A stretch of 62,467 bases of DNA from a virus. The first letter of the stretch is position 1. Every line of letters starts with the position of its first letter. The position numbers and the translations under genes were made by a program. Under the pieces are notes generated by a model. That model searched no databases. It saw only the letters and a list, made by a program, of their open reading frames with translations, and was not told the origin of the DNA. Of the stretch, positions 1-62,467 are shown one piece after another. The DNA lies in the IMG/VR virus record IMGVR_UViG_3300022927_000021, positions 1-62,467 of that record; one strand, given 5' to 3'.

Positions 1-573
1 ACAACAGATAGATATGATATCACTAAGACTAGAGGTGCAGTCAAAACAAAGAATGAGACCTTCTATAAAAGAAGCGACCAATTCAACTTTACTAAATTGG
101 CAAAGGAGTTTAGTGAAGATGAGTTACCTAAGTTTTTAATTGCTAATCATGTTGATGGTAATAGATGGGGTGGAGCATTCATATATGAAGAGGCACTTCA
201 GGTTTATAATAAATGGAAAGGTCGTCTACAGAGTTTAACACAAAATTTTAGAGATGACCTGGAACAGATTTGCTCAGAACTTGCTTATGAAGAAGTAAAC
301 AAGTTTGACAAATGCTTTGTAGTAAAGGATGAACAACATCCATTGTTGCTACAAATGTACAGTCGTGGAGATGTAAAAATCGAAACGATGTTAATACTAG
401 ACGCTATTAACAACTATCTGTCATATTGGGACAAGACACTGAAAGATGATTTCTTTTGGAAAGAAGAACGGCGAAAGTTAATTAAATACCGACCTTTTCT
501 TGATTTTGATGTTGACAAATACAAGGTAATAATGTATAGTAGAACACAGAAATATGACGAAACTAACGTGTAA
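1..573 (+). CDS. 59: gp59 helicase loader, 5'-truncated by the window edge
   Basis: Loads the gp41 replicative helicase onto gp32-coated forked DNA (T4 knowledge). The frame is open from base 1, so the gene begins outside the window. The TTG at 97 is only an internal codon. The visible sequence lines up with the C-terminal two thirds of T4 gp59: the KLAKEFSEDELPKFLIANHV stretch matches the T4 KLSEKYKLKELALIFISNLV region, followed by the conserved GRL...F..D...I helix. It lies directly before gp32, the same 59-32 order as in T4. Identity is by recalled family similarity. Confidence 0.85.
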   Translation, partial: TTDRYDITKTRGAVKTKNETFYKRSDQFNFTKLAKEFSEDELPKFLIANHVDGNRWGGAFIYEEALQVYNKWKGRLQSLTQNFRDDLEQICSELAYEEVNKFDKCFVVKDEQHPLLLQMYSRGDVKIETMLILDAINNYLSYWDKTLKDDFFWKEERRKLIKYRPFLDFDVDKYKVIMYSRTQKYDETNV

Positions 574-577
574 GTCA

Positions 578-586
578 TATAAATAG
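578..586 (+). promoter_or_regulatory. Late promoter box TATAAATAG before gp32
   Basis: Exact match to the T4-type gp55 late-promoter box. The predicted start is near 591, giving a leader of about 70 nt before the gp32 ATG at 664. T4 gene 32 also has late transcription. Confidence 0.6.
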
Positions 587-663
587 TCTTATACATTATG
601 AAACATATGTGGATAAGATAAACTTATACAACGCAATATAACGTACATACGAGGTAAATACAA

Positions 664-1593
664 ATGACAAATTTTGCACAACTTAAAAAGTCTAACGACA
701 ATCTTTCACGCCTACTTAACGAAGTAGAAAAAGTAAACACCCCACAACAATCCAACAACAGCAACAACGATGACCGCTTCTGGCGTCCAGAGTTAGATAA
801 GTCTGGTAATGGTTTTGCTGTTATTCGTTTTCTTCCAGAGAGCGAAGGTGAAGAACTTCCTTGGGTTCGTATCTTTAATCATGGGTTTCAAGGTCCTACT
901 GGTAAGTGGTATATTGAGAACTCTTTGACAACGCTTAATGAAAAAGACCCTGTTGCAGAGTACAACTCTGTTCTATGGAACTCTGGTACAGAAGCAAACA
1001 AAGATATCGCACGAAAGCAAAAGCGTAGACTTTCTTACATTGCCAATGTTCTCATTGTTTCTGATCCGAAGCATCCTGAGAATGAAGGTCAAGTCAAACT
1101 GTTTAAGTTTGGTAAGAAAATCTTTGATAAGATTATGGATGTGATGAAACCTCAGTTCGAAGATGAGAGTCCTATTAACCCATTTGATCCTTGGGCAGGA
1201 ACTAACTTCAAACTGAAAATTCGTAAAGTAGAAGGTTTTACCAACTACGATAAATCTGAATTCGATAGTGTATCACCACTCTTTGAGGGTGACGATGCTA
1301 AAATCGAAGCATTGTGGAAAACACAATATAAACTGCAAGACTTTCTTGCACCTTCTAACTTCAAGTCATATGAAGAACTGAAGGCAAAACTTGATTTGGT
1401 ATTGAATGCTAATGCAGATGTACCAAGTTATACTCCTTCTGCACCTGTTAGACAACAGACCGCAGAGGAGACAGTGCCTTGGGTAGCAGAAGAGAAATCT
1501 ACTACACCAACGCCAGCAATGTCAGCACCAGTACAAGAAGATGAAGATGATGAAGCAATGTCATACTTCTCCAAACTTGCCGCTGATGACTAA
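664..1593 (+). CDS. 32: gp32 single-stranded DNA-binding protein
   Basis: Cooperative ssDNA-binding protein of replication, recombination and repair. The 309-aa length is close to T4 gp32 (301 aa). The OB-fold core shows AVIRFLP, NHGF...GKWYIE, PENEGQVKLFKFGKKI and GFTNYDKSEF, all matching T4. The C-terminus is acidic (EDEDDEA...LAADD), as expected for the protein-interaction tail. Oddity: the T4 zinc ligands C77, C87 and C90 are absent, since KWYIENSLTTLNEKDPVAEY replaces the Cys-bearing loop. The protein contains no cysteine at all; only the histidine of NHGF remains. SD-like gagg lies before the ATG. Confidence 0.95.
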   Translation: MTNFAQLKKSNDNLSRLLNEVEKVNTPQQSNNSNNDDRFWRPELDKSGNGFAVIRFLPESEGEELPWVRIFNHGFQGPTGKWYIENSLTTLNEKDPVAEYNSVLWNSGTEANKDIARKQKRRLSYIANVLIVSDPKHPENEGQVKLFKFGKKIFDKIMDVMKPQFEDESPINPFDPWAGTNFKLKIRKVEGFTNYDKSEFDSVSPLFEGDDAKIEALWKTQYKLQDFLAPSNFKSYEELKAKLDLVLNANADVPSYTPSAPVRQQTAEETVPWVAEEKSTTPTPAMSAPVQEDEDDEAMSYFSKLAADD

Positions 1594-1610
1594 GAAAACT
1601 ATAGGAGAAG

Positions 1611-1694
1611 GTGGAAGTTATTCCTTTGTGTGATATGCGCCTTATACTAGTTTGGTCTACATGCGCTTGCTGTAGGTATCACACAGAAAAATAA
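1611..1694 (+). CDS. Possible 27-residue micro-ORF in a structured intergenic element
   Basis: A GTG-started frame sits 3 nt after a good SD (aggag, 1603-1607). It encodes a short peptide with a Cys cluster (TCACC) near its end and stops at 1692-1694. The same DNA holds a 9-bp perfect inverted repeat, TGTGTGATA (1627-1635)/TATCACACA (1677-1685), enclosing CTACA (1657-1661)/TGTAG (1671-1675). It could be a real micro-protein, a leader peptide or a structured RNA. The SD spacing is short and I recognise no family, so confidence is low. Confidence 0.3.
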   Translation: MEVIPLCDMRLILVWSTCACCRYHTEK

Positions 1695-1699
1695 CAGTA

Positions 1700-1707
1700 T
1701 ATAAATA
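1700..1707 (+). promoter_or_regulatory. TATAAATA box upstream of a terminator
   Basis: Exact late-promoter box. Its predicted start (about 1713) is only a few bases before the terminator at 1719-1747, so any transcript would be very short unless it reads through. It may be inactive. Confidence 0.35.
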
Positions 1708-1718
1708 ATGTAAACTTA

Positions 1719-1747
1719 AAAAGAGGACCTTGTGTCCTCTTTTTTTT
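1719..1747 (+). terminator. Rho-independent terminator after gp32
   Basis: Stem AGAGGAC (1722-1728)/GTCCTCT (1734-1740) with loop cttgt, extended by A:T pairs, followed by an uninterrupted T run to 1747. Confidence 0.85.
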
Positions 1748-1755
1748 ATAAATAG
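1747..1755 (+). promoter_or_regulatory. Late promoter box TATAAATAG
   Basis: The box begins on the last T of the preceding terminator, so transcription restarts immediately after termination. Predicted start about 1760, serving the gene at 1831. Confidence 0.6.
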
Positions 1756-1830
1756 TCATAACAACTTGAGTTGAAACTTTCCCTTACAACATGATATATG
1801 ATACAACACCGAAAGAGGGGTATCATCATT

Positions 1831-2286
1831 ATGTTAGCAGAATTAGCATTAGCATCTGCGGCGTTCAATACTGTAAAAGAATTCATAAGCAACGGAAAAG
1901 AACTGTACGATTGTGGTGAGCAACTGGTCGGTTATTTTGATGCAAAAAATTCTTTACAGAAAAAAGTAAATAACGCAGGCGGAAACAAATCTGACTTAGA
2001 AGAGTTTATGGCACTTGAAAAACTCAAGGCACAAGAAGATGAACTCCGAGAGATGATGATTTATACAGGTCGTGCTGGCATGTGGCAAGACTGGTTACAA
2101 TTTCAAAAGCAAGCGGCAGAGAAAAGACGCGAAGCGGAAATCGCCGCAAGAAAAGCGGCAATAGAAAGACATGAAAATATAATGGAGTGGATTCAACTTA
2201 CCGCGGCATTAACCGCAGGTACGGCAGTATGTTCGCTTCTAGTGTGGTTGTTCTATACCTTTGCGTATCTACCTAAGTACGGTTAA
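1831..2286 (+). CDS. Conserved membrane-anchored coiled-coil protein, unknown function
   Basis: The 151-aa product starts MLAELALASAAFNTV, an Ala-rich hydrophobic N-terminus. A long charged helical region follows (about residues 45-125, rich in E/K/R/A), then a hydrophobic segment TAALTAGTAVCSLLVWLFYT near the C-terminus that looks like one TM helix. I chose ATG 1831 because agagggg lies about 12 nt upstream; the ATG at 1798 has no SD. It resembles small proteins I recall from marine T4-like phages, of unassigned function. A spanin or holin-like accessory role is possible but unsupported. Confidence 0.7.
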   Translation: MLAELALASAAFNTVKEFISNGKELYDCGEQLVGYFDAKNSLQKKVNNAGGNKSDLEEFMALEKLKAQEDELREMMIYTGRAGMWQDWLQFQKQAAEKRREAEIAARKAAIERHENIMEWIQLTAALTAGTAVCSLLVWLFYTFAYLPKYG

Positions 2287-2336
2287 TCAACCACACATTA
2301 CCGATACGACATTCATGCGTAATGCGAATGGTAAGA

Positions 2337-2366
2337 TTGCTACTGCGAGTAGGAATTGCGTAGCAA
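2337..2366. repeat. Inverted repeat between convergent genes
   Basis: TTGCTAC (2337-2343) and GTAGCAA (2360-2366) form a 7-bp stem with a 16-nt loop in the gap between the plus-strand gene ending at 2286 and the minus-strand gene ending at 2384. There is no T tract, so it is a weak candidate bidirectional terminator. Confidence 0.35.
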
Positions 2367-2383
2367 CTATGATAAGCATTGTT

Positions 2384-2623
2384 CTATTCAATTGAGTACT
2401 TCTTTAACTTGTGTATCAATAGAGTACGACCGATACCTAGACGTTTTGCCGCGTGTGATTTGTTATTGTTCGAAATCGCCATCGCATCGACTATTCTTCT
2501 CTTCTCTAATTCTTCTAACTCTGTAGATAGTTTAGTCTCTGATGTTGCCCACATCTCTGCTAGATTTTTGAGTTCTGTGTACCATACGTCTTGCTCTTCT
2601 GCGTAACTTGCTGTTTGTCTCAT
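2384..2623 (-). CDS. Small Fis/NtrC-C-terminal-type HTH protein
   Basis: 79 aa. The C-terminal half (about residues 42-77) reads RRIVDAMAISNNNKSHAAKRLGIGRTLLIHKLKKY. Its pattern IVDAM...NNNKSHAAKRLGIGR..L..KLKKY is the Fis-type helix-turn-helix (HTH_8) found at the C-terminus of NtrC-family activators. The N-terminal half is a charged helix, possibly for dimerisation. There is no AAA+ domain, so it is probably a DNA-binding or nucleoid-type regulator. Last gene of a leftward cluster; its ATG overlaps the preceding stop by 4 nt. Confidence 0.75.
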   Translation of the reverse strand: MRQTASYAEEQDVWYTELKNLAEMWATSETKLSTELEELEKRRIVDAMAISNNNKSHAAKRLGIGRTLLIHKLKKYSIE

Positions 2624-2817
2624 GTTGATGATGATCCTATTGGTTTACATTGCCATTCTACTGTCTGGAAAGGTCCATCAGGTGGAATCTCAGTATACTC
2701 ATTTAATGCAATTTCGCATTGTTTCTGTGTATCAAACCATTGTACGTCTTGTGATACGCATTGCATCATTTGTGTGTCTAGACATGCAGTGAGCATTATG
2801 TGCCATATTGTATTCAT
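2620..2817 (-). CDS. Small Cys-containing protein with hydrophobic N-terminus
   Basis: 65 aa. The N-terminus (MNTIWHIMLTAC) is mildly hydrophobic and could be a short signal or lipoprotein-like segment. The rest holds spaced cysteines (CVSQDVQWFDTQKQCEIAL ... EWQCKP), a layout I associate with small exported marine-phage proteins. Its start overlaps the stop of the 53-aa frame upstream (2814-2816) and its stop overlaps the next ATG, so it is translationally coupled on both sides. Function unknown. Confidence 0.65.
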   Translation of the reverse strand: MNTIWHIMLTACLDTQMMQCVSQDVQWFDTQKQCEIALNEYTEIPPDGPFQTVEWQCKPIGSSST

Positions 2818-2975
2818 TGCTTTTCTTCTTTCACTATTGGTTTAACTGCAGTCTCACATTGTCCGCAACAGTCAGAAGTTCCGCAATTTTGATGCAATTC
2901 TGTTATCTCTTTCTTGCTCTCTGTCTTCACTTGTTGATTGTTCATTGCTGTCATTTTCTTTTCTTTCTCTGTCAT
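2814..2975 (-). CDS. 53-aa protein with CGTSDCCGQC cysteine cluster
   Basis: ATG at 2975 (minus strand), stop TGA at 2816-2814 interlocked with the ATG of the next gene (caATGa). The product begins MTEKEKKMTAMNNQ and ends with C-G-T-S-D-C-C-G-Q-C, a possible metal-binding or disulfide knuckle, then a Lys/Glu tail. It overlaps the 61-aa frame (2872-3057) by about 100 nt in another phase. The Cys cluster and the perfect coupling to the downstream start make this frame the stronger of the two at its 3' end. Function unknown. Confidence 0.55.
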   Translation of the reverse strand: MTEKEKKMTAMNNQQVKTESKKEITELHQNCGTSDCCGQCETAVKPIVKEEKQ

Positions 2976-3057
2976 ATAACCATTTATTCTTCATTTTAAA
3001 ATTATGAATTCTCATCTTAATGTCATGAACGACTTTATCTCTATTATCTATGCTCAT
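2872..3057 (-). CDS. Small charged protein, overlapping the next frame
   Basis: 61 aa, highly charged (MSIDNRDKVVHDIKMRIHNF...), with an Arg/Glu/Asp/Asn-rich second half that looks unstructured. Its ATG overlaps the upstream stop by 4 nt (ATGA), which supports translation. Its second half overlaps the 53-aa Cys-cluster frame. Either both are made, or ribosomes change frame within the overlap. No family recognised. Confidence 0.5.
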   Translation of the reverse strand: MSIDNRDKVVHDIKMRIHNFKMKNKWLYDRERKENDSNEQSTSEDREQERDNRIASKLRNF

Positions 3058-3236
3058 TTGTATACCGTCACTTTGCTAGGATCAACAGTCACTATCTTAC
3101 ATATTGCACTATAATCACGCTGTCTATTCATGCGATTTGCAAAATATAAACATCTGTCTATATCGTAGAAGTACATAGGTTGCGTTCTTTGTTCGCTTCC
3201 TTGAAGCATTACGACTAGCATGAATACATGTAACAT
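3054..3236 (-). CDS. Small protein with hydrophobic N-terminus, first of the leftward cluster
   Basis: 60 aa. N-terminus MLHVFMLVVML is a short hydrophobic stretch (possible uncleaved signal anchor). The body, MYFYDIDRCLYFANRMNRQ...AICK, has two cysteines in a pattern I recall from small marine-phage proteins of unknown role. It heads a four-gene run (3236 to 2384, leftward) in which each start overlaps the preceding stop. A CATAAATA box lies upstream at 3283-3290. Confidence 0.55.
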   Translation of the reverse strand: MLHVFMLVVMLQGSEQRTQPMYFYDIDRCLYFANRMNRQRDYSAICKIVTVDPSKVTVYK

Positions 3237-3282
3237 TTCTTTTGCTTTCTCTCTGTCACATGTGCATAATATTTGCTTTAAG

Positions 3283-3290
3283 TATTTATG
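3283..3290 (-). promoter_or_regulatory. Late-type box CATAAATA, leftward
   Basis: One mismatch from TATAAATA, read on the minus strand. Predicted start about 3277, giving a 40-nt leader before the ATG at 3236. Confidence 0.4.
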
Positions 3291-3334
3291 TTAAAACTAA
3301 TTTGATTTTAATGTCAAGATGTTGACACCCAAAT

Positions 3335-3342
3335 TATAAATA
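3335..3342 (+). promoter_or_regulatory. Late promoter box TATAAATA
   Basis: Exact box. Predicted start about 3348, a 31-nt leader to the ATG at 3379, with an aaagga SD in between. Confidence 0.6.
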
Positions 3343-3378
3343 ACTGAGTAAGACCTCAACCAATAAAGGAAACAAACA

Positions 3379-3933
3379 ATGCAAAGAATAATAACATCTG
3401 TTGTTATTGCATTTGTTATGATTTCGTTTAGTTCTATGTCTTTCAGTGCTGATCCTATTGTCACTGATAGTACGTCTAGAAGTGATGTGAATAGCAATAG
3501 CAATTCAAAGACCACTGTGAAATCTCCACCACCTAGTGCTATTTCGCCTTCAATTAATAACTCTAATAGTGATGTATGTACAATTGCTTTTAGCGGAGCA
3601 GTACAAACACAAGTATTAGGTTTCTCAGGCGGTTCAGCAGTCAGAGATATGAACTGTGAACGTCTTAAACTATCAAAAGTCCTCTATGATATGGGTATGA
3701 AAGTAGCGGCAGTCTCTAACATGTGTCAAGATGAGCGTGTCTTTGATGCTATGGAGATGGCAGGTACACCTTGTCCGTTTATGGGTAAAATCGGCGATGA
3801 AGCAAAACAACTATGGGAAACATATCCTGAGTTGAGACCTGAAAGCGTAAAAAAAGAGGAACAACGCAATGATACAATTAAAGGTGCCGCTATGGGCGCT
3901 GGTTCTGTTCTATTGCTTCTACTCTTACTCTAG
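3379..3933 (+). CDS. Exported hypothetical protein with hydrophobic C-terminus
   Basis: 184 aa. Clear signal peptide (MQRIITSVVIAFVMISFSSMSFSA, probable cleavage after SFSA). A Ser/Asn/Pro-rich linker follows, then a Cys-containing domain (DVCTIAFSG...RDMNCERLKLSKVLYDMGMKVAAVSNMCQDERVFDAM) and a C-terminal Gly/Ala/Leu hydrophobic tail (GAAMGAGSVLLLLLLL). It is probably envelope-associated. Its last 65 nt overlap the next gene in a different frame, so two hydrophobic segments are read from the same DNA. Function not recognised. Confidence 0.7.
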   Translation: MQRIITSVVIAFVMISFSSMSFSADPIVTDSTSRSDVNSNSNSKTTVKSPPPSAISPSINNSNSDVCTIAFSGAVQTQVLGFSGGSAVRDMNCERLKLSKVLYDMGMKVAAVSNMCQDERVFDAMEMAGTPCPFMGKIGDEAKQLWETYPELRPESVKKEEQRNDTIKGAAMGAGSVLLLLLLL

Positions 3934-5521
3934 TATAGCAGAGGAGTTCATCGAACCTGGTTCTGAGGGTACAACTCAGTATCAGATATTTGATGATAGC
4001 AATGCTCTTGTAGATTTACCTGTTCCGTTCACTATGAATGGTCAAGTATTCACTAATAGCGCATTCATGTCTAATGGTGCTATTGTCATGTACGGTCCTA
4101 ACATTAACACGAATGCACCTTTTCAGCATTTTTGTTGTAATGGACAAGACGTTGCATCAATGGCGGCGAATGGAACTCTTCCTGGACAACCATTCTTTAA
4201 CTATACTATCGCGGCATTATGGACAGACTTGATTGACTTGAATGTAGATGTGACTGGTGATGGTATACCTGATAGTGGATTCTTCACTAAAGAACTTGAT
4301 ACAGACAATGATGGTGATATCGATACACTACGTTATTATTGGCGTTATATCGCAGAGTTTCATGATGCAAACAATCTCAATACATTTGGTGTAGAGATGA
4401 ACTTTGACAGCGGTGCTATTGAGATACATCACTTTGATATTAACATTGTCAATCATGCTGTTACTGTAGGTATATTTGGTGACACTACTAACAATGAGAT
4501 AGAGCAGTTTAAATTTGAACCTAACGGATACAATAGCAAGGGTGAAGTAATATACACTTTCAATCTAGATGCTATGTGCGCCGCTAATCCTCTTTATAGC
4601 AGTCTGTGTACTGGTTATGCTGAAGCACTAGCAGAGATAGTATTTGCACAGAACTGCGCCGTAGACGCTTTATATGACCCATCATGTCCTGGTTACGAAC
4701 AACTTTACTACGAAACTTTTGTAGAACCTCAGCAAGAAGAATTGGCACAATTTGAGGAGCAACCTGTTGTTGAAAATGTAATTGAGTTTGATGAAGTTTC
4801 TACTACTGGTGATGCTATCATTGATAACTTAATAAGCAATGAGTTGAACACTACTGAATTTGGTGGATTCTCTGTTATCGATATTTTTGAACCTGCGATA
4901 CCAGAAGTAGAATTTGTTATAGAAGAACCAACTAGTCAGGAGATAGAGATTGCAGAGGTACAGTCATTTGAAGAAAGTCTTGAAGTATCTGAAGAGGTTG
5001 TTGAAGAAGTTGCTGAAACTATTGAAGAGATGCCTGAGCAAGAAGAGCGAGAAGAGGAAGTTGCGTCAACTGATGAGCAACCAGAAGAAGAGACTACAGA
5101 TGAGGTTGCAGAAGATACAGAACCTGCTGAAGAAGAGCAAGTAGCAGATACAGAACCAGAAGCAACTGAAGATGAACCTGAAGAAGAAGTTGCACAAGAA
5201 GAAAAGAAAGAAGATAAAAAAGAAAGTAAGAAAAAGAAACTACGCAAAATCATTGCAAAGAAAGCGGCAGATAATGCGTTGAAGATTGCGAATGCAGTAT
5301 CACTTGAAGAACAGCAAGCGGCGCAAGGACTTGCTATAGCACTAATGAACTTCAATCAAGGATTTGGTGCATATCAAGCATCGATGCCTGACGGTGTTAG
5401 ACTTGAAAGTGCGTTGCCTAATGAGTATACTAAATCACCGAAAGAAAATCAGCGAGGATTACGCAATGGACTCGCACAACAAATTCTGCACGACAAGATG
5501 GTCGATATGCAGTATCAATAA
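3869..5521 (+). CDS. Large exported protein: NIDO-like domain, Cys repeats, Glu-rich region
   Basis: 550 aa. Signal peptide at residues 1-24 (MIQLKVPLWALVLFYCFYSY). Residues about 30-235 look like a beta-rich nidogen-type (NIDO-like) domain with N..TIAALWTDL, Asp-rich DTDNDGDIDT (possible Ca2+ loop) and FGVEMNFDSG. Two copies of a C..(N/D)PLY..xC(T/P)GY motif follow, a repeat I recall from marine phage proteins. A long Glu-rich region (about 290-450), a Lys-rich patch and a conserved-looking C-terminus (LIGALMNFNQGFGAYQ-like) complete it. Probably adhesive or envelope-exposed; function inferred only from layout. Starts inside the previous gene. Confidence 0.7.
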   Translation: MIQLKVPLWALVLFYCFYSYSSIAEEFIEPGSEGTTQYQIFDDSNALVDLPVPFTMNGQVFTNSAFMSNGAIVMYGPNINTNAPFQHFCCNGQDVASMAANGTLPGQPFFNYTIAALWTDLIDLNVDVTGDGIPDSGFFTKELDTDNDGDIDTLRYYWRYIAEFHDANNLNTFGVEMNFDSGAIEIHHFDINIVNHAVTVGIFGDTTNNEIEQFKFEPNGYNSKGEVIYTFNLDAMCAANPLYSSLCTGYAEALAEIVFAQNCAVDALYDPSCPGYEQLYYETFVEPQQEELAQFEEQPVVENVIEFDEVSTTGDAIIDNLISNELNTTEFGGFSVIDIFEPAIPEVEFVIEEPTSQEIEIAEVQSFEESLEVSEEVVEEVAETIEEMPEQEEREEEVASTDEQPEEETTDEVAEDTEPAEEEQVADTEPEATEDEPEEEVAQEEKKEDKKESKKKKLRKIIAKKAADNALKIANAVSLEEQQAAQGLAIALMNFNQGFGAYQASMPDGVRLESALPNEYTKSPKENQRGLRNGLAQQILHDKMVDMQYQ

Positions 5522-5532
5522 AGGAGAGAGAA

Positions 5533-6054
5533 ATGGCAGAAATAGAAGTTGCAGGAGCAAAAATATCTGGTGGTAAGATGTTACTCATACTACCATTGCT
5601 TAGTGCATTGGGTGGTGGTCTATGGGCAGGATTTGAATTCTACAAAGACTACATGAATATGAAAGAGCAAATACAAGAATATGTTGCACCTGACTTATCA
5701 GGTCTACAAGAACAATTATCTGTGCTTGATGCTAATATGATTAAACTACAAGAGAGTGTCACCGAAGCAAGAGATTACACTAGAGATATAAAGATAGATT
5801 TAAAGAGTGATATTGAACGTATCGAACAGATAGTTGACAAGACTGAACAAAGAGTGAAAGACAGCGAATACGAAGTTCGCATACAGTTGACAGACCAGAC
5901 TAAAGAAGTGCGAGAACTCGTAGACCTTGCCGACCAGAGGTTTGATAACAAACGTGATAAAGTCTCTAGTGATGTAGATAGGCAATTGAATGAACTAGAA
6001 GAAAGATTGAAAAAGATGGTACAACGTGCTTTAGATAATCCTTTGGCGAATTAA
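5533..6054 (+). CDS. Single-TM coiled-coil protein
   Basis: 173 aa. One TM helix near the N-terminus (MLLILPLLSALGGGLWAGF, about residues 16-34), then a long heptad-like coiled coil (about 40-165). Strong SD (aaggagagag) lies just before the ATG, and the gene follows the exported protein by 11 nt. Its stop codon overlaps the stop of the convergent tape-measure candidate (shared TTAA at 6051-6054), so no terminator separates the two opposing units. Function unknown; an i-spanin-like or anchoring role is possible. Confidence 0.7.
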   Translation: MAEIEVAGAKISGGKMLLILPLLSALGGGLWAGFEFYKDYMNMKEQIQEYVAPDLSGLQEQLSVLDANMIKLQESVTEARDYTRDIKIDLKSDIERIEQIVDKTEQRVKDSEYEVRIQLTDQTKEVRELVDLADQRFDNKRDKVSSDVDRQLNELEERLKKMVQRALDNPLAN

Positions 6055-7916
6055 TATACTAAGTCTTCCTGCCATGCTTTCTGTTGTTGATTTCTAGGTG
6101 AAATATTTGTATTACTGCTTGAGTTCATTGTTGTTGGTGCCGCCACGGTTGTAACAGTATTAATTACTGGTTGTTGCGCTGGCGGCACTACTGCACTAGA
6201 TACGTCTGCAGTTGGTGCCGCTTGAACTACTGGTGCTAGTCCTAAGGATTCTCTCAGTAATGTGATGTTCTTTGCCGCTTCATCAAACTTAATATCGCTA
6301 GATGCAAGACCTTTAATTTGTGTTCCAGATGATATCCATCCTTCCCCAACAGTACCGCCGTTGATAGCAGTCTCAATTGCAGGAATAGATTTCAATAAAT
6401 CTTCTGCCATTTCTGAGATACCTAATTTAGTACCTTGAAAGTTTAGACCTGAGATTTTACTTAGTGCGCCAGCAATTCTATCAAGTGCATTAGCACCTTT
6501 TTCTAACTTATCTGCTTTATTCGCAATATTCATCATCTCTTCAATAGGACTCTCTTTACCAGACAAGAAGTTCAGAATACCACTTGCCGCACCTGCGAGA
6601 GAAGAAACAAAGGTACTACCGGAGAACTTTAGTAGTCCTGCAGAGATAGTACCCATAACAGAAGAGAATTCATCTGCTTTTTTCTGGTCGTATCCTTCAG
6701 CAGTAATAGATAATAAGTTCTTAACATTATCTTTGATGCGTTGTGTCCAATCGTCAGACGATATAAACTGTGCAACTGCCGTCGCCGCTTGCCCAGCACC
6801 AAACGCGGCAAGACCGAATCCAATGCCCCCCATCGCAAGAGCGAATACTGCCGCTTCACCAATAAATGCTTTAGCACCACCTAGAGCATCAGATATAGAA
6901 AGAAGAACTATAACATGGTCTTTAATTTTTTGTGACCAATCACCTGCCATCCAGTCCGCTAATGTTAAAGTAGCACCCGCAACTGCCATACCAATACCGA
7001 TAGCGGCAAGACCAGCACCAACACCTCCCATTGCAAGAGCAAAGGCACCTGATGCTTTTAACATATCCCAGTTACCACCAAGTTCATCTTTGATTGATAG
7101 TAATGTAACTACATGGTCTTTAATTTTTTGTGACCAGTTGTCTCCACCTGCCCAATCGGAAAAACCTAATCCTGCACCACCAACAAAGGCACCAGCACCA
7201 AACGCGGCAAGACCTAATCCAACACCTGTCATTGCGAGTGTAAATGCAAACCCATCTTTTAGCATTTCAAGATTGCCACCAAGTTGGTCTTTAATAGAGA
7301 GTAGAGTTATAACGTGGTCTACGATTGCTTGAGACCAGTTTCCTCCTCCTGACCAATCTGCAAGTGCCATACCACCTCCAGCAACAGCGGCACCAATACC
7401 AAATGCTCCAAGAGCAAGACCTATACCACCAAGAACTAGTGCAAGTGTTCCACCTTCAGCAAGAAGTTTTAGCATACTACCATCTGCCACTTCATCTTTA
7501 AGTGAGAGAAGTGTCTTTACTTTTTGTTTTAGTGCTTCTGCATCAAAGTCAAGCAATCCTGAGAATGTTGCAAGTAATGCGCCAATACCACCAACAAGAG
7601 CGGCACCCAAGAGCATTCCTTTGCCTGACATACCACTCTTCACAGGTTTAATTGCTTGTTGGTCTGGTGTTACATTCTGTCCACTAATGTCTGCTTCTCG
7701 CTCACGTTCTTTTTGTTGCACTCTCTCAAATGCATTGGCAGGAGCAAGTGCATCTTTAATTGCAATTAACTCCGCAAGCATTAGAGAAGATGTTGACACC
7801 AAATCTTCCATATTAACAGATAAACTATCTAGGAAAACAATCTGTTGCCCGCCCGTAGACTGAACTTCTATTTTTAGATGTTCAATTGCTTCCGCTAGTG
7901 ATGCTATATCTGCCAT
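6051..7916 (-). CDS. 29: Tape-measure protein candidate with about 66-aa tandem repeats
   Basis: 621 aa, close to T4 gp29 (590 aa). After a helical N-terminus and a hydrophobic Gly/Ala stretch (about 100-120), four to five units recur. Each is W(S/T)Q.I.DHV..LLSI.D.LGG plus a Gly/Ala-rich hydrophobic segment ending LADW; WSQ/WTQ occur at about 194, 261, 327 and 390, with a degenerate unit near 128. The C-terminal third is helical, then Ser/Thr/Asn-rich. It sits downstream of the gp26/gp51-like chaperone frames, where tape-measure genes lie in many tailed phages. Function is inferred from position, length and repeats; homology to gp29 is not directly visible. Confidence 0.6.
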   Translation of the reverse strand: MADIASLAEAIEHLKIEVQSTGGQQIVFLDSLSVNMEDLVSTSSLMLAELIAIKDALAPANAFERVQQKEREREADISGQNVTPDQQAIKPVKSGMSGKGMLLGAALVGGIGALLATFSGLLDFDAEALKQKVKTLLSLKDEVADGSMLKLLAEGGTLALVLGGIGLALGAFGIGAAVAGGGMALADWSGGGNWSQAIVDHVITLLSIKDQLGGNLEMLKDGFAFTLAMTGVGLGLAAFGAGAFVGGAGLGFSDWAGGDNWSQKIKDHVVTLLSIKDELGGNWDMLKASGAFALAMGGVGAGLAAIGIGMAVAGATLTLADWMAGDWSQKIKDHVIVLLSISDALGGAKAFIGEAAVFALAMGGIGFGLAAFGAGQAATAVAQFISSDDWTQRIKDNVKNLLSITAEGYDQKKADEFSSVMGTISAGLLKFSGSTFVSSLAGAASGILNFLSGKESPIEEMMNIANKADKLEKGANALDRIAGALSKISGLNFQGTKLGISEMAEDLLKSIPAIETAINGGTVGEGWISSGTQIKGLASSDIKFDEAAKNITLLRESLGLAPVVQAAPTADVSSAVVPPAQQPVINTVTTVAAPTTMNSSSNTNISPRNQQQKAWQEDLVY

Positions 7917-7928
7917 TTAAGTGTTTCC

Positions 7929-8258
7929 CTATTTCTTCTTGTCTGCGTAAGCATTCGCGCCAAAGTAAGCGGCAACAATTGCTGAAGTGGCAACGAAGTA
8001 AGTCGGAGCAATATCTCCGATAATATTCGCCGCTGTATCATAACCTAACATTGCTGTAATCAAAATCGCCCCTGGATAGTTGAATATACCCAACAAAGCG
8101 AACCATGTCATATATCTCATTGCATCTCTTCTCGCATCCGCATCTTCAAGTTCTTTACGTTTGAACTCAAGATACATTTTTTGCTCATCTGTGGTTACTA
8201 CCCCATCACCATTGGTGTCTGCTGGATGGAAACCTGCTTCTTTAATATCTTCTCCCAT
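7929..8258 (-). CDS. Two-TM membrane protein with an EF-hand loop
   Basis: 109 aa. The N-terminal part holds a canonical 12-residue EF-hand loop, DTNGDGVVTTDE (residues about 14-25; acidic or Asn at 1, 3 and 5, Gly at 6, Glu at 12), so Ca2+ binding is plausible. A charged helix and two hydrophobic segments follow (WFALLGIFNYPGAILITAML and about TYFVATSAIVAAYFGANAY). Good SD (aaggga) before the ATG. It lies between the gp51-like frame and the tape-measure candidate. A holin-like or tail-associated membrane role is possible but not established. Confidence 0.65.
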   Translation of the reverse strand: MGEDIKEAGFHPADTNGDGVVTTDEQKMYLEFKRKELEDADARRDAMRYMTWFALLGIFNYPGAILITAMLGYDTAANIIGDIAPTYFVATSAIVAAYFGANAYADKKK

Positions 8259-8261
8259 TTT

Positions 8262-8440
8262 TTATCCCTTTTGTCGTTCTTTTTCCTCTTCAATGTATTG
8301 CATTAGAAGAGTGACGTAAATTTCCCTCTCCCATGGCATCATATTTTCTAACTCTGTTAAAGAGTATTTATGATGTTGCATAAGAGCAAAGTTAGTTTTT
8401 AATAAACCAAACAAATCTTCATGCGAGAGGACTATGCTAA
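8262..8440 (-). CDS. 51: gp51-like extension read by probable -1 frameshift from gp26
   Basis: A 58-codon frame runs from the slippery site to TAA at 8264-8262: SIVLSHEDLFGLL...MQHHKYSLTELENMMPWEREIYVTLL..YIEEEKERQKG. The P-W-E-R-E-(I/V)-Y core is typical of the C-terminal part of tail assembly chaperones. The first ATG in frame (8381) has no SD and would give only 39 aa. A -1 slip at T-TTT-TTA (8444-8438) joins it to gp26, giving about 292 aa. The arrangement equals lambda G/GT upstream of the tape measure. Expression by frameshift is inference from sequence. Confidence 0.65.
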
Positions 8441-9139
8441 AAAATTTTGAAGTCCACTTAATTCTCTTTCACAGTGCGTTCCACAAGCAGAACATTCATA
8501 CTCTAATTTTCCAGACATTCTTGGCATATCTGCAAAGAATTCTTTAATGAGTTCAAATTGTTGTTGTGTTAAATTTTCAATAAACTCTTGTAACTCACTT
8601 CTTGATGTTGTACTCATGTCAATGAGTTCTCCGTTATATTCAATACTTTCAATACAACTTGCAAGAAACTTGAAGTTATCATCAAGACTGTTCAGGTCTT
8701 TTAAAACCCCTAAGTCAACTAGAGTTGGATATCTCATATTAACATATAAACTAGATGTTAACTCAATAGTCTTAGACTTGATTTTTGTTTCATCAATTTT
8801 TAAATGTCTCAAGTCAATTTTTGTTTGGGTAGTTCCTTTACATTCATCACTAGTACATGCCACAGAAAATTCAGCAATCTCTCCTACTGACTTTTCTCTT
8901 AGACGTAAGAAAATGTTTTCAACTTCAAATACAGGAAGTTTAGATATATCAACAGAACCAAACGTACAGTTCTGTAAGATTTGAGTGATTCCATTCATAA
9001 CTGCATCTGGTGTTCCATCTTCTGCAGACATTAACAAAATCTTTTGCTCTTTGACCAAAAATGGTCTGTATTTAATAGTCTCGCCTGATGATACTAATTT
9101 CAAATCATAGGTTGGAGTATCAATTATTGGTAGTGCCAT
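8432..9139 (-). CDS. 26: gp26-like baseplate/tail assembly protein (T4 base plate protein family)
   Basis: 235 aa, similar in length to T4 gp26 (208 aa). Features of this family visible here: an N-terminal YRPFLVKEQKILLMS segment, a central Cys pair (CTSDEC) and a C-terminal CSACGTHC knuckle suggesting bound metal. Strong SD (gaggaga) before the ATG. The last codons, aat-ttt-tta-gca-tag, contain overlapping slippery heptamers (A-AAT-TTT and T-TTT-TTA), and the -1 frame beyond them encodes a gp51-like tail. This suggests the protein acts as the short tail-assembly chaperone, with a minority extended form. Confidence 0.75.
   Translation of the reverse strand: MALPIIDTPTYDLKLVSSGETIKYRPFLVKEQKILLMSAEDGTPDAVMNGITQILQNCTFGSVDISKLPVFEVENIFLRLREKSVGEIAEFSVACTSDECKGTTQTKIDLRHLKIDETKIKSKTIELTSSLYVNMRYPTLVDLGVLKDLNSLDDNFKFLASCIESIEYNGELIDMSTTSRSELQEFIENLTQQQFELIKEFFADMPRMSGKLEYECSACGTHCERELSGLQNFLA
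8438..8447 (-). promoter_or_regulatory. Programmed -1 frameshift slippery site
   Basis: Read on the minus strand in the gp26 frame, A AAT TTT (8447-8441) and T TTT TTA (8444-8438) both fit X XXY YYZ. The second is the same heptamer as the HIV-1 site. The -1 frame leads directly into the gp51-like sequence, and the 0-frame stop follows two codons later. Confidence 0.6.
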
Positions 9140-9165
9140 ATTATTTTCTCCTCATTATATGGTTA

Positions 9166-9957
9166 TTATGGTCCTGGTGGATATGATGGTGCTGGTGCTG
9201 GTGCTAGTGTTCCTGTTGCAGGATTGTACTTAACAATATCCGATTCCGGTGTTGTTGATGTTACATTGCCAACTCCCATCAGTGTGCTTGTGTTTGTCCA
9301 TTTTCTATATTGAAACTGAACTTGAAGTCTAGGTACTTCACCGCTACCAGCGGACATTTGAATTTCCGCTACACTTTTTGGGTAACATTCTTGTAGTGTA
9401 CACTGATATCTAGATACGATGATACTATTTTGTAATGTTCCTATATCAGGAAGAACTCCAAAAGTGCCAAAACGTCCTTCGCGCATATCTAATCCTAGAA
9501 TGTGTACATTCGTCACATATTCATTATAATAATTTAAATGAGATGAGTCCTCATTAAAAATCATTCCTTGCCAAATTTCAAAGAAATCTTTAATCTGATA
9601 ACCAGCATCCATATAGAAAGACATATTAACAGGAGCATAACTGCGACCGTAAGGAATTTCTCTCCCTGGACCATACTGCTTGTTTATCTTACTATCGATA
9701 TTCAATCCTGGTAGTGCCGTGGATTCACAAAACAAAGATGCTAGATACTGACCGTCTGCCTTAACAAAGTTGTTTATTAAACCACCAAACGCATCGTTTG
9801 CACCTCTACCTCCAGTTCTAAACAGAGACCCAAATGGATCAGGTCTACCATAATTGTTTGCTGATGGTCCTCTGGGCATGTCAATAATGACAAGATATTT
9901 ATTTGCTCTTGCGAAATTTCTAATTTTAGCATTCGCTATGAATTCTGTTAATGACAT
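9166..9957 (-). CDS. 54: gp54-like baseplate tube initiator (tail-tube fold)
   Basis: 263 aa. N-terminus MSLTEFIANAKIRNFARANKYLVIID; then CESTALPGLNI, YGPGREIPYGRSYAPVNMSFYMDAGY, FFEIWQGMI and a beta-rich C-terminus (LQVQFQYRKW). This is the pattern of the gp19/gp54 tail-tube family, as in the real tube gene at 47921 (CRGAALPGSTIG...ALEIWQNGI). The longer length and its place among the hub genes favour gp54, on which the tube starts to polymerise, over the tube itself. Pro/Gly/Ala-rich tail. Starts one base into the stop of the upstream gene. Confidence 0.65.
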   Translation of the reverse strand: MSLTEFIANAKIRNFARANKYLVIIDMPRGPSANNYGRPDPFGSLFRTGGRGANDAFGGLINNFVKADGQYLASLFCESTALPGLNIDSKINKQYGPGREIPYGRSYAPVNMSFYMDAGYQIKDFFEIWQGMIFNEDSSHLNYYNEYVTNVHILGLDMREGRFGTFGVLPDIGTLQNSIIVSRYQCTLQECYPKSVAEIQMSAGSGEVPRLQVQFQYRKWTNTSTLMGVGNVTSTTPESDIVKYNPATGTLAPAPAPSYPPGP

Positions 9958-10547
9958 TATCGTTGCCTCATTTTTCTATTGCTGTCTAAGTAAACCTTTT
10001 GCTTAGATGCCTTTTTAAATTGTTCGGTTGGTAATACTGCGGCAGTTACCCAATCATCTGGTTGAATGAAAAGAAGTCTCCCTTTAATTAATCCTCTTCT
10101 ATATCTTTTAACTGCCGGTCTAACTTCTCTAAATCTAGCAAAATTACTTAGAACATTCCAGTTTGCTCGGATTCTCGTTGCTATATCTGTATCGCCAATT
10201 TTAAATGGCATTAGTTTTTCTAAAAGAATTAATCTTTGTACTGGATGTAAATAATGAAAATTCAATGCTGTCACTAAATTACTCTCAATGTTGAATGGTA
10301 ATATTAGTGGAAACATATCGTAGTATGGTAAAGTATCTCTACCTGCTGGATTTGAATAGTTGATTAAATACATTCTTCCAGGTAACATGCGATTAGTCAT
10401 GTTTTCTGCATATTCACGTTGAAATCTAGGTCCAGGATACTGAGTACCAACCAAGTCTCTAACTTGTTGTTGATACCATGTAAAGGATTTCGATGCATCT
10501 CCACGTGCGTTTCGAATTTGTTCTAATATTCTAGTTTCTTCTGCCAT
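9957..10547 (-). CDS. Conserved T4-like virion-module protein with LPYYDMFPL motif
   Basis: 196 aa. Helical N-terminus, then PGRMYLINYSNPAGRDTLPYYDMFPLILPF and LNFHYLHP, a segment I recall as conserved across large myoviruses, followed by a basic C-terminus (RYRRGLIKGR...RKMRQR). It lies between gp4 and gp54, in the hub/head-completion cluster, and shares one base with the gp54 start. A gp28-like hub role or a DNA-end role are possible, but I cannot decide. A CATAAATA box ends only 5 nt before its ATG. Confidence 0.6.
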   Translation of the reverse strand: MAEETRILEQIRNARGDASKSFTWYQQQVRDLVGTQYPGPRFQREYAENMTNRMLPGRMYLINYSNPAGRDTLPYYDMFPLILPFNIESNLVTALNFHYLHPVQRLILLEKLMPFKIGDTDIATRIRANWNVLSNFARFREVRPAVKRYRRGLIKGRLLFIQPDDWVTAAVLPTEQFKKASKQKVYLDSNRKMRQR

Positions 10548-10552
10548 AATAG

Positions 10553-10560
10553 TATTTATG
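10553..10560 (-). promoter_or_regulatory. Late-type box CATAAATA immediately before an ATG
   Basis: Minus-strand box one mismatch from consensus. If it spans -13 to -6, the +1 falls on the A of the ATG at 10547, giving a leaderless message. Internal cotranscription from gp4 is the alternative. Confidence 0.35.
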
Positions 10561-10995
10561 CTACTTTAAATGGTCCTCTGTAAGAATTATAAATTCCCAG
10601 TGTCTATCTTTAGCATACTCAGATGCCGCTTTCCATTTTGCAGAGTTTATACCCCATGCCTTAACTTCACCGAACCACGATTTAGATTTTCTAGTTGGGG
10701 ATTTTTCTGGTGGTTTTGTATACTTTTTAGGTTTAACTTCTACAAGATATGATTTGAGTATGCCCTCTTTAGTTCGAACCTGTATATAGAAGTCAACAAA
10801 GTATCTGTGTCTTTTATTATCTAAAGGAGATATGTAAGGTATAACAGTTTCTTCACTTCCCCATTTTATAACATCACTGTTCATATCACACCATACCATA
10901 AATTTTCTTTCCCAAAGAGAACGATAAATAATATTGGTTGGATTACCTTGATATTTCTTAGGATTTAGTGGAGAATATCTTCCTTTGTATGCCAT
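10561..10995 (-). CDS. 4: gp4 head completion protein (TnsA-like nuclease fold)
   Basis: 144 aa (T4 gp4 is 150 aa). It contains the family signature KYQGNPTNIIYRSLWERK, WGSEETVIPYISPLDNKRHRYFVDFYI and LVEVKPKK, then KWKAASEYAKDRHWEFIILTE. The E...D...E-x-K spacing (SEE, VDF, VEVKPK) is that of a restriction/TnsA-type endonuclease core. In T4 this protein acts on packaged heads before tail joining. First gene of the minus-strand tail/hub unit, with a consensus late box at 11029-11036 on its strand. Confidence 0.85.
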   Translation of the reverse strand: MAYKGRYSPLNPKKYQGNPTNIIYRSLWERKFMVWCDMNSDVIKWGSEETVIPYISPLDNKRHRYFVDFYIQVRTKEGILKSYLVEVKPKKYTKPPEKSPTRKSKSWFGEVKAWGINSAKWKAASEYAKDRHWEFIILTEDHLK

Positions 10996-11007
10996 CTGTA
11001 TAACTCA

Positions 11008-11015
11008 TATAAATA
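11008..11015 (+). promoter_or_regulatory. Late promoter box TATAAATA for gp48
   Basis: Exact box; predicted start about 11021, leader 26 nt to the gp48 ATG at 11047, with SD agaggga at 11036-11042. Confidence 0.6.
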
Positions 11016-11028
11016 ATACTGCAATAAC

Positions 11029-11036
11029 TATTTATA
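11029..11036 (-). promoter_or_regulatory. Late promoter box TATAAATA for gp4, leftward
   Basis: Exact box on the minus strand (plus-strand TATTTATA). Predicted start about 11023, within 3 nt of the rightward start at about 11021, so the two promoters interlock. Confidence 0.6.
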
Positions 11037-11046
11037 GAGGGACGCA

Positions 11047-12156
11047 ATGGCACTAAATACACTTTCAAAACTAGTGGGGGATATAGTAGGTGGACACGGT
11101 TTAGTGTCTAGCAGACAAGAACCACGCAAAACAGGTAGAACTTACGGAACCCGTGGACTGACTTATCCTATTGATATGGGTATTGACGCACCTGCGGAGT
11201 TGGACAATCACGTTATCTTTGATATATACATTGATGATACCACATCATTCGCAATGAAAAAACAAACAACCGAAGGTGAACCTAGAGCATTTCAAGGTCA
11301 TACTGCAATTGCTTCTCAGAAAATTAGAAATGGTTTGACAAATACAGGGAATGATATTAAGGGTGCTTTGAATAAGGGTGTTGGACTATTAGGTGGTGGT
11401 ACCGCTGGAAAAGTTGCTGGTGCTGTTGTTGAATCCACAAGTAATTTTACAGGCGCAGTGTTTGCTGGCGCAAGAAACATGAAGAAGTTAAATAGTTCTA
11501 TTGCTCTTGCTGTTCCTAACACTTTTGTTTCTACATCTAGCGCACAATGGGCAGATGCTAAGATTGGCGCAATGGGTGGTGGTATAGCAAGATTGATGGA
11601 AGGTGGTATCAGTGGAATTAAAGAGAAAGCACAAGCATCATCTGCTGGAGATTTAACACAAGTTGGTGGTGAAGTCGCAAGACTTGCATTAGAAACTGCC
11701 GCTAAGTTACCTGATGCATTTGGTATGAACTTACAAAACATATTAGAAGTATCTACAAGAAGAGTTTCAAATCCTCACGTTGAACAAAGATTTGATAGCA
11801 TGAACTTTAGAACATTTCAGTTTGTGTATGAATTTGCGGCAAGGTCTCAAGCAGAAGCGCAGGCAATTGATAATATTATTAAAACATTTAGATTTCACAT
11901 GCATCCAGAATTAATTGAGAGTGGATTATATTTTCAATATCCGTCTTTATTCGATATTAGTGTTATGTTCAAAGAAAATGACAACCCATACATGCATAAG
12001 ATATCTACTTGTGTTCTGACAGACTTTACAACTAACTATACATCTTCTGGTGTCTTTTCGACAAACCGCGATGGACAACCTACTGAGATACAAATTACAA
12101 TGGCGTTCAAAGAAATTGAACCTTTACATAAACAAAGAATTGCAGAGGGTTATTAA
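11047..12156 (+). CDS. 48: gp48 baseplate tail-tube cap
   Basis: 369 aa (T4 gp48 is 364 aa). The Gly/Ala-rich middle (GGGTAGKVAGAVVESTSN) and the C-terminal domain (FRTFQFVYEFAARSQAEAQ, HPELIESGLYFQYPSLFDI, STCVLTDFTTNYT, EIQITMAFKEIEPL) follow the gp48/gp54 tube-like fold, with the usual E-I-T-(M)-x-F-x-E-(I/L) ending. It starts the rightward baseplate unit and is followed by gp53 with a 1-nt overlap. It caps the hub and receives the tail tube. Confidence 0.8.
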   Translation: MALNTLSKLVGDIVGGHGLVSSRQEPRKTGRTYGTRGLTYPIDMGIDAPAELDNHVIFDIYIDDTTSFAMKKQTTEGEPRAFQGHTAIASQKIRNGLTNTGNDIKGALNKGVGLLGGGTAGKVAGAVVESTSNFTGAVFAGARNMKKLNSSIALAVPNTFVSTSSAQWADAKIGAMGGGIARLMEGGISGIKEKAQASSAGDLTQVGGEVARLALETAAKLPDAFGMNLQNILEVSTRRVSNPHVEQRFDSMNFRTFQFVYEFAARSQAEAQAIDNIIKTFRFHMHPELIESGLYFQYPSLFDISVMFKENDNPYMHKISTCVLTDFTTNYTSSGVFSTNRDGQPTEIQITMAFKEIEPLHKQRIAEGY

Positions 12157-12974
12157 TGTCATATTTTTCAAAATATCCAGAAATAATTTATGATTTAACA
12201 AAACCAAATTCAACGGTTGATAATTTATTCATAGCAAAAGATATTATTCGAAGAGTAAAACTTAAAGAAAACTTATCGACAAATGTTTTCTCATATGATG
12301 AGTATGACATTCAAGAGGGTGAGCGACCAGATATATTAGCACATCAATTCTTTAATGATTCCGAACTTGCATGGATAATTTTATTGACTAATGAGATACA
12401 TGATGTGTTAGAAGATTGGCCGCGCACAGAAAATGAATTGCGAAAAATGATTGCTAAGAAGTATGGTGGTAGTGGTCCTTATGCGTTATATGGAACAGGC
12501 ACTTCTGGTATGCATCTTGGTGAAGGTTATTGGTATCCTATATTTTTAAACGAAGCGGATGCGAAAAGTTATAACAGATATAAACAAAATGGAGAAGGCA
12601 TTGCACACACTCATACGTTTGCTGAGTTTCCTAATCAGACATTTTATATGCCAGGTAACTATGGACAAGGTCATGCACAATCTTCATATGATGGTAATAC
12701 ATATAAACTCTGGACTATTAATTCAGGTCCTAATGGAATTCATCATTATGAAAGACCACAGTCTTCAGGTGACCCAACAAAGATGGTAAGAACCACTAGT
12801 CAATTCTACACACAAACCACAGGAATTGGAGTTGTACAACAATTCAGTTCAGTTGCCATTACTAACACAGTTTATGAACAACAAGAGAACGAAAAGAAAA
12901 GAAGAATACGAATTCTGCGACCTACTCTTGTACAAGAATTCATTGAAGAATTTACTAATTTGATAGGAGACTAG
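12156..12974 (+). CDS. 53: gp53 baseplate wedge protein with marine-type insertion
   Basis: 272 aa against 196 in T4. The N-terminal part matches gp53: YFSKYPEIIYD, then RPDILAHQFFNDSELAWIILLTNEI and DWPRTENEL. A middle insertion (about 130-195) contains EADAKSYNRYKQ...HTHTFAEFPNQTFYMPGNYGQGH, a His/aromatic module I recall in many marine phage structural proteins. The C-terminus (KKRRIRILRPTLVQEFIEEF) is gp53-typical. Wedges need it for the hub-wedge junction. Overlaps the gp48 stop by one base. Confidence 0.8.
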   Translation: MSYFSKYPEIIYDLTKPNSTVDNLFIAKDIIRRVKLKENLSTNVFSYDEYDIQEGERPDILAHQFFNDSELAWIILLTNEIHDVLEDWPRTENELRKMIAKKYGGSGPYALYGTGTSGMHLGEGYWYPIFLNEADAKSYNRYKQNGEGIAHTHTFAEFPNQTFYMPGNYGQGHAQSSYDGNTYKLWTINSGPNGIHHYERPQSSGDPTKMVRTTSQFYTQTTGIGVVQQFSSVAITNTVYEQQENEKKRRIRILRPTLVQEFIEEFTNLIGD

Positions 12975-12975
12975 C

Positions 12976-14391
12976 ATGGCGGCGCCTGTAAAAGGTGGTG
13001 GAGAAGTACTATTTTCCTCCATGAAACTATATCACAATAGAGTTAAGAACATCAAAACTGCGAAGAGTTCTGACCAGTTTATGGATTTACTCTCAGTATA
13101 TACTGCTCTCAATATCTATGAAAGTATCAAGTCTCCATTTCAGACTGCAGAACTAAGTATCACAGACAGCAATGATATGATTGCTGACTATCCAATTCTA
13201 GGTGGTGAAATTGTCAATATCGTTTACAATGTATCAGGTGGAGTTGAAGATACAAAGATATCAAAGTGGTTTAGAGTTGCTAATATTCAAGGACCCATAA
13301 TTCAAGAAAGAAAACAATATTTTACTTTAAGTCTTATTACCGAAGAAGGTTATAACAACATTCATACAAGTATAAGTCAAGCATTTACTGGCGCGCCGCA
13401 TGATATTGTTCGCGATATATTTAAAAATTACATCTTTTCTAGTGATACAAAAGAGGGTATATTTTTTGATATGTCTATAGGGTCTTTAAAATTTGTTTCT
13501 CCAAGATGGAGACCAGCAAAAGCAATTCAATGGGTAACTGGAAAAGCAATTGATCCTGATACAGACATGCCCGGATTCTTTTTCTTTCAATCTATGCATG
13601 GATTTAAATTTTTATCAACATCAACATTATTCAGCGATACAAAAAATGTGGTTATAACAGATTTGATGGAAGAAATTCCGGTAGATAGAAAGAATGGCGC
13701 AATAAAGAATGGATATTTATATAAAGTTCCTGGTGTTCCTACATATGGTGCAGATGGTAAACCTCTAAGTGGAATGGTTGCATCTGAAAGCGCACAGAAT
13801 GTTGATGACTTTAGAATTGATGAGAAGTCTAATTATCTTTCCGATATTCAAAACGGAAATTTATCATCCAAACACATCATACATGATACTTTTCATAAAT
13901 CTTATCAAGTTCAGACATATAACTATTTTAATTCATATGATAAATCATCAAAGAAGTTTGCATCAAAAATGAAAAGATTATCCCCTAATTCAAAATATGT
14001 AGATTGGGGATCAGAGATTAATCCTGATGTTAAAGTTTATATGAGTCCTAAATCGAGTAGAATACATGCTGAAAAGAAAGATGAAGTTGGATACAGAGAT
14101 TTATTTGCAAATGATTATCTTTTAGGAAGAACTGTTATTGCAAAACAATTGCAAGATGAGGTCCTTAGTTCTTTTCAAGTTCCTGGACATCCAGTTATAA
14201 CAGTGGGTAGATTAGCATACTTTAATTTTCCATCAGTAAAAAAAGTTGATACACCAAGTAAAGTTTATCAACCGAAGTATAGTGGTATGTATTTAGTTAG
14301 AGATGCTATTCATATTTTTAAACCTGTTGGTAACTCAACAGCATCATATAAGTGCGATACTGTAATTATAAAGGATGGATTTAATGCGTAA
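12976..14391 (+). CDS. 27: gp27 baseplate hub protein
   Basis: 471 aa (T4 gp27 is 391 aa). The two tube-like beta domains are suggested by ALNIYESIKSPFQTAELSITDS, the conserved G-E-(I/V) segment, FTLSLITEEGYNN, and PGHPVITVGRLAYFNFP plus YSGMYLVRDAIHIF near the end. The last is the typical gp27/VgrG/gpD-like motif. In T4 it forms the trimeric hub that carries gp5. Starts 1 nt after gp53; its end overlaps the next gene by 8 nt. Confidence 0.8.
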   Translation: MAAPVKGGGEVLFSSMKLYHNRVKNIKTAKSSDQFMDLLSVYTALNIYESIKSPFQTAELSITDSNDMIADYPILGGEIVNIVYNVSGGVEDTKISKWFRVANIQGPIIQERKQYFTLSLITEEGYNNIHTSISQAFTGAPHDIVRDIFKNYIFSSDTKEGIFFDMSIGSLKFVSPRWRPAKAIQWVTGKAIDPDTDMPGFFFFQSMHGFKFLSTSTLFSDTKNVVITDLMEEIPVDRKNGAIKNGYLYKVPGVPTYGADGKPLSGMVASESAQNVDDFRIDEKSNYLSDIQNGNLSSKHIIHDTFHKSYQVQTYNYFNSYDKSSKKFASKMKRLSPNSKYVDWGSEINPDVKVYMSPKSSRIHAEKKDEVGYRDLFANDYLLGRTVIAKQLQDEVLSSFQVPGHPVITVGRLAYFNFPSVKKVDTPSKVYQPKYSGMYLVRDAIHIFKPVGNSTASYKCDTVIIKDGFNA

Positions 14392-14770
14392 ATTTTCAGA
14401 ATTACGAGAAGAGATATCACAAAGAGATTTAGATGGTATCGAAAAGTTTGCAGATAGATTATTTGCAAAAGTTAAAATTGACGTTGAGTTCACTCGACAT
14501 TTTTTAGATAGGGTTAATGATGAACGTAACAAGAAACAGATTACTACTGCAGAACTTACGAGACTTTTTAAGCAGACTTATAACAAGCATGGTAAAAAAA
14601 TTCCACAGTTGGGTCCTGATGCTGAAGCGGTAATCAAAGATATGCAGACAGATATTAATATGCCATTTGTTCTCAAGTGGGATAAAAACTCACAAGAGTT
14701 CGAATTAGTTGCAAAAACTGTTATGCGGAAAAAAGGTTTTGCGACAAGTAACCAAACGCTTTCTGTATAA
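14384..14770 (+). CDS. Small conserved hub-cluster protein, unknown
   Basis: 128 aa with MRKFSELREEISQ start. I chose ATG 14384 because SD aaagga lies 9 nt upstream and the earlier ATG (14375) is too close to it. Core: VEFTRHFLDRVNDERNKKQITTAELTRLFKQTYNKHGKKI, an F..H..DR...R....I...EL pattern that resembles small BrnT/RelE-fold or DUF4258-like proteins, then a beta-rich FVLKWDKNSQEFELVAKTVMRKKGF end. That likeness is weak. Lies between gp27 and a virion protein gene; probably virion-related. Confidence 0.6.
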   Translation: MRKFSELREEISQRDLDGIEKFADRLFAKVKIDVEFTRHFLDRVNDERNKKQITTAELTRLFKQTYNKHGKKIPQLGPDAEAVIKDMQTDINMPFVLKWDKNSQEFELVAKTVMRKKGFATSNQTLSV

Positions 14771-14773
14771 ATA
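14766..14773 (+). promoter_or_regulatory. Late promoter box TATAAATA overlapping a stop codon
   Basis: The box includes the TAA stop of the preceding gene. Predicted start about 14779, leader 20 nt, with SD agggag inside it. Confidence 0.6.
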
Positions 14774-14798
14774 AGACTAAAGGGAGAAAATTACACCT

Positions 14799-15521
14799 AT
14801 GGGAAACTATTTATTTAACGATGAAAAAATTAACATCGCCAGAGGACTCTACAAAGGTGTAAGTTCTATTCACAAGTTTGGTGCTGTTCCTTCAATGGCA
14901 GTAAACACATCTGGTTCTGTATGGGATGTGAGCGACACAGCATATCCTTGGACAGCATGGTCTTCAGCATCAACAGTTACAGTAGATAGAGCAAGTGCAA
15001 GTGATGCGAATAAAGTCATCACTATTCTTGGACTTGATGAGAACTACGAAGAAGTTACAGATACTTGCACACTCACAAACGCAACTGGTAATACTACAAC
15101 TGGCGGAACAACTTTTTTAAGAGTTTTTAGAGCATTCGTTTCAACTGGTGCTGACAATGTAGGAAACATCGATATTAAAGTATCGACAACAGTAGTAGCA
15201 AGAATTACTGCTACTAAAGGTCAAACTCTGATGGCAGTCTACACAGTTCCCGCAGGATATACTGCATATCTTACTAAAGGAACAATGACTTGTCAAGCAA
15301 ATGCTGATGCGACAGGTAATATGTTTGTTCGTTATTTTGGACAAGATGCATTTCGTATTGGACACACATTTGAAGTTGGTGGTGTTGGTGGTCCTTACTC
15401 ATATGAGTTTGCGGTTCCAGTTGTAATACCAGAGAAATCAGACATTGATGTTCGTGCATCAGTTCGTTCTAACAACGCAAGAGTAACAGCGGCATTCGAC
15501 ATTATTCTCAAACAGAATTAA
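14799..15521 (+). CDS. Beta-rich virion structural protein
   Basis: 240 aa, Thr/Ser/Gly/Val-rich. N-terminus MGNYLFNDEKINIARGLYKGVSSIHKFG; then repeated beta strands with a conserved-looking YTVPAGYTAYLTKG and a C-terminal VVIPEKSDIDVRASVRSNNARVTAAFDIIL. This layout is typical of marine phage decoration or tail proteins with a jelly-roll-like fold. It has its own late promoter inside the baseplate operon, suggesting high expression. Precise role unknown. Confidence 0.65.
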   Translation: MGNYLFNDEKINIARGLYKGVSSIHKFGAVPSMAVNTSGSVWDVSDTAYPWTAWSSASTVTVDRASASDANKVITILGLDENYEEVTDTCTLTNATGNTTTGGTTFLRVFRAFVSTGADNVGNIDIKVSTTVVARITATKGQTLMAVYTVPAGYTAYLTKGTMTCQANADATGNMFVRYFGQDAFRIGHTFEVGGVGGPYSYEFAVPVVIPEKSDIDVRASVRSNNARVTAAFDIILKQN

Positions 15522-15531
15522 GAGGTAGATT

Positions 15532-16494
15532 ATGAAAAATTTCATGGGCATGGACGGTTTTATCTGGTTCATGGGTGTAGTTGAAGACCATAATGATCCT
15601 GAGCAGATTGGGCGAGTTCGTGTTCGTTGCTTGGGTATTCACACAGAAGATAAAGAAACACTTCCTATTGAAGATTTACCATGGGCGATGGTTATGATGC
15701 CAACAACATCCGCATCAATATCACAGGTTGGTCACTCCCCATCAGGACTACTTAAAGGTTCGTGGGTGGTGGGGTTCTTTAGAGATGGTGAAGGATGTCA
15801 AGAACCAGTTGTTATGGGGTCTTTTCATGGACACCCAACAGAACGTCCCAATACAGATTTGGGATTCTGTGATCCAAGCGGAACAAATCCTACCGAAATT
15901 AATGAGGCGGATACTTCTCGATTGTCGAGAGGTGATAAAAAGTCAAAACTTTATACAGCAAGAAATGATGGTGTTAATAAAGGGCATCGCGTAGATGGAG
16001 AAGGACCTAACGGTAAACCTTCTATAGGAAAGAAGAACATTGCTTGGAGTACTGACACATGGACTCCTTCTGCGGTTCCTTTCAATGCACGATATCCATA
16101 TAATAAAGTTTATCAAACTGAGAGTGGACATGCTTTAGAATTTGATGATACTCCTGATAATGAGAGAATTTTATTATTTCATCGTAAAGATACATTCATT
16201 GAATTGCATCCCGATGGAACTATTCAGATACATTCATATAAGAATGCTGAAGTATTAGTAGATGAAGACTTTAACATTGAAGCAAAAGGTGCAGTTAATA
16301 TATTCACACAAGGTAAGACAACTGTATATGCAAAAGATAATATTGATATGCAGTCTGAAAAAGATGTACAGATTAAATGCGTAAACTTTAAAGTAGAAGC
16401 GAAAACTAATATTACACAAACCTGTGGTCAAACAATGGACTTAAACGCTGGTGCAAACATTGATGCAGATGCACCTAGAATTGACTTGAACTAA
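15532..16494 (+). CDS. 5: gp5-like hub spike lacking the lysozyme domain
   Basis: 320 aa against 575 in T4. An OB-fold occupies about 1-110 (FMGVVEDHNDPEQIGRVRVRCLGIH, GSWVVGFFRDGEGCQEPVVMGSFHGH). After a linker the C-terminal beta-helix begins (YQTESGHALEFDDTPDNERILLFHRKDTFIELHPDGT, then short repeats to the end). The region where T4 gp5 carries a T4-lysozyme domain is a short, low-complexity linker without the E-x(8)-D-x(5)-T signature. So it should form the spike trimer on gp27 but not digest peptidoglycan. Confidence 0.85.
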   Translation: MKNFMGMDGFIWFMGVVEDHNDPEQIGRVRVRCLGIHTEDKETLPIEDLPWAMVMMPTTSASISQVGHSPSGLLKGSWVVGFFRDGEGCQEPVVMGSFHGHPTERPNTDLGFCDPSGTNPTEINEADTSRLSRGDKKSKLYTARNDGVNKGHRVDGEGPNGKPSIGKKNIAWSTDTWTPSAVPFNARYPYNKVYQTESGHALEFDDTPDNERILLFHRKDTFIELHPDGTIQIHSYKNAEVLVDEDFNIEAKGAVNIFTQGKTTVYAKDNIDMQSEKDVQIKCVNFKVEAKTNITQTCGQTMDLNAGANIDADAPRIDLN

Positions 16495-16509
16495 TACTGG
16501 AGAGATAAA

Positions 16510-16662
16510 ATGGCAAAAGTAAAAACAAGCATTGGAACATATGTTCACGAAAGTAATCCAAAGAAAACATCAACAAGTGGTAGAATGTCTATGGTTAAAT
16601 TTGCTTCTATGAAGAAAGATAAAAAGCGCAGTTTTAAGAAATACAGAGGACAAGGTAGATAG
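16510..16662 (+). CDS. 50-aa basic protein
   Basis: ATG 16510 with SD ggagag 9 nt upstream; stop TAG at 16660-16662 abuts the next ATG. Product MAKVKTSIGTYVHESNPKKT... is Lys/Arg/Ser-rich with a KKDKKRSFKKYRGQGR end, so probably nucleic-acid- or protein-binding. It is fitted between gp5 and the PAAR gene with perfect spacing, which supports it being real. No family recognised. Confidence 0.65.
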   Translation: MAKVKTSIGTYVHESNPKKTSTSGRMSMVKFASMKKDKKRSFKKYRGQGR

Positions 16663-16872
16663 ATGACAGGAATATTTTGCGTTCTTATTAATGGAGTAGT
16701 ACACACATATAATAAGTATGAAGATATTCCGCTCGGTTTTGATAATCTAATTAGATTTGAACCTGAGTATCCACCAGAACCTCACACAGACGAACAACAT
16801 CATATTATTGCACAGTACAATAGTAAACTCAGAGAGTTGATGGGGAGAGAACGAAATGCCAGCGGCAACTAG
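16663..16872 (+). CDS. Small conserved protein before the PAAR gene
   Basis: 69 aa. MTGIFCVLINGVVHTYNKYEDIPLGFDNLIRFEPEYPPEPHTDEQH... then a helical ...AQYNSKLRELMGRER. The F.PEYP..PHT.E.H motif is one I recall from small proteins in marine T4-like baseplate clusters. It abuts the previous stop and overlaps the PAAR gene by 17 nt, consistent with coupled translation. Function unknown. Confidence 0.65.
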   Translation: MTGIFCVLINGVVHTYNKYEDIPLGFDNLIRFEPEYPPEPHTDEQHHIIAQYNSKLRELMGRERNASGN

Positions 16873-17146
16873 AATAGGTGATGCAGACGTACCACATTGT
16901 TCAGGTATGACAAGAGCGGTAGGTAGTCCTAATGTGTTTGTGAATAACATTCCGTGGTCTCGCCAAGGAGATGTAAACACAGGACATTTACTTCCTGGTG
17001 CGCCATGTCCCTCACACGCGGCACCAATAGCATCTGGTTCATCTACTGTTAAAGTAAATGGAAAAGGTGCAGGTAGAGTAGGTGATGGTGTGAGTGGTTG
17101 TACATCAGTCGCCGCCGGATCATCTAATGTATTTGCTGGTGGATAA
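16856..17146 (+). CDS. 5.4: PAAR-repeat spike tip protein (gp5.4-like)
   Basis: 96 aa (T4 gp5.4 is 97 aa). MPAATRIGDADVPHCSG...NVFVNNIPWSRQGDVNTGH....CPSHAAPIASGSSTVKVNGKGAGRVGDGVSGC shows the PAAR pattern (PAARxGD, VNG.....GD). Histidines and a cysteine (HC, H, H, C) can bind the central metal ion. It sharpens the gp5 spike at the point that first meets the cell envelope. Lies just downstream of gp5 as expected. Confidence 0.9.
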   Translation: MPAATRIGDADVPHCSGMTRAVGSPNVFVNNIPWSRQGDVNTGHLLPGAPCPSHAAPIASGSSTVKVNGKGAGRVGDGVSGCTSVAAGSSNVFAGG

Positions 17147-17151
17147 AGAGG

Positions 17152-17159
17152 TATAAATA
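17152..17159 (+). promoter_or_regulatory. Late promoter box TATAAATA abutting the gp25 start
   Basis: Exact box. With -13 to -6 geometry the +1 falls on the A of ATG 17165, so the message would be leaderless. An SD (aaagagg) overlaps the box itself and can serve only longer transcripts. Confidence 0.45.
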
Positions 17160-17164
17160 GTTCT

Positions 17165-17566
17165 ATGGCAACGATAACAAGGCAGACTGCAGATTTTACA
17201 GACTTAGACTTTAATTTTACAAAGTTGAGTAGTACTAATGATGTGGCGAAAAAATCTGATGTTGAAGCAGTAAAGCAGTCTATGAGAGCGTTAATTAACA
17301 CTCGGCATTTTGAAAGACCATTTCAACCTTATTTAGGATGTGGTATAGCGGAACTACTGTTTGAAAACAATACTCCAATGACCCGCCGAATGATTGAAAA
17401 GACAATATATGAGGTTATTCAAAATCACGAACCTAGAGTAAAATTGACAGCGGTTGACGTATTTGACAATTCTGATAACAATGAATATCAAGTGAGAATA
17501 TATTTTTATGTAGTTAACCATACACAAGAACAAATATTTGAGACATATCTCACAAGGACACGATAA
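17165..17566 (+). CDS. 25: gp25 baseplate wedge protein
   Basis: 133 aa (T4 gp25 132 aa), GPW/gp25 lysozyme-like family. Shows FTDLDFNFT, the KQSMRALINTRHFERPFQPYLGCGIAELLFEN region and the family EPR motif (NHEPRVKLTAVDVF). In contractile injection systems it links wedge and sheath. Precedes gp6 by 3 nt. Confidence 0.92.
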   Translation: MATITRQTADFTDLDFNFTKLSSTNDVAKKSDVEAVKQSMRALINTRHFERPFQPYLGCGIAELLFENNTPMTRRMIEKTIYEVIQNHEPRVKLTAVDVFDNSDNNEYQVRIYFYVVNHTQEQIFETYLTRTR

Positions 17567-17569
17567 TCC

Positions 17570-19531
17570 ATGGCAAATACAACAAAAAGACTTAGGGTAA
17601 CCGAATTAGATTTTGCTGATATTAAAGCAAATCTTAAAACATATCTATCATCTCAGGAATCTTTCAAAGATTATAATTTTGAAGGTTCAGCAATGAATAC
17701 TTTACTAGATGTATTATCATATAATACTCACTATAACGCAGTGTACGCCAACATGGTTTCGAATGAGATGTTCTTAGATAGCGCAGTTAAGCGAGACAGT
17801 GTGGTTTCTCTTGCTAAACATCTTGGTTATACACCATCATCATCACAAGCGGCAACTGCTAGAATTAACGTCACAATTAATAATCCTGTTGGTTCGCCTC
17901 CACAATTAACAATGTCAAAAGGTACAGTTTTTAGAAGTCGTGTATCGGACATCAACTATCAGTTTGTAACAACCGCAGATGTAACTATTGTACCTACCGA
18001 AGGTGTTTATACTTTTACAAATATTGATATTAAAGAGGGAACTCTACTTCAACTATTATATACTAAGAGTTCATCTAGCAAAACACAGAGATTTTTGATT
18101 CCTGAAGAGAGTTTTGATTCCACCACACTTTCCGTTCGTGTACAAAATAGTTTAAATGATTTAACTGTAACAACATTTACTAAAGCAGAAAATATTTTAG
18201 ATATACAAAATACTTCAAATGTATATTTTTTAAATGCTGTTGAAAATGGAACATACGAAATAACATTCGGTGATGGAGTTTTGGGTACTGCATTAGAAGA
18301 TGGTAATATTATCATTCTAGAATATATTGTGACTAATGAAGCAGAAGCAAATGGTGCATCAAACTTTACTCTGTCATCTTCAGTTGGTGGTTCTACAAAT
18401 GCTACAATTACTACTGTTATCTCTGCAGAGAATGGTGGACCTAGAGAGACAATTGATAGTATTAAATTCAATGCTCCTAAGTTTTACTCAGCACAAAATC
18501 GTGCGGTTACTGCAGAAGATTATAAAGTCATTCTACCTAAATTATATAACAACGTAGATACTATGCAAGTATGGGGTGGAGAAGATAATGATCCTCCTGT
18601 TTATGGAAAAGTATTCATGTCAATTAAACCTAGGACAGGTAGAACTTTAACCACATCAACCAAAGATGCGATTAAGAACACTATTTTATCATCGAAGACT
18701 ATGGTTTCAATTACACCTGAAATTATTGATCCTGTTTATATTAATATTATTCCTACTATTAATGTTTACTGGAATCCTAATACTACAACATCATCTTATA
18801 CTGATATTTCATCTGCAGTTCGAACTTCTGTAATGGATTATCAAAACAACGAACTTAAAAAGTTTGATAGCGTGTTTAGATTTTCAAAATTTAGTAATAT
18901 TGTTGATAGGTCCGATCCTGGTATTGTTTCAAATATTACAACCGTAAGGTGTCAGAGAAGTTTTGATGCTATTATAGGTCAAGAAAGTAAATACACAATT
19001 AATTTCTACAATCCTTTGTTTACTCAAGGACCTGGTTCACCTACTAACTTATCGTCAACTGGATTTAATATATCTGGTAGAACACAAACAATTTATCTAG
19101 ATGATGATGGTAATGGAAATATTCGTTCATACTATCTTGAAGAAGGTTCATCTACAAGAGTTTATGTAAACAGTCAACAAGGAACAATAGAATATTCAAC
19201 TGGTAAATTAATTATTGACCAATTAAATATTTCTGATACAACTTTGGATGCAAATACAGTTGAGATATACATAACTCTAAACTCAAGTGATATTGTGAGT
19301 GTTAGAAATGTTCTTTTGTCTATTAGTGAAGATGATATTACAGTTAACACAATTGTAGATAAAGTCTCAACTGGCGAATCCTCTGCTGGTGTTGAATATA
19401 TCACAACACCGAATAGTGAATTAAGTAAAACTGGTGGAACTGGAGTTGTTGGTTCTGCTGGTTCTGGTTCGGCATCCTCTGTTGTAAGTAGTAGTAGTGG
19501 AAGTAGCGGAAGTAGTGGAAGTAGTTACTAA
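17570..19531 (+). CDS. 6: gp6 baseplate wedge protein
   Basis: 653 aa (T4 660 aa). N-terminus TELDFADIKANLKTYLSSQ...YNFEGSAMNTLLDVLSYNTHYNAVYANM is the diagnostic gp6/baseplate-J-like start; LAKHLGYTPSS, ITFGDGVLG and RAVTAEDYKVILP follow. Oddity: a C-terminal Gly/Ser repeat tail (SSSSGSSGSSGSSY). Its stop overlaps the gp7 start (TAATG). Confidence 0.9.
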   Translation: MANTTKRLRVTELDFADIKANLKTYLSSQESFKDYNFEGSAMNTLLDVLSYNTHYNAVYANMVSNEMFLDSAVKRDSVVSLAKHLGYTPSSSQAATARINVTINNPVGSPPQLTMSKGTVFRSRVSDINYQFVTTADVTIVPTEGVYTFTNIDIKEGTLLQLLYTKSSSSKTQRFLIPEESFDSTTLSVRVQNSLNDLTVTTFTKAENILDIQNTSNVYFLNAVENGTYEITFGDGVLGTALEDGNIIILEYIVTNEAEANGASNFTLSSSVGGSTNATITTVISAENGGPRETIDSIKFNAPKFYSAQNRAVTAEDYKVILPKLYNNVDTMQVWGGEDNDPPVYGKVFMSIKPRTGRTLTTSTKDAIKNTILSSKTMVSITPEIIDPVYINIIPTINVYWNPNTTTSSYTDISSAVRTSVMDYQNNELKKFDSVFRFSKFSNIVDRSDPGIVSNITTVRCQRSFDAIIGQESKYTINFYNPLFTQGPGSPTNLSSTGFNISGRTQTIYLDDDGNGNIRSYYLEEGSSTRVYVNSQQGTIEYSTGKLIIDQLNISDTTLDANTVEIYITLNSSDIVSVRNVLLSISEDDITVNTIVDKVSTGESSAGVEYITTPNSELSKTGGTGVVGSAGSGSASSVVSSSSGSSGSSGSSY

Positions 19532-22521
19532 TGTTAAATATTAATTCAGATGAAGTAAAGGGTACCGTCTCGGCAGTATTGTCTGAGCAACTACCTGAAT
19601 TTGTACAATCTGACCACACTACGTTTGTTGCTTTTATAGAAGCATACTATGAGTGGTTAGAACTGGAAGGTAATGCAATTGAGCGTACTAGAAACGCACA
19701 TTTGTATAGTGACATTGATAAAACTGTGGATTCTTTTGTTTCTTACTTTAAGAAAAATTATCTTGTAGATATTCCAGATAATATTATTAATGATAAGAGA
19801 TTATTTCTTAAAAGAGTAAAAGACTTTTATCAAAGTAAAGGCACGGATAAGTCGCTTATACTATTATTCAGAATGTTATTCAATGAAGAAGTTGAAGTCT
19901 ATTATCCAAAAAAGGATATGTTACGAGTTTCCGCTGGTAACTTTACATCAGATACAATTCTAAACATTAAAAATGTTGTTGGTGATAGCGGATTACTTAT
20001 TGGTCAAACTATTGTACAAGCAAACAAACCACTACAACCTAATGTTAACTTAGCAACAGGTCTTGTTGAGAACTTTATTGCTTTCGCTGTAGGTGATGAT
20101 GAAATTTATCAACTAGTATTAACTGAAAATTCTGTGAGTGGACAGTTTGTTGCCGGTGAGATTGTTACAGTAACGGATTCTGTATCTGGACAAGTTGTCA
20201 CTGCTATTGTTGATGAGATTATTACTGACATTACTATTACGAATGATGGTACATATTATGTACCTAGTGACCCACTAGTCACAAAAAACTTAACTCCATT
20301 TATAGTTAAAGAGGTAGATGGAGATAATATTTTAACCGAGACTGGTGATAATATTATAAGTGAAGATATTGGTAACGGTGCTCAATTTGATATTACCACT
20401 ATAGGTAAAGGTGGCGTTGATGGATTTATTATTGAAAACGGCGGTAAAGATTATCAACTACAAGATGCTATTGTATATTCTAATACAGGTTTAGGAACTT
20501 CTTCTGTTGCCTATGTCAATAGAATTGAAAGACAATTGGTATTGGAATCTGGTGAAAGTGATGCTATTCTACTTGAAACCGGAGATAAAATTCTCGTTGG
20601 GGACTTTAGAAGAATTGTCACTGAGGGTGGTGTTGATAAAGTATTGTTAGAAGATGGTAATCACATTGTACCTGAAGATGCGGATCATGATGGTGTTGTA
20701 CAAGATATTAGAATTGTTAATACTGGTTCCAACTATCAAGCACTACCAACTGTTGAAGTTGATGATACAAATGGTACTGGTGCTGAGATTTATGCAACGT
20801 CAACGGAAATTGGTAGAATTTCAGGTGTGCAGAGAACAAACTTAGGTAGTGGATATTTTTCTGCGCCTTTAGTGACACCTAGACAACTTGCAATATTAAA
20901 GAATATTGTTGGAACATTCCAACCAGGAGAAATAATAAACGAAAGACACGGTAGAATTCTCGCCGAAGATGGTGATGAGATTTTATTGGAAGATGGAAGT
21001 TGTTTATTAGATGAAAATGATGTTTTGTCTTCTGGTACTATTGTATCTTTTGATAATACTCGTAATTTATATAATATTAGAACAACCACATCTACTGATA
21101 ATTTTGCATCGAATAGAGGACGCATACGAGTTGTTGGTGCGGTGTCAGGAGCAGAAGCAATAATACATGATTGTGATCCAGCAATTATTCATCCAATAAC
21201 AGGAACCGTTTCGCGAAGTGAAGGTGTTCTATTTGGAGCAGATGGGCGTATCTCTGAAAGTTCTAAAAAAATTCAAGATAGTTTATATTATCAAGACTTT
21301 TCTTATGTTGTCAAAGTTGGTAACTCAATTAACGTATGGAGAGATGCGGTTAAGAGAATTCTTCATCCAGTTGGTCTTGCTTTATTTGGTGAAGTTTCAA
21401 TTTCAACTTCAGTCCGAGCAAGAGTATTTGGAGGAAGTGACTTTAGATTAAACTCAGCAACACCTAGATTTAAACAAATTAAGTTGTTGAATGAAATTTT
21501 GTTACAAACATTAACAACGCCGCATCTTCAAAAACTTGAACTGGAAATATTCTTTGAGGTGGCGCAAGCAACATTGTTCCCTACAAGATTAATGAAAGAA
21601 GATGGAACTTATCTTTTGGCGGAAGATAGTTTTGAAACATTGTCCAATAAAGGTAAAAATTATCTACGAGGTGAAGAGTATATTCACGGAACAGAACCTG
21701 GATTCGGATTAAGTCCAACTTTAATATTCCCAAGATTTAGAACACCAATGGCGAATATAGATGCTACAATAAATCTACTGAAACAGGTCGTATTGTATAT
21801 CAGAGGGGGTGGAGTACTTGAAGTGATTGCTGAGATACCTACTGCACCTAACATTCCTACTTTGGGCGGTAATCAGCATAACAAGACTTCCGAAACTCCG
21901 GATATTACTGTGCTTATACATACATTTGAAGCACTCGTAAATGATTTAACGATGAATACGAGTGTTAAACATCAGATTGAAATATACAAGCAACTTTCGC
22001 GTATCGCAAGTGTGGCACAACAAGTAGTAACTTTATATCTACCAACTATTACAAGTGTAGATGATTTAAAAGTTGTTACTTCATCCAAGTTGCATTTAAT
22101 TGCATCACTTGGACTAGAAGATACTATGTTACACGAAAGTTTTGGAAGCGCAAAACTAGGAACAACAGGATACTCAATTGATAGGTTCAAGTTCCTTATG
22201 CCACCATATGCAGATGATAGAAGAGTAACAAAAGAAGATGGAGAAGATATTTTATTAGAAACTGGAGACAAGATTATTCCAGAATTAATAGGATTTAGAA
22301 GCGTTGACCGTGGAGGTAGAATTTATAGAGATAACTATAATAGTTCTATCATGACCAGTAATTATACTGGCACGAACACAGCAAATAATAACTACTGGGA
22401 TACTTATGCGAATACTCAAATTCAGAACATAGGTAACTTAGTTATAGATGACTTGGTAAATTATCCAGGGCGTAAGACGGATTTCACGTTTGATAGTGAA
22501 ATCTTCTTGAGAGACAGTTAA
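19531..22521 (+). CDS. 7: gp7 baseplate wedge initiator, marine type
   Basis: 996 aa (T4 1032 aa). The N-terminal domain LPEFVQSDHTTFVAFIEAYYEWLE...YF.K.YL.D.P...DKRLFLKRVKDFYQSKGTDKSLILLFRMLFNE is the form I recall for gp7 in marine T4-likes. Beyond it, at least five copies of a Leu/Glu/Asp-rich motif of the type ILLETGDKI or LLEDGS appear (for example ILTETGDNII, AILLETGDKIL, EDGDEILLEDGS, EDGTYLLAEDS, EDGEDILLETGDKII). These look like recurrent beta-hairpin modules. Overlaps the gp6 stop; followed by a late promoter and gp8. Confidence 0.75.
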   Translation: MLNINSDEVKGTVSAVLSEQLPEFVQSDHTTFVAFIEAYYEWLELEGNAIERTRNAHLYSDIDKTVDSFVSYFKKNYLVDIPDNIINDKRLFLKRVKDFYQSKGTDKSLILLFRMLFNEEVEVYYPKKDMLRVSAGNFTSDTILNIKNVVGDSGLLIGQTIVQANKPLQPNVNLATGLVENFIAFAVGDDEIYQLVLTENSVSGQFVAGEIVTVTDSVSGQVVTAIVDEIITDITITNDGTYYVPSDPLVTKNLTPFIVKEVDGDNILTETGDNIISEDIGNGAQFDITTIGKGGVDGFIIENGGKDYQLQDAIVYSNTGLGTSSVAYVNRIERQLVLESGESDAILLETGDKILVGDFRRIVTEGGVDKVLLEDGNHIVPEDADHDGVVQDIRIVNTGSNYQALPTVEVDDTNGTGAEIYATSTEIGRISGVQRTNLGSGYFSAPLVTPRQLAILKNIVGTFQPGEIINERHGRILAEDGDEILLEDGSCLLDENDVLSSGTIVSFDNTRNLYNIRTTTSTDNFASNRGRIRVVGAVSGAEAIIHDCDPAIIHPITGTVSRSEGVLFGADGRISESSKKIQDSLYYQDFSYVVKVGNSINVWRDAVKRILHPVGLALFGEVSISTSVRARVFGGSDFRLNSATPRFKQIKLLNEILLQTLTTPHLQKLELEIFFEVAQATLFPTRLMKEDGTYLLAEDSFETLSNKGKNYLRGEEYIHGTEPGFGLSPTLIFPRFRTPMANIDATINLLKQVVLYIRGGGVLEVIAEIPTAPNIPTLGGNQHNKTSETPDITVLIHTFEALVNDLTMNTSVKHQIEIYKQLSRIASVAQQVVTLYLPTITSVDDLKVVTSSKLHLIASLGLEDTMLHESFGSAKLGTTGYSIDRFKFLMPPYADDRRVTKEDGEDILLETGDKIIPELIGFRSVDRGGRIYRDNYNSSIMTSNYTGTNTANNNYWDTYANTQIQNIGNLVIDDLVNYPGRKTDFTFDSEIFLRDS

Positions 22522-22528
22522 AAACTGT

Positions 22529-22536
22529 TATAAATA
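22529..22536 (+). promoter_or_regulatory. Late promoter box TATAAATA for gp8
   Basis: Exact box; predicted start about 22542, leader 25 nt, SD agagagga. Confidence 0.6.
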
Positions 22537-22566
22537 TAGTAATAGATTAACTTAGAGAGGAATAAA

Positions 22567-23925
22567 ATGGCCGCTATCATTACGAACAAGTTTCGGATTC
22601 ACAATGCTGAACAATACATGGAAGCATTTAGTGAGACTGCCGCAACTAACACTTATTTGTTCATCGGAAGACCACAGGCGTGGACCGATGATACCGCACC
22701 GCCTACTCCTGCTGACAACGATGATACAGCATTTAATGCATATGACGATATGGTTGCAATGAAACGTGTAACCTCATCTGACATCACTCACGCAGTAGTT
22801 CGCAGAAACTGGACTTCAGGTACAGTTTATGATGAGTACGAACATAATATCTCATCATCAAATCAATCAAACAGTGGAGCATCTTCATTATTTAGTGCTT
22901 CATTCTATGTATTGACTGATGACTATAATGTTTACAAATGTATTTCTAATAATGGAAATACTGCATCAACAACCAAACCAACTGGAACTTCAACTGGTTA
23001 CATCACAACTGCAGATAGTTATGTGTGGAAATACATGTACACAATCTCTGCTTCTGATGCACTGAAGTTTTTATCAACTGACTTTATGCCAGTTAAATAT
23101 GTCACTTCCGATCCGGGTGCTGGACAACCATACAAAGAACAATGGGATACACAGCAAGCGGCAGTAGATGGTGAAATTCGTCATATCATCATTACAAACG
23201 CTGGTTCTGGTTATAGTTCTGCTCCAACCGTCACTATCACAGGTGATGGAACAGGCGCAACTGCAACTGCAACTGTTTCCGCTGGTTCTATCACTGCAGT
23301 AACAATTACCGCAGAAGGAACAGGATATACTCAAGCATCTATCTCTATTACCGGTGGTTCTGGTTCTGGTGGTGCGATGACTGCAGTAATTTCACCAAAA
23401 GGTGGACACTCATCTAATCCAGTACATGAACTTGGTGGATTTTATGTAATGAACAACGTAAGACTTGAGTACAATGACGGTTCTGGAGACTTCCCAGTTT
23501 CTAACGACTATCGTAGAATTGGTCTTGTTCGTGATCCTTATAACTTTGGTACTAGTGTAGTTTCAACTGCAGTAACTATGTCTGCAACAAAATCAATTAC
23601 TCTTGCCGCCGCTGGTTTAAGTGGAACATTTGTAACTGATGAAACAATCACAGGTGGTACCTCTGGTGCATCTGCAAAGGTAATTGATTACGATTCCGCA
23701 ACTAGAATTTTACGCTATTACCAAGACATTAACACTGGATTTATCGCAATTCAAGCGGCAGAAACAGTGACGGGTGGTTCTTCTTCTGCAACTGGTACAG
23801 TAGATACTCTGAACAATCCTGAAGTAGAACCGGACAGCGGTGATATCATGTATGTCGAACACAGACGCCCAATTAATCGTGCATCTGACCAGATTGAAGA
23901 TATCAAACTCGTTGTTGAATTCTAA
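22567..23925 (+). CDS. 8: gp8 baseplate wedge protein with inserted beta modules
   Basis: 452 aa against 334 in T4. Start AAIITNKFRIHNAEQYMEAF...NTYLFIGRPQAW...NDDTAF.AYDDMVAMKRV, then YVLTDDYNVYKCI and DSYVWKYMYTISASDALKF are gp8-typical. An insertion (about 205-275) with ITNAGSGYSSAPTVTITGDG and a similar second copy carries Gly/Thr repeats. A further ETITGGTSGA/ETVTGGSSSA pair lies near the end. The C-terminal YVEHRRPINRASDQIEDIKLVVEF closes the family signature. Confidence 0.88.
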   Translation: MAAIITNKFRIHNAEQYMEAFSETAATNTYLFIGRPQAWTDDTAPPTPADNDDTAFNAYDDMVAMKRVTSSDITHAVVRRNWTSGTVYDEYEHNISSSNQSNSGASSLFSASFYVLTDDYNVYKCISNNGNTASTTKPTGTSTGYITTADSYVWKYMYTISASDALKFLSTDFMPVKYVTSDPGAGQPYKEQWDTQQAAVDGEIRHIIITNAGSGYSSAPTVTITGDGTGATATATVSAGSITAVTITAEGTGYTQASISITGGSGSGGAMTAVISPKGGHSSNPVHELGGFYVMNNVRLEYNDGSGDFPVSNDYRRIGLVRDPYNFGTSVVSTAVTMSATKSITLAAAGLSGTFVTDETITGGTSGASAKVIDYDSATRILRYYQDINTGFIAIQAAETVTGGSSSATGTVDTLNNPEVEPDSGDIMYVEHRRPINRASDQIEDIKLVVEF

Positions 23926-23933
23926 TCTAAATA
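23926..23933 (+). promoter_or_regulatory. Late-type box TCTAAATA
   Basis: One mismatch from consensus. Predicted start about 23939, leader about 42 nt to the DUF4815 gene, with SD ggag. Confidence 0.4.
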
Positions 23934-23980
23934 CTTGTACAAAAAGATTAGATTAGAATAAAACCGCACTGGAGAAATAA

Positions 23981-26900
23981 ATGGCAGTTATCGACTTTAA
24001 TGTAGACCCTTATTATGATGACTTTGAAGGCGCCGCGGGTGCCAAATCAAAGAAGTATCATCGTGTACTCTTTCGTCCTGGATTTCCTGTTCAGGCGAGA
24101 GAGTTAACACAGTTACAATCAATTCTTCAAAATCAAATTGAAAGATTTGGTAGTCATGTATTTGAAGAAGGATCGATGGTGATTCCTGGTGATGTTGCAT
24201 TTGATATGGAATATGATTTCATTAAGGTTCAATCTACATTTAATGCACAGAATGTTGAAAGTTATAGAACAGACTTTGTTAATAAAATTATTACCGGTAG
24301 TGAAACTGGCGTTAAAGCGAGAGTTATTGGAACTGTAGCGGCAACCTCTAGCACTCCAATGACGCTATACATTAAGTATGAAGATAGTGGTACTAATAAT
24401 ACAACGAATACCTTTTCTATTGGTGAAACTGTAACATCTCTCAATGCGGATAATACTCAATTAAAAAATCAATTTCTTACCGCAGACCAAACTACTGAGA
24501 TTTCTGCATCTATAAGACCTACTGGAACTGTTAGAAGTGTAATTAATGTTGCACAGACAGATGCCGGTGGGTTATTAGAAGCAGGACTAAACGACACAGT
24601 AGGTACTGGTTCTGCGGTAAGAGTAAATGCTGGTGTCTATTTTGTAAATGGGTTCTTTGTTGCTAACGAAAACCAAACCATATTGTTGGAACCATATCAT
24701 AATGCTCCATCATATCGTGTTGGTTGGAAAGTTGTACAAAGCACACTAACACCAGAAGAAGATGAAACACTAAAAGATAATGCACAAGGAGCATCAAACT
24801 TTGCCGCTCCTGGTGCCCACAGATATAAAATTACTCTCACTCTTGAAAAAAGAGCATTAGATGCAACTACTGATACAAACTTTATCGAATTGGGTCGTGT
24901 TAAAAACGGTACTATTCAAAGATTTGTCAAGAAAGCAGACTATAATGTTCTTGCTGAAGAGTTTGCAAGAAGAACATATGACGAAAGTGGTGACTATGAG
25001 GTTAAACCATTCAAAGTCGATGTTCGCGAAAGTTTAATCTCTGGTAATAACAGAGGTATCTTTACTACCTTAGAGGGTGGACTTGCTGAAAATCTTGCTT
25101 TAGGCATCGAACCTGGTAAAGCATATATTCAAGGTTATGAAGTTGAGTTACAAGCAACTCGTTTTTTGAATGTTGAGAAACCAAGAACATTTAATCGTGT
25201 AGTAGATACACCAATTCAGACACCAATTGGCAACTATGTAATTGTACAAAACGTAACTGGTATGCCTGAGATTGATGATTATGAAGAAATTTATATTTAC
25301 GATGACTTTGTTAGTGGTACACCAACAGCAATTGGTAGTTGTAATGTAAGAAGTTTCATGCTTCATAGTGGTGACTATGATGATGCACACACAGGTGAGA
25401 CTGAATTTAAGTTTGGTATTTTTGATATTGTTATGAACCAAGGTAAAGATTTTACTAGAGATGCTAGAGCATTTGGAGATAATTCAACTGCCGCAAGCGC
25501 AACATTCAAATGTGATATCTCGCCTAAACTAGTAACACTCACAGGTAGTGCTACAGTAGGCACAGGCGCAGTAACCGTAACTGGACAAGGAACACTGTTT
25601 AATTCACAGGTGAGTGTAGGAGACCGTCTATACATCAACGACACCGATGTTGGTGAAGTTGCTACAATTACTAACAACTTATCTCTAAACCTTACTGCTA
25701 ACGGTCTAGCGGCGATTACTTCTGGTTCTGTGAAGCGTTTTAGCGCAGAGATTATCAGACCAGATAGAAAAATTCTTGTATTCGATACAAACTACTTCCG
25801 TATGAGAAAAGTTCGTGGTGATAGTTCTGCCACACCAGATAATGTTGCATCTACTAACTACACTGTTCGTAGAAAATTTGCAACAGGAACAGTAGCAAAC
25901 GCAAACAATGGTTCTGTGTCATTTACTGCCGCTGGAACCGAAGAGACATTCGCTTCTACTGGCAATATTTCTAACTTTACACTTATTATTAATACACCTG
26001 CAGGCGGTTCGGCAAGAAGTGCTGGTGATGTTCTAAAAATTACAACGTCAAACTTAACCCTTACTGGTTCTGACCGCACACTAAACATTAGTGAACTTCA
26101 CAATCTAACTGATACTCCTGTAACTGATGGTGATACAGTAGATTTGATTGCTTCAGTTGATGTTCGTGGCAATGATGCTGTTGAAAAAAGTAAAACATTA
26201 AATCTTAATCAAACAAAACAAGTTACTACGCAAGCAGAAGCACAAAACACAGTTATTAAACTCGGTAAAGCAGATGGATATCGATTGGTATCTATTAAAA
26301 TGTCTGCTGACTTTAGTACTAATGCAACAGCATCCGATTTAGATATTACTAGTAGATATGATTTCGACACGGGACAAAAAGATGCATATTACGACTTAGC
26401 AAGCATTAAGTTAAAATCTGGCAATCCTGCCCCATCTGGAAGATTGCTCATTACTTTTGATTACTTCACTCATGGTGCTGGAGACTATTTCTCAGTAGAT
26501 AGTTATGATGGCGTTATTGATTATGAAGATATTCCTACATATATCTCATCTGGAACTGATGGTGCATCATATGACTTGCGAGATAGTTTAGACTTTAGAC
26601 CTAGAATTGATGATGCTGGAGTATCATTCACAGGTTCTGGTTCAGCAAAAGGTGAACTACCTGTAATCGGAACCAATGTAGAAGCAGACTTCTCATATTA
26701 CTTACCTAGAATTGATAAAGTTGTTGCTAACTTTGACGGAGAATTCTTTGTTGTCAAGGGTGTTCCTGCAGATGATCCTAAACCACCTGCCGACTTAGAT
26801 AAGGCAATGACGTTATTTGTTGTAAGTTATCAACCATATGTACTTAATACAACAGAAGCAATTGCGAAAAAAATCAATAACAAACGATATACAATGCGCG

Positions 26901-29900
26901 ACATTGGTAAATTGGAAACTAGAATTAATAATCTAGAATTGATTAGTAGTCTTAACTTACTTGAAAAAGCAACAACCGACCTACTAGTTAAAGATGTTAA
27001 TGGTAATGATAGATTAAAGAATGGATTTATTGTTGATCCATTTAGTGGACATGGCATTGGTAACGTATCAAATGAAGATTATCGTATTGCTGTAGATATG
27101 AAGAGAAAAGTTGCGCGACCAATGGCGCACTCAGATATTGTTTCTTTAGTAGAAACTGTATCTACAGACGCCGAGAGAGCAACATCTGGATACAAAAAAC
27201 ACGTTGATGGTATTATCACTCTTCCATATTCAGAAGTTTCTTATATTAATAATCCATATGCATCAGACACAATGGATGTCAACGCATATAAAGTTTCCGC
27301 CTTTACTGGTGAAATGATACTTACTCCAGCATCAGATGACTGGAAAGATACAACTCGCAGACCTGACCTAATTGTACAAGATGATAACAACTTTGATGCA
27401 ATTCAATTCTTAGCAGATGAAATTGGAGTTGAAGGTACAGTTTGGGAAGGTTGGCAAGATAATTGGTTTGGTGCTACCAATCAAACAACCACAACTGGCG
27501 GTCTTGTCCGTTCTGGCAGATTTATTGGATTTAATACTGTAACAACGACTACCCAAGAGGTTGGACAAATCAACATTGGAACTGCGACTTCTCTTCAAAG
27601 TAGTTATGTAAACAAATCTCTTGGCGATAAGATTGTAGACCTTTCTTTAATTCCTTACATGCGTGAAATTCCAATTCACGTTTCTGTTGGAAACATGAAA
27701 CCGCGCACCAAAGTACAAGCATTCTTTGATAATGTTAATGTTAATGCATATGTTCGTCCAGATGAAAAACTAACAGTAACATCAACAAATCGTACTGATT
27801 TTCAGTTTACCCCAATGGCAGACCCTGGATCACAGGCAGATACAGATAGTGCAAGATTTTGGGATTCATTTGACCAAAATTCTGGGTCATGGTTAAAGCA
27901 ACCATTTGCCGCATTTGGATTTGGTGATGTGGTTCGCAACCAAGTACACACACCAACAACTGTAACTAACGTAACTCAAGTTGGTAATGTAACAACTATC
28001 ACACTTGCAAGCGTGAATGGTATTGCAGTTGGTCATATGGTCACCTTTGCCAACATTGGTGGTGCGATAGAACTTAACTATGATGGTGTTAATGATAACA
28101 GATATTTTGTAGAAAGTGTAAACACTGGAACAAATCAAATTACTATTATTCAAATTGATTATAATAATTCACCTGTATCTGCACTAACCGCATATACCAG
28201 CGGTGGAACTGCTACAAGATTGCAAGCATCTGGTGTTGTCTCTTATCAGAGACCAGATGATCCTAATGGTGCCGCTAACGCTCCTGTTGATATTAATATT
28301 ACAAACAGACAAAATGGATTTGCAATTGGTGACGTTTTAACAGGAACACTTCTTAATAATGCTGGTAATATTAACCAGTGTACAATTACAGCGGTGAATG
28401 ATGTAACAGATGCTACATCAACTGATGTTTATAAGAAACTTCAGAAGTTTGGTGGTGATAAGATTACTGATGATGATGGTTCATTTAATGGCGTATTCGT
28501 TGTACCAAACAATGCATCAACGCAGTTTAGAACTGGTGAGAGAGTATTTAGATTAATAGACAATATATCGAACAATCTAGATTACGGAACACACTCAACC
28601 AAAGCAGAGAGAATTTTCCATGCTTCTGGTCTAAATGAAGAGAGAGAAGAAACAATTCTATCTGTTCGTCAAGCAGAGTTTGTTCGTGACCGCGTACAGC
28701 AAGATAGAGTTGTGACAAGAAGTATTGGTACATCTTCAAGATTTACCCCAACTCGTAGAATTGGACATGATCCACTTGCACAAACTTTTGTAGTTCAAGA
28801 TGTTATTGATGGAGCAATGATTACTAAAGTTGATTTGTTCTTCTCTGCTAGAGGTACTCGCCCATTAATTGTACAGTTACTTAATACTAAAGATGGAAAT
28901 CCATCAGGTAAAATTCTAGCACAGAAAACAATTCCTGCATCAGCAATTAATACTTCTGATGATGCTACTGTATCAACCACTATTTCCTTTGATAGTCCTG
29001 TGTTTATGCAACAAGACGCAACTTATGCGCTTGTTCTTAAAGCAGATGAACCTGGAATGAGAGTATTCTTCTCTGAAGTTGGTAAAACAAATATTGGTGA
29101 TGGTCGAATTGTATCTCAAAATCCGTTAACTGGAACAATGTTCTTATCGCAGAATGGTGGAACATGGACTCCTTTCCAAACTAGAGATTTGAAGTTTACC
29201 TTACATCGCGCCGAGTTTAGTGATGCAGTTGGACAAATTAACTTTCAAAACTCCAGAAATGGTTACACAACTTTAAGAACTGACCCATTTGAAACAACAA
29301 CTGGTTCGAATAAAGTTCGTGTGTATCAAAGAAATCATGGATTTGTTGCTGGCAACAAAGTATCAATTGCTGGAGTACCTAGTGGATTCTATGGTGCAAA
29401 CTCAACAAGCGTTGGTATTCCACACACAGAGTTGAATGGACAACATACAGTTGTTGCTCCAGTTACTACAGACACATATGTCATTGAAGTTACTGAAGCA
29501 AACATCGCGGATGGTGGAGCGTATCCTGGAACTGAAGCAGATATTCTTTCTGCAGATTTTGTTGGGGGTGCTGGAGTTCGCGCAACTAGAAATCTACCAG
29601 TTGACGTTATTACTCCTACTGTTACACAACTAAAGTTTGCAAACACATCATTAACATATGACTTGAATATCGGCAATACAAGCGGAGTATTTACTGGATT
29701 GCAAAATATTCCTGAAAATGATATTACATATTTTACAGATAGAAAATCTATAATGTCATATGATAATCAATCAACGGCAGGATATTCTGCTCAACTAAGA
29801 GCAACATTGTTTAGTTCTAATTCTTTTGTAAGTCCTGTAATTGATAGTCAGAGAGTATCGTTATGTACTGTTGCTAATAGAATTGATAACTTGACTGCAT

Positions 29901-30577
29901 CTGATGTCAATGTTGCCGACTTTGATAATAGAACTGTTGCTACTGCAAATACAAATATTGCATACTCTGCAACTAATAGTACTATTACAACCACTGACGC
30001 AACTCTTAGAGAAGAGTTTGATACATTAGATATTGGTAAAGAAATTACAACTAGTGGTTCAGGTAACGCATCAAATGATAAAACTTATATCATCACAAAT
30101 TACAAAAATGATGGTACCACATCGACTATTACAGTTTCACCTGCTCCTGGAGTAGATGAAAGTGCTAGTAGTGCTATCACTCTTATCCAAGCAGAGAAGT
30201 TCATTCACGATATTGCACCCGTTGGCGCAACCAATCTTGCAAACTATGTCACTAGAAGATTTACATTAGAAAATTCTTCTACCGCGATTAAGATTTTATA
30301 TGAAATGAACAGACCTGCCGGAACAACAGTTGATGTTTATTATAAAGTATTGCCTGATGGTGATGAAGCAACATTTGACACCATTCCATATGTACAAACT
30401 ACGACAGAAATTCCGGATTCACCAGATGAAAATCAATTCATCTTTAGAGAAAGAACACATCTAGTCGAAAATCTAAATGGATTCTCATCAATTGCCGTGA
30501 AGTTGGTGTTTAAATCTACTAATCCAGCAAGCGTTCCGCAAATTAAAAACTTGCGTGTACTTGCACTGGCGGTGTAA
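23981..30577 (+). CDS. Giant DUF4815-type virion protein
   Basis: 2198 aa, the largest gene of the window. N-terminus with YHRVLFRPGFPVQARELTQLQSILQNQIERFG is the DUF4815 signature of large marine-myovirus structural proteins. A long series of beta-rich modules follows, with Gly/Thr linkers (ETVTSLNADN, VTVTGQGTLFNSQVSVGDRLYI). A middle part (about 960-1100) resembles an extended helical/beta junction, and the C-terminus is beta-rich. Position between gp8 and the tail-fibre genes suggests a baseplate-to-fibre connector or a huge fibre, replacing T4 gp9/gp10/gp11-type genes not seen here. Role inferred from context. Confidence 0.75.
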   Translation: MAVIDFNVDPYYDDFEGAAGAKSKKYHRVLFRPGFPVQARELTQLQSILQNQIERFGSHVFEEGSMVIPGDVAFDMEYDFIKVQSTFNAQNVESYRTDFVNKIITGSETGVKARVIGTVAATSSTPMTLYIKYEDSGTNNTTNTFSIGETVTSLNADNTQLKNQFLTADQTTEISASIRPTGTVRSVINVAQTDAGGLLEAGLNDTVGTGSAVRVNAGVYFVNGFFVANENQTILLEPYHNAPSYRVGWKVVQSTLTPEEDETLKDNAQGASNFAAPGAHRYKITLTLEKRALDATTDTNFIELGRVKNGTIQRFVKKADYNVLAEEFARRTYDESGDYEVKPFKVDVRESLISGNNRGIFTTLEGGLAENLALGIEPGKAYIQGYEVELQATRFLNVEKPRTFNRVVDTPIQTPIGNYVIVQNVTGMPEIDDYEEIYIYDDFVSGTPTAIGSCNVRSFMLHSGDYDDAHTGETEFKFGIFDIVMNQGKDFTRDARAFGDNSTAASATFKCDISPKLVTLTGSATVGTGAVTVTGQGTLFNSQVSVGDRLYINDTDVGEVATITNNLSLNLTANGLAAITSGSVKRFSAEIIRPDRKILVFDTNYFRMRKVRGDSSATPDNVASTNYTVRRKFATGTVANANNGSVSFTAAGTEETFASTGNISNFTLIINTPAGGSARSAGDVLKITTSNLTLTGSDRTLNISELHNLTDTPVTDGDTVDLIASVDVRGNDAVEKSKTLNLNQTKQVTTQAEAQNTVIKLGKADGYRLVSIKMSADFSTNATASDLDITSRYDFDTGQKDAYYDLASIKLKSGNPAPSGRLLITFDYFTHGAGDYFSVDSYDGVIDYEDIPTYISSGTDGASYDLRDSLDFRPRIDDAGVSFTGSGSAKGELPVIGTNVEADFSYYLPRIDKVVANFDGEFFVVKGVPADDPKPPADLDKAMTLFVVSYQPYVLNTTEAIAKKINNKRYTMRDIGKLETRINNLELISSLNLLEKATTDLLVKDVNGNDRLKNGFIVDPFSGHGIGNVSNEDYRIAVDMKRKVARPMAHSDIVSLVETVSTDAERATSGYKKHVDGIITLPYSEVSYINNPYASDTMDVNAYKVSAFTGEMILTPASDDWKDTTRRPDLIVQDDNNFDAIQFLADEIGVEGTVWEGWQDNWFGATNQTTTTGGLVRSGRFIGFNTVTTTTQEVGQINIGTATSLQSSYVNKSLGDKIVDLSLIPYMREIPIHVSVGNMKPRTKVQAFFDNVNVNAYVRPDEKLTVTSTNRTDFQFTPMADPGSQADTDSARFWDSFDQNSGSWLKQPFAAFGFGDVVRNQVHTPTTVTNVTQVGNVTTITLASVNGIAVGHMVTFANIGGAIELNYDGVNDNRYFVESVNTGTNQITIIQIDYNNSPVSALTAYTSGGTATRLQASGVVSYQRPDDPNGAANAPVDINITNRQNGFAIGDVLTGTLLNNAGNINQCTITAVNDVTDATSTDVYKKLQKFGGDKITDDDGSFNGVFVVPNNASTQFRTGERVFRLIDNISNNLDYGTHSTKAERIFHASGLNEEREETILSVRQAEFVRDRVQQDRVVTRSIGTSSRFTPTRRIGHDPLAQTFVVQDVIDGAMITKVDLFFSARGTRPLIVQLLNTKDGNPSGKILAQKTIPASAINTSDDATVSTTISFDSPVFMQQDATYALVLKADEPGMRVFFSEVGKTNIGDGRIVSQNPLTGTMFLSQNGGTWTPFQTRDLKFTLHRAEFSDAVGQINFQNSRNGYTTLRTDPFETTTGSNKVRVYQRNHGFVAGNKVSIAGVPSGFYGANSTSVGIPHTELNGQHTVVAPVTTDTYVIEVTEANIADGGAYPGTEADILSADFVGGAGVRATRNLPVDVITPTVTQLKFANTSLTYDLNIGNTSGVFTGLQNIPENDITYFTDRKSIMSYDNQSTAGYSAQLRATLFSSNSFVSPVIDSQRVSLCTVANRIDNLTASDVNVADFDNRTVATANTNIAYSATNSTITTTDATLREEFDTLDIGKEITTSGSGNASNDKTYIITNYKNDGTTSTITVSPAPGVDESASSAITLIQAEKFIHDIAPVGATNLANYVTRRFTLENSSTAIKILYEMNRPAGTTVDVYYKVLPDGDEATFDTIPYVQTTTEIPDSPDENQFIFRERTHLVENLNGFSSIAVKLVFKSTNPASVPQIKNLRVLALAV

Positions 30578-30578
30578 T

Positions 30579-30803
30579 ATGTCTTCTAGACTTAGAATTG
30601 AAGGGCATGATAATTTAGTTAGAGATGTGTCAAGTGGTGCAGTAATTAACACTTCTAAACACGAATATATTCAATTTATGCAGGCGTATAATAATAAAAC
30701 CGCAGAAAAACAAAAAGTAGAGCATCTATGTGATGAACTAAATAGTTTAAAAGATGAGATGACAGACATAAAGAATTTGTTAAAAGAAATTTTGGAGAAA
30801 TAA
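30579..30803 (+). CDS. Small coiled-coil protein paired with the giant virion gene
   Basis: 74 aa. Starts MSSRLRIEGHDNLVRDVSSGAVINT, a conserved-looking N-terminal peptide I recall next to DUF4815 genes in marine phages, then a C-terminal heptad coiled coil (KQKVEHLCDELNSLKDEMTDIKNLLKEIL). I prefer ATG 30579 to the earlier ATG because it matches the family start. Separated from the giant gene by 1 nt. Possibly a chaperone or adaptor. Confidence 0.65.
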   Translation: MSSRLRIEGHDNLVRDVSSGAVINTSKHEYIQFMQAYNNKTAEKQKVEHLCDELNSLKDEMTDIKNLLKEILEK

Positions 30804-30804
30804 T

Positions 30805-31086
30805 ATGGCAGTTACGCAAGTATTATCAACGGACAGTTTAGACCAGTGGCGTCAAAAAACAAATACAGTATCTACAACTTTAGGTGATCCTGCTTCTCTT
30901 CCTGCTGGTGTAACAACTGTTGTTGGTGGTGTTAATTCTTTGAATAATAATGTTGGGGATTTGAATAACTTATCAACAGCAAATAAATCAAATATAGTTA
31001 GTGCCGTTAATGAAGTAAAAACTAATTTTGATAATTTATCAACCGCAACTGCATTGACGCGACCACAGTTGATTGCATTTGCATAG
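30805..31086 (+). CDS. Tail-fibre-type N-terminal module protein
   Basis: 93 aa: AVTQVLSTDSLDQWRQKTNTVSTTLGD...GGVNSLNNNVGDLNNLSTANKSNIVSAVNEVKTNF. The S.D....WR.KTN motif and the VGDLNNLST..K.N.V.AVNEV unit are common at the start of marine phage fibre proteins. This one is just that module, ending in RPQLIAFA. Probably a short fibre-junction protein; similar to the next gene. Confidence 0.6.
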   Translation: MAVTQVLSTDSLDQWRQKTNTVSTTLGDPASLPAGVTTVVGGVNSLNNNVGDLNNLSTANKSNIVSAVNEVKTNFDNLSTATALTRPQLIAFA

Positions 31087-31095
31087 GAAGTAAAA

Positions 31096-31431
31096 ATGGC
31101 AGTAACTATATTCGACAGATTAATATCTCTAAAGGAATGGTTTACTAGAACTAATACAATGTTTAATGATGTTGGAGATACAACTTTATTAGATGTATCT
31201 CTTGGAAATAATATTATCAACGGCATTGGAGTTATTGAAACGAAAGTTGGAGATACTTCATTACTTGCGGGTGATATCAGTACTGGCGATGTTGTTGGTA
31301 CTATGAACGAATTGAGTGATAGAATTACAAGAGCGAGAATTTCAGAGGGAGAACCTCTAGCATATGATATGCATCCTATTCATGTTGTTGGAACTGACAC
31401 TGATTTAGATGCACATGGATTTTATGAATAA
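31096..31431 (+). CDS. Second fibre-type module protein
   Basis: 111 aa, a paralogue-like relative of the preceding gene: TIFDRLISLKEWFTRTNTMFNDVGDTTLLD...GIGVIETKVGDTSLLAGD...DVVGTMNELSDRITRARIS. It shares the W..(K/R)TN and VGD...VV..(M/V)NE motifs but ends with a different tail. Likely a small junction or decoration protein of the fibre module. Confidence 0.6.
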   Translation: MAVTIFDRLISLKEWFTRTNTMFNDVGDTTLLDVSLGNNIINGIGVIETKVGDTSLLAGDISTGDVVGTMNELSDRITRARISEGEPLAYDMHPIHVVGTDTDLDAHGFYE

Positions 31432-31456
31432 ATACTATAAAGGATAGAGGAAACAA

Positions 31457-31792
31457 ATGGCAAACGATTTTGAGAATAGAATTGCTAGTGGGGTAGGAAC
31501 ATCAAGAGTTGATATGTATACTACACCATCCGCAGTAGGTAAGCGTAGTATGCTTATTGGATTAGAACTTGCTAATACCACTGTTAGTGCAATTGCCGTT
31601 ACAGTTGAAATCTGGGATGATTCCGCTTCTGCATATGTAGTGCTTGGAAATGGTATAACTATACCTGCGAACTCAACGCTTTCATTTATTAGTGGACAGA
31701 AGATTGTTCTGAATGAAAGTGATAAAGTAGCAGTGACAAGTGATACCGCATCATCACTCAATGCAATTGCAAGTATCTTAGAGGACATCTAA
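31457..31792 (+). CDS. Small beta-sandwich virion protein
   Basis: 111 aa: IASGVGTSRVDMYTTPSAVGKRSMLIGLELANTTVSAIAVTVEIWDDSASAYVVLGNGITIPANSTLSFISGQKIVLNESDKVAVTSD. This is the layout of small beta-sandwich proteins (T-VPsgk....gl.laN......V.I.D......G..ipa.s.l.f..g.ki.L..gD.v.v.s). The gene at 33792 has the same scheme. Probably virion-exposed. An AATAAATA-like box (31427-31434) lies upstream. Confidence 0.55.
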   Translation: MANDFENRIASGVGTSRVDMYTTPSAVGKRSMLIGLELANTTVSAIAVTVEIWDDSASAYVVLGNGITIPANSTLSFISGQKIVLNESDKVAVTSDTASSLNAIASILEDI

Positions 31793-31793
31793 T

Positions 31794-33743
31794 ATGGCGA
31801 AATATGTAGGCGCACAACCGAGAGTATCAGGTAATAGATTAGATGGCGGTACAATTACCACTTTCAGTTCAACTGGAATTGATGATAGTGCATCAACCGT
31901 AACGAATTTAACAATTACAGATACACAGCAAACACAAACTGGCATTATTGTAAATACTGCCACAACTGGTATTCACACATTTAATACCGATACTTTAGCA
32001 ATTGATACTGACAATGATAGAATTGGTATCAATGTTGCCGCGCCTGCACATGCTGTAGATATATCAGGTCAAGTTGTTAATATTTACCATAATGATGCGG
32101 GCGCCGCAGGCGCACCTACAATTATACTTGACAGAGATAGTGCATCTCCTGTAGCAAGTGACCAACTTGCTACATTCTGTGTTAAAGGTAGAAACGATGC
32201 CGCTGAGAGTACAATTTACGCAGAAATGTATGGGCACATTGGTGATCCTACAGATGGAGCAGAAAAAGGTGAGTTTGACTTTAATGTTATGGCAGGTGGA
32301 ACTCTCAAATCTGTATTGATGTTAGGAGCGGATCAAATTATTGTTAATGATGGTCAAACTTCACTTGACTTTCATGTAAAAGGTGATACTGATCCTAATC
32401 TTCTATTTGCAAACACAGTAACTTCAAGAGTTGGTATTGGAACACTGTTACCAGAACAGAAACTTCACGTTGTTGGTGATGTTAAGATTGACGGAACAAT
32501 CACATTCTCAGATACCGCCGCTGGAGCAGGTGCCGCGACATTTACTATTCGTGATGAAAACAATGCTGATAGCGCGGCACAAGCAAGAGTAAATCTAGAA
32601 GATAGTGATGGTGACATTTTAGGAACTGTAGAACTACTAGACGGTGACATGGTAGTTGGTGCTGATGACCAACTTATATTAGCAACTGACAGAAACAACT
32701 CATACGGTGAGTTGAAGTCTACAGTCATGTATGCTCATAAGAGACTACCTGAGGCGGTTCGTCTTAATGGAGTATCAACGCTAACAATTGCTCCTTTGGC
32801 GAACCCTGAGTACTTCTCAGAGCAAACAGCGTGTACTATTACAACATCTTCAACTGGAGAGTTTAGTGCATTCACAGAAGGTGATGTGTGTAAGATTGAA
32901 GGGTGTACAAACGCCGCAAACAATCAGTTAACTCGTATTATGGACATCACAGGTGATGTGATGACAGTTCATGGATTCAGAACTTCATTTGTTTCAGAGA
33001 GTGGTGGTTCAATCACATTGTCTGAAGGTGGTGGTCCGTGTATGCATATTCCACCATATGTTAACTTTACATATGCAACATATGGACAAGACCAGAATAC
33101 TTCTCGCGTTGCGACAATGCGCTATGTAAGAAATGCTATTTCTGGTTTGATTGATAGTTCACCTGCCGCACTAGATACGCTTAATGAACTTGCCGCGGCG
33201 ATTAACGATGATGCAAACTTTGCTACAACTATATCCAATTCACTAGCATTAAAAGCAAATACCGATATGGACAACTTAACTGCTACCGGTATTGAGCAAA
33301 TTAGAGACTATGTTGGTACATACGTTTCATCTGGTACTGGTACATTTACTGGAGCAGGAAACACTATTGTAGTAACAAACAATGATGCTGGTGATGTTAT
33401 TGATTTTCAAATTGATGTTAATGCACCAACAATTGAAGTAGATATCACTGGAGATATTACTGCTAATGGTTCTGGAACAATGACAGATTTACAAGATGTT
33501 ACAATATCAATTACTGGTGCGACCTTATCTGCGGCAAGCGTTAATGCAACCGCTCTTGTTACTGCACCAAACTTAGCAAACATTGTTACAGGTCTTACCA
33601 GAATTACATCAATTCAAGGTAGTGATGATTTGATTGTTGCTGATGCTGATGATGGATTTGCTTTGAAGAAAATTGCAAGAAGCATTGTAGCACCTGCGGC
33701 ATTGAGTGAAGACTTAGGTTTCTTTGCTATCGCTATGGGTTAA
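31794..33743 (+). CDS. Tail-fibre-like protein
   Basis: 649 aa. Starts MAKYVGAQPRVSGNRLDGGTITTFSSTGIDDSASTVTNLTITDTQ, with alternating beta repeats, and contains RIGINVAAPAHAVDISGQV and RVGIGTLLPEQKLHVVGDVKIDGTI, the (R)(I/V)GIGT..P...L.V.G pattern of fibre shafts and S74-type proteins. A helical zone follows (SSPAALDTLNELAAAINDDANFATTISNSLALKAN), also a fibre hallmark. No peptidase S74 catalytic end seen. Probable long or side tail fibre. Confidence 0.75.
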   Translation: MAKYVGAQPRVSGNRLDGGTITTFSSTGIDDSASTVTNLTITDTQQTQTGIIVNTATTGIHTFNTDTLAIDTDNDRIGINVAAPAHAVDISGQVVNIYHNDAGAAGAPTIILDRDSASPVASDQLATFCVKGRNDAAESTIYAEMYGHIGDPTDGAEKGEFDFNVMAGGTLKSVLMLGADQIIVNDGQTSLDFHVKGDTDPNLLFANTVTSRVGIGTLLPEQKLHVVGDVKIDGTITFSDTAAGAGAATFTIRDENNADSAAQARVNLEDSDGDILGTVELLDGDMVVGADDQLILATDRNNSYGELKSTVMYAHKRLPEAVRLNGVSTLTIAPLANPEYFSEQTACTITTSSTGEFSAFTEGDVCKIEGCTNAANNQLTRIMDITGDVMTVHGFRTSFVSESGGSITLSEGGGPCMHIPPYVNFTYATYGQDQNTSRVATMRYVRNAISGLIDSSPAALDTLNELAAAINDDANFATTISNSLALKANTDMDNLTATGIEQIRDYVGTYVSSGTGTFTGAGNTIVVTNNDAGDVIDFQIDVNAPTIEVDITGDITANGSGTMTDLQDVTISITGATLSAASVNATALVTAPNLANIVTGLTRITSIQGSDDLIVADADDGFALKKIARSIVAPAALSEDLGFFAIAMG

Positions 33744-33758
33744 TAGCAGAGAAAATAT

Positions 33759-33766
33759 TATAAATA
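33759..33766 (+). promoter_or_regulatory. Late promoter box TATAAATA
   Basis: Exact box; predicted start about 33772, leader 20 nt to ATG 33792. Confidence 0.6.
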
Positions 33767-33791
33767 GAGTAAAGAGATAGGATAACTAAAA

Positions 33792-34121
33792 ATGGCAGTT
33801 GGTAATTTTAAAAATGCAAAAGTAAGTGGTGCTTCCACATCAGGAACTTCATTATATACAGTTCCCTCAGGTAAGTATACTACAATTCACGCAATTTATG
33901 TGACTAACAGATATAATCTTGAAGATTTGTATTGCAACATCGCAATCGATGATGGTGCAGGTAACTTGTTTTACATTGCATACTTATATCCTGTAGCGGC
34001 AAACTTAGGCGCCGTCTGGGAAAGACCTATAAATTTAGAAGATGGTGAAATACTAAAAGTGACTGCCTCAAGAGCGGATTCACTGGATGTGGTCGCTAGT
34101 GTTCTAGAATTTACACCGTAA
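33792..34121 (+). CDS. Small beta-sandwich virion protein
   Basis: 109 aa: KVSGASTSGTSLYTVPSGKYTTIHAIYVTNRYNLEDLYCNIAIDDGAGNLFYIAYLYPVAANLGAVWERPINLEDGEILKVTASRADSLDVVASVLEF. It has the same strand order as the gene at 31457 (LYTVPSGK, I.V.N, then L..GE.L.V.AS). It has its own late promoter, so probably abundant. Likely a decoration or fibre-associated protein. Confidence 0.55.
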   Translation: MAVGNFKNAKVSGASTSGTSLYTVPSGKYTTIHAIYVTNRYNLEDLYCNIAIDDGAGNLFYIAYLYPVAANLGAVWERPINLEDGEILKVTASRADSLDVVASVLEFTP

Positions 34122-34135
34122 AGAGAGAGTAATAG

Positions 34136-36529
34136 ATGCCTTATATTGGAAGAACAACAGACGTAAAAGTAAGACAACAAAGAATATTAGGAGATGGTAC
34201 TCAGAAAATCTTCACATTAGATTTTGTGCCAAATTCTGATAATCAGTTGGCGTGTTATTTAGATGGTACGTTTCTAAATGACCAAGATTGGGTATTCAAG
34301 CATCCTAATAAGGTTGTTCTTGCTGACGCACCAGGTGATGGAACTGAACTAGTCATTGTTGCGCCTAAGGCAACAGATATTCAATCTACCAGACATAAAC
34401 TTCACATTGCAGATAATATTCAGAGAATTTTTGATTGTGGATTTATTCCTCCTAACGAATATTCAGTTTTAGTTACCGTTAATGGTGAAGTGCAACAAGA
34501 TAGAGATTATGTGCTTTCTGGTAGTAAGGTAATTCTTAATACTGTTCCATCTCTTAATGCTGAAGTAGAAATCAGAGGAATCTATGATATCATTGATCCT
34601 ACTGGTCAAACTTTAGCATCAAACAATCTTGCAATTAGACGCACTAGAGAAAAGACTGATGGATATCAGAATATTATTCCTATGCATCAGTATGTGCAAA
34701 ATGAAAATAACGTAATTGTATGTAGAGGTAGTTCGGATAACGGCGATGCTATTGTATCTAACCAGCGCGAATATTTAATTACAAGTGGTTACAAATATGT
34801 TCACAATGATGTTCTAACCGAAAACACAGAAATTGAGTTTAGAAATCTCCAAGAAGGTTCTCCTGCACAGTATACAAATCTGTGTAGACGAGTTATTATG
34901 ACTAAAGACTTTGAGGGTGTTCCTGCTACTGTTTCTGTTGGTGCTTCAGGCACTAGTGGATATACAACTGCCAATAATGTTAGAGCATATGGTGGTTCTG
35001 GAAATGAACTATGGGTTAATATCACTGCCGCGGGAGGCGTTGTAACTGGCGTTTCAATTTCCAGCATCACAGCAAATCAATTCTCGCGAGAATTTCAAAC
35101 ATCAGAAGCATTGAATATTTATCAAGCAGGTAGTACAAATGATGCTACAGTTATTATCGATAGTGTTACCAATAATGACGGACAACAGTATTTTGATATT
35201 AATAACACCAGATGGGATTCATTAGATAATGCATGGTTGTCAGATACAGCATACACACTGACGAATAATGAACATGAATATCTAGTATCAGTAGATGGTA
35301 TTATTCAACCATATAATACATATACCAATACTGCAGGAGGACCAGGAGACCCATCTGGATCAGCAATTACTACTGTTAATATAGGTTCACTTGTTGGCGA
35401 AGATGAAAACGCTTCTTTTGTTGAAATTAGGGACATTGAAAGATTAATTAGTGACCTAGACGTTTCAATTAATGGTTCTGTTGGTGTAGAGCGTATAGTG
35501 TGGTCGACAACAGGTGCCTCAGCGGCATTTGACATAACATCAGGTTATACTGCAAGAACTTCAGACTTCCAAGCGACATTTAACTCAAACTTAGCAAACG
35601 AACAAAAGTTTATGGTGATTGTCAACGGTATTATTCAGGACAGAGATAGTTGGGCATTAACCACAGATACTTTAACTATAGGTGGGACTGCCGGTCATTC
35701 AGATGATGCTGTTACAGGCGCGCCAGTTGTTGTTGAACTAATTTTCTTCACTGGACTTGATTCCACATGTCAAGATGCTTTACAAATTGATATGACAGGA
35801 AATCCTGCAACTGGTGTTGGTGACCATAAGTTTATTCGTCTATACGATAGAGCAACCGGAACTATTGAATTACATCCAGACAGCGAATCCTCTGTAATCA
35901 TCTATATTGATGGTGTATTACAGCAAGACAAAGCATATTTTGTAAATAATAACAAGATTTGTTTCTTTGATGAAGCACCTCAGTTTGGTTCTATAATTAA
36001 TGTGAAAGTTTTGAAGTGTACTGAAGTTGCCGCGGCGAATAGAAGAAAAGCAATGTTTAGAGGTGATGGTAGTAGTGTCAATTATACATTACCATTTACG
36101 TCTACGACAACTCCAGATGATTTTGGTATTTTAGTATATGTGAATGGTAGAATGTATAGAGATAATGAATATGCATTGACTGGAACAAATCTAACATTTA
36201 ACACCGCACCTACAAGTGATGCATTTGTTGAAGTTATTGGTATATTCGATATTACAACTTATGCTGGTGTATCATCAGATACTAACTTAGAAACCAAAAA
36301 ATTAACAATCGTATGTGATGGTATTAGACAAATTTTCGATTTGGGGGAACTTGTTTTCGAGAAGCATTCTTATGGAACTGTACAAGACACATATAACGAA
36401 CAAAAACTTCTAGTATTTTTAGATGGTGAATTGAAAGGTCAACATGAATATGTTATTATAGGTAACAAATTATATTTGACTGCAATTCCTAATGATGGAA
36501 ATACCATTGAAGTTGTTAGATTTATATAA
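34136..36529 (+). CDS. Fibre protein of repeated Ig-like/beta modules
   Basis: 797 aa. Begins MPYIGRTTDVKVRQQRILGDGTQKIFTLDFVP, then units of about 75-90 aa of the form F.L.F.P......VY.DG..Q....DY....(N/G)K(I/V).(F/L)..AP..G..(I/V).V. Copies are visible near residues 16-78, 84-146, 360-430, 480-540, 590-650, 655-720 and 735-797. These tandem beta-sandwiches are typical of phage fibre shafts. Directly upstream of the five adhesin-like paralogues, it may be the shaft that carries one of them. Confidence 0.65.
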   Translation: MPYIGRTTDVKVRQQRILGDGTQKIFTLDFVPNSDNQLACYLDGTFLNDQDWVFKHPNKVVLADAPGDGTELVIVAPKATDIQSTRHKLHIADNIQRIFDCGFIPPNEYSVLVTVNGEVQQDRDYVLSGSKVILNTVPSLNAEVEIRGIYDIIDPTGQTLASNNLAIRRTREKTDGYQNIIPMHQYVQNENNVIVCRGSSDNGDAIVSNQREYLITSGYKYVHNDVLTENTEIEFRNLQEGSPAQYTNLCRRVIMTKDFEGVPATVSVGASGTSGYTTANNVRAYGGSGNELWVNITAAGGVVTGVSISSITANQFSREFQTSEALNIYQAGSTNDATVIIDSVTNNDGQQYFDINNTRWDSLDNAWLSDTAYTLTNNEHEYLVSVDGIIQPYNTYTNTAGGPGDPSGSAITTVNIGSLVGEDENASFVEIRDIERLISDLDVSINGSVGVERIVWSTTGASAAFDITSGYTARTSDFQATFNSNLANEQKFMVIVNGIIQDRDSWALTTDTLTIGGTAGHSDDAVTGAPVVVELIFFTGLDSTCQDALQIDMTGNPATGVGDHKFIRLYDRATGTIELHPDSESSVIIYIDGVLQQDKAYFVNNNKICFFDEAPQFGSIINVKVLKCTEVAAANRRKAMFRGDGSSVNYTLPFTSTTTPDDFGILVYVNGRMYRDNEYALTGTNLTFNTAPTSDAFVEVIGIFDITTYAGVSSDTNLETKKLTIVCDGIRQIFDLGELVFEKHSYGTVQDTYNEQKLLVFLDGELKGQHEYVIIGNKLYLTAIPNDGNTIEVVRFI

Positions 36530-36541
36530 AAGGGAACCAAA

Positions 36542-37042
36542 ATGGCATTAACAAAACTAACTAAACATATTGTACATGGAGCAACTATTGTTCAAGTTCG
36601 ATATAAAGACTTTGCGGATATGAACTTTAATAATACCGGCACTGAAAATGACTGGGACAGTATTACGCTAACTCCACAATACGCTGATAGTATCTTAGAG
36701 TGTCATTTTAGTGGTGTTGTTGCAACACCAACACATCCTGATTCCGCTGAAGCAACAATGTATTTGGATATCAACGGCACTAATGAATATACTATCGTTA
36801 ATGTTAGTGGTCCTGGTTCATACTCATTCTCATTCACTCAGTTTGGACAACGAGAAGGTGATTCCGTATCTATGTTCCATAGACATTTACCAGGATCAAC
36901 AAACTTACAAACTATGAAAATTCAAATGTCTAAAAATAATACAAACAATGGTACTACATATTGTTATGATGGATTTTTCTGTGCAAAAGAAGTTGCCGCT
37001 GGAGTTACCTCCGGAACTCCTGGTAATAATTTCGTAAACTAA
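36542..37042 (+). CDS. Adhesin-like paralogue 1 of 5
   Basis: 166 aa. N-terminus MALTKLTKHIVHGATIVQVRYKDFADMN, then TLTPQYADSILECHFSG, a variable central part and MFHRHLPGSTNLQTMKIQMS before a beta-rich end. The frame (M)(A/P)LTK.TK..(V/I).G...(V/L).(Q/H)...D.(S/A)D, (T/F)P...DS.LE..F and H..PG..N is shared with the next four genes. Probably one receptor-binding or tip protein. Function inferred from tandem diversity next to fibre genes. Confidence 0.65.
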   Translation: MALTKLTKHIVHGATIVQVRYKDFADMNFNNTGTENDWDSITLTPQYADSILECHFSGVVATPTHPDSAEATMYLDINGTNEYTIVNVSGPGSYSFSFTQFGQREGDSVSMFHRHLPGSTNLQTMKIQMSKNNTNNGTTYCYDGFFCAKEVAAGVTSGTPGNNFVN

Positions 37043-37068
37043 ATGATTTTAAAATTGGAATTTATATA

Positions 37069-37596
37069 ATGGCGTTAAAGAAAATTAGTAATAAAAGCAT
37101 ATTTGGAACAACATTAGTCCAACATTATGGTTGCGATTTTTCTGATGTTAGTTGTGGTACTTCAGTATGGACCGAATGGGATAACACAACCTTTCAACCA
37201 GTTGAGCGTGATTCCCATTTAGAGTGTGTGTTTACTGGAAGTGTATACGCAGAAAATAGCACGACTGAAACTCTTAGAAGTGGTAATATGCAATTAGTTA
37301 TTGATGGTAATTCAGAATACTTGATGAATGGTATAATTGGTGGAAGAGGAACATTAAGTGGAGAAAGATACTTTTACAATCCAAGATTTTCTCAACATAA
37401 TGTTAGACAGCAATTTAATCTGTCAAACTTTGCTACCGGATTATATTTAAATCACATTATGGCGCCAGGTCACAATAACTTAATTACTGTTGCAATTCAA
37501 GTGAGTGCTGATAATAATCAGCACAATTTACAATTTAAGGACGGTTATATGACTATCACCGAACTTGACGTAAGTGCTTTCACACCGAACACTTAA
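37069..37596 (+). CDS. Adhesin-like paralogue 2 of 5
   Basis: 175 aa. MALKKISNKSIFGTTLVQHYGCDFSDVS..., FQPVERDSHLECVFTGS, then YNPRFSQHNVRQQFNLSNFATG, NHIMAPGHNNLITVAIQVS and a DGYMTITEL end. Closest to paralogue 3, with which it shares the YNPRFSQHNVRQ segment, implying recent duplication or recombination between the two. Role as for paralogue 1. Confidence 0.65.
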   Translation: MALKKISNKSIFGTTLVQHYGCDFSDVSCGTSVWTEWDNTTFQPVERDSHLECVFTGSVYAENSTTETLRSGNMQLVIDGNSEYLMNGIIGGRGTLSGERYFYNPRFSQHNVRQQFNLSNFATGLYLNHIMAPGHNNLITVAIQVSADNNQHNLQFKDGYMTITELDVSAFTPNT

Positions 37597-37607
37597 AGAA
37601 AGATATA

Positions 37608-37615
37608 TATAAATA
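37608..37615 (+). promoter_or_regulatory. Late promoter box TATAAATA in the adhesin array
   Basis: Exact box; predicted start about 37621, leader 26 nt. It gives paralogues 3-5 their own transcript. Confidence 0.6.
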
Positions 37616-37646
37616 TGTATAGAAAAGACATTAAAGGGTAATAAAA

Positions 37647-38174
37647 ATGGCATTAACTAAAGTAACAAAACATATTGTGTTCGGTTCGCAACTGATTGCA
37701 CACTATGGTAAAGACTTATCAGATTTAACTAGTAGTAGTAGTTCTTATACTAGATGGGGTGAAGCGGTAATCTTTACTCCACAATATGCCGATTCCCATT
37801 TGGAAATTGTGTTTACTGGAAGTATGTTTACCGGATCAAACTTCTCCGGAACCAACAGATATGGAAACTTAGCAATTCGAGTTAATGGAACTGATGAGTA
37901 TGTTCAAGAAGGTACGATGGGTAGAGGCGCAACTAATGTTGGTACATTTCATTTCTATAATCCTAGATTTTCGCAACATAATGTCAGACAAGAGTTTCAT
38001 CATTCAAATTTTGGAACTGGTGTATATGCGAACCATATTCACGCTCCAGGAACTACGAATCCACAAACAGTTGAGATTATGATGAGTTCTGATGCTGGAC
38101 AATATAGTATTCAATGTCAAGATGGTTATGTAACTATTTCTGAGATTGCCGGCAATCATCACGATTTGACATAA
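37647..38174 (+). CDS. Adhesin-like paralogue 3 of 5
   Basis: 175 aa. MALTKVTKHIVFGSQLIAHYGKDLSDLTSSSSSYTRWGEAVIFTPQYADSHLEIVFTGS; then FHFYNPRFSQHNVRQEFHHSNFGTGVYANHIHAPGTTNPQTVEIMMSS, DGYVTISEI. Same fold scheme as its neighbours. A late promoter lies just upstream. Confidence 0.65.
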   Translation: MALTKVTKHIVFGSQLIAHYGKDLSDLTSSSSSYTRWGEAVIFTPQYADSHLEIVFTGSMFTGSNFSGTNRYGNLAIRVNGTDEYVQEGTMGRGATNVGTFHFYNPRFSQHNVRQEFHHSNFGTGVYANHIHAPGTTNPQTVEIMMSSDAGQYSIQCQDGYVTISEIAGNHHDLT

Positions 38175-38187
38175 GAGAGGTAAAACA

Positions 38188-38724
38188 ATGGCACTAACTA
38201 AAGTAACAAAACATATCGTACATGGGTCTCTCTTAGTTCAGTTTAAATATGCTGATTTGAGTGACACTAGTATCACATCTAATACACAAACATATCAAGT
38301 GGTTGGAAGCGCAATCACTATGACACCTCAGTATGGGGACTCAATTCTTGAGTGTACGTTCTCAGCATCATATGAACACGACCAGACAGGTTCGGATAGT
38401 CAATATGCTATTTCTTTGTTTGTCAACGGTATTGAAGAATATGAACACACACAACTAGGTGGTGGTCCAACTGGAGGTAATTCGTTTACTCAACATGGTG
38501 GTGAGCATGATAGGGTTTATTCTAATATTTTTCACTCTTCATTTAGAGACACAAAGCAAAGTGTGGGGTGGGTACATAACCACACGCCAGGAAATACTAA
38601 TGCACAAGTAGTTGATGTTAGAGGAAGAAGTATGGATAATAACGGTTGGCAGTTGTATGTTCGTGAGGGGTTCTTAATTGTAAAAGAACTGTCTATGGGA
38701 GTTAACTCAGGATCGCAGAACTAA
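38188..38724 (+). CDS. Adhesin-like paralogue 4 of 5
   Basis: 178 aa. MALTKVTKHIVHGSLLVQFKYADLSDTSITSNTQTYQVVG, MTPQYGDSILECTFSAS; then GGNSFTQHGGEHDRVYSNIFHSSF, VHNHTPGNTNAQVVDVRGRS and EGFLIVKEL. Pairs with paralogue 5 by the HGGEHDRV segment and the TSNTQ stretch. The first 20 residues are almost identical to paralogues 1 and 3, the rest strongly diverged. Confidence 0.65.
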   Translation: MALTKVTKHIVHGSLLVQFKYADLSDTSITSNTQTYQVVGSAITMTPQYGDSILECTFSASYEHDQTGSDSQYAISLFVNGIEEYEHTQLGGGPTGGNSFTQHGGEHDRVYSNIFHSSFRDTKQSVGWVHNHTPGNTNAQVVDVRGRSMDNNGWQLYVREGFLIVKELSMGVNSGSQN

Positions 38725-38742
38725 TTATGATTGAGGTGTACT

Positions 38743-39285
38743 GTGCCATTAACAAAAATTACTAAAAAGTCTATTAAAGGTAGTCTACTACTTCAATATA
38801 AATATATAGATTTATCGGATTCTTCCTTAACTTCAAATACACAAGGGTTTACTCGACATGGTGAAGTTCTAGAACTTACACCATTGGTTGGGGATTCAAT
38901 ATTAGAAGTTACGTTTTCTGCAAATATAAGACAAGGGTCTACTGGTGATGATGACCAGTATGAATTTGCACTATATATTAATGGAGAACAAGAATATTTA
39001 GAAAGTCAACTTCTTGGTGGTCAAGCAAGTGGAAATGCTTATTCGGTACATGGTGGTGAACATGATAGGGTAACTGCACATGTGCAGTACGCATCCTTTG
39101 CCGAGAAAATACAAAATGTAGGATTAGTGCATTGCCATCAACCAGGAAATACAAATAAACAGGAAATAGAAATTCGTTTTAGATGTGTAGATAGCAATTC
39201 GAAGAGTGTACACATGAGTGAAGGATTTTTGATTGCGAAAGAAATGGGTGCCGACAATGCTGGATTGTCAGGTACGCTGAACTAA
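38743..39285 (+). CDS. Adhesin-like paralogue 5 of 5 (GTG start)
   Basis: 180 aa. I start it at GTG 38743 (MPLTKITKKSIKGSLLLQYKYIDLSDSSLTSNTQ) because this aligns with the MALTK starts of the other copies and SD tgagg lies about 6 nt upstream. The TTG at 38731 would add four unrelated residues. Contains LVGDSILEVTFSAN, YSVHGGEHDRVTAHVQYASF, VHCHQPGNTNKQEIEI and EGFLIAKEM. Most similar to paralogue 4. Confidence 0.65.
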   Translation: MPLTKITKKSIKGSLLLQYKYIDLSDSSLTSNTQGFTRHGEVLELTPLVGDSILEVTFSANIRQGSTGDDDQYEFALYINGEQEYLESQLLGGQASGNAYSVHGGEHDRVTAHVQYASFAEKIQNVGLVHCHQPGNTNKQEIEIRFRCVDSNSKSVHMSEGFLIAKEMGADNAGLSGTLN

Positions 39286-39319
39286 ATAACATTTAAGTAT
39301 ATTATAGGAGTATTAAATA

Positions 39320-40201
39320 ATGTCAGATACAATTCCAACCGCCGTTATGAAGAGAAGTGGTCCACAGTCTTTGGAAGAACTTAGACGTAAAGGACCTGCT
39401 ACGAGAGAAGAAATTGATGCGTTAGCAGAAAAGTATGGTATGGGAGTTGGTCTCACCAATGCTGAAAATGATAGAGTTGCCGAGTATTTTAAAACACGAA
39501 GAAATGCTGGAGATTTGGCAACATTATTAGGAGTTCTTTATCCAAACTGTGAATGGACAATGCGAGGTACCAGAAAAGATAACCAAGCAAAAACTTTTGA
39601 TGATAGAAATCCTAACACATGGGATGCCGCTTTATATGAGCAACTTGAGTGGGATGATGATAACCCTCTTCCTAAACCTACAAAAGCAGAGTTACAAAAG
39701 ATGATTCCTTTTGTACAAGATATTCTAGACCAAGAAGCATATATAAAAATGCGTAGGCAGTTTTACCCAACAGAACCACAGATGGTTCGTGCGATGTGGG
39801 AATATATTGTTGAAGGTAATAGAGAAGGTATTGATGCACTTCAAGCGCGAAGACTTGCTGTTAAAAAGCGTTTTCCGAAACCAGAAAACAAACATTGGAT
39901 GGTTCAATCGGAAGATTATTTAAGAGTATATCCTAATAGTCCTGCTGACATTTTGCGAGACATTGATGAAGAAGAATTAAGAAAATTAGCATTTTCTCCA
40001 GGTGTTCAAAGTGAAGATGCTGAACCACTTGCAACCTCACTATCACTATCAGAACAAGCAGAGAAAATTCTTGCTAAAAGAGCAAAAACTAAAGTTGGAC
40101 AGCATCTTGGAGGAGATAATCATATCTTTATTACTCCTACACTTGAAGACGTTGATGAATTAAAAGAAAAATTATCAAAGTCAAATGCCGAAGATGAATA
40201 A
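39320..40201 (+). CDS. Conserved helical protein after the adhesin array
   Basis: 293 aa. PQSLEELRRKGPATREEIDALAEKYGMGVGLTNAENDRVAEYF...GDLATLLGVLYPNCEWTMRGT, then TWDAALYEQLEWDDDNPLPKPTKAEL and a charged helical C-terminus. The WDAALYEQLEW...N.LP.PT..E short stretch recalls proteins of the XkdW/tail-fibre-assembly sort, but I cannot assign it. It could be a virion protein or an assembly factor for the fibres. Confidence 0.55.
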   Translation: MSDTIPTAVMKRSGPQSLEELRRKGPATREEIDALAEKYGMGVGLTNAENDRVAEYFKTRRNAGDLATLLGVLYPNCEWTMRGTRKDNQAKTFDDRNPNTWDAALYEQLEWDDDNPLPKPTKAELQKMIPFVQDILDQEAYIKMRRQFYPTEPQMVRAMWEYIVEGNREGIDALQARRLAVKKRFPKPENKHWMVQSEDYLRVYPNSPADILRDIDEEELRKLAFSPGVQSEDAEPLATSLSLSEQAEKILAKRAKTKVGQHLGGDNHIFITPTLEDVDELKEKLSKSNAEDE

Positions 40202-40208
40202 ATAGATA

Positions 40209-40216
40209 TATAAATA
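40209..40216 (+). promoter_or_regulatory. Late promoter box TATAAATA
   Basis: Exact box; predicted start about 40222, leader 19 nt to ATG 40241, with SD aggaga. Confidence 0.6.
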
Positions 40217-40240
40217 AAAAAGTAATAGGAGAGTAAAACT

Positions 40241-40636
40241 ATGCCATTAAGAAACGGTAGATTAGTTCTAGAACGTCAAGTTAGTGACTTTGCCGAAAGG
40301 TTTACGGTAGACCCCAATAATCTGCTATCTGTTGGTACAGTAGTTGGATTAGCAACCTCAGGTAACTATGAGTTAGCAATTACAACAGGTTCATCGGACA
40401 ACAAAGCAATTGGTGTTATATATGCTTTAGATAGAAGTTCAAATCCATATGTCGCACTTAAAGGTAGATGCATTGTTAATACTAGAGGAGTGGTTGCCAA
40501 GGGTGATACTCTTGTGTTAAGTTCATCTAAAGGTAAGTTAACAACAAACAACGCCGCGGCATTTCAGGATGTTAAAGCACTGGCGATTACAACAACTAAC
40601 GATGAACACGGTCAAGTTGAGTGTATTCTAGTCTAG
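40241..40636 (+). CDS. Small beta-rich virion (decoration-like) protein
   Basis: 131 aa. PLRNGRLVLERQVSDFAERFTVDPNNLLSVGTVVGLATSGNYELAITTGSSDNKAIGVIYALD...GRCIVNTRGVVAKGDTLVLSSSKGKLT. The G...(A)IGV(I/V)....(V/A)L.G...V.T.G.V.KGD.L..S...G order resembles small capsid decoration or peptidase-G2-like beta barrels. Own late promoter upstream, strong terminator downstream. Confidence 0.6.
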   Translation: MPLRNGRLVLERQVSDFAERFTVDPNNLLSVGTVVGLATSGNYELAITTGSSDNKAIGVIYALDRSSNPYVALKGRCIVNTRGVVAKGDTLVLSSSKGKLTTNNAAAFQDVKALAITTTNDEHGQVECILV

Positions 40637-40671
40637 ACAATAATAAAAACACCATAATAATAAAACTCAAT

Positions 40672-40723
40672 AATCTCCAAGGTATAAATACTATTAGAAC
40701 ATAGATACCTTGGAGATTTTTTT
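40672..40723 (+). terminator. 14-bp-stem terminator that embeds the gp13 promoter and SD
   Basis: Perfect stem AATCTCCAAGGTAT (40672-40685)/ATACCTTGGAGATT (40705-40718), 19-nt loop, T run to 40723. It ends the virion unit. The late box TATAAATA (40683-40690) begins in its 5' arm and the ggag SD of gp13 (40712-40715) lies in its 3' arm. Confidence 0.88.
40683..40690 (+). promoter_or_regulatory. Late promoter box TATAAATA inside the terminator hairpin
   Basis: Exact box; predicted +1 about 40696, in the hairpin loop. Transcripts from here lack the 5' arm, so they cannot form the terminator and leave the gp13 SD free. Confidence 0.6.
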
Positions 40724-40725
40724 AT

Positions 40726-41670
40726 ATGGCAAATCCAGCAAGCAGAAGCGACTTACAAGAATATGCACTGCGCCGTTTAGGTAAGGGTGTCATTGACATT
40801 AATGTGTCAACAGACCAGATTGATGATAGAACTGATGAAGCACTTCAGTTCTTTCAGGAATATCATTTTGACGGTGTAGAAAAGACTTATTTAAAGCATA
40901 AAGTAACCGCCACCACTCTTACTGTGTCTAACAGCGCACAGTTTTCAGCAAATGAAAAATTAACCGGTTCAACTAGCGGCGCAACATCATTTGTTTTTGA
41001 TAAACCTACAGCAACCACAATTCGTGTAAGATATGAACTTGGTGACTATACACCTGCAGAGACAATTACAGGTGCAGTATCAGGCGCAACAGACACAGTT
41101 ACTACAATTGTTGCTGGTGATATGAAGAATGGTTATGTTCCTGTAACTGATGCTATCACCGGAGTGGTTAGAGTATTTCCATTTGGTAATGCATCTTCAT
41201 TAGATATGTTTGATGTTCGTTATCAATTGCGGTTAAATGAAGTTTTTGACTTTGCGTCAACTTCTGTAATATACTATAACATGATACAAAATCATATTTC
41301 ATTATTGAATGAGATGTTGGTTGGACAGCAATCAGTTAGATTTAATAGACATACAGATAGAATTTATGTTGATATGGATTGGGAACAACAAATTCTACCA
41401 GACCAGTATATTATTTTTGAAGCATATAGAATTCTAGACCCAACAACATATAATGATGTTTATAATGATATGTTTCTTAAAAAATATTTAACCGCGCTAA
41501 TTAAATTACAATGGGGTAATAATTTAAGTAAGTTTGCTGGTGTGCAAATGCCCGGAGGCGTTACACTTGATGGTGTTCGTATCATGCAAGAAGCACAAAC
41601 CGAAATCGAAAAGATTGAAGAAGAAATGTCTTTGAGATATGAGTTACCAGTAGACTTTATGACAGGATAA
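40726..41670 (+). CDS. 13: gp13 neck protein
   Basis: 314 aa (T4 309 aa). RSDLQEYALRRLGKGVIDINVSTDQIDDRTDEALQFFQEYHFDGVEKTYLKH, and FDVRYQLRLNEVFDF...YYNMIQNHISLLNEMLVGQQSVRFNRHTDRIYVD are gp13-typical. A beta insertion (about 50-135, with ETITGAVSGA) resembles that in gp8. In T4, gp13/gp14 close the head and hold the neck. Its SD lies in the terminator arm upstream. Confidence 0.9.
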   Translation: MANPASRSDLQEYALRRLGKGVIDINVSTDQIDDRTDEALQFFQEYHFDGVEKTYLKHKVTATTLTVSNSAQFSANEKLTGSTSGATSFVFDKPTATTIRVRYELGDYTPAETITGAVSGATDTVTTIVAGDMKNGYVPVTDAITGVVRVFPFGNASSLDMFDVRYQLRLNEVFDFASTSVIYYNMIQNHISLLNEMLVGQQSVRFNRHTDRIYVDMDWEQQILPDQYIIFEAYRILDPTTYNDVYNDMFLKKYLTALIKLQWGNNLSKFAGVQMPGGVTLDGVRIMQEAQTEIEKIEEEMSLRYELPVDFMTG

Positions 41671-41674
41671 CAAT

Positions 41675-42427
41675 ATGGCACTTAATGCGTATTTCGACCA
41701 AGGCGGCGGATTAGATAGTACAGGTTATTCAACAGAGCAAACTTTAATTGAAAGTCTCTATACAGAGGCGATTAAAATATATGGTTTCGATGTTCACTAT
41801 ATTCCGCGCACACTTGTTAATGAAGATACTATCTTTACAGAAGATGGATTATCAAAATTTACATCGGCACATCCAATTGAAATGTATTTACAGTCTGTGG
41901 ATGGGTTTGAGGGTGAAGGTGACTTCTTATCTAAGTTTGGTGTTGAAATTCGTGACCGTGCTAGTTTTGTTGTTGTTAAGTCGCGATGGACGACAGAGGT
42001 AGATAATAACGCATCTTTGATTGTAGAAGGTCGCCCTAATGAAGGAGACTTGCTATGGTTTCCATTGACAAATAGTTTGTTTGAAATTAAGTTTGTTGAA
42101 CATGAAAATATATTCTATCAGTTAAATCAAATATACACATATAGATTAGATGTAGAACAATTCATTTATAGTAACGAAGCACTTGACACAGGTGTTGCCG
42201 CGATTGACGCAATTGAAACTACATATAGTTCAAATGCATTTGAATATGAATTGAGACTTGAAGATGCATCAGGTTCTATACTACTTGAAGACGGATTTAA
42301 ACTCATTAAAGAAGATTATAACTTAGCAACAATTGTGCCTAGTTCACAAAATTATGATTTTGGATTATCTGCTGATGATATTATTGACTTTAGTGTTTCA
42401 AACCCATTTGGTGAGGTACAAAGATAA
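41675..42427 (+). CDS. 14: gp14 neck protein
   Basis: 250 aa (T4 256 aa). NAYFDQGGGLDSTGYSTEQTLIESLYTEAIKIYGFDVHYIPRTLVNEDTIFTEDGLSKF is diagnostic. Contains LLWFPLTNSLFEIKFVEHEN and a LLEDGFKLIKEDY motif like those of gp7. Ends in the gp15 start (1-nt overlap). Confidence 0.9.
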   Translation: MALNAYFDQGGGLDSTGYSTEQTLIESLYTEAIKIYGFDVHYIPRTLVNEDTIFTEDGLSKFTSAHPIEMYLQSVDGFEGEGDFLSKFGVEIRDRASFVVVKSRWTTEVDNNASLIVEGRPNEGDLLWFPLTNSLFEIKFVEHENIFYQLNQIYTYRLDVEQFIYSNEALDTGVAAIDAIETTYSSNAFEYELRLEDASGSILLEDGFKLIKEDYNLATIVPSSQNYDFGLSADDIIDFSVSNPFGEVQR

Positions 42428-43194
42428 TGTTAGGACAATCACACTTTTATCATGAGACTATTAGACGAACTGTTGTTGCGTTTGGTAGTGTGTTTAATGA
42501 TATACATGTAAGAAGACCGGATTCAAGTGGAACTGCATTACAGTCAATGCGGGTGCCTTTAGCATATGGACCTAAAGCAAAGTTCTTAGCAAGACTGTAT
42601 GAAGACCCAACAGGAAACTCACCTATACAGTTAACTCTTCCTAGAATGGGATTTGAGATTACAGGATTTAACTATGATTCCCAACGTAAGGTTAATAAAT
42701 TAAATGTACTTAAAAAAGTAGACGATTCCGTAACAAATGGATTGAAAAAACAATACTTTTCTGTTCCATATAATATTAATTTTTCACTATTTGTGATGGC
42801 AAAAAATCAAGAAGATGCTTTACAGATTGTTGAGCAAATTATTCCTTTTTTCACACCAGCATTTACATTAACTATTAATGCTGTTCCTGAAATGGGTATT
42901 AAAGATGACTTTCCTTTAATTATGGACTCACTTACATATGAGGATGATTATGAGGGAGATTTTGCTACTCGTAGAAGTATCATATATACTTTATCATTTA
43001 CAACTAAAGTTAATTTTTATGGACCTGTATATGAGCAAGGAGTTATTAAGAAAGTTAAAATTGATAATTATCTTGACGCCCCTACATCAACTCTAGTAAA
43101 TACTAGATATGAAGCAACACCTAACCCAACATCTGCAGAAGCAGATGATGACTTTGGATTTAGTGAAGTGTGGACAGATGATCCACAGACATAG
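42427..43194 (+). CDS. 15: gp15 tail terminator / sheath stabiliser
   Basis: 255 aa (T4 272 aa). FYHETIRRTVVAFGSVFNDIHVRRPDSSG, RVPLAYGPKAKFLARL, LPRMGFEITGFNYDSQRKVNKLN, and PYNINFSLFVMAKNQEDALQIVEQIIPFFTPAFTLTINAV are the gp15 signature. It forms the hexameric gateway at the top of the contractile tail. Confidence 0.92.
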   Translation: MLGQSHFYHETIRRTVVAFGSVFNDIHVRRPDSSGTALQSMRVPLAYGPKAKFLARLYEDPTGNSPIQLTLPRMGFEITGFNYDSQRKVNKLNVLKKVDDSVTNGLKKQYFSVPYNINFSLFVMAKNQEDALQIVEQIIPFFTPAFTLTINAVPEMGIKDDFPLIMDSLTYEDDYEGDFATRRSIIYTLSFTTKVNFYGPVYEQGVIKKVKIDNYLDAPTSTLVNTRYEATPNPTSAEADDDFGFSEVWTDDPQT

Positions 43195-43205
43195 GATTTT
43201 AAATA

Positions 43206-43577
43206 ATGGCAACTAAAACTATTTTAAACACATCTGCAACTAGAGCAACATTCACAGTTTCTGGAGATTTTACAGTTGGAACAGTAGACTTTGACTTAGA
43301 TGTGGACTCTCTAGGTAGAGATGAAACTGCAGTAGACCCAGAGTGTATTATTCTTCAAATTGACTATGATAATAATGTTGGTGACGTTTTGATAGAACGT
43401 GTGACCACCCCAAATACAACTCCAGTTTTTTCATTTAGTGGTCCAGGTGTTGGTTCAATTGTTAACACAGGTCAATTAGGGTTATCCGCAGAACCAGGAA
43501 AAGATATCAGAGTTACGATTGAAGATGGAACAGTAACCATTACGTTGAAAAAAGTAAGCGGATTTACTCAACAGTAG
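43206..43577 (+). CDS. Small beta-rich protein, probably virion
   Basis: 123 aa. ATKTILNTSATRATFTVSGDFTVGTVDFDLDVDSLGRDETAVDPECIILQIDYDNNVGDVLIERVTTPNTTPVFSFSG...VTIEDGTVTITLKKVSGFTQ. The final V.I..G...(I/L).LKK..G(F/Y) segment matches the end of the gene at 51967 (GTCILVLKKLTGYAG), so the two may be distant paralogues. Lies between gp15 and the terminase. Unknown role. Confidence 0.55.
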   Translation: MATKTILNTSATRATFTVSGDFTVGTVDFDLDVDSLGRDETAVDPECIILQIDYDNNVGDVLIERVTTPNTTPVFSFSGPGVGSIVNTGQLGLSAEPGKDIRVTIEDGTVTITLKKVSGFTQQ

Positions 43578-43587
43578 AGATAATAAT

Positions 43588-44034
43588 ATGAATGATAAAG
43601 TGAATACAAAACTAAATGACTTGTTTGATGTTGCCGGAGAAATAATAGAAAGCGATACTAAACACTTACCCTCAACCCATGTCGATGCACCTAGTCTAGA
43701 TTTATCTGATGCCGATGCCGATTATGAGGTGGCGAGACAAAATTTTCACTTACTTATAGAAAAGGGTAATACTGCAATAGAAGGAATTCTACAACTTGCA
43801 AGAGAAGCAGAGAATCCTCGTTCATATGAGGTTGCTGGACAGTTAATTAAAACAGTTAGTGATGTAACTCAAGACTTGATGAGACTTCAAAAAAATATGA
43901 AAGACTTAAAAAAAGTAGATAAAGAAGATGCACCTACAAATGTAACAAACGCATTATTTGTTGGATCAACCGCAGAGTTGCAAAAGTTACTTCAAGGTGA
44001 CACAAAAGATATAAAGGTAATCGACCATGAGTGA
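43588..44034 (+). CDS. 16: gp16 small terminase subunit
   Basis: 148 aa (T4 164 aa). DADYEVARQNFHLLIEKGNTAIEGILQLAREAENPRSYEVAGQLIKTVSDVTQDLMRLQKNMKDLKK aligns with T4 gp16 (DDYGVVRRNMHFQQ...A.NADSPRHMEVFATLM...LHKDMKD), and NALFVGSTAELQKLL with its VFMGSPTELMDEI. Recognises DNA and stimulates gp17. Overlaps the next gene by 8 nt. Confidence 0.92.
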   Translation: MNDKVNTKLNDLFDVAGEIIESDTKHLPSTHVDAPSLDLSDADADYEVARQNFHLLIEKGNTAIEGILQLAREAENPRSYEVAGQLIKTVSDVTQDLMRLQKNMKDLKKVDKEDAPTNVTNALFVGSTAELQKLLQGDTKDIKVIDHE

Positions 44035-44284
44035 TTTCGATTTTGGTTTCACCGCTGTAGATGAAAATGAACTAGAAGCAGTACAACAATTAGCACAGAC
44101 TGCAACATCATCAACAGAAGAGGTAGCAAAACTACAAGCAAAAGTAAAAAAACTGCATGAAGCAGTTGTACCGCTTTTAAATAACTTAAAAGCAAATCCA
44201 GATAAAGATTATATCTATTGGCCAAATCGTACATTAAAGATTGACCAATTTGAAGTTGTATTACAGAAGATTATAAATGAGTGA
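44027..44284 (+). CDS. Small conserved protein between terminase subunits
   Basis: 85 aa, acidic and helical: MSDFDFGFTAVDENELEAVQQLAQTATSSTEEVAKLQAKVKKLHEAVVPLLNNLKANPDKDYIYWPNRTLKIDQFE. The NL...P.KDYIYWPNR motif is one I recall in marine T4-like phages at this location. Overlaps both neighbours by 8 nt, so its translation is tied to terminase synthesis. Function unknown; packaging accessory is likely. Confidence 0.65.
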   Translation: MSDFDFGFTAVDENELEAVQQLAQTATSSTEEVAKLQAKVKKLHEAVVPLLNNLKANPDKDYIYWPNRTLKIDQFEVVLQKIINE

Positions 44285-45902
44285 TAATTATTTAGGTAAT
44301 CCTAATCTTAAAAAAGTAAACGTACAAGAACAGTTTACTAAAGAACAGATTGAAGAGTATATCAAATGTTCTAAAGACCCGGAGTACTTTATTATTAATT
44401 ATATTAAGATTGTTAATCTTGATGAGGGTTTTGTACCATTTGAAATGTATCCATTTCAAAAGAAGATGGTTAAAACATTTCACAAGAACAGATTTTCAAT
44501 TTGTAAGATACCTAGACAGTCAGGTAAATCAACTACAGTGTGTTCATACATTTTGTGGTTTGCATTATTCAATCCTACTGTAAACTGTGCTATTCTCGCG
44601 AACAAAGGCGCACTTGCAAGAGACTTGCTTGCAAAAATTCATATGTCATATGAAGCACTACCTCCTTGGTTACAGTTAGGTGTTAAAGTATGGAACAAAG
44701 GTTCTATTGAATTAGAAAATGGTTCTAAAATTGTAGCATCAGCAACATCATCATCTGCAGTTCGTGGTGGATCATTTAACTTAGTATTCTTGGATGAATT
44801 TGCGTTCGTTCCATTCAATTTAGCAGATGAATTCTTTAAGTCTGTTTATCCTACTATCACTTCTGGTAAAAGCACTAAAGTAATGGTAGTGTCTACACCT
44901 AAAGGCATGAACCAATTTTATAAGATGTGGGTTGATGCTGAAGAAGGTCGAAGTTCTTATGTGCCTATTGAAGTTCAGTGGAATGATATTCCTGGACGAG
45001 GACAAAGATTTAGAGAAGAGACTATTAAGAACACCTCTGAAGAACAGTGGCGTCAAGAGTTTGAGTGTGAGTTTTTAGGTTCATCGAATACACTTATTAA
45101 TCCTAATGCACTAAGAAATCTAGCATATAAGACACCAAATTACAATAAAGAAGGATTAAGCGTCTATGAAGAGGCGCAACCAGAACGTACATATGTTATG
45201 ACTGTTGACGTTTCAAGAGGCGTAGGTTTAGACTACAGCGCGTTTGTAGTGATAGATGTTACAGAGATGCCTTTCAAAGTCGTTTGTAAGTATAAGAGTA
45301 ATGAAATTACTCCTATGATGTATCCCACAATTATTAATAAGATGGGTACACATTATAATAACGCATACATTCTAGTAGAAGTCAACGATATAGGTCAACA
45401 AGTCGCGGATATTCTAAATAATGAAGTAGAATATGAAAACTTACTTTCCACAACATGGAAGGGAAGAGCAGGACAAATAGTAGGTGGAGGATTTGGCACA
45501 CAGAACAATATGGGTGTGCGTACTACAGCGCAATTAAAAAGACTTGGTTGTAGTAATCTAAAATCTCTAGTTGAAGAAGAAAAATTTGTTATACAAGATT
45601 TTGATATAATAAATGAACTATCAACTTTTATCGCTAAGAAAGGTTCTTACGAAGCAGAAGAAGGTAGTCATGACGATTTAGCAATGTGTTTGGTGATGTT
45701 TGCTTGGTTATCCGGACAACCATATTTCAAAGAATTGACCGACAATGATATTCGAATGAAATTGTATCGCGATAAGATGCAAATGTTAGAGGATGAATTA
45801 ACACCTTTTGGTTATATCGCTGATGGAGTGAATGATGTGGAAACATCTTTTGTAGATACTCAAGGCGACAGGTGGGTCATTGTAGACGAAGGTGCATGGT
45901 AG
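44277..45902 (+). CDS. 17: gp17 large terminase (packaging ATPase/nuclease)
   Basis: 541 aa (T4 610 aa). Walker A PRQSGKSTT (about 79-87), Walker B LVFLDEFA (about 169-176) with the catalytic Glu, coupling VVSTPKG. C-terminal RNase H-like nuclease with DVSRGVGLDYSAFVVID and the distant Asp pair SHDDLAMCL. Shorter than T4 mainly at the termini. Confidence 0.96.
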   Translation: MSDNYLGNPNLKKVNVQEQFTKEQIEEYIKCSKDPEYFIINYIKIVNLDEGFVPFEMYPFQKKMVKTFHKNRFSICKIPRQSGKSTTVCSYILWFALFNPTVNCAILANKGALARDLLAKIHMSYEALPPWLQLGVKVWNKGSIELENGSKIVASATSSSAVRGGSFNLVFLDEFAFVPFNLADEFFKSVYPTITSGKSTKVMVVSTPKGMNQFYKMWVDAEEGRSSYVPIEVQWNDIPGRGQRFREETIKNTSEEQWRQEFECEFLGSSNTLINPNALRNLAYKTPNYNKEGLSVYEEAQPERTYVMTVDVSRGVGLDYSAFVVIDVTEMPFKVVCKYKSNEITPMMYPTIINKMGTHYNNAYILVEVNDIGQQVADILNNEVEYENLLSTTWKGRAGQIVGGGFGTQNNMGVRTTAQLKRLGCSNLKSLVEEEKFVIQDFDIINELSTFIAKKGSYEAEEGSHDDLAMCLVMFAWLSGQPYFKELTDNDIRMKLYRDKMQMLEDELTPFGYIADGVNDVETSFVDTQGDRWVIVDEGAW

Positions 45903-45924
45903 CAGTTTCGAAGAAATTAGATAT

Positions 45925-45932
45925 TATAAATA
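45925..45932 (+). promoter_or_regulatory. Late promoter box TATAAATA for gp18
   Basis: Exact box; predicted start about 45938, leader 42 nt, SD cgggag. Confidence 0.6.
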
Positions 45933-45979
45933 TTCATACAATGACTATTGACTTAAAAAATATACGGGAGTAAATAAAA

Positions 45980-47890
45980 ATGGCATTTCAACTTTCACCA
46001 GGCGTTCTAGTACGAGAAATCGACTTGACACAGGTTGTGCCAGCAGTAGCAACCTCTCCAGGTGCCTTTGCGGGTGTATTCCAATGGGGACCTGTAGATG
46101 AAGTAATCAATATTTCTTCAGAGAATGAATTGGTTTCCGTTTTCGGTGAACCAAATGCTGAAACATATACCTACTTCTTTACTGCGGCAAACTTTTTGTC
46201 TTACGGTTCTAACTTACAAGTAGTTAGAGCGGAAACAGGAAATCTAAACGCTACCAGTTCAACTGGTTTTCTAATTAAAAATAGCACACATTATGATAAT
46301 CTAGGTGCATCAGCAATCGCATCTGGAGCAGGTGAGTGGGCGGCGAAGTATCCAGGCACACTTGGTAACTCATTAAGAGTTTCATTGTGTCAGAATGCAG
46401 ACGCTTTTTCAAAAACTGCAATCACAACTGTAACAACATCAAACGCAATTGGTGCAACTACAGTTGATGTTGTATCAGCAACAGACCTCATTATCGGTGA
46501 CTTAGTAGTATTTACTGGTCATAGCACAGAATATGAGATTGTTGGAATTTCAACAAACACACTTACTATCAGAGAAAAGGGAAAGACTACTGGTCTTACC
46601 GCTATTGTTGATGGAACATCGGTACCTGTTAATGTAGAAGCAAGATGGTTCTATCATGCAGATTTTGATGGTCCTCCAGGAACATCAGTACAAGCAACTG
46701 CCAGAGGTGGTTCGGGCGATGAAATTCATATTATCATTGTCGACCAATCAGGAGATATTACAGGTACAGCAAACACAGTACTTGAGAAATTCTCAAATCT
46801 CTCTGTTGCATCAGACGCTAAGAAATCTGATGGAACTGTTAATTACTTTGTAGAGTATATTAATCAATACTCTGCTTACATTTGGTTTGCTGGAAATCAC
46901 AGTGAATTAGATGCAGACGTTGGTGCCGCTACCGGTCTACTTTCAAATGCGTTTACACATACATCTAGAAAACCAGATTATGCATCACTATCAGGTGGTA
47001 CAAATGATAATACACCAACAGACGGTGAATTGCAGACTGCTTATACACACTTTGCAAACGATGAACTCTATGATGTTTCGCTTATTCCAGTTGGACCTGC
47101 ATCAGGTGTAGTTGCTAAGTGGGTCGTAGACAATGTTGCAGAAATTCGTAAGGACTGTATGGTATTCTTATCACCAGAACTTGCTGACGCAACTTCAATT
47201 ACAGCGGCAACCGATATTGTAGACTTTAGAAATGTATCTGCAAATATCAACTCATCATTTGCAGTAATGGACTCTGGATGGAAATATCAATATGACCGTT
47301 ACAGCGATGTATATCGTTACATTCCATTAAACGGCGATGTTGCTGGATGTTGTGTACGCACAGACTTAGTTGCTGATCCATTCTTCTCACCTGCTGGATT
47401 CCAGCGTGGTCAAATTAGAAATGCAGTTCGTTTGGCATACTCACCAAATAAAGCAGATAGAGATACTCTCTATAAGAAGCAAGTTAATCCTGTTGTTTCA
47501 TTCCCTGGACAAGGCGTTGTCTTGTTTGGCGATAAAACAATGTTGACTTCACCTTCAGCATTCGATAGAATTAATGTTCGCAGATTGTTCATTATTCTAG
47601 AAAAAGCAATTGCAACAGCGGCGAAGTTCCAGTTATTTGAATTTAACGATACATTTACTAGAGCAAACTTCAGAAACTTGGTTGAACCATTCTTGCGTGA
47701 TATCCAAGGTCGTAGGGGCATTTACGATTTCAAAGTCGTATGTGATGAAACTAACAATACTCCTGCCGTTATTGATGGTAATGAGTTTAGAGCAGATATC
47801 TTTATTAAACCTGCAAGGTCTATTAACTTTATCACACTAACATTCGTTGCAACAAGAACTGGTATCAGTTTTGAAGAGACTGGCGTTTAA
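45980..47890 (+). CDS. 18: gp18 tail sheath protein
   Basis: 636 aa (T4 659 aa). N-terminus SPGVLVREIDLTQVVPAVATSPGAFAGVFQWGPVDEV; C-terminal FINVRRLFIILEKAI-like segment, ...ATAAKFQLFEFNDTFTRANFRNLVEPFLRDIQGRRGIYDFKVVCDETNNTPAVIDGNEFRADIFIKPARSINFITLTFVATRTG is the highly conserved contractile-sheath core. Between them are variable surface domains. Followed by the tube gene with its own promoter. Confidence 0.96.
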   Translation: MAFQLSPGVLVREIDLTQVVPAVATSPGAFAGVFQWGPVDEVINISSENELVSVFGEPNAETYTYFFTAANFLSYGSNLQVVRAETGNLNATSSTGFLIKNSTHYDNLGASAIASGAGEWAAKYPGTLGNSLRVSLCQNADAFSKTAITTVTTSNAIGATTVDVVSATDLIIGDLVVFTGHSTEYEIVGISTNTLTIREKGKTTGLTAIVDGTSVPVNVEARWFYHADFDGPPGTSVQATARGGSGDEIHIIIVDQSGDITGTANTVLEKFSNLSVASDAKKSDGTVNYFVEYINQYSAYIWFAGNHSELDADVGAATGLLSNAFTHTSRKPDYASLSGGTNDNTPTDGELQTAYTHFANDELYDVSLIPVGPASGVVAKWVVDNVAEIRKDCMVFLSPELADATSITAATDIVDFRNVSANINSSFAVMDSGWKYQYDRYSDVYRYIPLNGDVAGCCVRTDLVADPFFSPAGFQRGQIRNAVRLAYSPNKADRDTLYKKQVNPVVSFPGQGVVLFGDKTMLTSPSAFDRINVRRLFIILEKAIATAAKFQLFEFNDTFTRANFRNLVEPFLRDIQGRRGIYDFKVVCDETNNTPAVIDGNEFRADIFIKPARSINFITLTFVATRTGISFEETGV

Positions 47891-47892
47891 GG

Positions 47893-47900
47893 GATAAATA
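47893..47900 (+). promoter_or_regulatory. Late-type box GATAAATA for gp19
   Basis: One mismatch from consensus; predicted start about 47906, 15-nt leader to ATG 47921 with SD aggag. Confidence 0.45.
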
Positions 47901-47920
47901 GGATAAAATAGGAGCAAACA

Positions 47921-48487
47921 ATGGCAACAATTTCAGACTTCAAATCCCGTATGGTAGGAGGCGGTGCAAGAGCGAACCAATTTAGGATTACTCTTACATT
48001 TCCTGACTATGTAACAGGCGAGGTTGCGGGTGCCGCGGGACGTGATGCAGAATTTCTCTGTCGCGGTGCCGCATTACCTGGATCAACTATCGGCAATACA
48101 CCAGTCAACTATAGGGGTCGTGTAGTAAACTTTGGCGGTGAAAGAACTTTCACTCCATGGACTATTACAGTATATAACGATACTTCTTTTGCAATTCGTG
48201 ACGCATTAGAAATCTGGCAAAATGGTATTAACAACCCAATCACTAATAGAGGTAAAGTTTCACCTTCACAGTATTTGGTTGACCTGCGAGTAGACCATTT
48301 AGACAGAAACGATGCTATTCTAAAGTCATATATAATTAAAGATGCATATCCTACTAATATTGGTGAGATTGCACTTGACTTTGGAACAAACGATGCAATT
48401 GCAGAGTTTACTTGTGAATTTACTTATCAATTCTTTGAAAGTCTTGGTGGTCGTGGTGGTAATACTACCGCAGATACCACTATTTAA
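47921..48487 (+). CDS. 19: gp19 tail tube protein
   Basis: 188 aa (T4 163 aa). FKSRMVGGGARANQFRITLTFPDYV, CRGAALPGSTIGNTPVNYRGRVVNFGGERTFTPWTITVYNDTSFAIRDALEIWQNGINN, AYPTNIGEIALDF are the tube signature. It has tube-fold relatives at 9166 (gp54-like) and 55837 (gp3-like). Confidence 0.94.
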   Translation: MATISDFKSRMVGGGARANQFRITLTFPDYVTGEVAGAAGRDAEFLCRGAALPGSTIGNTPVNYRGRVVNFGGERTFTPWTITVYNDTSFAIRDALEIWQNGINNPITNRGKVSPSQYLVDLRVDHLDRNDAILKSYIIKDAYPTNIGEIALDFGTNDAIAEFTCEFTYQFFESLGGRGGNTTADTTI

Positions 48488-48493
48488 GACTGA

Positions 48494-48501
48494 TATAAGT
48501 A
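48494..48501 (+). promoter_or_regulatory. Late-type box TATAAGTA for gp20
   Basis: One mismatch from consensus; predicted start about 48507, leader 23 nt. The same variant occurs before the PqqA-like gene. Confidence 0.4.
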
Positions 48502-48529
48502 TTGTATAATATGTTAGAGTGGAGATAAA

Positions 48530-50053
48530 ATGGCAGTCAAACTTTTTGGATTTGAGATAGGTCGTCCCGGAGAGGTTCAGAATAATAAGCAGGACATTAT
48601 TCTTCCTTCTCCGGACGATGGTCAATCAACTGTAAGCGGTGGTGCTTATGGTATGTATCTCAATCAGGATTATTCAGCAAAGAATGAAGCGGACCTTATT
48701 AAAAGGTACCGCGAAATTTCTATGTATCCTGAGTGCGAAGCGGCGATTGATGATATTATTAATGAAGCAATTGTATCTGATGAAGAACAGTCTGTTAATA
48801 TTGTATTAGATGATGTTTCTTTATCGGATTCAGTTAAGAAAAAAGTTAGAGAAGAGTTTAAACAAATTCTGAAGATGCTTGACTTTAACAAGCGTTCTCA
48901 TGAGTTGTTTAAGCGTTGGTATGTTGATGGTAGACTTTATTTTCATAAAGTTGTAGATACTAAAAATACAAAAGACGGAATTCAAAAGTTACGAATTATT
49001 GATCCACGCTCAATCAAGTATGTTCGCGAAGTTGAGAAAGATGAAGCAAATGTATCGGAAGATAATATTGCACACATTAAACGTGTAAGAGAATATTTCT
49101 TATATACAGAAGGTTCTGTTATTGGTAATATAGCACAAATCAAAAAGGCGGCGTCAGTCGCTTTAACAAAAGATAGTGTAACATATGTTCCTTCAGGTTT
49201 AACTGATTTAAATAATAATATTGTTTTAGGTTATTTACATAAAGCAATTAAACCTGTTAATCAGTTAAGAATGATGGAAGATGCACTTGTAGTATATCGT
49301 ATTGCAAGGGCACCTGAGCGTAGAGTATTCTATGTAGATGTTGGCAACTTACCTAAGCAAAAGGCGGAACAGTATCTAAAAGACATTATGAATAACTTTA
49401 AAAATAAGTTAGTTTATGATGGAGATACTGGTGAAGTCAAAGATGACCGTAAGTTCATGAACATGTTAGAAGACTTCTGGATGCCACGAAGAGAAGGTGG
49501 AAGAGGAACTGAAATCACAACATTAGGTGGTGGTCAGAACCTCGGTGAGATTGAAGATGTTGAGTATTTTAAGAAGAAGATGTTCTTAGCACTTAACGTA
49601 CCACAGTCTCGTATGCAACCTGAAAGTGGATTTCAGTTAGGTCGAGCAACAGAGATTAATCGCGATGAGTTAAAGTTTACAAAGTTTGTCGGTCGTTTGC
49701 GTAAAAAGTTTAATGAATTGTTTCAAGACTTACTACGCACACAGTTAATACTTAAAAATATTTTAACTGAAGAAGACTGGGAAGTTATTAAAGAAGATAT
49801 TCGTTATAGTTATATCAAAGATAATCAGTTTACAGAACTTAAAAATCAAGAGATATTAAGAGAGCGAATTGCGCTGTTGCGTGATACTACAGAATTTGTT
49901 GGTCAATATTACTCTGCATTATGGGTGCGTAAGAATATTCTGATGCAAACAGACGATGATATTGAACAGATAAATAATCAGATAACAGCGGAGGCAGAAG
50001 TCGCCGCGCAAAACCAAGACGGTGAAGAACCAGATGATGAAGGAGACTTTTAA
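48530..50053 (+). CDS. 20: gp20 portal protein
   Basis: 507 aa (T4 524 aa). KRYREISMYPECEAAIDDIINEAIV, RWYVDGRLYFHKV, RIIDPRSIKYVREVEKD, QLRMMEDALVVYRIARAPERRVFYVDVGNLPKQKAEQYLKDIMNNFKNKLVYD, MLEDFWMPRREGGRGTEITTLGGGQNLGEIEDVEYF are the portal hallmarks. Acidic C-terminus (EEPDDEGDF). Followed directly by the prohead-core gene. Confidence 0.96.
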   Translation: MAVKLFGFEIGRPGEVQNNKQDIILPSPDDGQSTVSGGAYGMYLNQDYSAKNEADLIKRYREISMYPECEAAIDDIINEAIVSDEEQSVNIVLDDVSLSDSVKKKVREEFKQILKMLDFNKRSHELFKRWYVDGRLYFHKVVDTKNTKDGIQKLRIIDPRSIKYVREVEKDEANVSEDNIAHIKRVREYFLYTEGSVIGNIAQIKKAASVALTKDSVTYVPSGLTDLNNNIVLGYLHKAIKPVNQLRMMEDALVVYRIARAPERRVFYVDVGNLPKQKAEQYLKDIMNNFKNKLVYDGDTGEVKDDRKFMNMLEDFWMPRREGGRGTEITTLGGGQNLGEIEDVEYFKKKMFLALNVPQSRMQPESGFQLGRATEINRDELKFTKFVGRLRKKFNELFQDLLRTQLILKNILTEEDWEVIKEDIRYSYIKDNQFTELKNQEILRERIALLRDTTEFVGQYYSALWVRKNILMQTDDDIEQINNQITAEAEVAAQNQDGEEPDDEGDF

Positions 50054-50245
50054 ATGAGTGATAATAAAATTAATTCAATGATTGGCGATATTCGCGATAA
50101 GAATTTAGTAGATGCTGAAGTTAAGTTTCAGTCGGTTATGAATGATAAGGTTGCAATGCAACTTGCTACTGCGAAAGAAACACTTTCGAAGAGTTTATTC
50201 AATGACAACGGACAACTTGATATTGATGCATCGACAGAAAACTAG
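50054..50245 (+). CDS. Small prohead-core-like protein (gp67 position)
   Basis: 63 aa. MSDNKINSMIGDIRDKNLVDAEVKFQSVMNDKVAMQLATAKETLSKSLFND. Helical, and occupies the place of T4 gp67 (the prohead internal protein PIP) directly after the portal. T4 gp67 is 80 aa and highly acidic; this one is less so. Assignment rests on position and size. Confidence 0.6.
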   Translation: MSDNKINSMIGDIRDKNLVDAEVKFQSVMNDKVAMQLATAKETLSKSLFNDNGQLDIDASTEN

Positions 50246-50256
50246 AAGGTAGATAC

Positions 50257-51921
50257 ATGTCATTAACACTCACCCATATCAGACAAACTTTAGATTTACA
50301 AGAAAAAGTTAAAGTTGGCGCCGGCGAAAAAATTGTAAAGAACGAAAAGATTGGTCGTAAAAAGAATGTTGAATTTACAATCACATCAAAAGGTAATAAG
50401 TTCTTTGCTTACTTTGATGGCGAAAAGTATGCGGGTTCATATTCTAATCAAAAAGATGTGGAAAATATTGCAAAAGAATACTTGCAACTTGTGGGTGAAG
50501 AGTTAGAAGAAAATCGTGCAAAGCGCGATGCAATGAGAGCAATGGGTCGTAGAAGTGGTAAAGACGCCGCTGATATCGATACTGATGCTACCGATACAGA
50601 TAGAGAGCAGGCAGATAAGAATGTAATCGTTCAGTTGCGTAAAGTTATTTCTTTGCGTGGTATGAAACCTGTTGAGTTCTCTAATGGAAAGAAAGTCAAA
50701 TTAAATCCTAAAGATGCAGAAAAAATTCTGCGTATCTATCAAAATCTTAAACCTGCTTCTAAATTGCAGTTACAGACTTATGTTTCTAAGTCTCCTGAAA
50801 ACTTTAAGAAAGCAGTATCAGAGTTAAAAGAAGAGTTGGATGAAGCACCAAAGATGAAGTATGCTCTTGTTGGAACAGATATGAAAATCTATTCAATGGG
50901 CAGTGATGAGCGTGACCTGAGATTGGATCGTAGAAGTCTTGAAAAGCGTTTTAAAGATGTTGCACCACTCAAAATGGCAAGACTTAAAACTGCACAAGCA
51001 ATTGGTGACAAAGTAGATAAGTCGCAACTAAAAGAAGAAACACTTGATGAGGCATTACCTGCACATCTTGCAAAGTTATTTGATAAAGACGGTAACTTCA
51101 AAGACCCTAAGAAGCAGAAAATCTTTGATAGAATGATGGGTGATGGTATTGGTAAAGAGATTGCTCAGAAGATGGGTCGTATTCAGTTTCGTGTAGATGC
51201 TGATAGTAGAAATAAAAAAGTAAAAGTCTATGTTGACAGCAACGATGAGACAGATGCACAAAGAGCATTGAAAAATCATCCAGCATATGTGTCTGGAGCA
51301 TTAAGAGTAATACCAGAAGAAAGCGTAAACGAAGAAAAATTTGCTGGATGGATTGCAATCTATAAGGGCAAGAAACTTGAAATCAAAAAGAGTGAAGCAG
51401 AAAGCATATATGGTGCAAAACTCAAAGCAATTAAAGACTTGAAAGTTCCTAAGTCACAACAGGGACTTCTTGCTATTAAACCAGCATATGAAGAATTCGT
51501 TGACGCAGACCTTGCTAAACAAGTGCGTGAAGAAGTAGAACTTGAAGAGGGTAAGATGAAGCAATTGCATGACCTTATCTCTCAAGGTAAGTCTGCACAA
51601 CAAATTGCTAAAATGTTAAAACTAGATGTTAAGACCATTCAAGCATTAATGGATGAGACTATTAATAAGGATTCTATTGTTTCTGAAAAGGTTACACCTT
51701 ATGTATACAACTCATTTAACGAATTCGTAGTTCACCATGGTGATAAAGAAGAAACCGATACTTCTACCATAAAAGAGCGAGCATTGACTAAATTTGAATT
51801 AAAGAAGCGAGAGAAAATCGCTAAAGACTTACCTGATGCTGAATTTAAGAAGCGTTATGGTGATGATTGGATGAATGTTAAGATGGGTACCGCCACCAAT
51901 ATGGCAAAGGGCGAAAGTTAA
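50257..51921 (+). CDS. Multi-module prohead/internal protein, possible polyprotein
   Basis: 554 aa, highly charged, between the gp67-like and gp21 genes. It is built of small modules separated by acidic stretches with L/I/V-x-E sites, the specificity of T4 gp21 protease (for example LKEELDEA, LKEETLDEALPAHL, VNEEKFAG, VELEEGKMKQ). Modules include KFFAYFDGEKYAGSY, LPAHLAKLFDKDGNF, RIQFRVDADSRNKKVKVYVDSNDETDA, FAGWIAIYKGKKLEI, QLHDLISQGKSAQQIAKMLKLDVKTIQALM (HTH-like) and DAEFKKRYGDDWMNVKMGTATNMAKGES. It may be cleaved into internal proteins packaged with DNA. Inference; T4 has the smaller gp68 here. Confidence 0.6.
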   Translation: MSLTLTHIRQTLDLQEKVKVGAGEKIVKNEKIGRKKNVEFTITSKGNKFFAYFDGEKYAGSYSNQKDVENIAKEYLQLVGEELEENRAKRDAMRAMGRRSGKDAADIDTDATDTDREQADKNVIVQLRKVISLRGMKPVEFSNGKKVKLNPKDAEKILRIYQNLKPASKLQLQTYVSKSPENFKKAVSELKEELDEAPKMKYALVGTDMKIYSMGSDERDLRLDRRSLEKRFKDVAPLKMARLKTAQAIGDKVDKSQLKEETLDEALPAHLAKLFDKDGNFKDPKKQKIFDRMMGDGIGKEIAQKMGRIQFRVDADSRNKKVKVYVDSNDETDAQRALKNHPAYVSGALRVIPEESVNEEKFAGWIAIYKGKKLEIKKSEAESIYGAKLKAIKDLKVPKSQQGLLAIKPAYEEFVDADLAKQVREEVELEEGKMKQLHDLISQGKSAQQIAKMLKLDVKTIQALMDETINKDSIVSEKVTPYVYNSFNEFVVHHGDKEETDTSTIKERALTKFELKKREKIAKDLPDAEFKKRYGDDWMNVKMGTATNMAKGES

Positions 51922-51933
51922 AACATTATACTG

Positions 51934-51941
51934 TATAAATA
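51934..51941 (+). promoter_or_regulatory. Late promoter box TATAAATA
   Basis: Exact box; predicted start about 51947, leader 20 nt to ATG 51967. Confidence 0.6.
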
Positions 51942-51966
51942 TTAGTAAAATAAAAGGGTATTTAAA

Positions 51967-52323
51967 ATGGCAATAGGTCAACAATTTCTAAAGGTTACCA
52001 AAACGACTAATGTAGTCAGTGTAACTGGAGGTGCGGGAAACACCACCATCGATATAGATGGTGCTTCATTTCTTGTGACAAGTCAAACTGCCGCTTCACC
52101 TACTGTTGGTATCAAGGAAATTATTTGGTCTGGTGACGTAACAGTTGAAAGTGCCGCTACAGGAACAATTAAATTTGACAGTGGTGGTGTTACAGCAGGA
52201 CACATTATACTTCCTGCTACAGAAGTCACAGATGCCGATGAAGACATCAAAGTAACATTAGGTACTAATAGCGGCACATGCATTTTAGTGCTTAAAAAAT
52301 TAACAGGTTATGCAGGTATCTAA
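51967..52323 (+). CDS. Small beta-rich protein upstream of gp21
   Basis: 118 aa. AIGQQFLKVTKTTNVVSVTGGAGNTTIDIDGASFLVTSQTAASPTVGIKEIIWSGDVTVESAATGTIKFDSGGVTAGHIILPATEVTDADEDIKVTLGTNSGTCILVLKKLTGYAGI. All-beta with a C-terminal LVLKK..GY shared with the 43206 gene. Own late promoter. Likely a head-associated or decoration protein. It ends immediately before the gp21 ATG. Confidence 0.55.
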   Translation: MAIGQQFLKVTKTTNVVSVTGGAGNTTIDIDGASFLVTSQTAASPTVGIKEIIWSGDVTVESAATGTIKFDSGGVTAGHIILPATEVTDADEDIKVTLGTNSGTCILVLKKLTGYAGI

Positions 52324-52324
52324 C

Positions 52325-52972
52325 ATGAAACTGATTAGAGAAGAAATTTCAGACGCTAACTTTCTTGTAGAAGAGAAGGGTGGCGCAAAACAATATTTCA
52401 TTGAGGGCGTATTCATGCAGTCCGACCTCAAGAATAGAAACGGTCGAGTATATCCAAAGTCAGTTATGGAAACTGAAGTCAAAAGATATACTAAAGAAAA
52501 CATTGACCGTAAACGTGCGTTTGGTGAGTTGGGACATCCTGATGGTCCAACAATCAATCTTGAAAGAGTATCGCATATGATTACAGAACTGAAGATGGAT
52601 GGTTCTAATGTCATAGGCAAAGCAAAGATTATGGATACTCCATATGGTAAGATTGTTAAGAATTTGATGGATGAAGGCGCTACTTTGGGGGTATCTTCTA
52701 GAGGCATGGGTTCGCTTAAAGCGGGTCGTTCAGGTGCCCAAGAAGTGCAAGGTGACTTTTATCTTGCAACCGCCGCCGACATTGTTGCAGACCCATCTGC
52801 ACCTGATGCTTTCGTAAGTGGCATCATGGAAGGTAAAGAGTGGGTGTGGGATAATGGCATCATCAAAGAAGTGAATATCGAAAGATATAAACAAGAAATT
52901 AAGAAAGCATCTATGCGTAAATTAGATGAAGCAAAATTGCAAGCATTCGAAAATTTCTTGTCAAAACTTTAA
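52325..52972 (+). CDS. 21: gp21 prohead protease
   Basis: 215 aa (T4 212 aa). I start at ATG 52325, 1 nt after the upstream stop, because MKLIREEI matches the family start. Herpes-assemblin-type serine protease: FMQSDLKNRNGRVYPKSVM, catalytic His in GELGHPDGP (about H71), Ser in LGVSSRGMGS (about S124/125), and DIVADPSAPDAFV. Cleaves prohead proteins after I/L-x-E. Confidence 0.94.
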   Translation: MKLIREEISDANFLVEEKGGAKQYFIEGVFMQSDLKNRNGRVYPKSVMETEVKRYTKENIDRKRAFGELGHPDGPTINLERVSHMITELKMDGSNVIGKAKIMDTPYGKIVKNLMDEGATLGVSSRGMGSLKAGRSGAQEVQGDFYLATAADIVADPSAPDAFVSGIMEGKEWVWDNGIIKEVNIERYKQEIKKASMRKLDEAKLQAFENFLSKL

Positions 52973-52980
52973 ACAACAAT

Positions 52981-52988
52981 TATAAATA
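52981..52988 (+). promoter_or_regulatory. Late promoter box TATAAATA for gp22
   Basis: Exact box; predicted start about 52994, leader 22 nt, SD aggaga. Confidence 0.6.
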
Positions 52989-53015
52989 ATAGACAAACAA
53001 ATAGGAGATATCCAA

Positions 53016-54218
53016 ATGTCAGTAGAAGATAAAATTAAGGAACTGTTAGAAGCATCAATTGCTGAAGCGGCACCTAAAGGCGCAGAAGACTTAGGTCCTG
53101 CTGTAACTGATCCAGAAACAAAGTCTGGTCCAGACGCCGGTAAGAAACAGAAAAAAGCATCTGCTCCAGGTGGAGAAAAACCACAAGAGAAAATGCAGAA
53201 AGTCAAAGAAGACGAAGATGCAGATGAAGATGTAATTGCAGAAGAAGAAGTCACTGAAGGCGAACTTCCTCCTGCCCTCAAGAAAGCAATCGCTAAGAAA
53301 AAAGGCGAGAAAGTTGATGAGGAAGAGGACGAAGATGAAGACGAAGATGATGAAGAAATGAAAGAGTCCAAGAAAGTAGTCGCTAAAGAAGAAGACGATG
53401 AAGATGAGGACGAAGATGAAGATGAAGACGAAGATGAAGTCGAAGAAATGGCACATGGTAAGAAGAAGTTAAAAGCATCATACAAATCCGAAGATTTGGA
53501 TATTGCTGATGACATGTCTGCCCTTGCTGAAGCAATTTCACTTGATGAAGATACTCAAGCAAAAGCAAAGACTATCTTTGAAGCGGCAGTTCTTTCTAAA
53601 GTTAATGGTGCGGTTGCAGATATCAATGAAACATTTGCTGTTGCATTGGAAGAAGAAGTTGCTAAAATTCAAGAAGATTTGACAGAGAAAGTTGACACTT
53701 ATCTTTCATATGTTGTTGAGCAGTGGGCATCTGATAATGAACTCGCAGTTGAGCGTGGTCTTAAATCAGAAATCACTGAAGATTTCATCGTTTCATTGAA
53801 GAAAGTATTCGAAGAGCATTACATTGATGTTCCAGAAGACAAATATGACGTAATGGCAGAACAGCAATCAAAAATCGAAGCACTTGAGACTAAACTCAAT
53901 GAGCAAATCCAAAAGAATGCTGAAACTGCAAAAATCGTCAACGAAGCAAAGAAGCAAATTGCTATCGAAAATGCTACTAAAGACTTAACTGACACTCAAA
54001 AAGAGAAGTTTGCTGGTCTAGTAGAAAGCGTACAGTTCGACACTGAAGAACAGTACAAAGAAGAATTGGGAACACTCATTGAGAGTTACTTCCCAAAAGT
54101 TGCCAAAACTATCGAAGAGGACGCGGTTGCTGTTGAAGAGATTTCTGAATCAGTCAATCTAACCGGAGAGATGAAAGACTATGTTTCTGCAATCTCCAGA
54201 ACATTTAAGGCAAAGTAA
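53016..54218 (+). CDS. 22: gp22 prohead scaffold with acidic insertion
   Basis: 400 aa against 269 in T4. N-terminus MSVEDKIKELLEASIAEAA. Residues about 65-150 form an extreme Glu/Asp low-complexity region encoded by gaa/gat/gac repeats (53310-53450). The C-terminal half is the helical scaffold: DIADDMSALAEAISLDEDTQAKAKTIFEAAVLSKV..., ...DTYLSYVVEQWASDNELAVERGLKSEITEDFIVSLKKVFEEHYIDVPEDKYDV, and a basic end DYVSAISRTFKAK. The core should be degraded by gp21 during maturation. Confidence 0.92.
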   Translation: MSVEDKIKELLEASIAEAAPKGAEDLGPAVTDPETKSGPDAGKKQKKASAPGGEKPQEKMQKVKEDEDADEDVIAEEEVTEGELPPALKKAIAKKKGEKVDEEEDEDEDEDDEEMKESKKVVAKEEDDEDEDEDEDEDEDEVEEMAHGKKKLKASYKSEDLDIADDMSALAEAISLDEDTQAKAKTIFEAAVLSKVNGAVADINETFAVALEEEVAKIQEDLTEKVDTYLSYVVEQWASDNELAVERGLKSEITEDFIVSLKKVFEEHYIDVPEDKYDVMAEQQSKIEALETKLNEQIQKNAETAKIVNEAKKQIAIENATKDLTDTQKEKFAGLVESVQFDTEEQYKEELGTLIESYFPKVAKTIEEDAVAVEEISESVNLTGEMKDYVSAISRTFKAK

Positions 54219-54221
54219 TAG

Positions 54222-54229
54222 TATAAATA
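54222..54229 (+). promoter_or_regulatory. Late promoter box TATAAATA for gp23
   Basis: Exact box; predicted start about 54235, leader 38 nt, SD aaggaga. Confidence 0.65.
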
Positions 54230-54272
54230 ATACTGTTACATTTATTAAAAGTAAAAACAAGGAGATATAAAA

Positions 54273-55550
54273 ATGTTTTTAACAGAAAACCTTCAGCAGA
54301 AGTGGGGTCCTGTTCTTGAGCATCCTGACATGCCTGCCATTCAGGATTCTTACAAGAAGGCAGTCACAACTGTAATTCTTGAGAACCAAGAAAAAGCAAT
54401 GAAAGAGGAGCGTGGTATGCTCCATGAAGCGGCACCTGCCAACGCCGCTGGCGCTATGCCAGACAGTGGTGGGGTTGCTAAGTTTGACCCAATCCTGATT
54501 TCGCTTGTACGCCGTGCAATGCCTAATCTGATTGCATACGACATCTGTGGTGTTCAACCTATGACTGCTCCAACTGGTCTTATCTTTGCAATGAAGTCTA
54601 CTTACAGCACCCAAGGTGGTACTGAAGCACTCTTCAACGAAGCAGATACAGACTTTGCTGGTGTTGGTACTCACGCTGGTTCAAACCCAGTTGACGGTAC
54701 TCACACAACTGGTACCGCCGCCGCAACCAACCTTGGTGAAGCACTTGGCGATGGCGCTGTTGCAATGGGTAACTCTGGTCAGTTTAACGAAATGGCATTC
54801 TCAATTGAGAAGACCACCGTTACTGCTAAGACCCGCGCATTGAAAGCAGAATACACACTTGAACTTGCACAAGATTTGAAAGCAGTTCACGGTCTTGACG
54901 CTGAAACAGAATTAGCAAACATCTTGTCTGCAGAAATTCTTGCTGAAATCAACCGCGAAGTAGTTCGTACTGTGTACACATCTGCTAAAGCAGGCGCACA
55001 AGCAGGCGCAGTAGCAACTGCTGGTACTTTTGACTTAGACGTTGACAGTAACGGTCGTTGGTCAGTTGAGCGTTTCAAGGGACTCTTGTTCCAAATCGAG
55101 CGCGATGCTAACACAATCGCACAAGACACTCGCCGTGGTAAGGGTAACTTCATCATCACTTCAAGTGATGTTGCATCTGCTCTGTCAATGGCAGGCGTTC
55201 TTGATTACGCACCTGCACTTCAAACTGGTCTCCAGGTTGATGACGCTGGTAACACCTTTGCTGGTGTACTTAACGGTAAGATTAAAGTCTACGTTGATCC
55301 ATATTCAGCAAACAACTCAGATGCTTCACAGTTCTACTGTGTAGGTTATAAGGGTACTTCAGCATATGATGCTGGTCTGTTCTATTGCCCATACGTTCCG
55401 TTACAAATGGTTCGTGCAGTTGGTGAGAATACATTCCAACCTAAGATTGGTTTCAAGACACGCTACGGTATTGTCTCAAATCCATTCACATCTATCAGTG
55501 CTGATAGCAACGCTTACTACAGACTTACTAAAGTTACTAACCTTATGTAA
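54273..55550 (+). CDS. 23: gp23 major capsid protein
   Basis: 425 aa against 521 in T4. RRAMPNLIAYDICGVQPMTAPTGLIFAMKSTY, KTRALKAEYTLELAQDLKAVHGLDAETELANILSAEILAEINREVVRTVY, NFIITSSDVASALSMAGVL and FYCPYVPLQMVRAVGENTFQPKIGFKTRYGI are the T4-like capsid signature. A gp21-type site L-H-E (50-52) before AAPANAAGA is the likely maturation cleavage, removing about 52 residues. Richer in GC-ending codons than its neighbours, as expected for a very highly expressed gene. Strong terminator after it. Confidence 0.97.
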   Translation: MFLTENLQQKWGPVLEHPDMPAIQDSYKKAVTTVILENQEKAMKEERGMLHEAAPANAAGAMPDSGGVAKFDPILISLVRRAMPNLIAYDICGVQPMTAPTGLIFAMKSTYSTQGGTEALFNEADTDFAGVGTHAGSNPVDGTHTTGTAAATNLGEALGDGAVAMGNSGQFNEMAFSIEKTTVTAKTRALKAEYTLELAQDLKAVHGLDAETELANILSAEILAEINREVVRTVYTSAKAGAQAGAVATAGTFDLDVDSNGRWSVERFKGLLFQIERDANTIAQDTRRGKGNFIITSSDVASALSMAGVLDYAPALQTGLQVDDAGNTFAGVLNGKIKVYVDPYSANNSDASQFYCVGYKGTSAYDAGLFYCPYVPLQMVRAVGENTFQPKIGFKTRYGIVSNPFTSISADSNAYYRLTKVTNLM

Positions 55551-55574
55551 GATTGCTGTAAAGCAAAAAACGAG

Positions 55575-55602
55575 AAAAGGGTCCTTCGGGACCCTTTTTT
55601 TT
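55575..55602 (+). terminator. Strong UUCG-loop terminator after gp23
   Basis: Stem AAAAGGGTCC (55575-55584)/GGACCCTTTT (55589-55598) closed by the extra-stable TTCG tetraloop, then T's to 55602. Confidence 0.92.
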
Positions 55603-55604
55603 AT

Positions 55605-55612
55605 TATAAATT
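55605..55612 (+). promoter_or_regulatory. Late-type box TATAAATT
   Basis: One mismatch from consensus, just after the gp23 terminator. Predicted start about 55618, 76 nt before the PqqA-like ATG. Confidence 0.3.
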
Positions 55613-55647
55613 CATGATAATACTTAGTCAATTTATCACTCTAATCT

Positions 55648-55655
55648 TATAAGTA
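55648..55655 (+). promoter_or_regulatory. Late-type box TATAAGTA before the PqqA-like gene
   Basis: Same variant as before gp20. Predicted start about 55661, giving a 33-nt leader that includes the SD ggag (55684-55687). Confidence 0.4.
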
Positions 55656-55659
55656 ATAG

Positions 55660-55674
55660 TATGCATTTTGCATA
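55660..55674 (+). repeat. Inverted repeat TATGCA-TTT-TGCATA in the PqqA-like leader
   Basis: Perfect 6-bp arms with a 3-nt spacer, 9 nt before the SD. It could be an operator or an RNA hairpin affecting translation. Confidence 0.4.
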
Positions 55675-55693
55675 AAATTTTATGGAGAAAATT

Positions 55694-55765
55694 ATGTGGA
55701 CTAAACCAACATATACAGAAATGAGATTTGGATTTGAAGTAACAATGTACATAATGAACAAGTAA
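55694..55765 (+). CDS. pqqA: PqqA-like coenzyme PQQ precursor peptide
   Basis: A 23-residue ORF, the exact length of proteobacterial PqqA. It starts MWTKPTYTEMRF and contains G-F-E-V-T-M-Y. Glu15 and Tyr19 are at the same positions as the residues that PqqE cross-links in PqqA (E-x3-Y) to build pyrroloquinoline quinone. Most other positions also match the gammaproteobacterial type (MWTKPAYTD..., GFEVTMY). Strong SD (ggag, 6-nt spacing). The cistron stands alone between two intrinsic terminators, between gp23 and gp3. No pqqB-E genes are visible, so host enzymes would have to process it. Identity by recalled family sequence; function in infection is inference. Confidence 0.85.
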   Translation: MWTKPTYTEMRFGFEVTMYIMNK

Positions 55766-55770
55766 TACTC

Positions 55771-55796
55771 AGAGGGGACTAAATGTCCCCTTTTTT
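55771..55796 (+). terminator. Terminator after the PqqA-like gene
   Basis: Stem AGGGGAC (55773-55779)/GTCCCCT (55785-55791), 5-nt loop, T run to 55796. Confidence 0.88.
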
Positions 55797-55801
55797 AAAT
55801 G

Positions 55802-55809
55802 GATAAATA
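55802..55809 (+). promoter_or_regulatory. Late-type box GATAAATA for gp3
   Basis: One mismatch from consensus, identical to the variant before gp19. Predicted start about 55815, 22-nt leader. Confidence 0.45.
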
Positions 55810-55836
55810 GTAGTATAAACGAATAGGAAAACTACT

Positions 55837-56421
55837 ATGGCATATGACAGCAATGTTAACATTCAGACATGGGTTCAATCAAATCCAGTTCAGCAAAATT
55901 TAAACTATCTTGCACCGTCATCATTTGTGTTTACAATGCAAAATCTTCCAACTGTTGCATTTACATGTCAGACGGCAAATATTCCTAATACTACATTAGG
56001 AATGTCTACACAATTTACAAGAGTTAAAGATACTCCAGTTCCTGGTGACACATTACAATTTGGTGACTTATTAATTACCTTTCTTGTTGATGAGGATATG
56101 GTAAACTATAAAGCACTCTATACATGGATGAGAGCAGTCAGTGGTGACATTGACACAAAAGAGTACACAGATTATATAAACTCTTCTGTGGCGCATCCTG
56201 CGGCGTCTAGTAGTACATTAAAACCTATTGCTCCTACTATGACAGACGCTACAATGACAATTACAAATAGTAGCAATAATGCAAACGTAGAGATACGCTT
56301 CAAAGATTTATTTCCAACTTCATTGGAAGCACTACAGTTTGATATCACAGACACATCAATGCCATACATCACGGCATCTGCATCATTTTCATTCTCTTGG
56401 TTTGATATTGTGAAATTATAA
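55837..56421 (+). CDS. 3: gp3 tail completion / tube terminator protein
   Basis: 194 aa (T4 176 aa). NYLAPSSFVFTMQNLPTVAFTCQTANIPNTTLGMSTQFTRVKDTPVPGDTLQFGDLLITFLVDEDMVNYKALYTWMRAVSG...DATMTITNSSNNANVEIRFKDLFPTSLEALQFD. A tube-like fold, but with the gp3-type FL.DEDM.N(Y).....W(M) motif, and placed after gp23 as in marine T4-likes. It ends the tail tube and joins it to gp15. Confidence 0.8.
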   Translation: MAYDSNVNIQTWVQSNPVQQNLNYLAPSSFVFTMQNLPTVAFTCQTANIPNTTLGMSTQFTRVKDTPVPGDTLQFGDLLITFLVDEDMVNYKALYTWMRAVSGDIDTKEYTDYINSSVAHPAASSSTLKPIAPTMTDATMTITNSSNNANVEIRFKDLFPTSLEALQFDITDTSMPYITASASFSFSWFDIVKL

Positions 56422-56439
56422 CTTTTACCCTTTTTTTGC

Positions 56440-56468
56440 TTGACAAAAAGGTAGAAGTGTGTCATTAT
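56440..56468 (+). promoter_or_regulatory. Sigma70-like promoter for uvsY
   Basis: TTGACA (56440-56445), 17-nt spacer, CATTAT (56463-56468). Predicted start about 56475, leader about 19 nt with SD gagga. Unlike the TATAAATA boxes elsewhere, so this cluster is probably read early or midway by host polymerase. Confidence 0.65.
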
Positions 56469-56493
56469 GTATAAAATTATATGTGAGGAATGA

Positions 56494-56937
56494 ATGATAG
56501 AACTAGACAAGTTACAACAAATGTGGGCGGCAGATGCTGGATTCGATGACACCGAACTTAGCAAAGAAGCATTAAATGTACCAAATCTACATGCTAAGTA
56601 TGTTGCAATTTTAAGCACAGTCAAACTCAATCTCAGAAAAGAACAAAGCGATTACGCAAAACTTAGACGCTATAAGTGGCGGTACTATCGTGGAGAACTG
56701 TCGGAGAATGAATTAAAAGAACTTGGTTGGGAACAGTACTTGGGTGCAAAACCTCTGAAGAATGAAATGGAAGAACAACTAGAAGGCGACTTTGATTTAA
56801 TCAAAAAGAAAGACAAAGTTGTATATTATGAAACGGTTGTAAACTTCTTAGAATATGTTGTTCGTAGCATCAACTCGCGTGGGTGGGATATCAAGAATGC
56901 AATCGAATGGCACAAGTTTACTAATGGGGTAATGTAA
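56494..56937 (+). CDS. uvsY: UvsY recombination mediator
   Basis: 147 aa (T4 137 aa). LDKLQQMWAADAGFDDTELSKEALNVPNLHAKYVAILSTVKLNLRKEQSDYAKLRRYKWRYYRGEL...LGWEQYL is the UvsY signature; C-terminal KDKVVYYETVVNFLEYVVRSINSRGWDIKNAIEWHKFTNG also matches. Loads UvsX on gp32-covered DNA. Its stop overlaps the next ATG (TAATG). Confidence 0.95.
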   Translation: MIELDKLQQMWAADAGFDDTELSKEALNVPNLHAKYVAILSTVKLNLRKEQSDYAKLRRYKWRYYRGELSENELKELGWEQYLGAKPLKNEMEEQLEGDFDLIKKKDKVVYYETVVNFLEYVVRSINSRGWDIKNAIEWHKFTNGVM

Positions 56938-57536
56938 TGAACACTGTTGAGTTATTTCCAACAAAAATATACACAGATATGTTTCCTGTTATAACTGCCG
57001 ATCCTGACTTATGGGTAGATGAGTTAAGAAAAGCACATATTGATTGGCATCGTTATAAAAATGTAGAGAAAGGACCCACAAGTCCATCAAGAATTAATCT
57101 TTTAGATACTAAAGATACTGCACTTGATGCATTTAAAGAAAAATATATAAAATACTTTTCTGACTTACATGGGGTTGATTTGATACCTCACACTTTATGG
57201 ATGAACTTTGCATCAAAGTATGAGCATCATGGTCAACATTGTCATTATAGAATGAAGAAACTTTATAGCATTGTGTGGTACATTAAGCATGATGGAGAAA
57301 ATGGTAATTTAGTAATTCATAATACGAATCCTCACAAGTTATTACCTTTAGGTCCTGAACCTTTTACGATAATGAATTCATATCAAAATGGTGTTATTGC
57401 TATTCCTTCTTGGTTAGAGCATGAGACAGAAGCAAATCTTACTGATAATGAAAGAATTTCAATAGTAATGGATATTGGTTTACCTTTAGATGCACCAATT
57501 TCTGATTCCGAAAAACTATTGAATGAAGTATTATGA
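56937..57536 (+). CDS. 2OG-Fe(II) oxygenase family protein
   Basis: 199 aa. Matches the phage-type 2-oxoglutarate/Fe(II) dioxygenase scheme (TIGR02466-like): iron-binding HCH (101-103), distal His in IPSWLEHETEAN (H162) and the 2OG-binding Arg in NERISIV (R173). The N-terminal FPTKIY start is also typical. Substrate unknown; virion, nucleotide or host-protein hydroxylation are all possible. Coupled to uvsY by a 1-nt overlap, so it is co-expressed with recombination genes. Confidence 0.8.
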   Translation: MNTVELFPTKIYTDMFPVITADPDLWVDELRKAHIDWHRYKNVEKGPTSPSRINLLDTKDTALDAFKEKYIKYFSDLHGVDLIPHTLWMNFASKYEHHGQHCHYRMKKLYSIVWYIKHDGENGNLVIHNTNPHKLLPLGPEPFTIMNSYQNGVIAIPSWLEHETEANLTDNERISIVMDIGLPLDAPISDSEKLLNEVL

Positions 57537-57548
57537 GGCAGTAACGCA

Positions 57549-57692
57549 ATGAAAGTATATCAATGTGCTATATGCGGTGAACTATATTTTGAAGAGATAG
57601 AAGGACCTTTAACACCGGACTATGTTTGTCCTGAGTGTGGTGCATCATATAAGAGTTTTGTAGATATAACAGATGAATATAATTCTAACTAA
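57549..57692 (+). CDS. Rubredoxin-like small iron-binding protein
   Basis: 47 aa, ATG 57549. Begins MKVYQCAICGELYF and continues ...DYVCPECGASYKSFVDI. The two knuckles C-x2-C-G and C-P-x-C-G followed by an aromatic (F) match rubredoxin, but the acidic loop between them is about 10 residues shorter than usual. It could bind Fe (electron transfer) or Zn. It follows the 2OG oxygenase by 12 nt and overlaps the uvsW start by 20 nt. Confidence 0.75.
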   Translation: MKVYQCAICGELYFEEIEGPLTPDYVCPECGASYKSFVDITDEYNSN

Positions 57693-59121
57693 AGTGAACG
57701 AAGTCTTTATGACTGTAGAATGTGAAGATGCTGGTGTTCTTATGGAACTATCAGAGTACTTTACGTTTAAAGTTCCTGGTGCAGAATTTATGCCTACATT
57801 TAGAAATAAGATGTGGGATGGTAAAATAAGATTATTCAATATGTGGACAAAGCAATTGTATATTGGATTGATGCATCACTTAGAAGAGTTTTGTCGAACT
57901 AGAGAATATAAACTATTGGGTCAGTCTAGTGTAGTTAAAAAAAGTGAAATAACTACAGAAGATGTTGTGAAGGCATTATTGGACTTAAATCTTCCTTTTA
58001 ATCCTAGAAATTATCAAGTTGATGCTATAAGAGATGGAATAAATGATAAACGATTGATGATGCTATCTCCAACCGGTTCTGGTAAATCATTAATCATTTA
58101 CGGACTAATTAGACTAGCAACAACTGGACGAGTACTTATAGTTGTTCCTACAACTTCTCTTGTTGAACAGATGTATAAAGACTTCAAAGATTATGGTTTT
58201 GATAGTGATGAGAATTGTCATAAAATTTATTCTGGACATGACAAGAACACCGATAAGAGAATAGTAATTACAACTTGGCAGTCTGTATATAAACTACCCA
58301 AAGCATGGTTTAAAGACTTCTCAATGGTCATTGGTGATGAGGCGCATCTATTTAAAGCAACATCACTAAAGACGCTCATGGAGAAGTGTGAGAATGCTAT
58401 GTTGCGCTTTGGAACGACAGGAACACTAGATGACGCGAAAACGCACAAGTTAATGTTAGAAGGATTATTTGGTCAAGTACGCAGATTTACAACATCAAAG
58501 CAGTTAATGAAAGATGGACAACTTGCAAAATTAAAAATTAATTGTTTGATGTTAAATTATTCTGATGAGGTAAGAAATTCAACTAAAAAATACTCTTATC
58601 AAGAAGAGATGGATTTTCTTGTATCACATGCACCAAGAAATAACTTTATAAAAAATCTCGCTTTGGATCAAACAGGAAATACTCTATTACTATTTCAGTA
58701 TGTTGAAAAACACGGTAAGATATTATATGAAATGATTAAAGAAAAAGTTGGTGATAGAAAAGTATTTTTTGTCTATGGAGGAGTTAATGCAAATGAAAGA
58801 GAAGACATTCGTGCAATCACAGAGAAAGAAACTGATGCAATTATTGTTGCTAGTTATGGCACTTTCAGTACTGGTATTAACATTAGGAACTTACATAACA
58901 TCATTTTTGCTTCACCATCTAAATCAAAAATTAGAAATCTTCAGTCTATTGGGCGTGGGTTGAGACTAGGGGATAACAAGGCAGAAGCGACATTATATGA
59001 TATTAGTGATGACTTGAGTAGAGGTGCCCACAAAAACTATACACTGGATCATGCTGTAGAACGTATTAAACAATATAACGAAGAAAAATTTAAATATAAA
59101 ATTATAAAGGTTAAGATATGA
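57673..59121 (+). CDS. uvsW: UvsW DNA/RNA helicase
   Basis: 482 aa (T4 587 aa). The N-terminal domain with FRNKMWDGKIRLFN...YIGLMHHLEEF is UvsW-specific. SF2 core: Q-like motif NPRNYQVDAIRDGI, Walker A SPTGSGKSL (about 132-139), DEAH (222-225), TGT, and motif VI SIGRGLRLGD. Resolves branched DNA and R-loops and switches origin to recombination replication. Overlaps the next gene by 4 nt. Confidence 0.95.
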   Translation: MNIILTKVNEVFMTVECEDAGVLMELSEYFTFKVPGAEFMPTFRNKMWDGKIRLFNMWTKQLYIGLMHHLEEFCRTREYKLLGQSSVVKKSEITTEDVVKALLDLNLPFNPRNYQVDAIRDGINDKRLMMLSPTGSGKSLIIYGLIRLATTGRVLIVVPTTSLVEQMYKDFKDYGFDSDENCHKIYSGHDKNTDKRIVITTWQSVYKLPKAWFKDFSMVIGDEAHLFKATSLKTLMEKCENAMLRFGTTGTLDDAKTHKLMLEGLFGQVRRFTTSKQLMKDGQLAKLKINCLMLNYSDEVRNSTKKYSYQEEMDFLVSHAPRNNFIKNLALDQTGNTLLLFQYVEKHGKILYEMIKEKVGDRKVFFVYGGVNANEREDIRAITEKETDAIIVASYGTFSTGINIRNLHNIIFASPSKSKIRNLQSIGRGLRLGDNKAEATLYDISDDLSRGAHKNYTLDHAVERIKQYNEEKFKYKIIKVKI

Positions 59122-59585
59122 GTGAAGTAGTAAGACTAGTGAAGTTGAAAAATGGCGACACTCTTATAACAAAAATTGATGTAAGTGAGGAGAAAGAATA
59201 TGCTACGTTAAAAGAACCTGTGTTAATACATAAATGGATGCAACAAGATAGAGAAGGTGGTGGTGCATATGAAAACGCCACGTTCGGACCGTGGGAGTCT
59301 TTTTCTGGTAATCAAATATTTCATATTTCAAAAAAAGAAATTTTATGCTTGACATTACCTAGAGAAGATGTTATAATGTACTATAATCGTCTAATTGAAA
59401 GACTGAGGGTAGAAACACCGCCTAGCATGATTGATGACTTAGATGAAAATAGTATAGAAAGATTAAAACGATTGAAGAGTATGGTAGATGATTTAAATAT
59501 TAGCATCGAACCTGGTGACAACACCGAACTACAAGATGAGATAGAAGAATATTTGTATAACGCAAGTAAGATAACAAAACACTAA
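59118..59585 (+). CDS. Sm-like domain protein between uvsW and gp55
   Basis: 155 aa. VVRLVKLKNGDTLITKIDVSEEKEYATLKEPVLIHKW resembles an Sm/LSm-type beta barrel (L.(N/D)G..(L/I).....). The middle holds FGPWESFSGNQIFHISKKEILCLTLPREDVIMYYNRLIERL; the C-terminus is a charged coiled coil. I recall similar proteins at this location in marine T4-likes. RNA binding is plausible. ATGA overlap with uvsW. Confidence 0.6.
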   Translation: MSEVVRLVKLKNGDTLITKIDVSEEKEYATLKEPVLIHKWMQQDREGGGAYENATFGPWESFSGNQIFHISKKEILCLTLPREDVIMYYNRLIERLRVETPPSMIDDLDENSIERLKRLKSMVDDLNISIEPGDNTELQDEIEEYLYNASKITKH

Positions 59586-59596
59586 TTGGAGAGATT

Positions 59597-60169
59597 ATGA
59601 CCAGTGCAAAAAAAATTCCCAAAAAACGGGAACATTATGTTAACAATAAAGATTTTTTAGAAGCATTAATTGAGTATAGAAAAGACTGTGATAAAGCAGA
59701 AGCAGATGGAAAACAGAAACCACCAGTAACAAGATACTTGGGTGAATGTTTCTTAAAGATTGCACAGCATTTATCTTATCGTCCTAATTTTATTAATTAT
59801 ACATATAAACACGATATGATTTCGGATGGTATTGAAAACTGTTTAATGTATTTACATAACTTCAATCCAGAAAAATCAAAGAATCCTTTTGCTTATTTTA
59901 CGCAAATTATCTATTATGCATTCTTGCGTAGAATTCAAAAAGAAAAGAAACAAACTGAACTGAAGCAAAAACTCATTCAGAACATGATGGTCGATGAAAC
60001 TATGTTCACACAAGATGGTGATGATAGTGCCTATGCAAACCAATACTTAGACTTTCTGCAAGATAATTTTGTTCGACAAGATAGTGAAGAACGTGAGGAA
60101 GAATTTGCTGAAGAAAAACCTAAACGCAAACAGCGTTCAGGTGCTTTAGATGAATTTATGGAGGAATAA
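59597..60169 (+). CDS. 55: gp55 late-promoter sigma factor
   Basis: 190 aa (T4 185 aa). AQHLSYRPNFINYTYKHDMISDGIENCLMYLHNFNPEKSKNPFAYFTQIIYYAFLRRIQKEKKQ is a sigma region 2 with the gp55 pattern; the C-terminus (RSGALDEFMEE) is the short sliding-clamp-binding tail. It should direct host polymerase to the TATAAATA boxes listed here. Precedes the halogenase by 2 nt. Confidence 0.95.
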   Translation: MTSAKKIPKKREHYVNNKDFLEALIEYRKDCDKAEADGKQKPPVTRYLGECFLKIAQHLSYRPNFINYTYKHDMISDGIENCLMYLHNFNPEKSKNPFAYFTQIIYYAFLRRIQKEKKQTELKQKLIQNMMVDETMFTQDGDDSAYANQYLDFLQDNFVRQDSEEREEEFAEEKPKRKQRSGALDEFMEE

Positions 60170-60171
60170 GT

Positions 60172-61650
60172 ATGAATACAATTGGTATAGTGGGTGCTGG
60201 AAATGCAGGTTTATTTGCGGCATTGACTATAAAGAAGTTGCGTCCTGGACTTTCAGTTTATGTTGTCGGTTCTCCTGAAGTTCCAATTGTTGGAGTTGGT
60301 GAGAGTTCTACTGAACATTTTGATAACTTTCGCAAAATCCTGGGACTAAACCCAAAAGATATTGTTAAAGAATGTTATGCAACTTTGAAATATGGTGTAT
60401 ATTTTGAGGGTTGGAAAAAAGATTATTCTGACTATTTACACGCTCTAACTAAAACCGAACTTACAATTCATGGTGAACCATACGGGTACTACGGTATCAT
60501 GGACAACTCAGATGTTCCATTAGAGTTGGCAAATAAATGGATGGTTCCACCAAAAAGTATGGTAGATAGTAGTGGTACTAATTTTCCTAAACAATATCAC
60601 TTTGATACATTTAAACTCAATCAGTTCCTCATTCGCATGTGTAAACAACTAGGTATTGTTGTGTATGAAGACCACATCGTTGATACTTCATTTGCAGATG
60701 ATGGTAGATTACTTTCTATTCAGAGTAAAGAAAATGAATATGAAGCAGACCTGTTTGTCGATGCATCAGGATTTCAAAGAATTCTCGCTAAGAAGATTCC
60801 TGAGTTTAAATGGCAGTCAATGCAAGATGACATGTTTGTAAATTCAGCGTTTGCATTTCCTTGCCCACACGAAGGTGACAACTATAGATGTTTCACTACT
60901 GCCAAAGCAATGAAAAATGGTTGGATGTGGCGCATACCTACATATACGAGAATGGGTAATGGATATGCATATAATGATAACTTTACAACATTCGATGAAG
61001 CAGTACAAGAAGTAAAAGAAGTTCTTGGTTTTGAACCTGATGTAAAAAAACAATTTAAGTTTGAAGCAGGATACTACAATAAAACTTGGCATAAGAATGT
61101 AGTTCTGATTGGACTATCATCACACTTTTTCGAACCTTTAGAAGCAACTGCAATTGGTGTTGGTTTAGAACAAGCAAAAGCACTAGCAGTTCATTTACCA
61201 TCTAGAGGATTCTCTAATAATGTGACTGATGGATATAATAGAGAAATTCAGAATATTATGAGAAATATGTTTGAATTTATTAGATTGCATTATGTGAACT
61301 GTAGAGAAGATACACCTTTCTGGAAACATGTTGCAGAAAGAAACAAAACACATTTACCAGAAAATATTAAAAAATATATTGACATTGCACAGTATCGTGT
61401 GCTACAATACACAGACATTGGAGTGCATACTGACAATAATATATTCTATAACACTTCTTGGAACACAGTTTTATATAGTCTAGACCTTTTACCGAAACAA
61501 GTTGCCAGTGACTATTTAAATGGTCTTGGTAATAGAGAAATATTCAAGCATATGTGGGAAAATGGTATTAGTACTTTACCACCTGGCAACTATAAAAAAC
61601 ATAGAGAATTTATTGAGGAAATAGTGAATGAAAATAGCATTGATAACTGA
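60172..61650 (+). CDS. Flavin-dependent tryptophan-halogenase family protein
   Basis: 492 aa. FAD-binding GIVGAGNAG (6-14), VGVGESSTEHF (GEs-T box), catalytic-Lys position in ATLKYGVYFEGW (K73), the halogenase WxWxIP motif WMWRIP (251-256), and LIGLSSHFFEPLEATAIG with the active-site Glu (about E324; free enzymes have PLESTGI). So all main catalytic elements seem present. Substrate unknown. Some cyanophages also carry members. It is coupled to gp55 (2 nt) and overlaps gp47 by 23 nt, so it is inside the core recombination/late-control operon. Confidence 0.88.
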   Translation: MNTIGIVGAGNAGLFAALTIKKLRPGLSVYVVGSPEVPIVGVGESSTEHFDNFRKILGLNPKDIVKECYATLKYGVYFEGWKKDYSDYLHALTKTELTIHGEPYGYYGIMDNSDVPLELANKWMVPPKSMVDSSGTNFPKQYHFDTFKLNQFLIRMCKQLGIVVYEDHIVDTSFADDGRLLSIQSKENEYEADLFVDASGFQRILAKKIPEFKWQSMQDDMFVNSAFAFPCPHEGDNYRCFTTAKAMKNGWMWRIPTYTRMGNGYAYNDNFTTFDEAVQEVKEVLGFEPDVKKQFKFEAGYYNKTWHKNVVLIGLSSHFFEPLEATAIGVGLEQAKALAVHLPSRGFSNNVTDGYNREIQNIMRNMFEFIRLHYVNCREDTPFWKHVAERNKTHLPENIKKYIDIAQYRVLQYTDIGVHTDNNIFYNTSWNTVLYSLDLLPKQVASDYLNGLGNREIFKHMWENGISTLPPGNYKKHREFIEEIVNENSIDN

Positions 61651-62467
61651 CACCCACTTTGGTGCCAGAAATGATAGTGATGTATTTAATGATTACTTTT
61701 TTAAATTTTATGATGATGTATTTTTTCCGTATCTAGAAAAGCATAATATTAAGAATTGTATTCATTTAGGTGATATCACAGATAGACGTAAGTTTATTAA
61801 CTTTAAAACATTACATAAGTTTAGACATGACTTTGTATGGAAACTAGGACGCATGGGTGTTGATACGCATGTCATCATTGGTAACCATGATACATATTAT
61901 AAGAACACAAACGAAGTGAATAGTATGCATACATTGTTCACTGGATTTGATGGTGAGAATGAACCTTGGATTCACACAGAAACAACTGAAGTTGAGTTTG
62001 ATGGATGTAAGATGCTTTTTGTTCCTTGGATTTGTGATGATAACCGTGAGCGAACTATGAACAAGATTGAAACAACTGATGCTCAAGTACTAATGGGACA
62101 CTTAGAAGTAAAAGGTTTCACTATGTACAAAGGATTCACAAACTTTGAACATGGACTTGATAGAAGTATCTTTAAGAAATTTGACTGTGCATTCAGCGGT
62201 CACTTTCATCATAAGTCTACACAAGACAATATCACTTATCTAGGTAATCCTTATCAGATGACTTGGTCAGACTACGGTGATCCTAGAGGGTTTCATATCT
62301 TTGACACAGAAACAAGAGAGATTGAATTCGTAGAAAATCCTTATTCAATCTTTGCAAAGTTAGAATATAACGATAGAGATAAGTCATATGAGAACTTTGA
62401 TCCGTCTGATTTTAAAGACAAATATGTAAAGGTGGTAGTAATCAACAAAATTAATGCGAAAGTATTT
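61628..62467 (+). CDS. 47: gp47 recombination nuclease subunit, 3'-truncated by the window edge
   Basis: At least 280 aa of about 340 (T4 339 aa). SbcD/Mre11-type phosphoesterase: DTHFG (D8, H10), HLGDITDRR (GDxxD, about 48-52), IIGNHDT (GNHD, 85-88), LMGHLE and SGHFHH (GH...GHxH). With gp46 (outside the window) it resects DNA ends. ATG 61628 lies inside the end of the halogenase gene. Confidence 0.95.
   Translation, partial: MKIALITDTHFGARNDSDVFNDYFFKFYDDVFFPYLEKHNIKNCIHLGDITDRRKFINFKTLHKFRHDFVWKLGRMGVDTHVIIGNHDTYYKNTNEVNSMHTLFTGFDGENEPWIHTETTEVEFDGCKMLFVPWICDDNRERTMNKIETTDAQVLMGHLEVKGFTMYKGFTNFEHGLDRSIFKKFDCAFSGHFHHKSTQDNITYLGNPYQMTWSDYGDPRGFHIFDTETREIEFVENPYSIFAKLEYNDRDKSYENFDPSDFKDKYVKVVVINKINAKVF

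Follow-up and report, generated by a model that had tools for sequence, protein, structure and literature searches.

Phages may carry a copy of a host energy-metabolism gene and express it during infection, as cyanophages do with psbA. A phage-borne PqqA would differ from that example in being the precursor peptide of a cofactor, rather than an enzyme or a reaction-centre protein. In the synthesis of pyrroloquinoline quinone (PQQ), PqqE together with PqqD cross-links a Glu and a Tyr of PqqA, Glu16 and Tyr20 in M. extorquens, and a protease, PqqB and PqqC then yield PQQ (PMC10906245). The Methylophilaceae have 3 to 12 pqqA copies for one pqqBCDE set, and stand-alone extra copies are usual in this family (PMC4109929), so that precursor dosage is apparently varied by this group of hosts too. 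Viral PqqA is itself already published (PMC7678222, PMC13188868). VP_266, a T4-like virus of Lake Baikal described in 2020 with a predicted Methylophilaceae host, has a PqqA gene for which the same role as here was proposed; that report places a methanol dehydrogenase in the population (PMC7678222), whereas the methanol dehydrogenase model TIGR03075 matched none of the 33 pqqA-bearing records that we searched. Viral pqqA, pqqD and pqqE from reservoir sediment were reported in 2026, with pqqA likewise regarded as an auxiliary gene and assigned to phosphate solubilisation (PMC13188868), and our comparison with these is by description, not by sequence. As far as their accessible text goes, the papers describing OM43 phages (Melnitz, MEP401/402, MEP301) mention no phage-encoded pqq gene. 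In the open-access literature we found neither the spread of pqqA among methylotroph phages nor a link to a riboswitch, the mention of PQQ with a methylophage concerning a medium supplement; these two parts, the occurrence of pqqA across phages of methylotrophs and its arrangement with the riboswitch, appear to be new.

Here we describe a pqqA gene in the window, by which we mean the whole 62,467-base virus record that was analysed; the virus is a T4-like phage of marine origin. The PqqA of Methylophilaceae and Methylophaga (in pqqABCDE operons and as stand-alone copies) has the same size of 23 residues, the same core and the same E15/Y19, and the nearest ORF found in a genome differs from the window pqqA at 11 of 69 bases. 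In contrast to the host gene, the phage copy stands alone, has a late-type box of phage character and adjoins a capsid gene.

The pqqA unit and its signals

The 23-codon ORF encoding MWTKPTYTEMRFGFEVTMYIMNK (Table 1) scores 43.2 bits with PF08042 (E 3.6e-11; curated cut-off 21.1) and 46 bits with TIGR02107, its NCBIfam equivalog (E 3.1e-12; curated cut-off 20), and nothing else in the record matches PqqA. Glu15 and Tyr19 lie near the C-terminus with the spacing E-x-x-x-Y. A preliminary description of this DNA had called the ORF PqqA-like, and had given it 23 codons, a Shine-Dalgarno sequence and the residues Glu15 and Tyr19; our data agree on every point, and nine further viral PqqA peptides that were scored all exceed the TIGR02107 cut-off (9/9). 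Judged from its sequence, this is a genuine pqqA of ordinary size, found in a carrier where one would not expect it. An alternative start at the ATG at 55682, which would give 27 codons, was rejected: the frame is open, but this start lacks a Shine-Dalgarno sequence and the ATG is absent in the relative L323.

Between gp23 and gp19 the unit consists, in this order, of late-type box, 5' hairpin, Shine-Dalgarno sequence, ORF and terminator. The isolation of the gene between two terminators, the late-like box and the TATGCA/TGCATA hairpin in the leader, all of which had been pointed out earlier, were each found again (Table 1). Our terminator consensus scan placed the UUCG hairpin after gp23 only on the minus strand and missed the second hairpin. 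T4-type late units have a TATAAATA-type box before the gene, and in its sequence the box of pqqA is of this type; allowing for A/G differences, it is the same as the gp22 and gp23 boxes. The window has four exact copies of TATAARTAATA (at 11008; at 52981, before gp22; at 54222, before gp23; at 55648, before pqqA), and with at most one mismatch the motif occurs 17 times, against 8.8 expected, a number that one of 100 shuffles reached. On the evidence of this box pqqA would be expressed late. The hairpin that follows probably marks the 5' end of the transcript, with a predicted length of about 137 bases (about 55660-55796), and a hairpin of changed sequence stands at the equivalent place in the relatives L323 and L314. 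A minus-strand sigma-70-like site (55631-55603, 11/12 matches) was dropped because it is absent in the relatives L311, L313, L323 and L324.

Table 1. Features of the pqqA region in the window, and the riboswitch in related records.
Feature	Position	Strand	Basis or remark
gp23, major capsid protein	54273-55550	+	phrog_138, 516 bits; upstream neighbour of pqqA
UUCG terminator 3' of gp23	hairpin 55575-55594, T-run to 55602	+	read from sequence
Late-type box TATAAGTAATA	55648-55658	+	46 bases 5' of pqqA ATG
Hairpin TATGCA-TTT-TGCATA	55660-55674	+	read in sequence and predicted fold
Junction, site of a 142-base block in relatives, absent from window	55674-55679	+	L312 compared with window
pqqA Shine-Dalgarno GGAG	55684-55687	+	six bases 5' of ATG; read from sequence
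pqqA, 23 codons, MWTKPTYTEMRFGFEVTMYIMNK	55694-55765	+	PF08042 and TIGR02107 above curated cut-offs
Glu15 codon of pqqA	55736-55738	+	
Tyr19 codon of pqqA	55748-55750	+	
Second terminator, 3' of pqqA	hairpin 55772-55792, T-run to 55796	+	read from sequence; hairpin in predicted fold
Late-type box GATAAATAGTAGTA of gp19	55802-55815	+	
gp19, tail tube	55837-56421	+	phrog_45, 119.7 bits; downstream neighbour of pqqA
RF01739 riboswitch in window lineage	L311 443-495; L312 3357-3409; L313 2167-2219; L324 3700-3752		

In a different T4-like lineage (L262 and L299), the pqqA at the gp23-gp19 junction immediately follows a TATAAATAGTAGTA box and ends one base ahead of gp19, and an additional ORF beginning MTTITKTEKVLNALIDGAELTAKQISARYGV lies within the same gap.

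Distribution among phages

A tblastn search with the PqqA peptide against 50,697 phage records (E up to 10) matched 12 records: nine are from phages of Methylophilales/Methylophilaceae, one is from a spring podovirus and two look bacterial. The phages are Venkman, P19250A, MEP301, MEP401, MEP402, Melnitz (four records) and the uncultured spring podovirus MW202481; they are of different types, and the position of the gene differs among them. The peptides of Venkman, P19250A, MEP301, MEP401/402, Melnitz and MW202481 are all above the TIGR02107 cut-off, and Glu15 is kept in the seven phage genomes found by this search (7/7), which used no pattern. NCBI taxonomy lists more Methylophilales/Methylophilaceae phages, including HIM624-A, phIMB624-A, Venkman EXVC038S, MEP431-434, MG-MTP1 and RSA-MFP1. 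The other two matches are 'Acinetobacter phage' records; in one of these (L128, CAKLQF020000010.1, 'Acinetobacter phage MD-2021a') a pqqB-C-D-radical-SAM operon lies beside a polyphosphate kinase gene, and the record looks bacterial.

None of the ten phage matches is labelled PqqA: five have no annotation at the site and five have a 'hypothetical protein'. The two of these five annotations that were opened, in Melnitz EXVC044M (L126 2495-2566) and MW202481 (L127 2119-2187), both run antisense to the pqqA ORF, and may therefore be mis-called. With only 23 codons, pqqA is passed over by automatic annotation. The Lake Baikal study states that P19250A encodes none of its auxiliary genes (PMC7678222), whereas we find in P19250A an unannotated pqqA-like ORF at 28085-28153.

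Viral contigs were scanned with two degenerate DNA patterns, which returned at least 120 and at least 119 stretches. The patterns force several codons, Glu15 in both scans and Tyr19 in the second, and forced positions were for this reason not counted as evidence from the scanned loci. Together with the phage records and the loci of the window lineage, the scans give at least 231 viral pqqA loci in 15 groups by flanking DNA, with some contigs present twice (for example L287/L324, L288/L313 and L241/L307); Melnitz, whose PqqA begins MKWTKP, and MEP301, which has Ser4, fall outside the pattern and are excluded from the 231. Adjoining pqqB-E genes were found at none of the 231 viral loci among the matches listed, and the 25 control loci that do have pqqB-E are all of bacterial type. 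Such adjacency is usual for one host copy of pqqA and is not required of extra copies. The lack of pqqB-E at these viral loci and of TIGR03075 in all 33 records searched suggests that the phages supply the precursor only.

Among the matches listed, 221 loci were examined for neighbours, and in 74 of the 207 with a callable upstream gene a capsid gene lies closest on that side. As the loci are unevenly sampled, this is not a rate; what matters is that the capsid genes come from three unrelated families. These are the phrog_267 type (51 loci), the gp23 type (13) and the phrog_371 type (10), each family being assigned from one representative per group, with the gp23 group also checked separately. 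At five more loci among the matches listed, pqqA is followed by a convergently oriented gp23-type gene.

Constraint on the viral peptide

All 231 viral loci among the matches listed have an ORF of 23 codons, a figure to be read with the fact that the patterns favour intact ORFs. Length and codons 18-23 were unconstrained in the first scan, and among the matches listed from it both the length of 23 and Tyr19 are kept in 120 of 120, as is a Shine-Dalgarno-like motif (120/120). Position 12, where the pattern allowed F, L, I, M and V, is F in all 120 first-scan loci among the matches listed; it is also F in Methylophilaceae and Methylophaga genomes, where the pattern of that scan forced it. Residue 4 is less strict, with K in 229 and T in 2 of the 231 loci among the matches listed and S in MEP301, and Lys4 is thus not invariant.

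Selection was estimated from 106 distinct ORFs of the 120 first-scan loci among the matches listed, a scope that applies to all of the following ratios. The free codons 18-23 have a pN/pS of 0.17 (pN 0.16, pS 0.93, synonymous change being near saturation), the free N-terminal codons 3, 6, 7 and 8 are weakly constrained at 0.53, and the four and the six codons pooled give 0.29. This pattern bears on two other readings of the gene. The short transcript might be conserved as a regulatory RNA in which the ORF is incidental: it has two hairpins, and its predicted fold is better than that of shuffled sequences (z -2.6, with 4 of 200 shuffles as good). The stability of the fold comes, however, from the two hairpins, one of which is the terminator, and the excess of synonymous over non-synonymous change in codons 18-23 is that of a translated peptide, which makes this reading very improbable. 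A phage peptide could instead act as a decoy that sequesters PqqD or PqqE and reduces PQQ synthesis by the host, and with a Kd of 0.39 uM for PqqA and PqqD in M. extorquens (PMC10906245) an excess of peptide could saturate PqqD. A decoy would have no need of the reactive pair, yet Tyr19 is kept in 120/120 loci where it was free to vary, among the matches listed, and Glu15 is kept where no pattern was applied; moreover, it is the PqqD-binding N-terminal side that is the less conserved, at the four codons with a ratio of 0.53. We regard a decoy function as quite improbable. Since Tyr19 and length are kept where free to vary, both readings appear weaker than that of a substrate for PQQ synthesis.

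Presence and absence in the window lineage

Records of the window lineage were selected by gp19, independently of pqqA (30 loci). Besides the window, ten records have pqqA at the gp23-gp19 junction; the ORF is open in all of them (11/11 with the window, 10/10 without it), so that the decay in related phages which would have spoken against the preliminary description is not seen, and Glu15 is kept in 11/11. One of them, L314, has MWTTP in place of MWTKP. In nine of nine close relatives with gp23 at 87-90%, pqqA is missing from the junction, which then has a gap of about 94-102 bases and one terminator, and none was found elsewhere in the available sequence of these nine, the longest of which have 125,860, 102,947 and 70,274 bases. 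Fragmentary records and differing hosts may explain these relatives. Members of the lineage thus either have the cassette at this one site or lack it cleanly.

Presence and absence at the same site among close relatives is also what would be seen if pqqA were a passenger, repeatedly taken from hosts, weakly selected and of little effect on infection, and the similar terminators that flank the gene could recombine. Against this, no truncated or extended ORF was seen in 231 loci among the matches listed, where the patterns favour intact ones; the ten gene-bearing records selected by gp19 are all intact (10/10), and among the matches listed pN/pS is 0.17 at codons 18-23. It is therefore unlikely that the gene is a mere passenger.

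That the gene hints at the host, as had been suggested, is supported. A methylotroph is indicated by nine of the 12 tblastn matches, which are Methylophilales/Methylophilaceae phages, and by the PqqA of Methylophilaceae and Methylophaga. The closest named phages by gp23 are Melnitz, an OM43 phage (68.3% identity), and HTVC008M, a SAR11 phage (67.3%), so that the capsid is about equally near to both and a methylotroph is a candidate host only. The window has no tRNA genes.

A predicted role in PQQ supply

We consider it likely that this is a genuine phage-borne pqqA in a one-gene unit, used as an auxiliary metabolic gene that raises the supply of PQQ precursor. The HMM matches, the kept Tyr19 and length, purifying selection, the late-type box and the position next to a capsid gene argue for this reading, and the gene is host-derived and kept intact in lytic phage genomes, as is expected of an auxiliary metabolic gene. 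Counted against it were the nine of nine relatives without pqqA, the variable Lys4 and the ratio of 0.53 at codons 3, 6, 7 and 8. Late in infection, a short and stable mRNA would be translated into PqqA, which PqqD and PqqE of the host, a protease, PqqB and PqqC would convert into PQQ. In a methylotrophic host, PQQ-dependent methanol dehydrogenase could thereby be kept supplied with its cofactor during the shut-off of host genes, and sustained methanol oxidation would feed phage production. In acetic acid bacteria PQQ increases when pqqA or portions of its operon are overexpressed, and in Gluconobacter overexpression of pqqB increased PQQ more than that of pqqA (PMC7936290), from which it follows that the precursor need not be limiting. 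The proposal that the phage supplies substrate to the host pathway was already made in the preliminary description; its elements of family, isolation, late-type box, intactness in relatives and host hint stand, and processing of the peptide stays a prediction.

If this reading is correct, many lytic phages of methanol oxidisers supply a ribosomally made cofactor precursor rather than an enzyme, and so steer host metabolism at a lower cost than with the auxiliary enzymes already known. Its role could be tested directly, as culturable phages of OM43 and LD28 carry pqqA (Venkman, MEP301, MEP401, MEP402, P19250A and Melnitz).

A glutamine riboswitch and micro-ORF upstream of pqqA

Of the 11 records in the lineage that have pqqA, four (L311, L312, L313 and L324) also have a glutamine riboswitch, RF01739, 108 bases before pqqA (Table 1), and in the loci scanned RF01739 scores 53-61 bits against 35. 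The window has no Rfam match at the gathering score and thus no such aptamer upstream of its pqqA. Compared with L312, whose gp23 is 97% identical and whose pqqA ORF is identical, the window differs by a 142-base block that in L312 contains the riboswitch and a micro-ORF of 37 codons. As both elements occur in relatives and not in the window, the preliminary description did not include them. The block had no match when searched against phage records, and the micro-ORF peptide had none in Pfam, PHROGs or phage records.

The same layout recurs in podophage-type loci with a phrog_267 capsid gene, where 37 of 51 among the matches listed have a riboswitch 106-111 bases before pqqA and the other 14 do not match the riboswitch pattern. 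Their micro-ORF has 31-51 codons and starts M-[STL]-W or similar (for example L066, L067, L092 and L250), and by eye the micro-ORF in the window lineage (MLWTQYRRQKDLESYNKQQVV...) looks similar to its podophage counterpart (MSWTDYCRKREIDNYKKQQLL...). In L311, L312, L313 and L324 too, the micro-ORF has a W close to its beginning and overlaps the start of pqqA. In all 36 strict-pattern loci the micro-ORF stops beyond the start of pqqA, by 11 bases in 20 and by 31 bases in 12, and in four of the 36 it is fused in frame to pqqA; the overlap of its stop with the pqqA start suggests translational coupling. Two further groups, with one locus each (L043 and L298), have a riboswitch and micro-ORF 175 and 212 bases upstream of a pqqA with its own box and Shine-Dalgarno sequence. 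The Shine-Dalgarno sequence of the micro-ORF is paired in predicted folds both with and without the P1 helix, which would be compatible with either ON or OFF control. Several results speak against a general link between riboswitch and pqqA. The riboswitch is absent from 18 of 19 scanned pqqA loci of other groups and from 32 of 36 records of another scan, and in L102 it lies downstream of pqqA. Conversely, among 87 newly fetched riboswitch loci, four of which had fewer than 300 bases downstream, pqqA lies within 300 bases in 15.

The layout of glutamine riboswitch and micro-ORF before pqqA appears to be new in phages. In some phages it may couple the amount of precursor to nitrogen status, a control that the window phage would lack. 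We put forward only tentatively, as a possibility we think doubtful, that riboswitch, W-motif micro-ORF and pqqA form a methylotroph-phage cassette that moves horizontally behind unrelated capsid genes, in which glutamine would set the amount of PQQ precursor and thus methanol oxidation, with the micro-ORF peptide as an effector, and of which the window would be a derivative without the control block that makes precursor unconditionally. A riboswitch link of this kind, if true, would place a metabolite sensor before a cofactor-precursor gene in phages, apparently for the first time, and would bear on what the glutamine riboswitches of marine phages control.

We note that our search also recovered RF01739 in Melnitz (46398) and Mosig (92197), the riboswitches of marine myophages described previously (PMC9004378) and of the same aptamer family as those reported here. 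The Melnitz riboswitch is, however, about 30 kb from the pqqA of that phage, in contrast to the 106-111 bases of the window lineage and the podophage-type loci. The micro-ORF pattern matched L349, L351 and L352 and missed L350 (Mosig). Tandem glutamine riboswitches stand before a W-motif micro-ORF in L100 (3696-3808, minus strand) and L374 (1006-1117, plus strand), and the pair in L100 has no pqqA behind it. An unlike ORF of about 65 residues (with the conserved pattern GTSGY...KSTNNW; L354, L355, L358, L362 and others) is preceded by 36 of 128 viral glutamine riboswitch matches. The Melnitz riboswitch itself (46398-46446; L349 1501-1549) is followed by a 32-codon ORF, MTLYQQWCYLKAQKEYRRRQKILMYFRIRLKG, preceded by GGGGAGAGTG, and this ORF is possibly the gene that the riboswitch controls.
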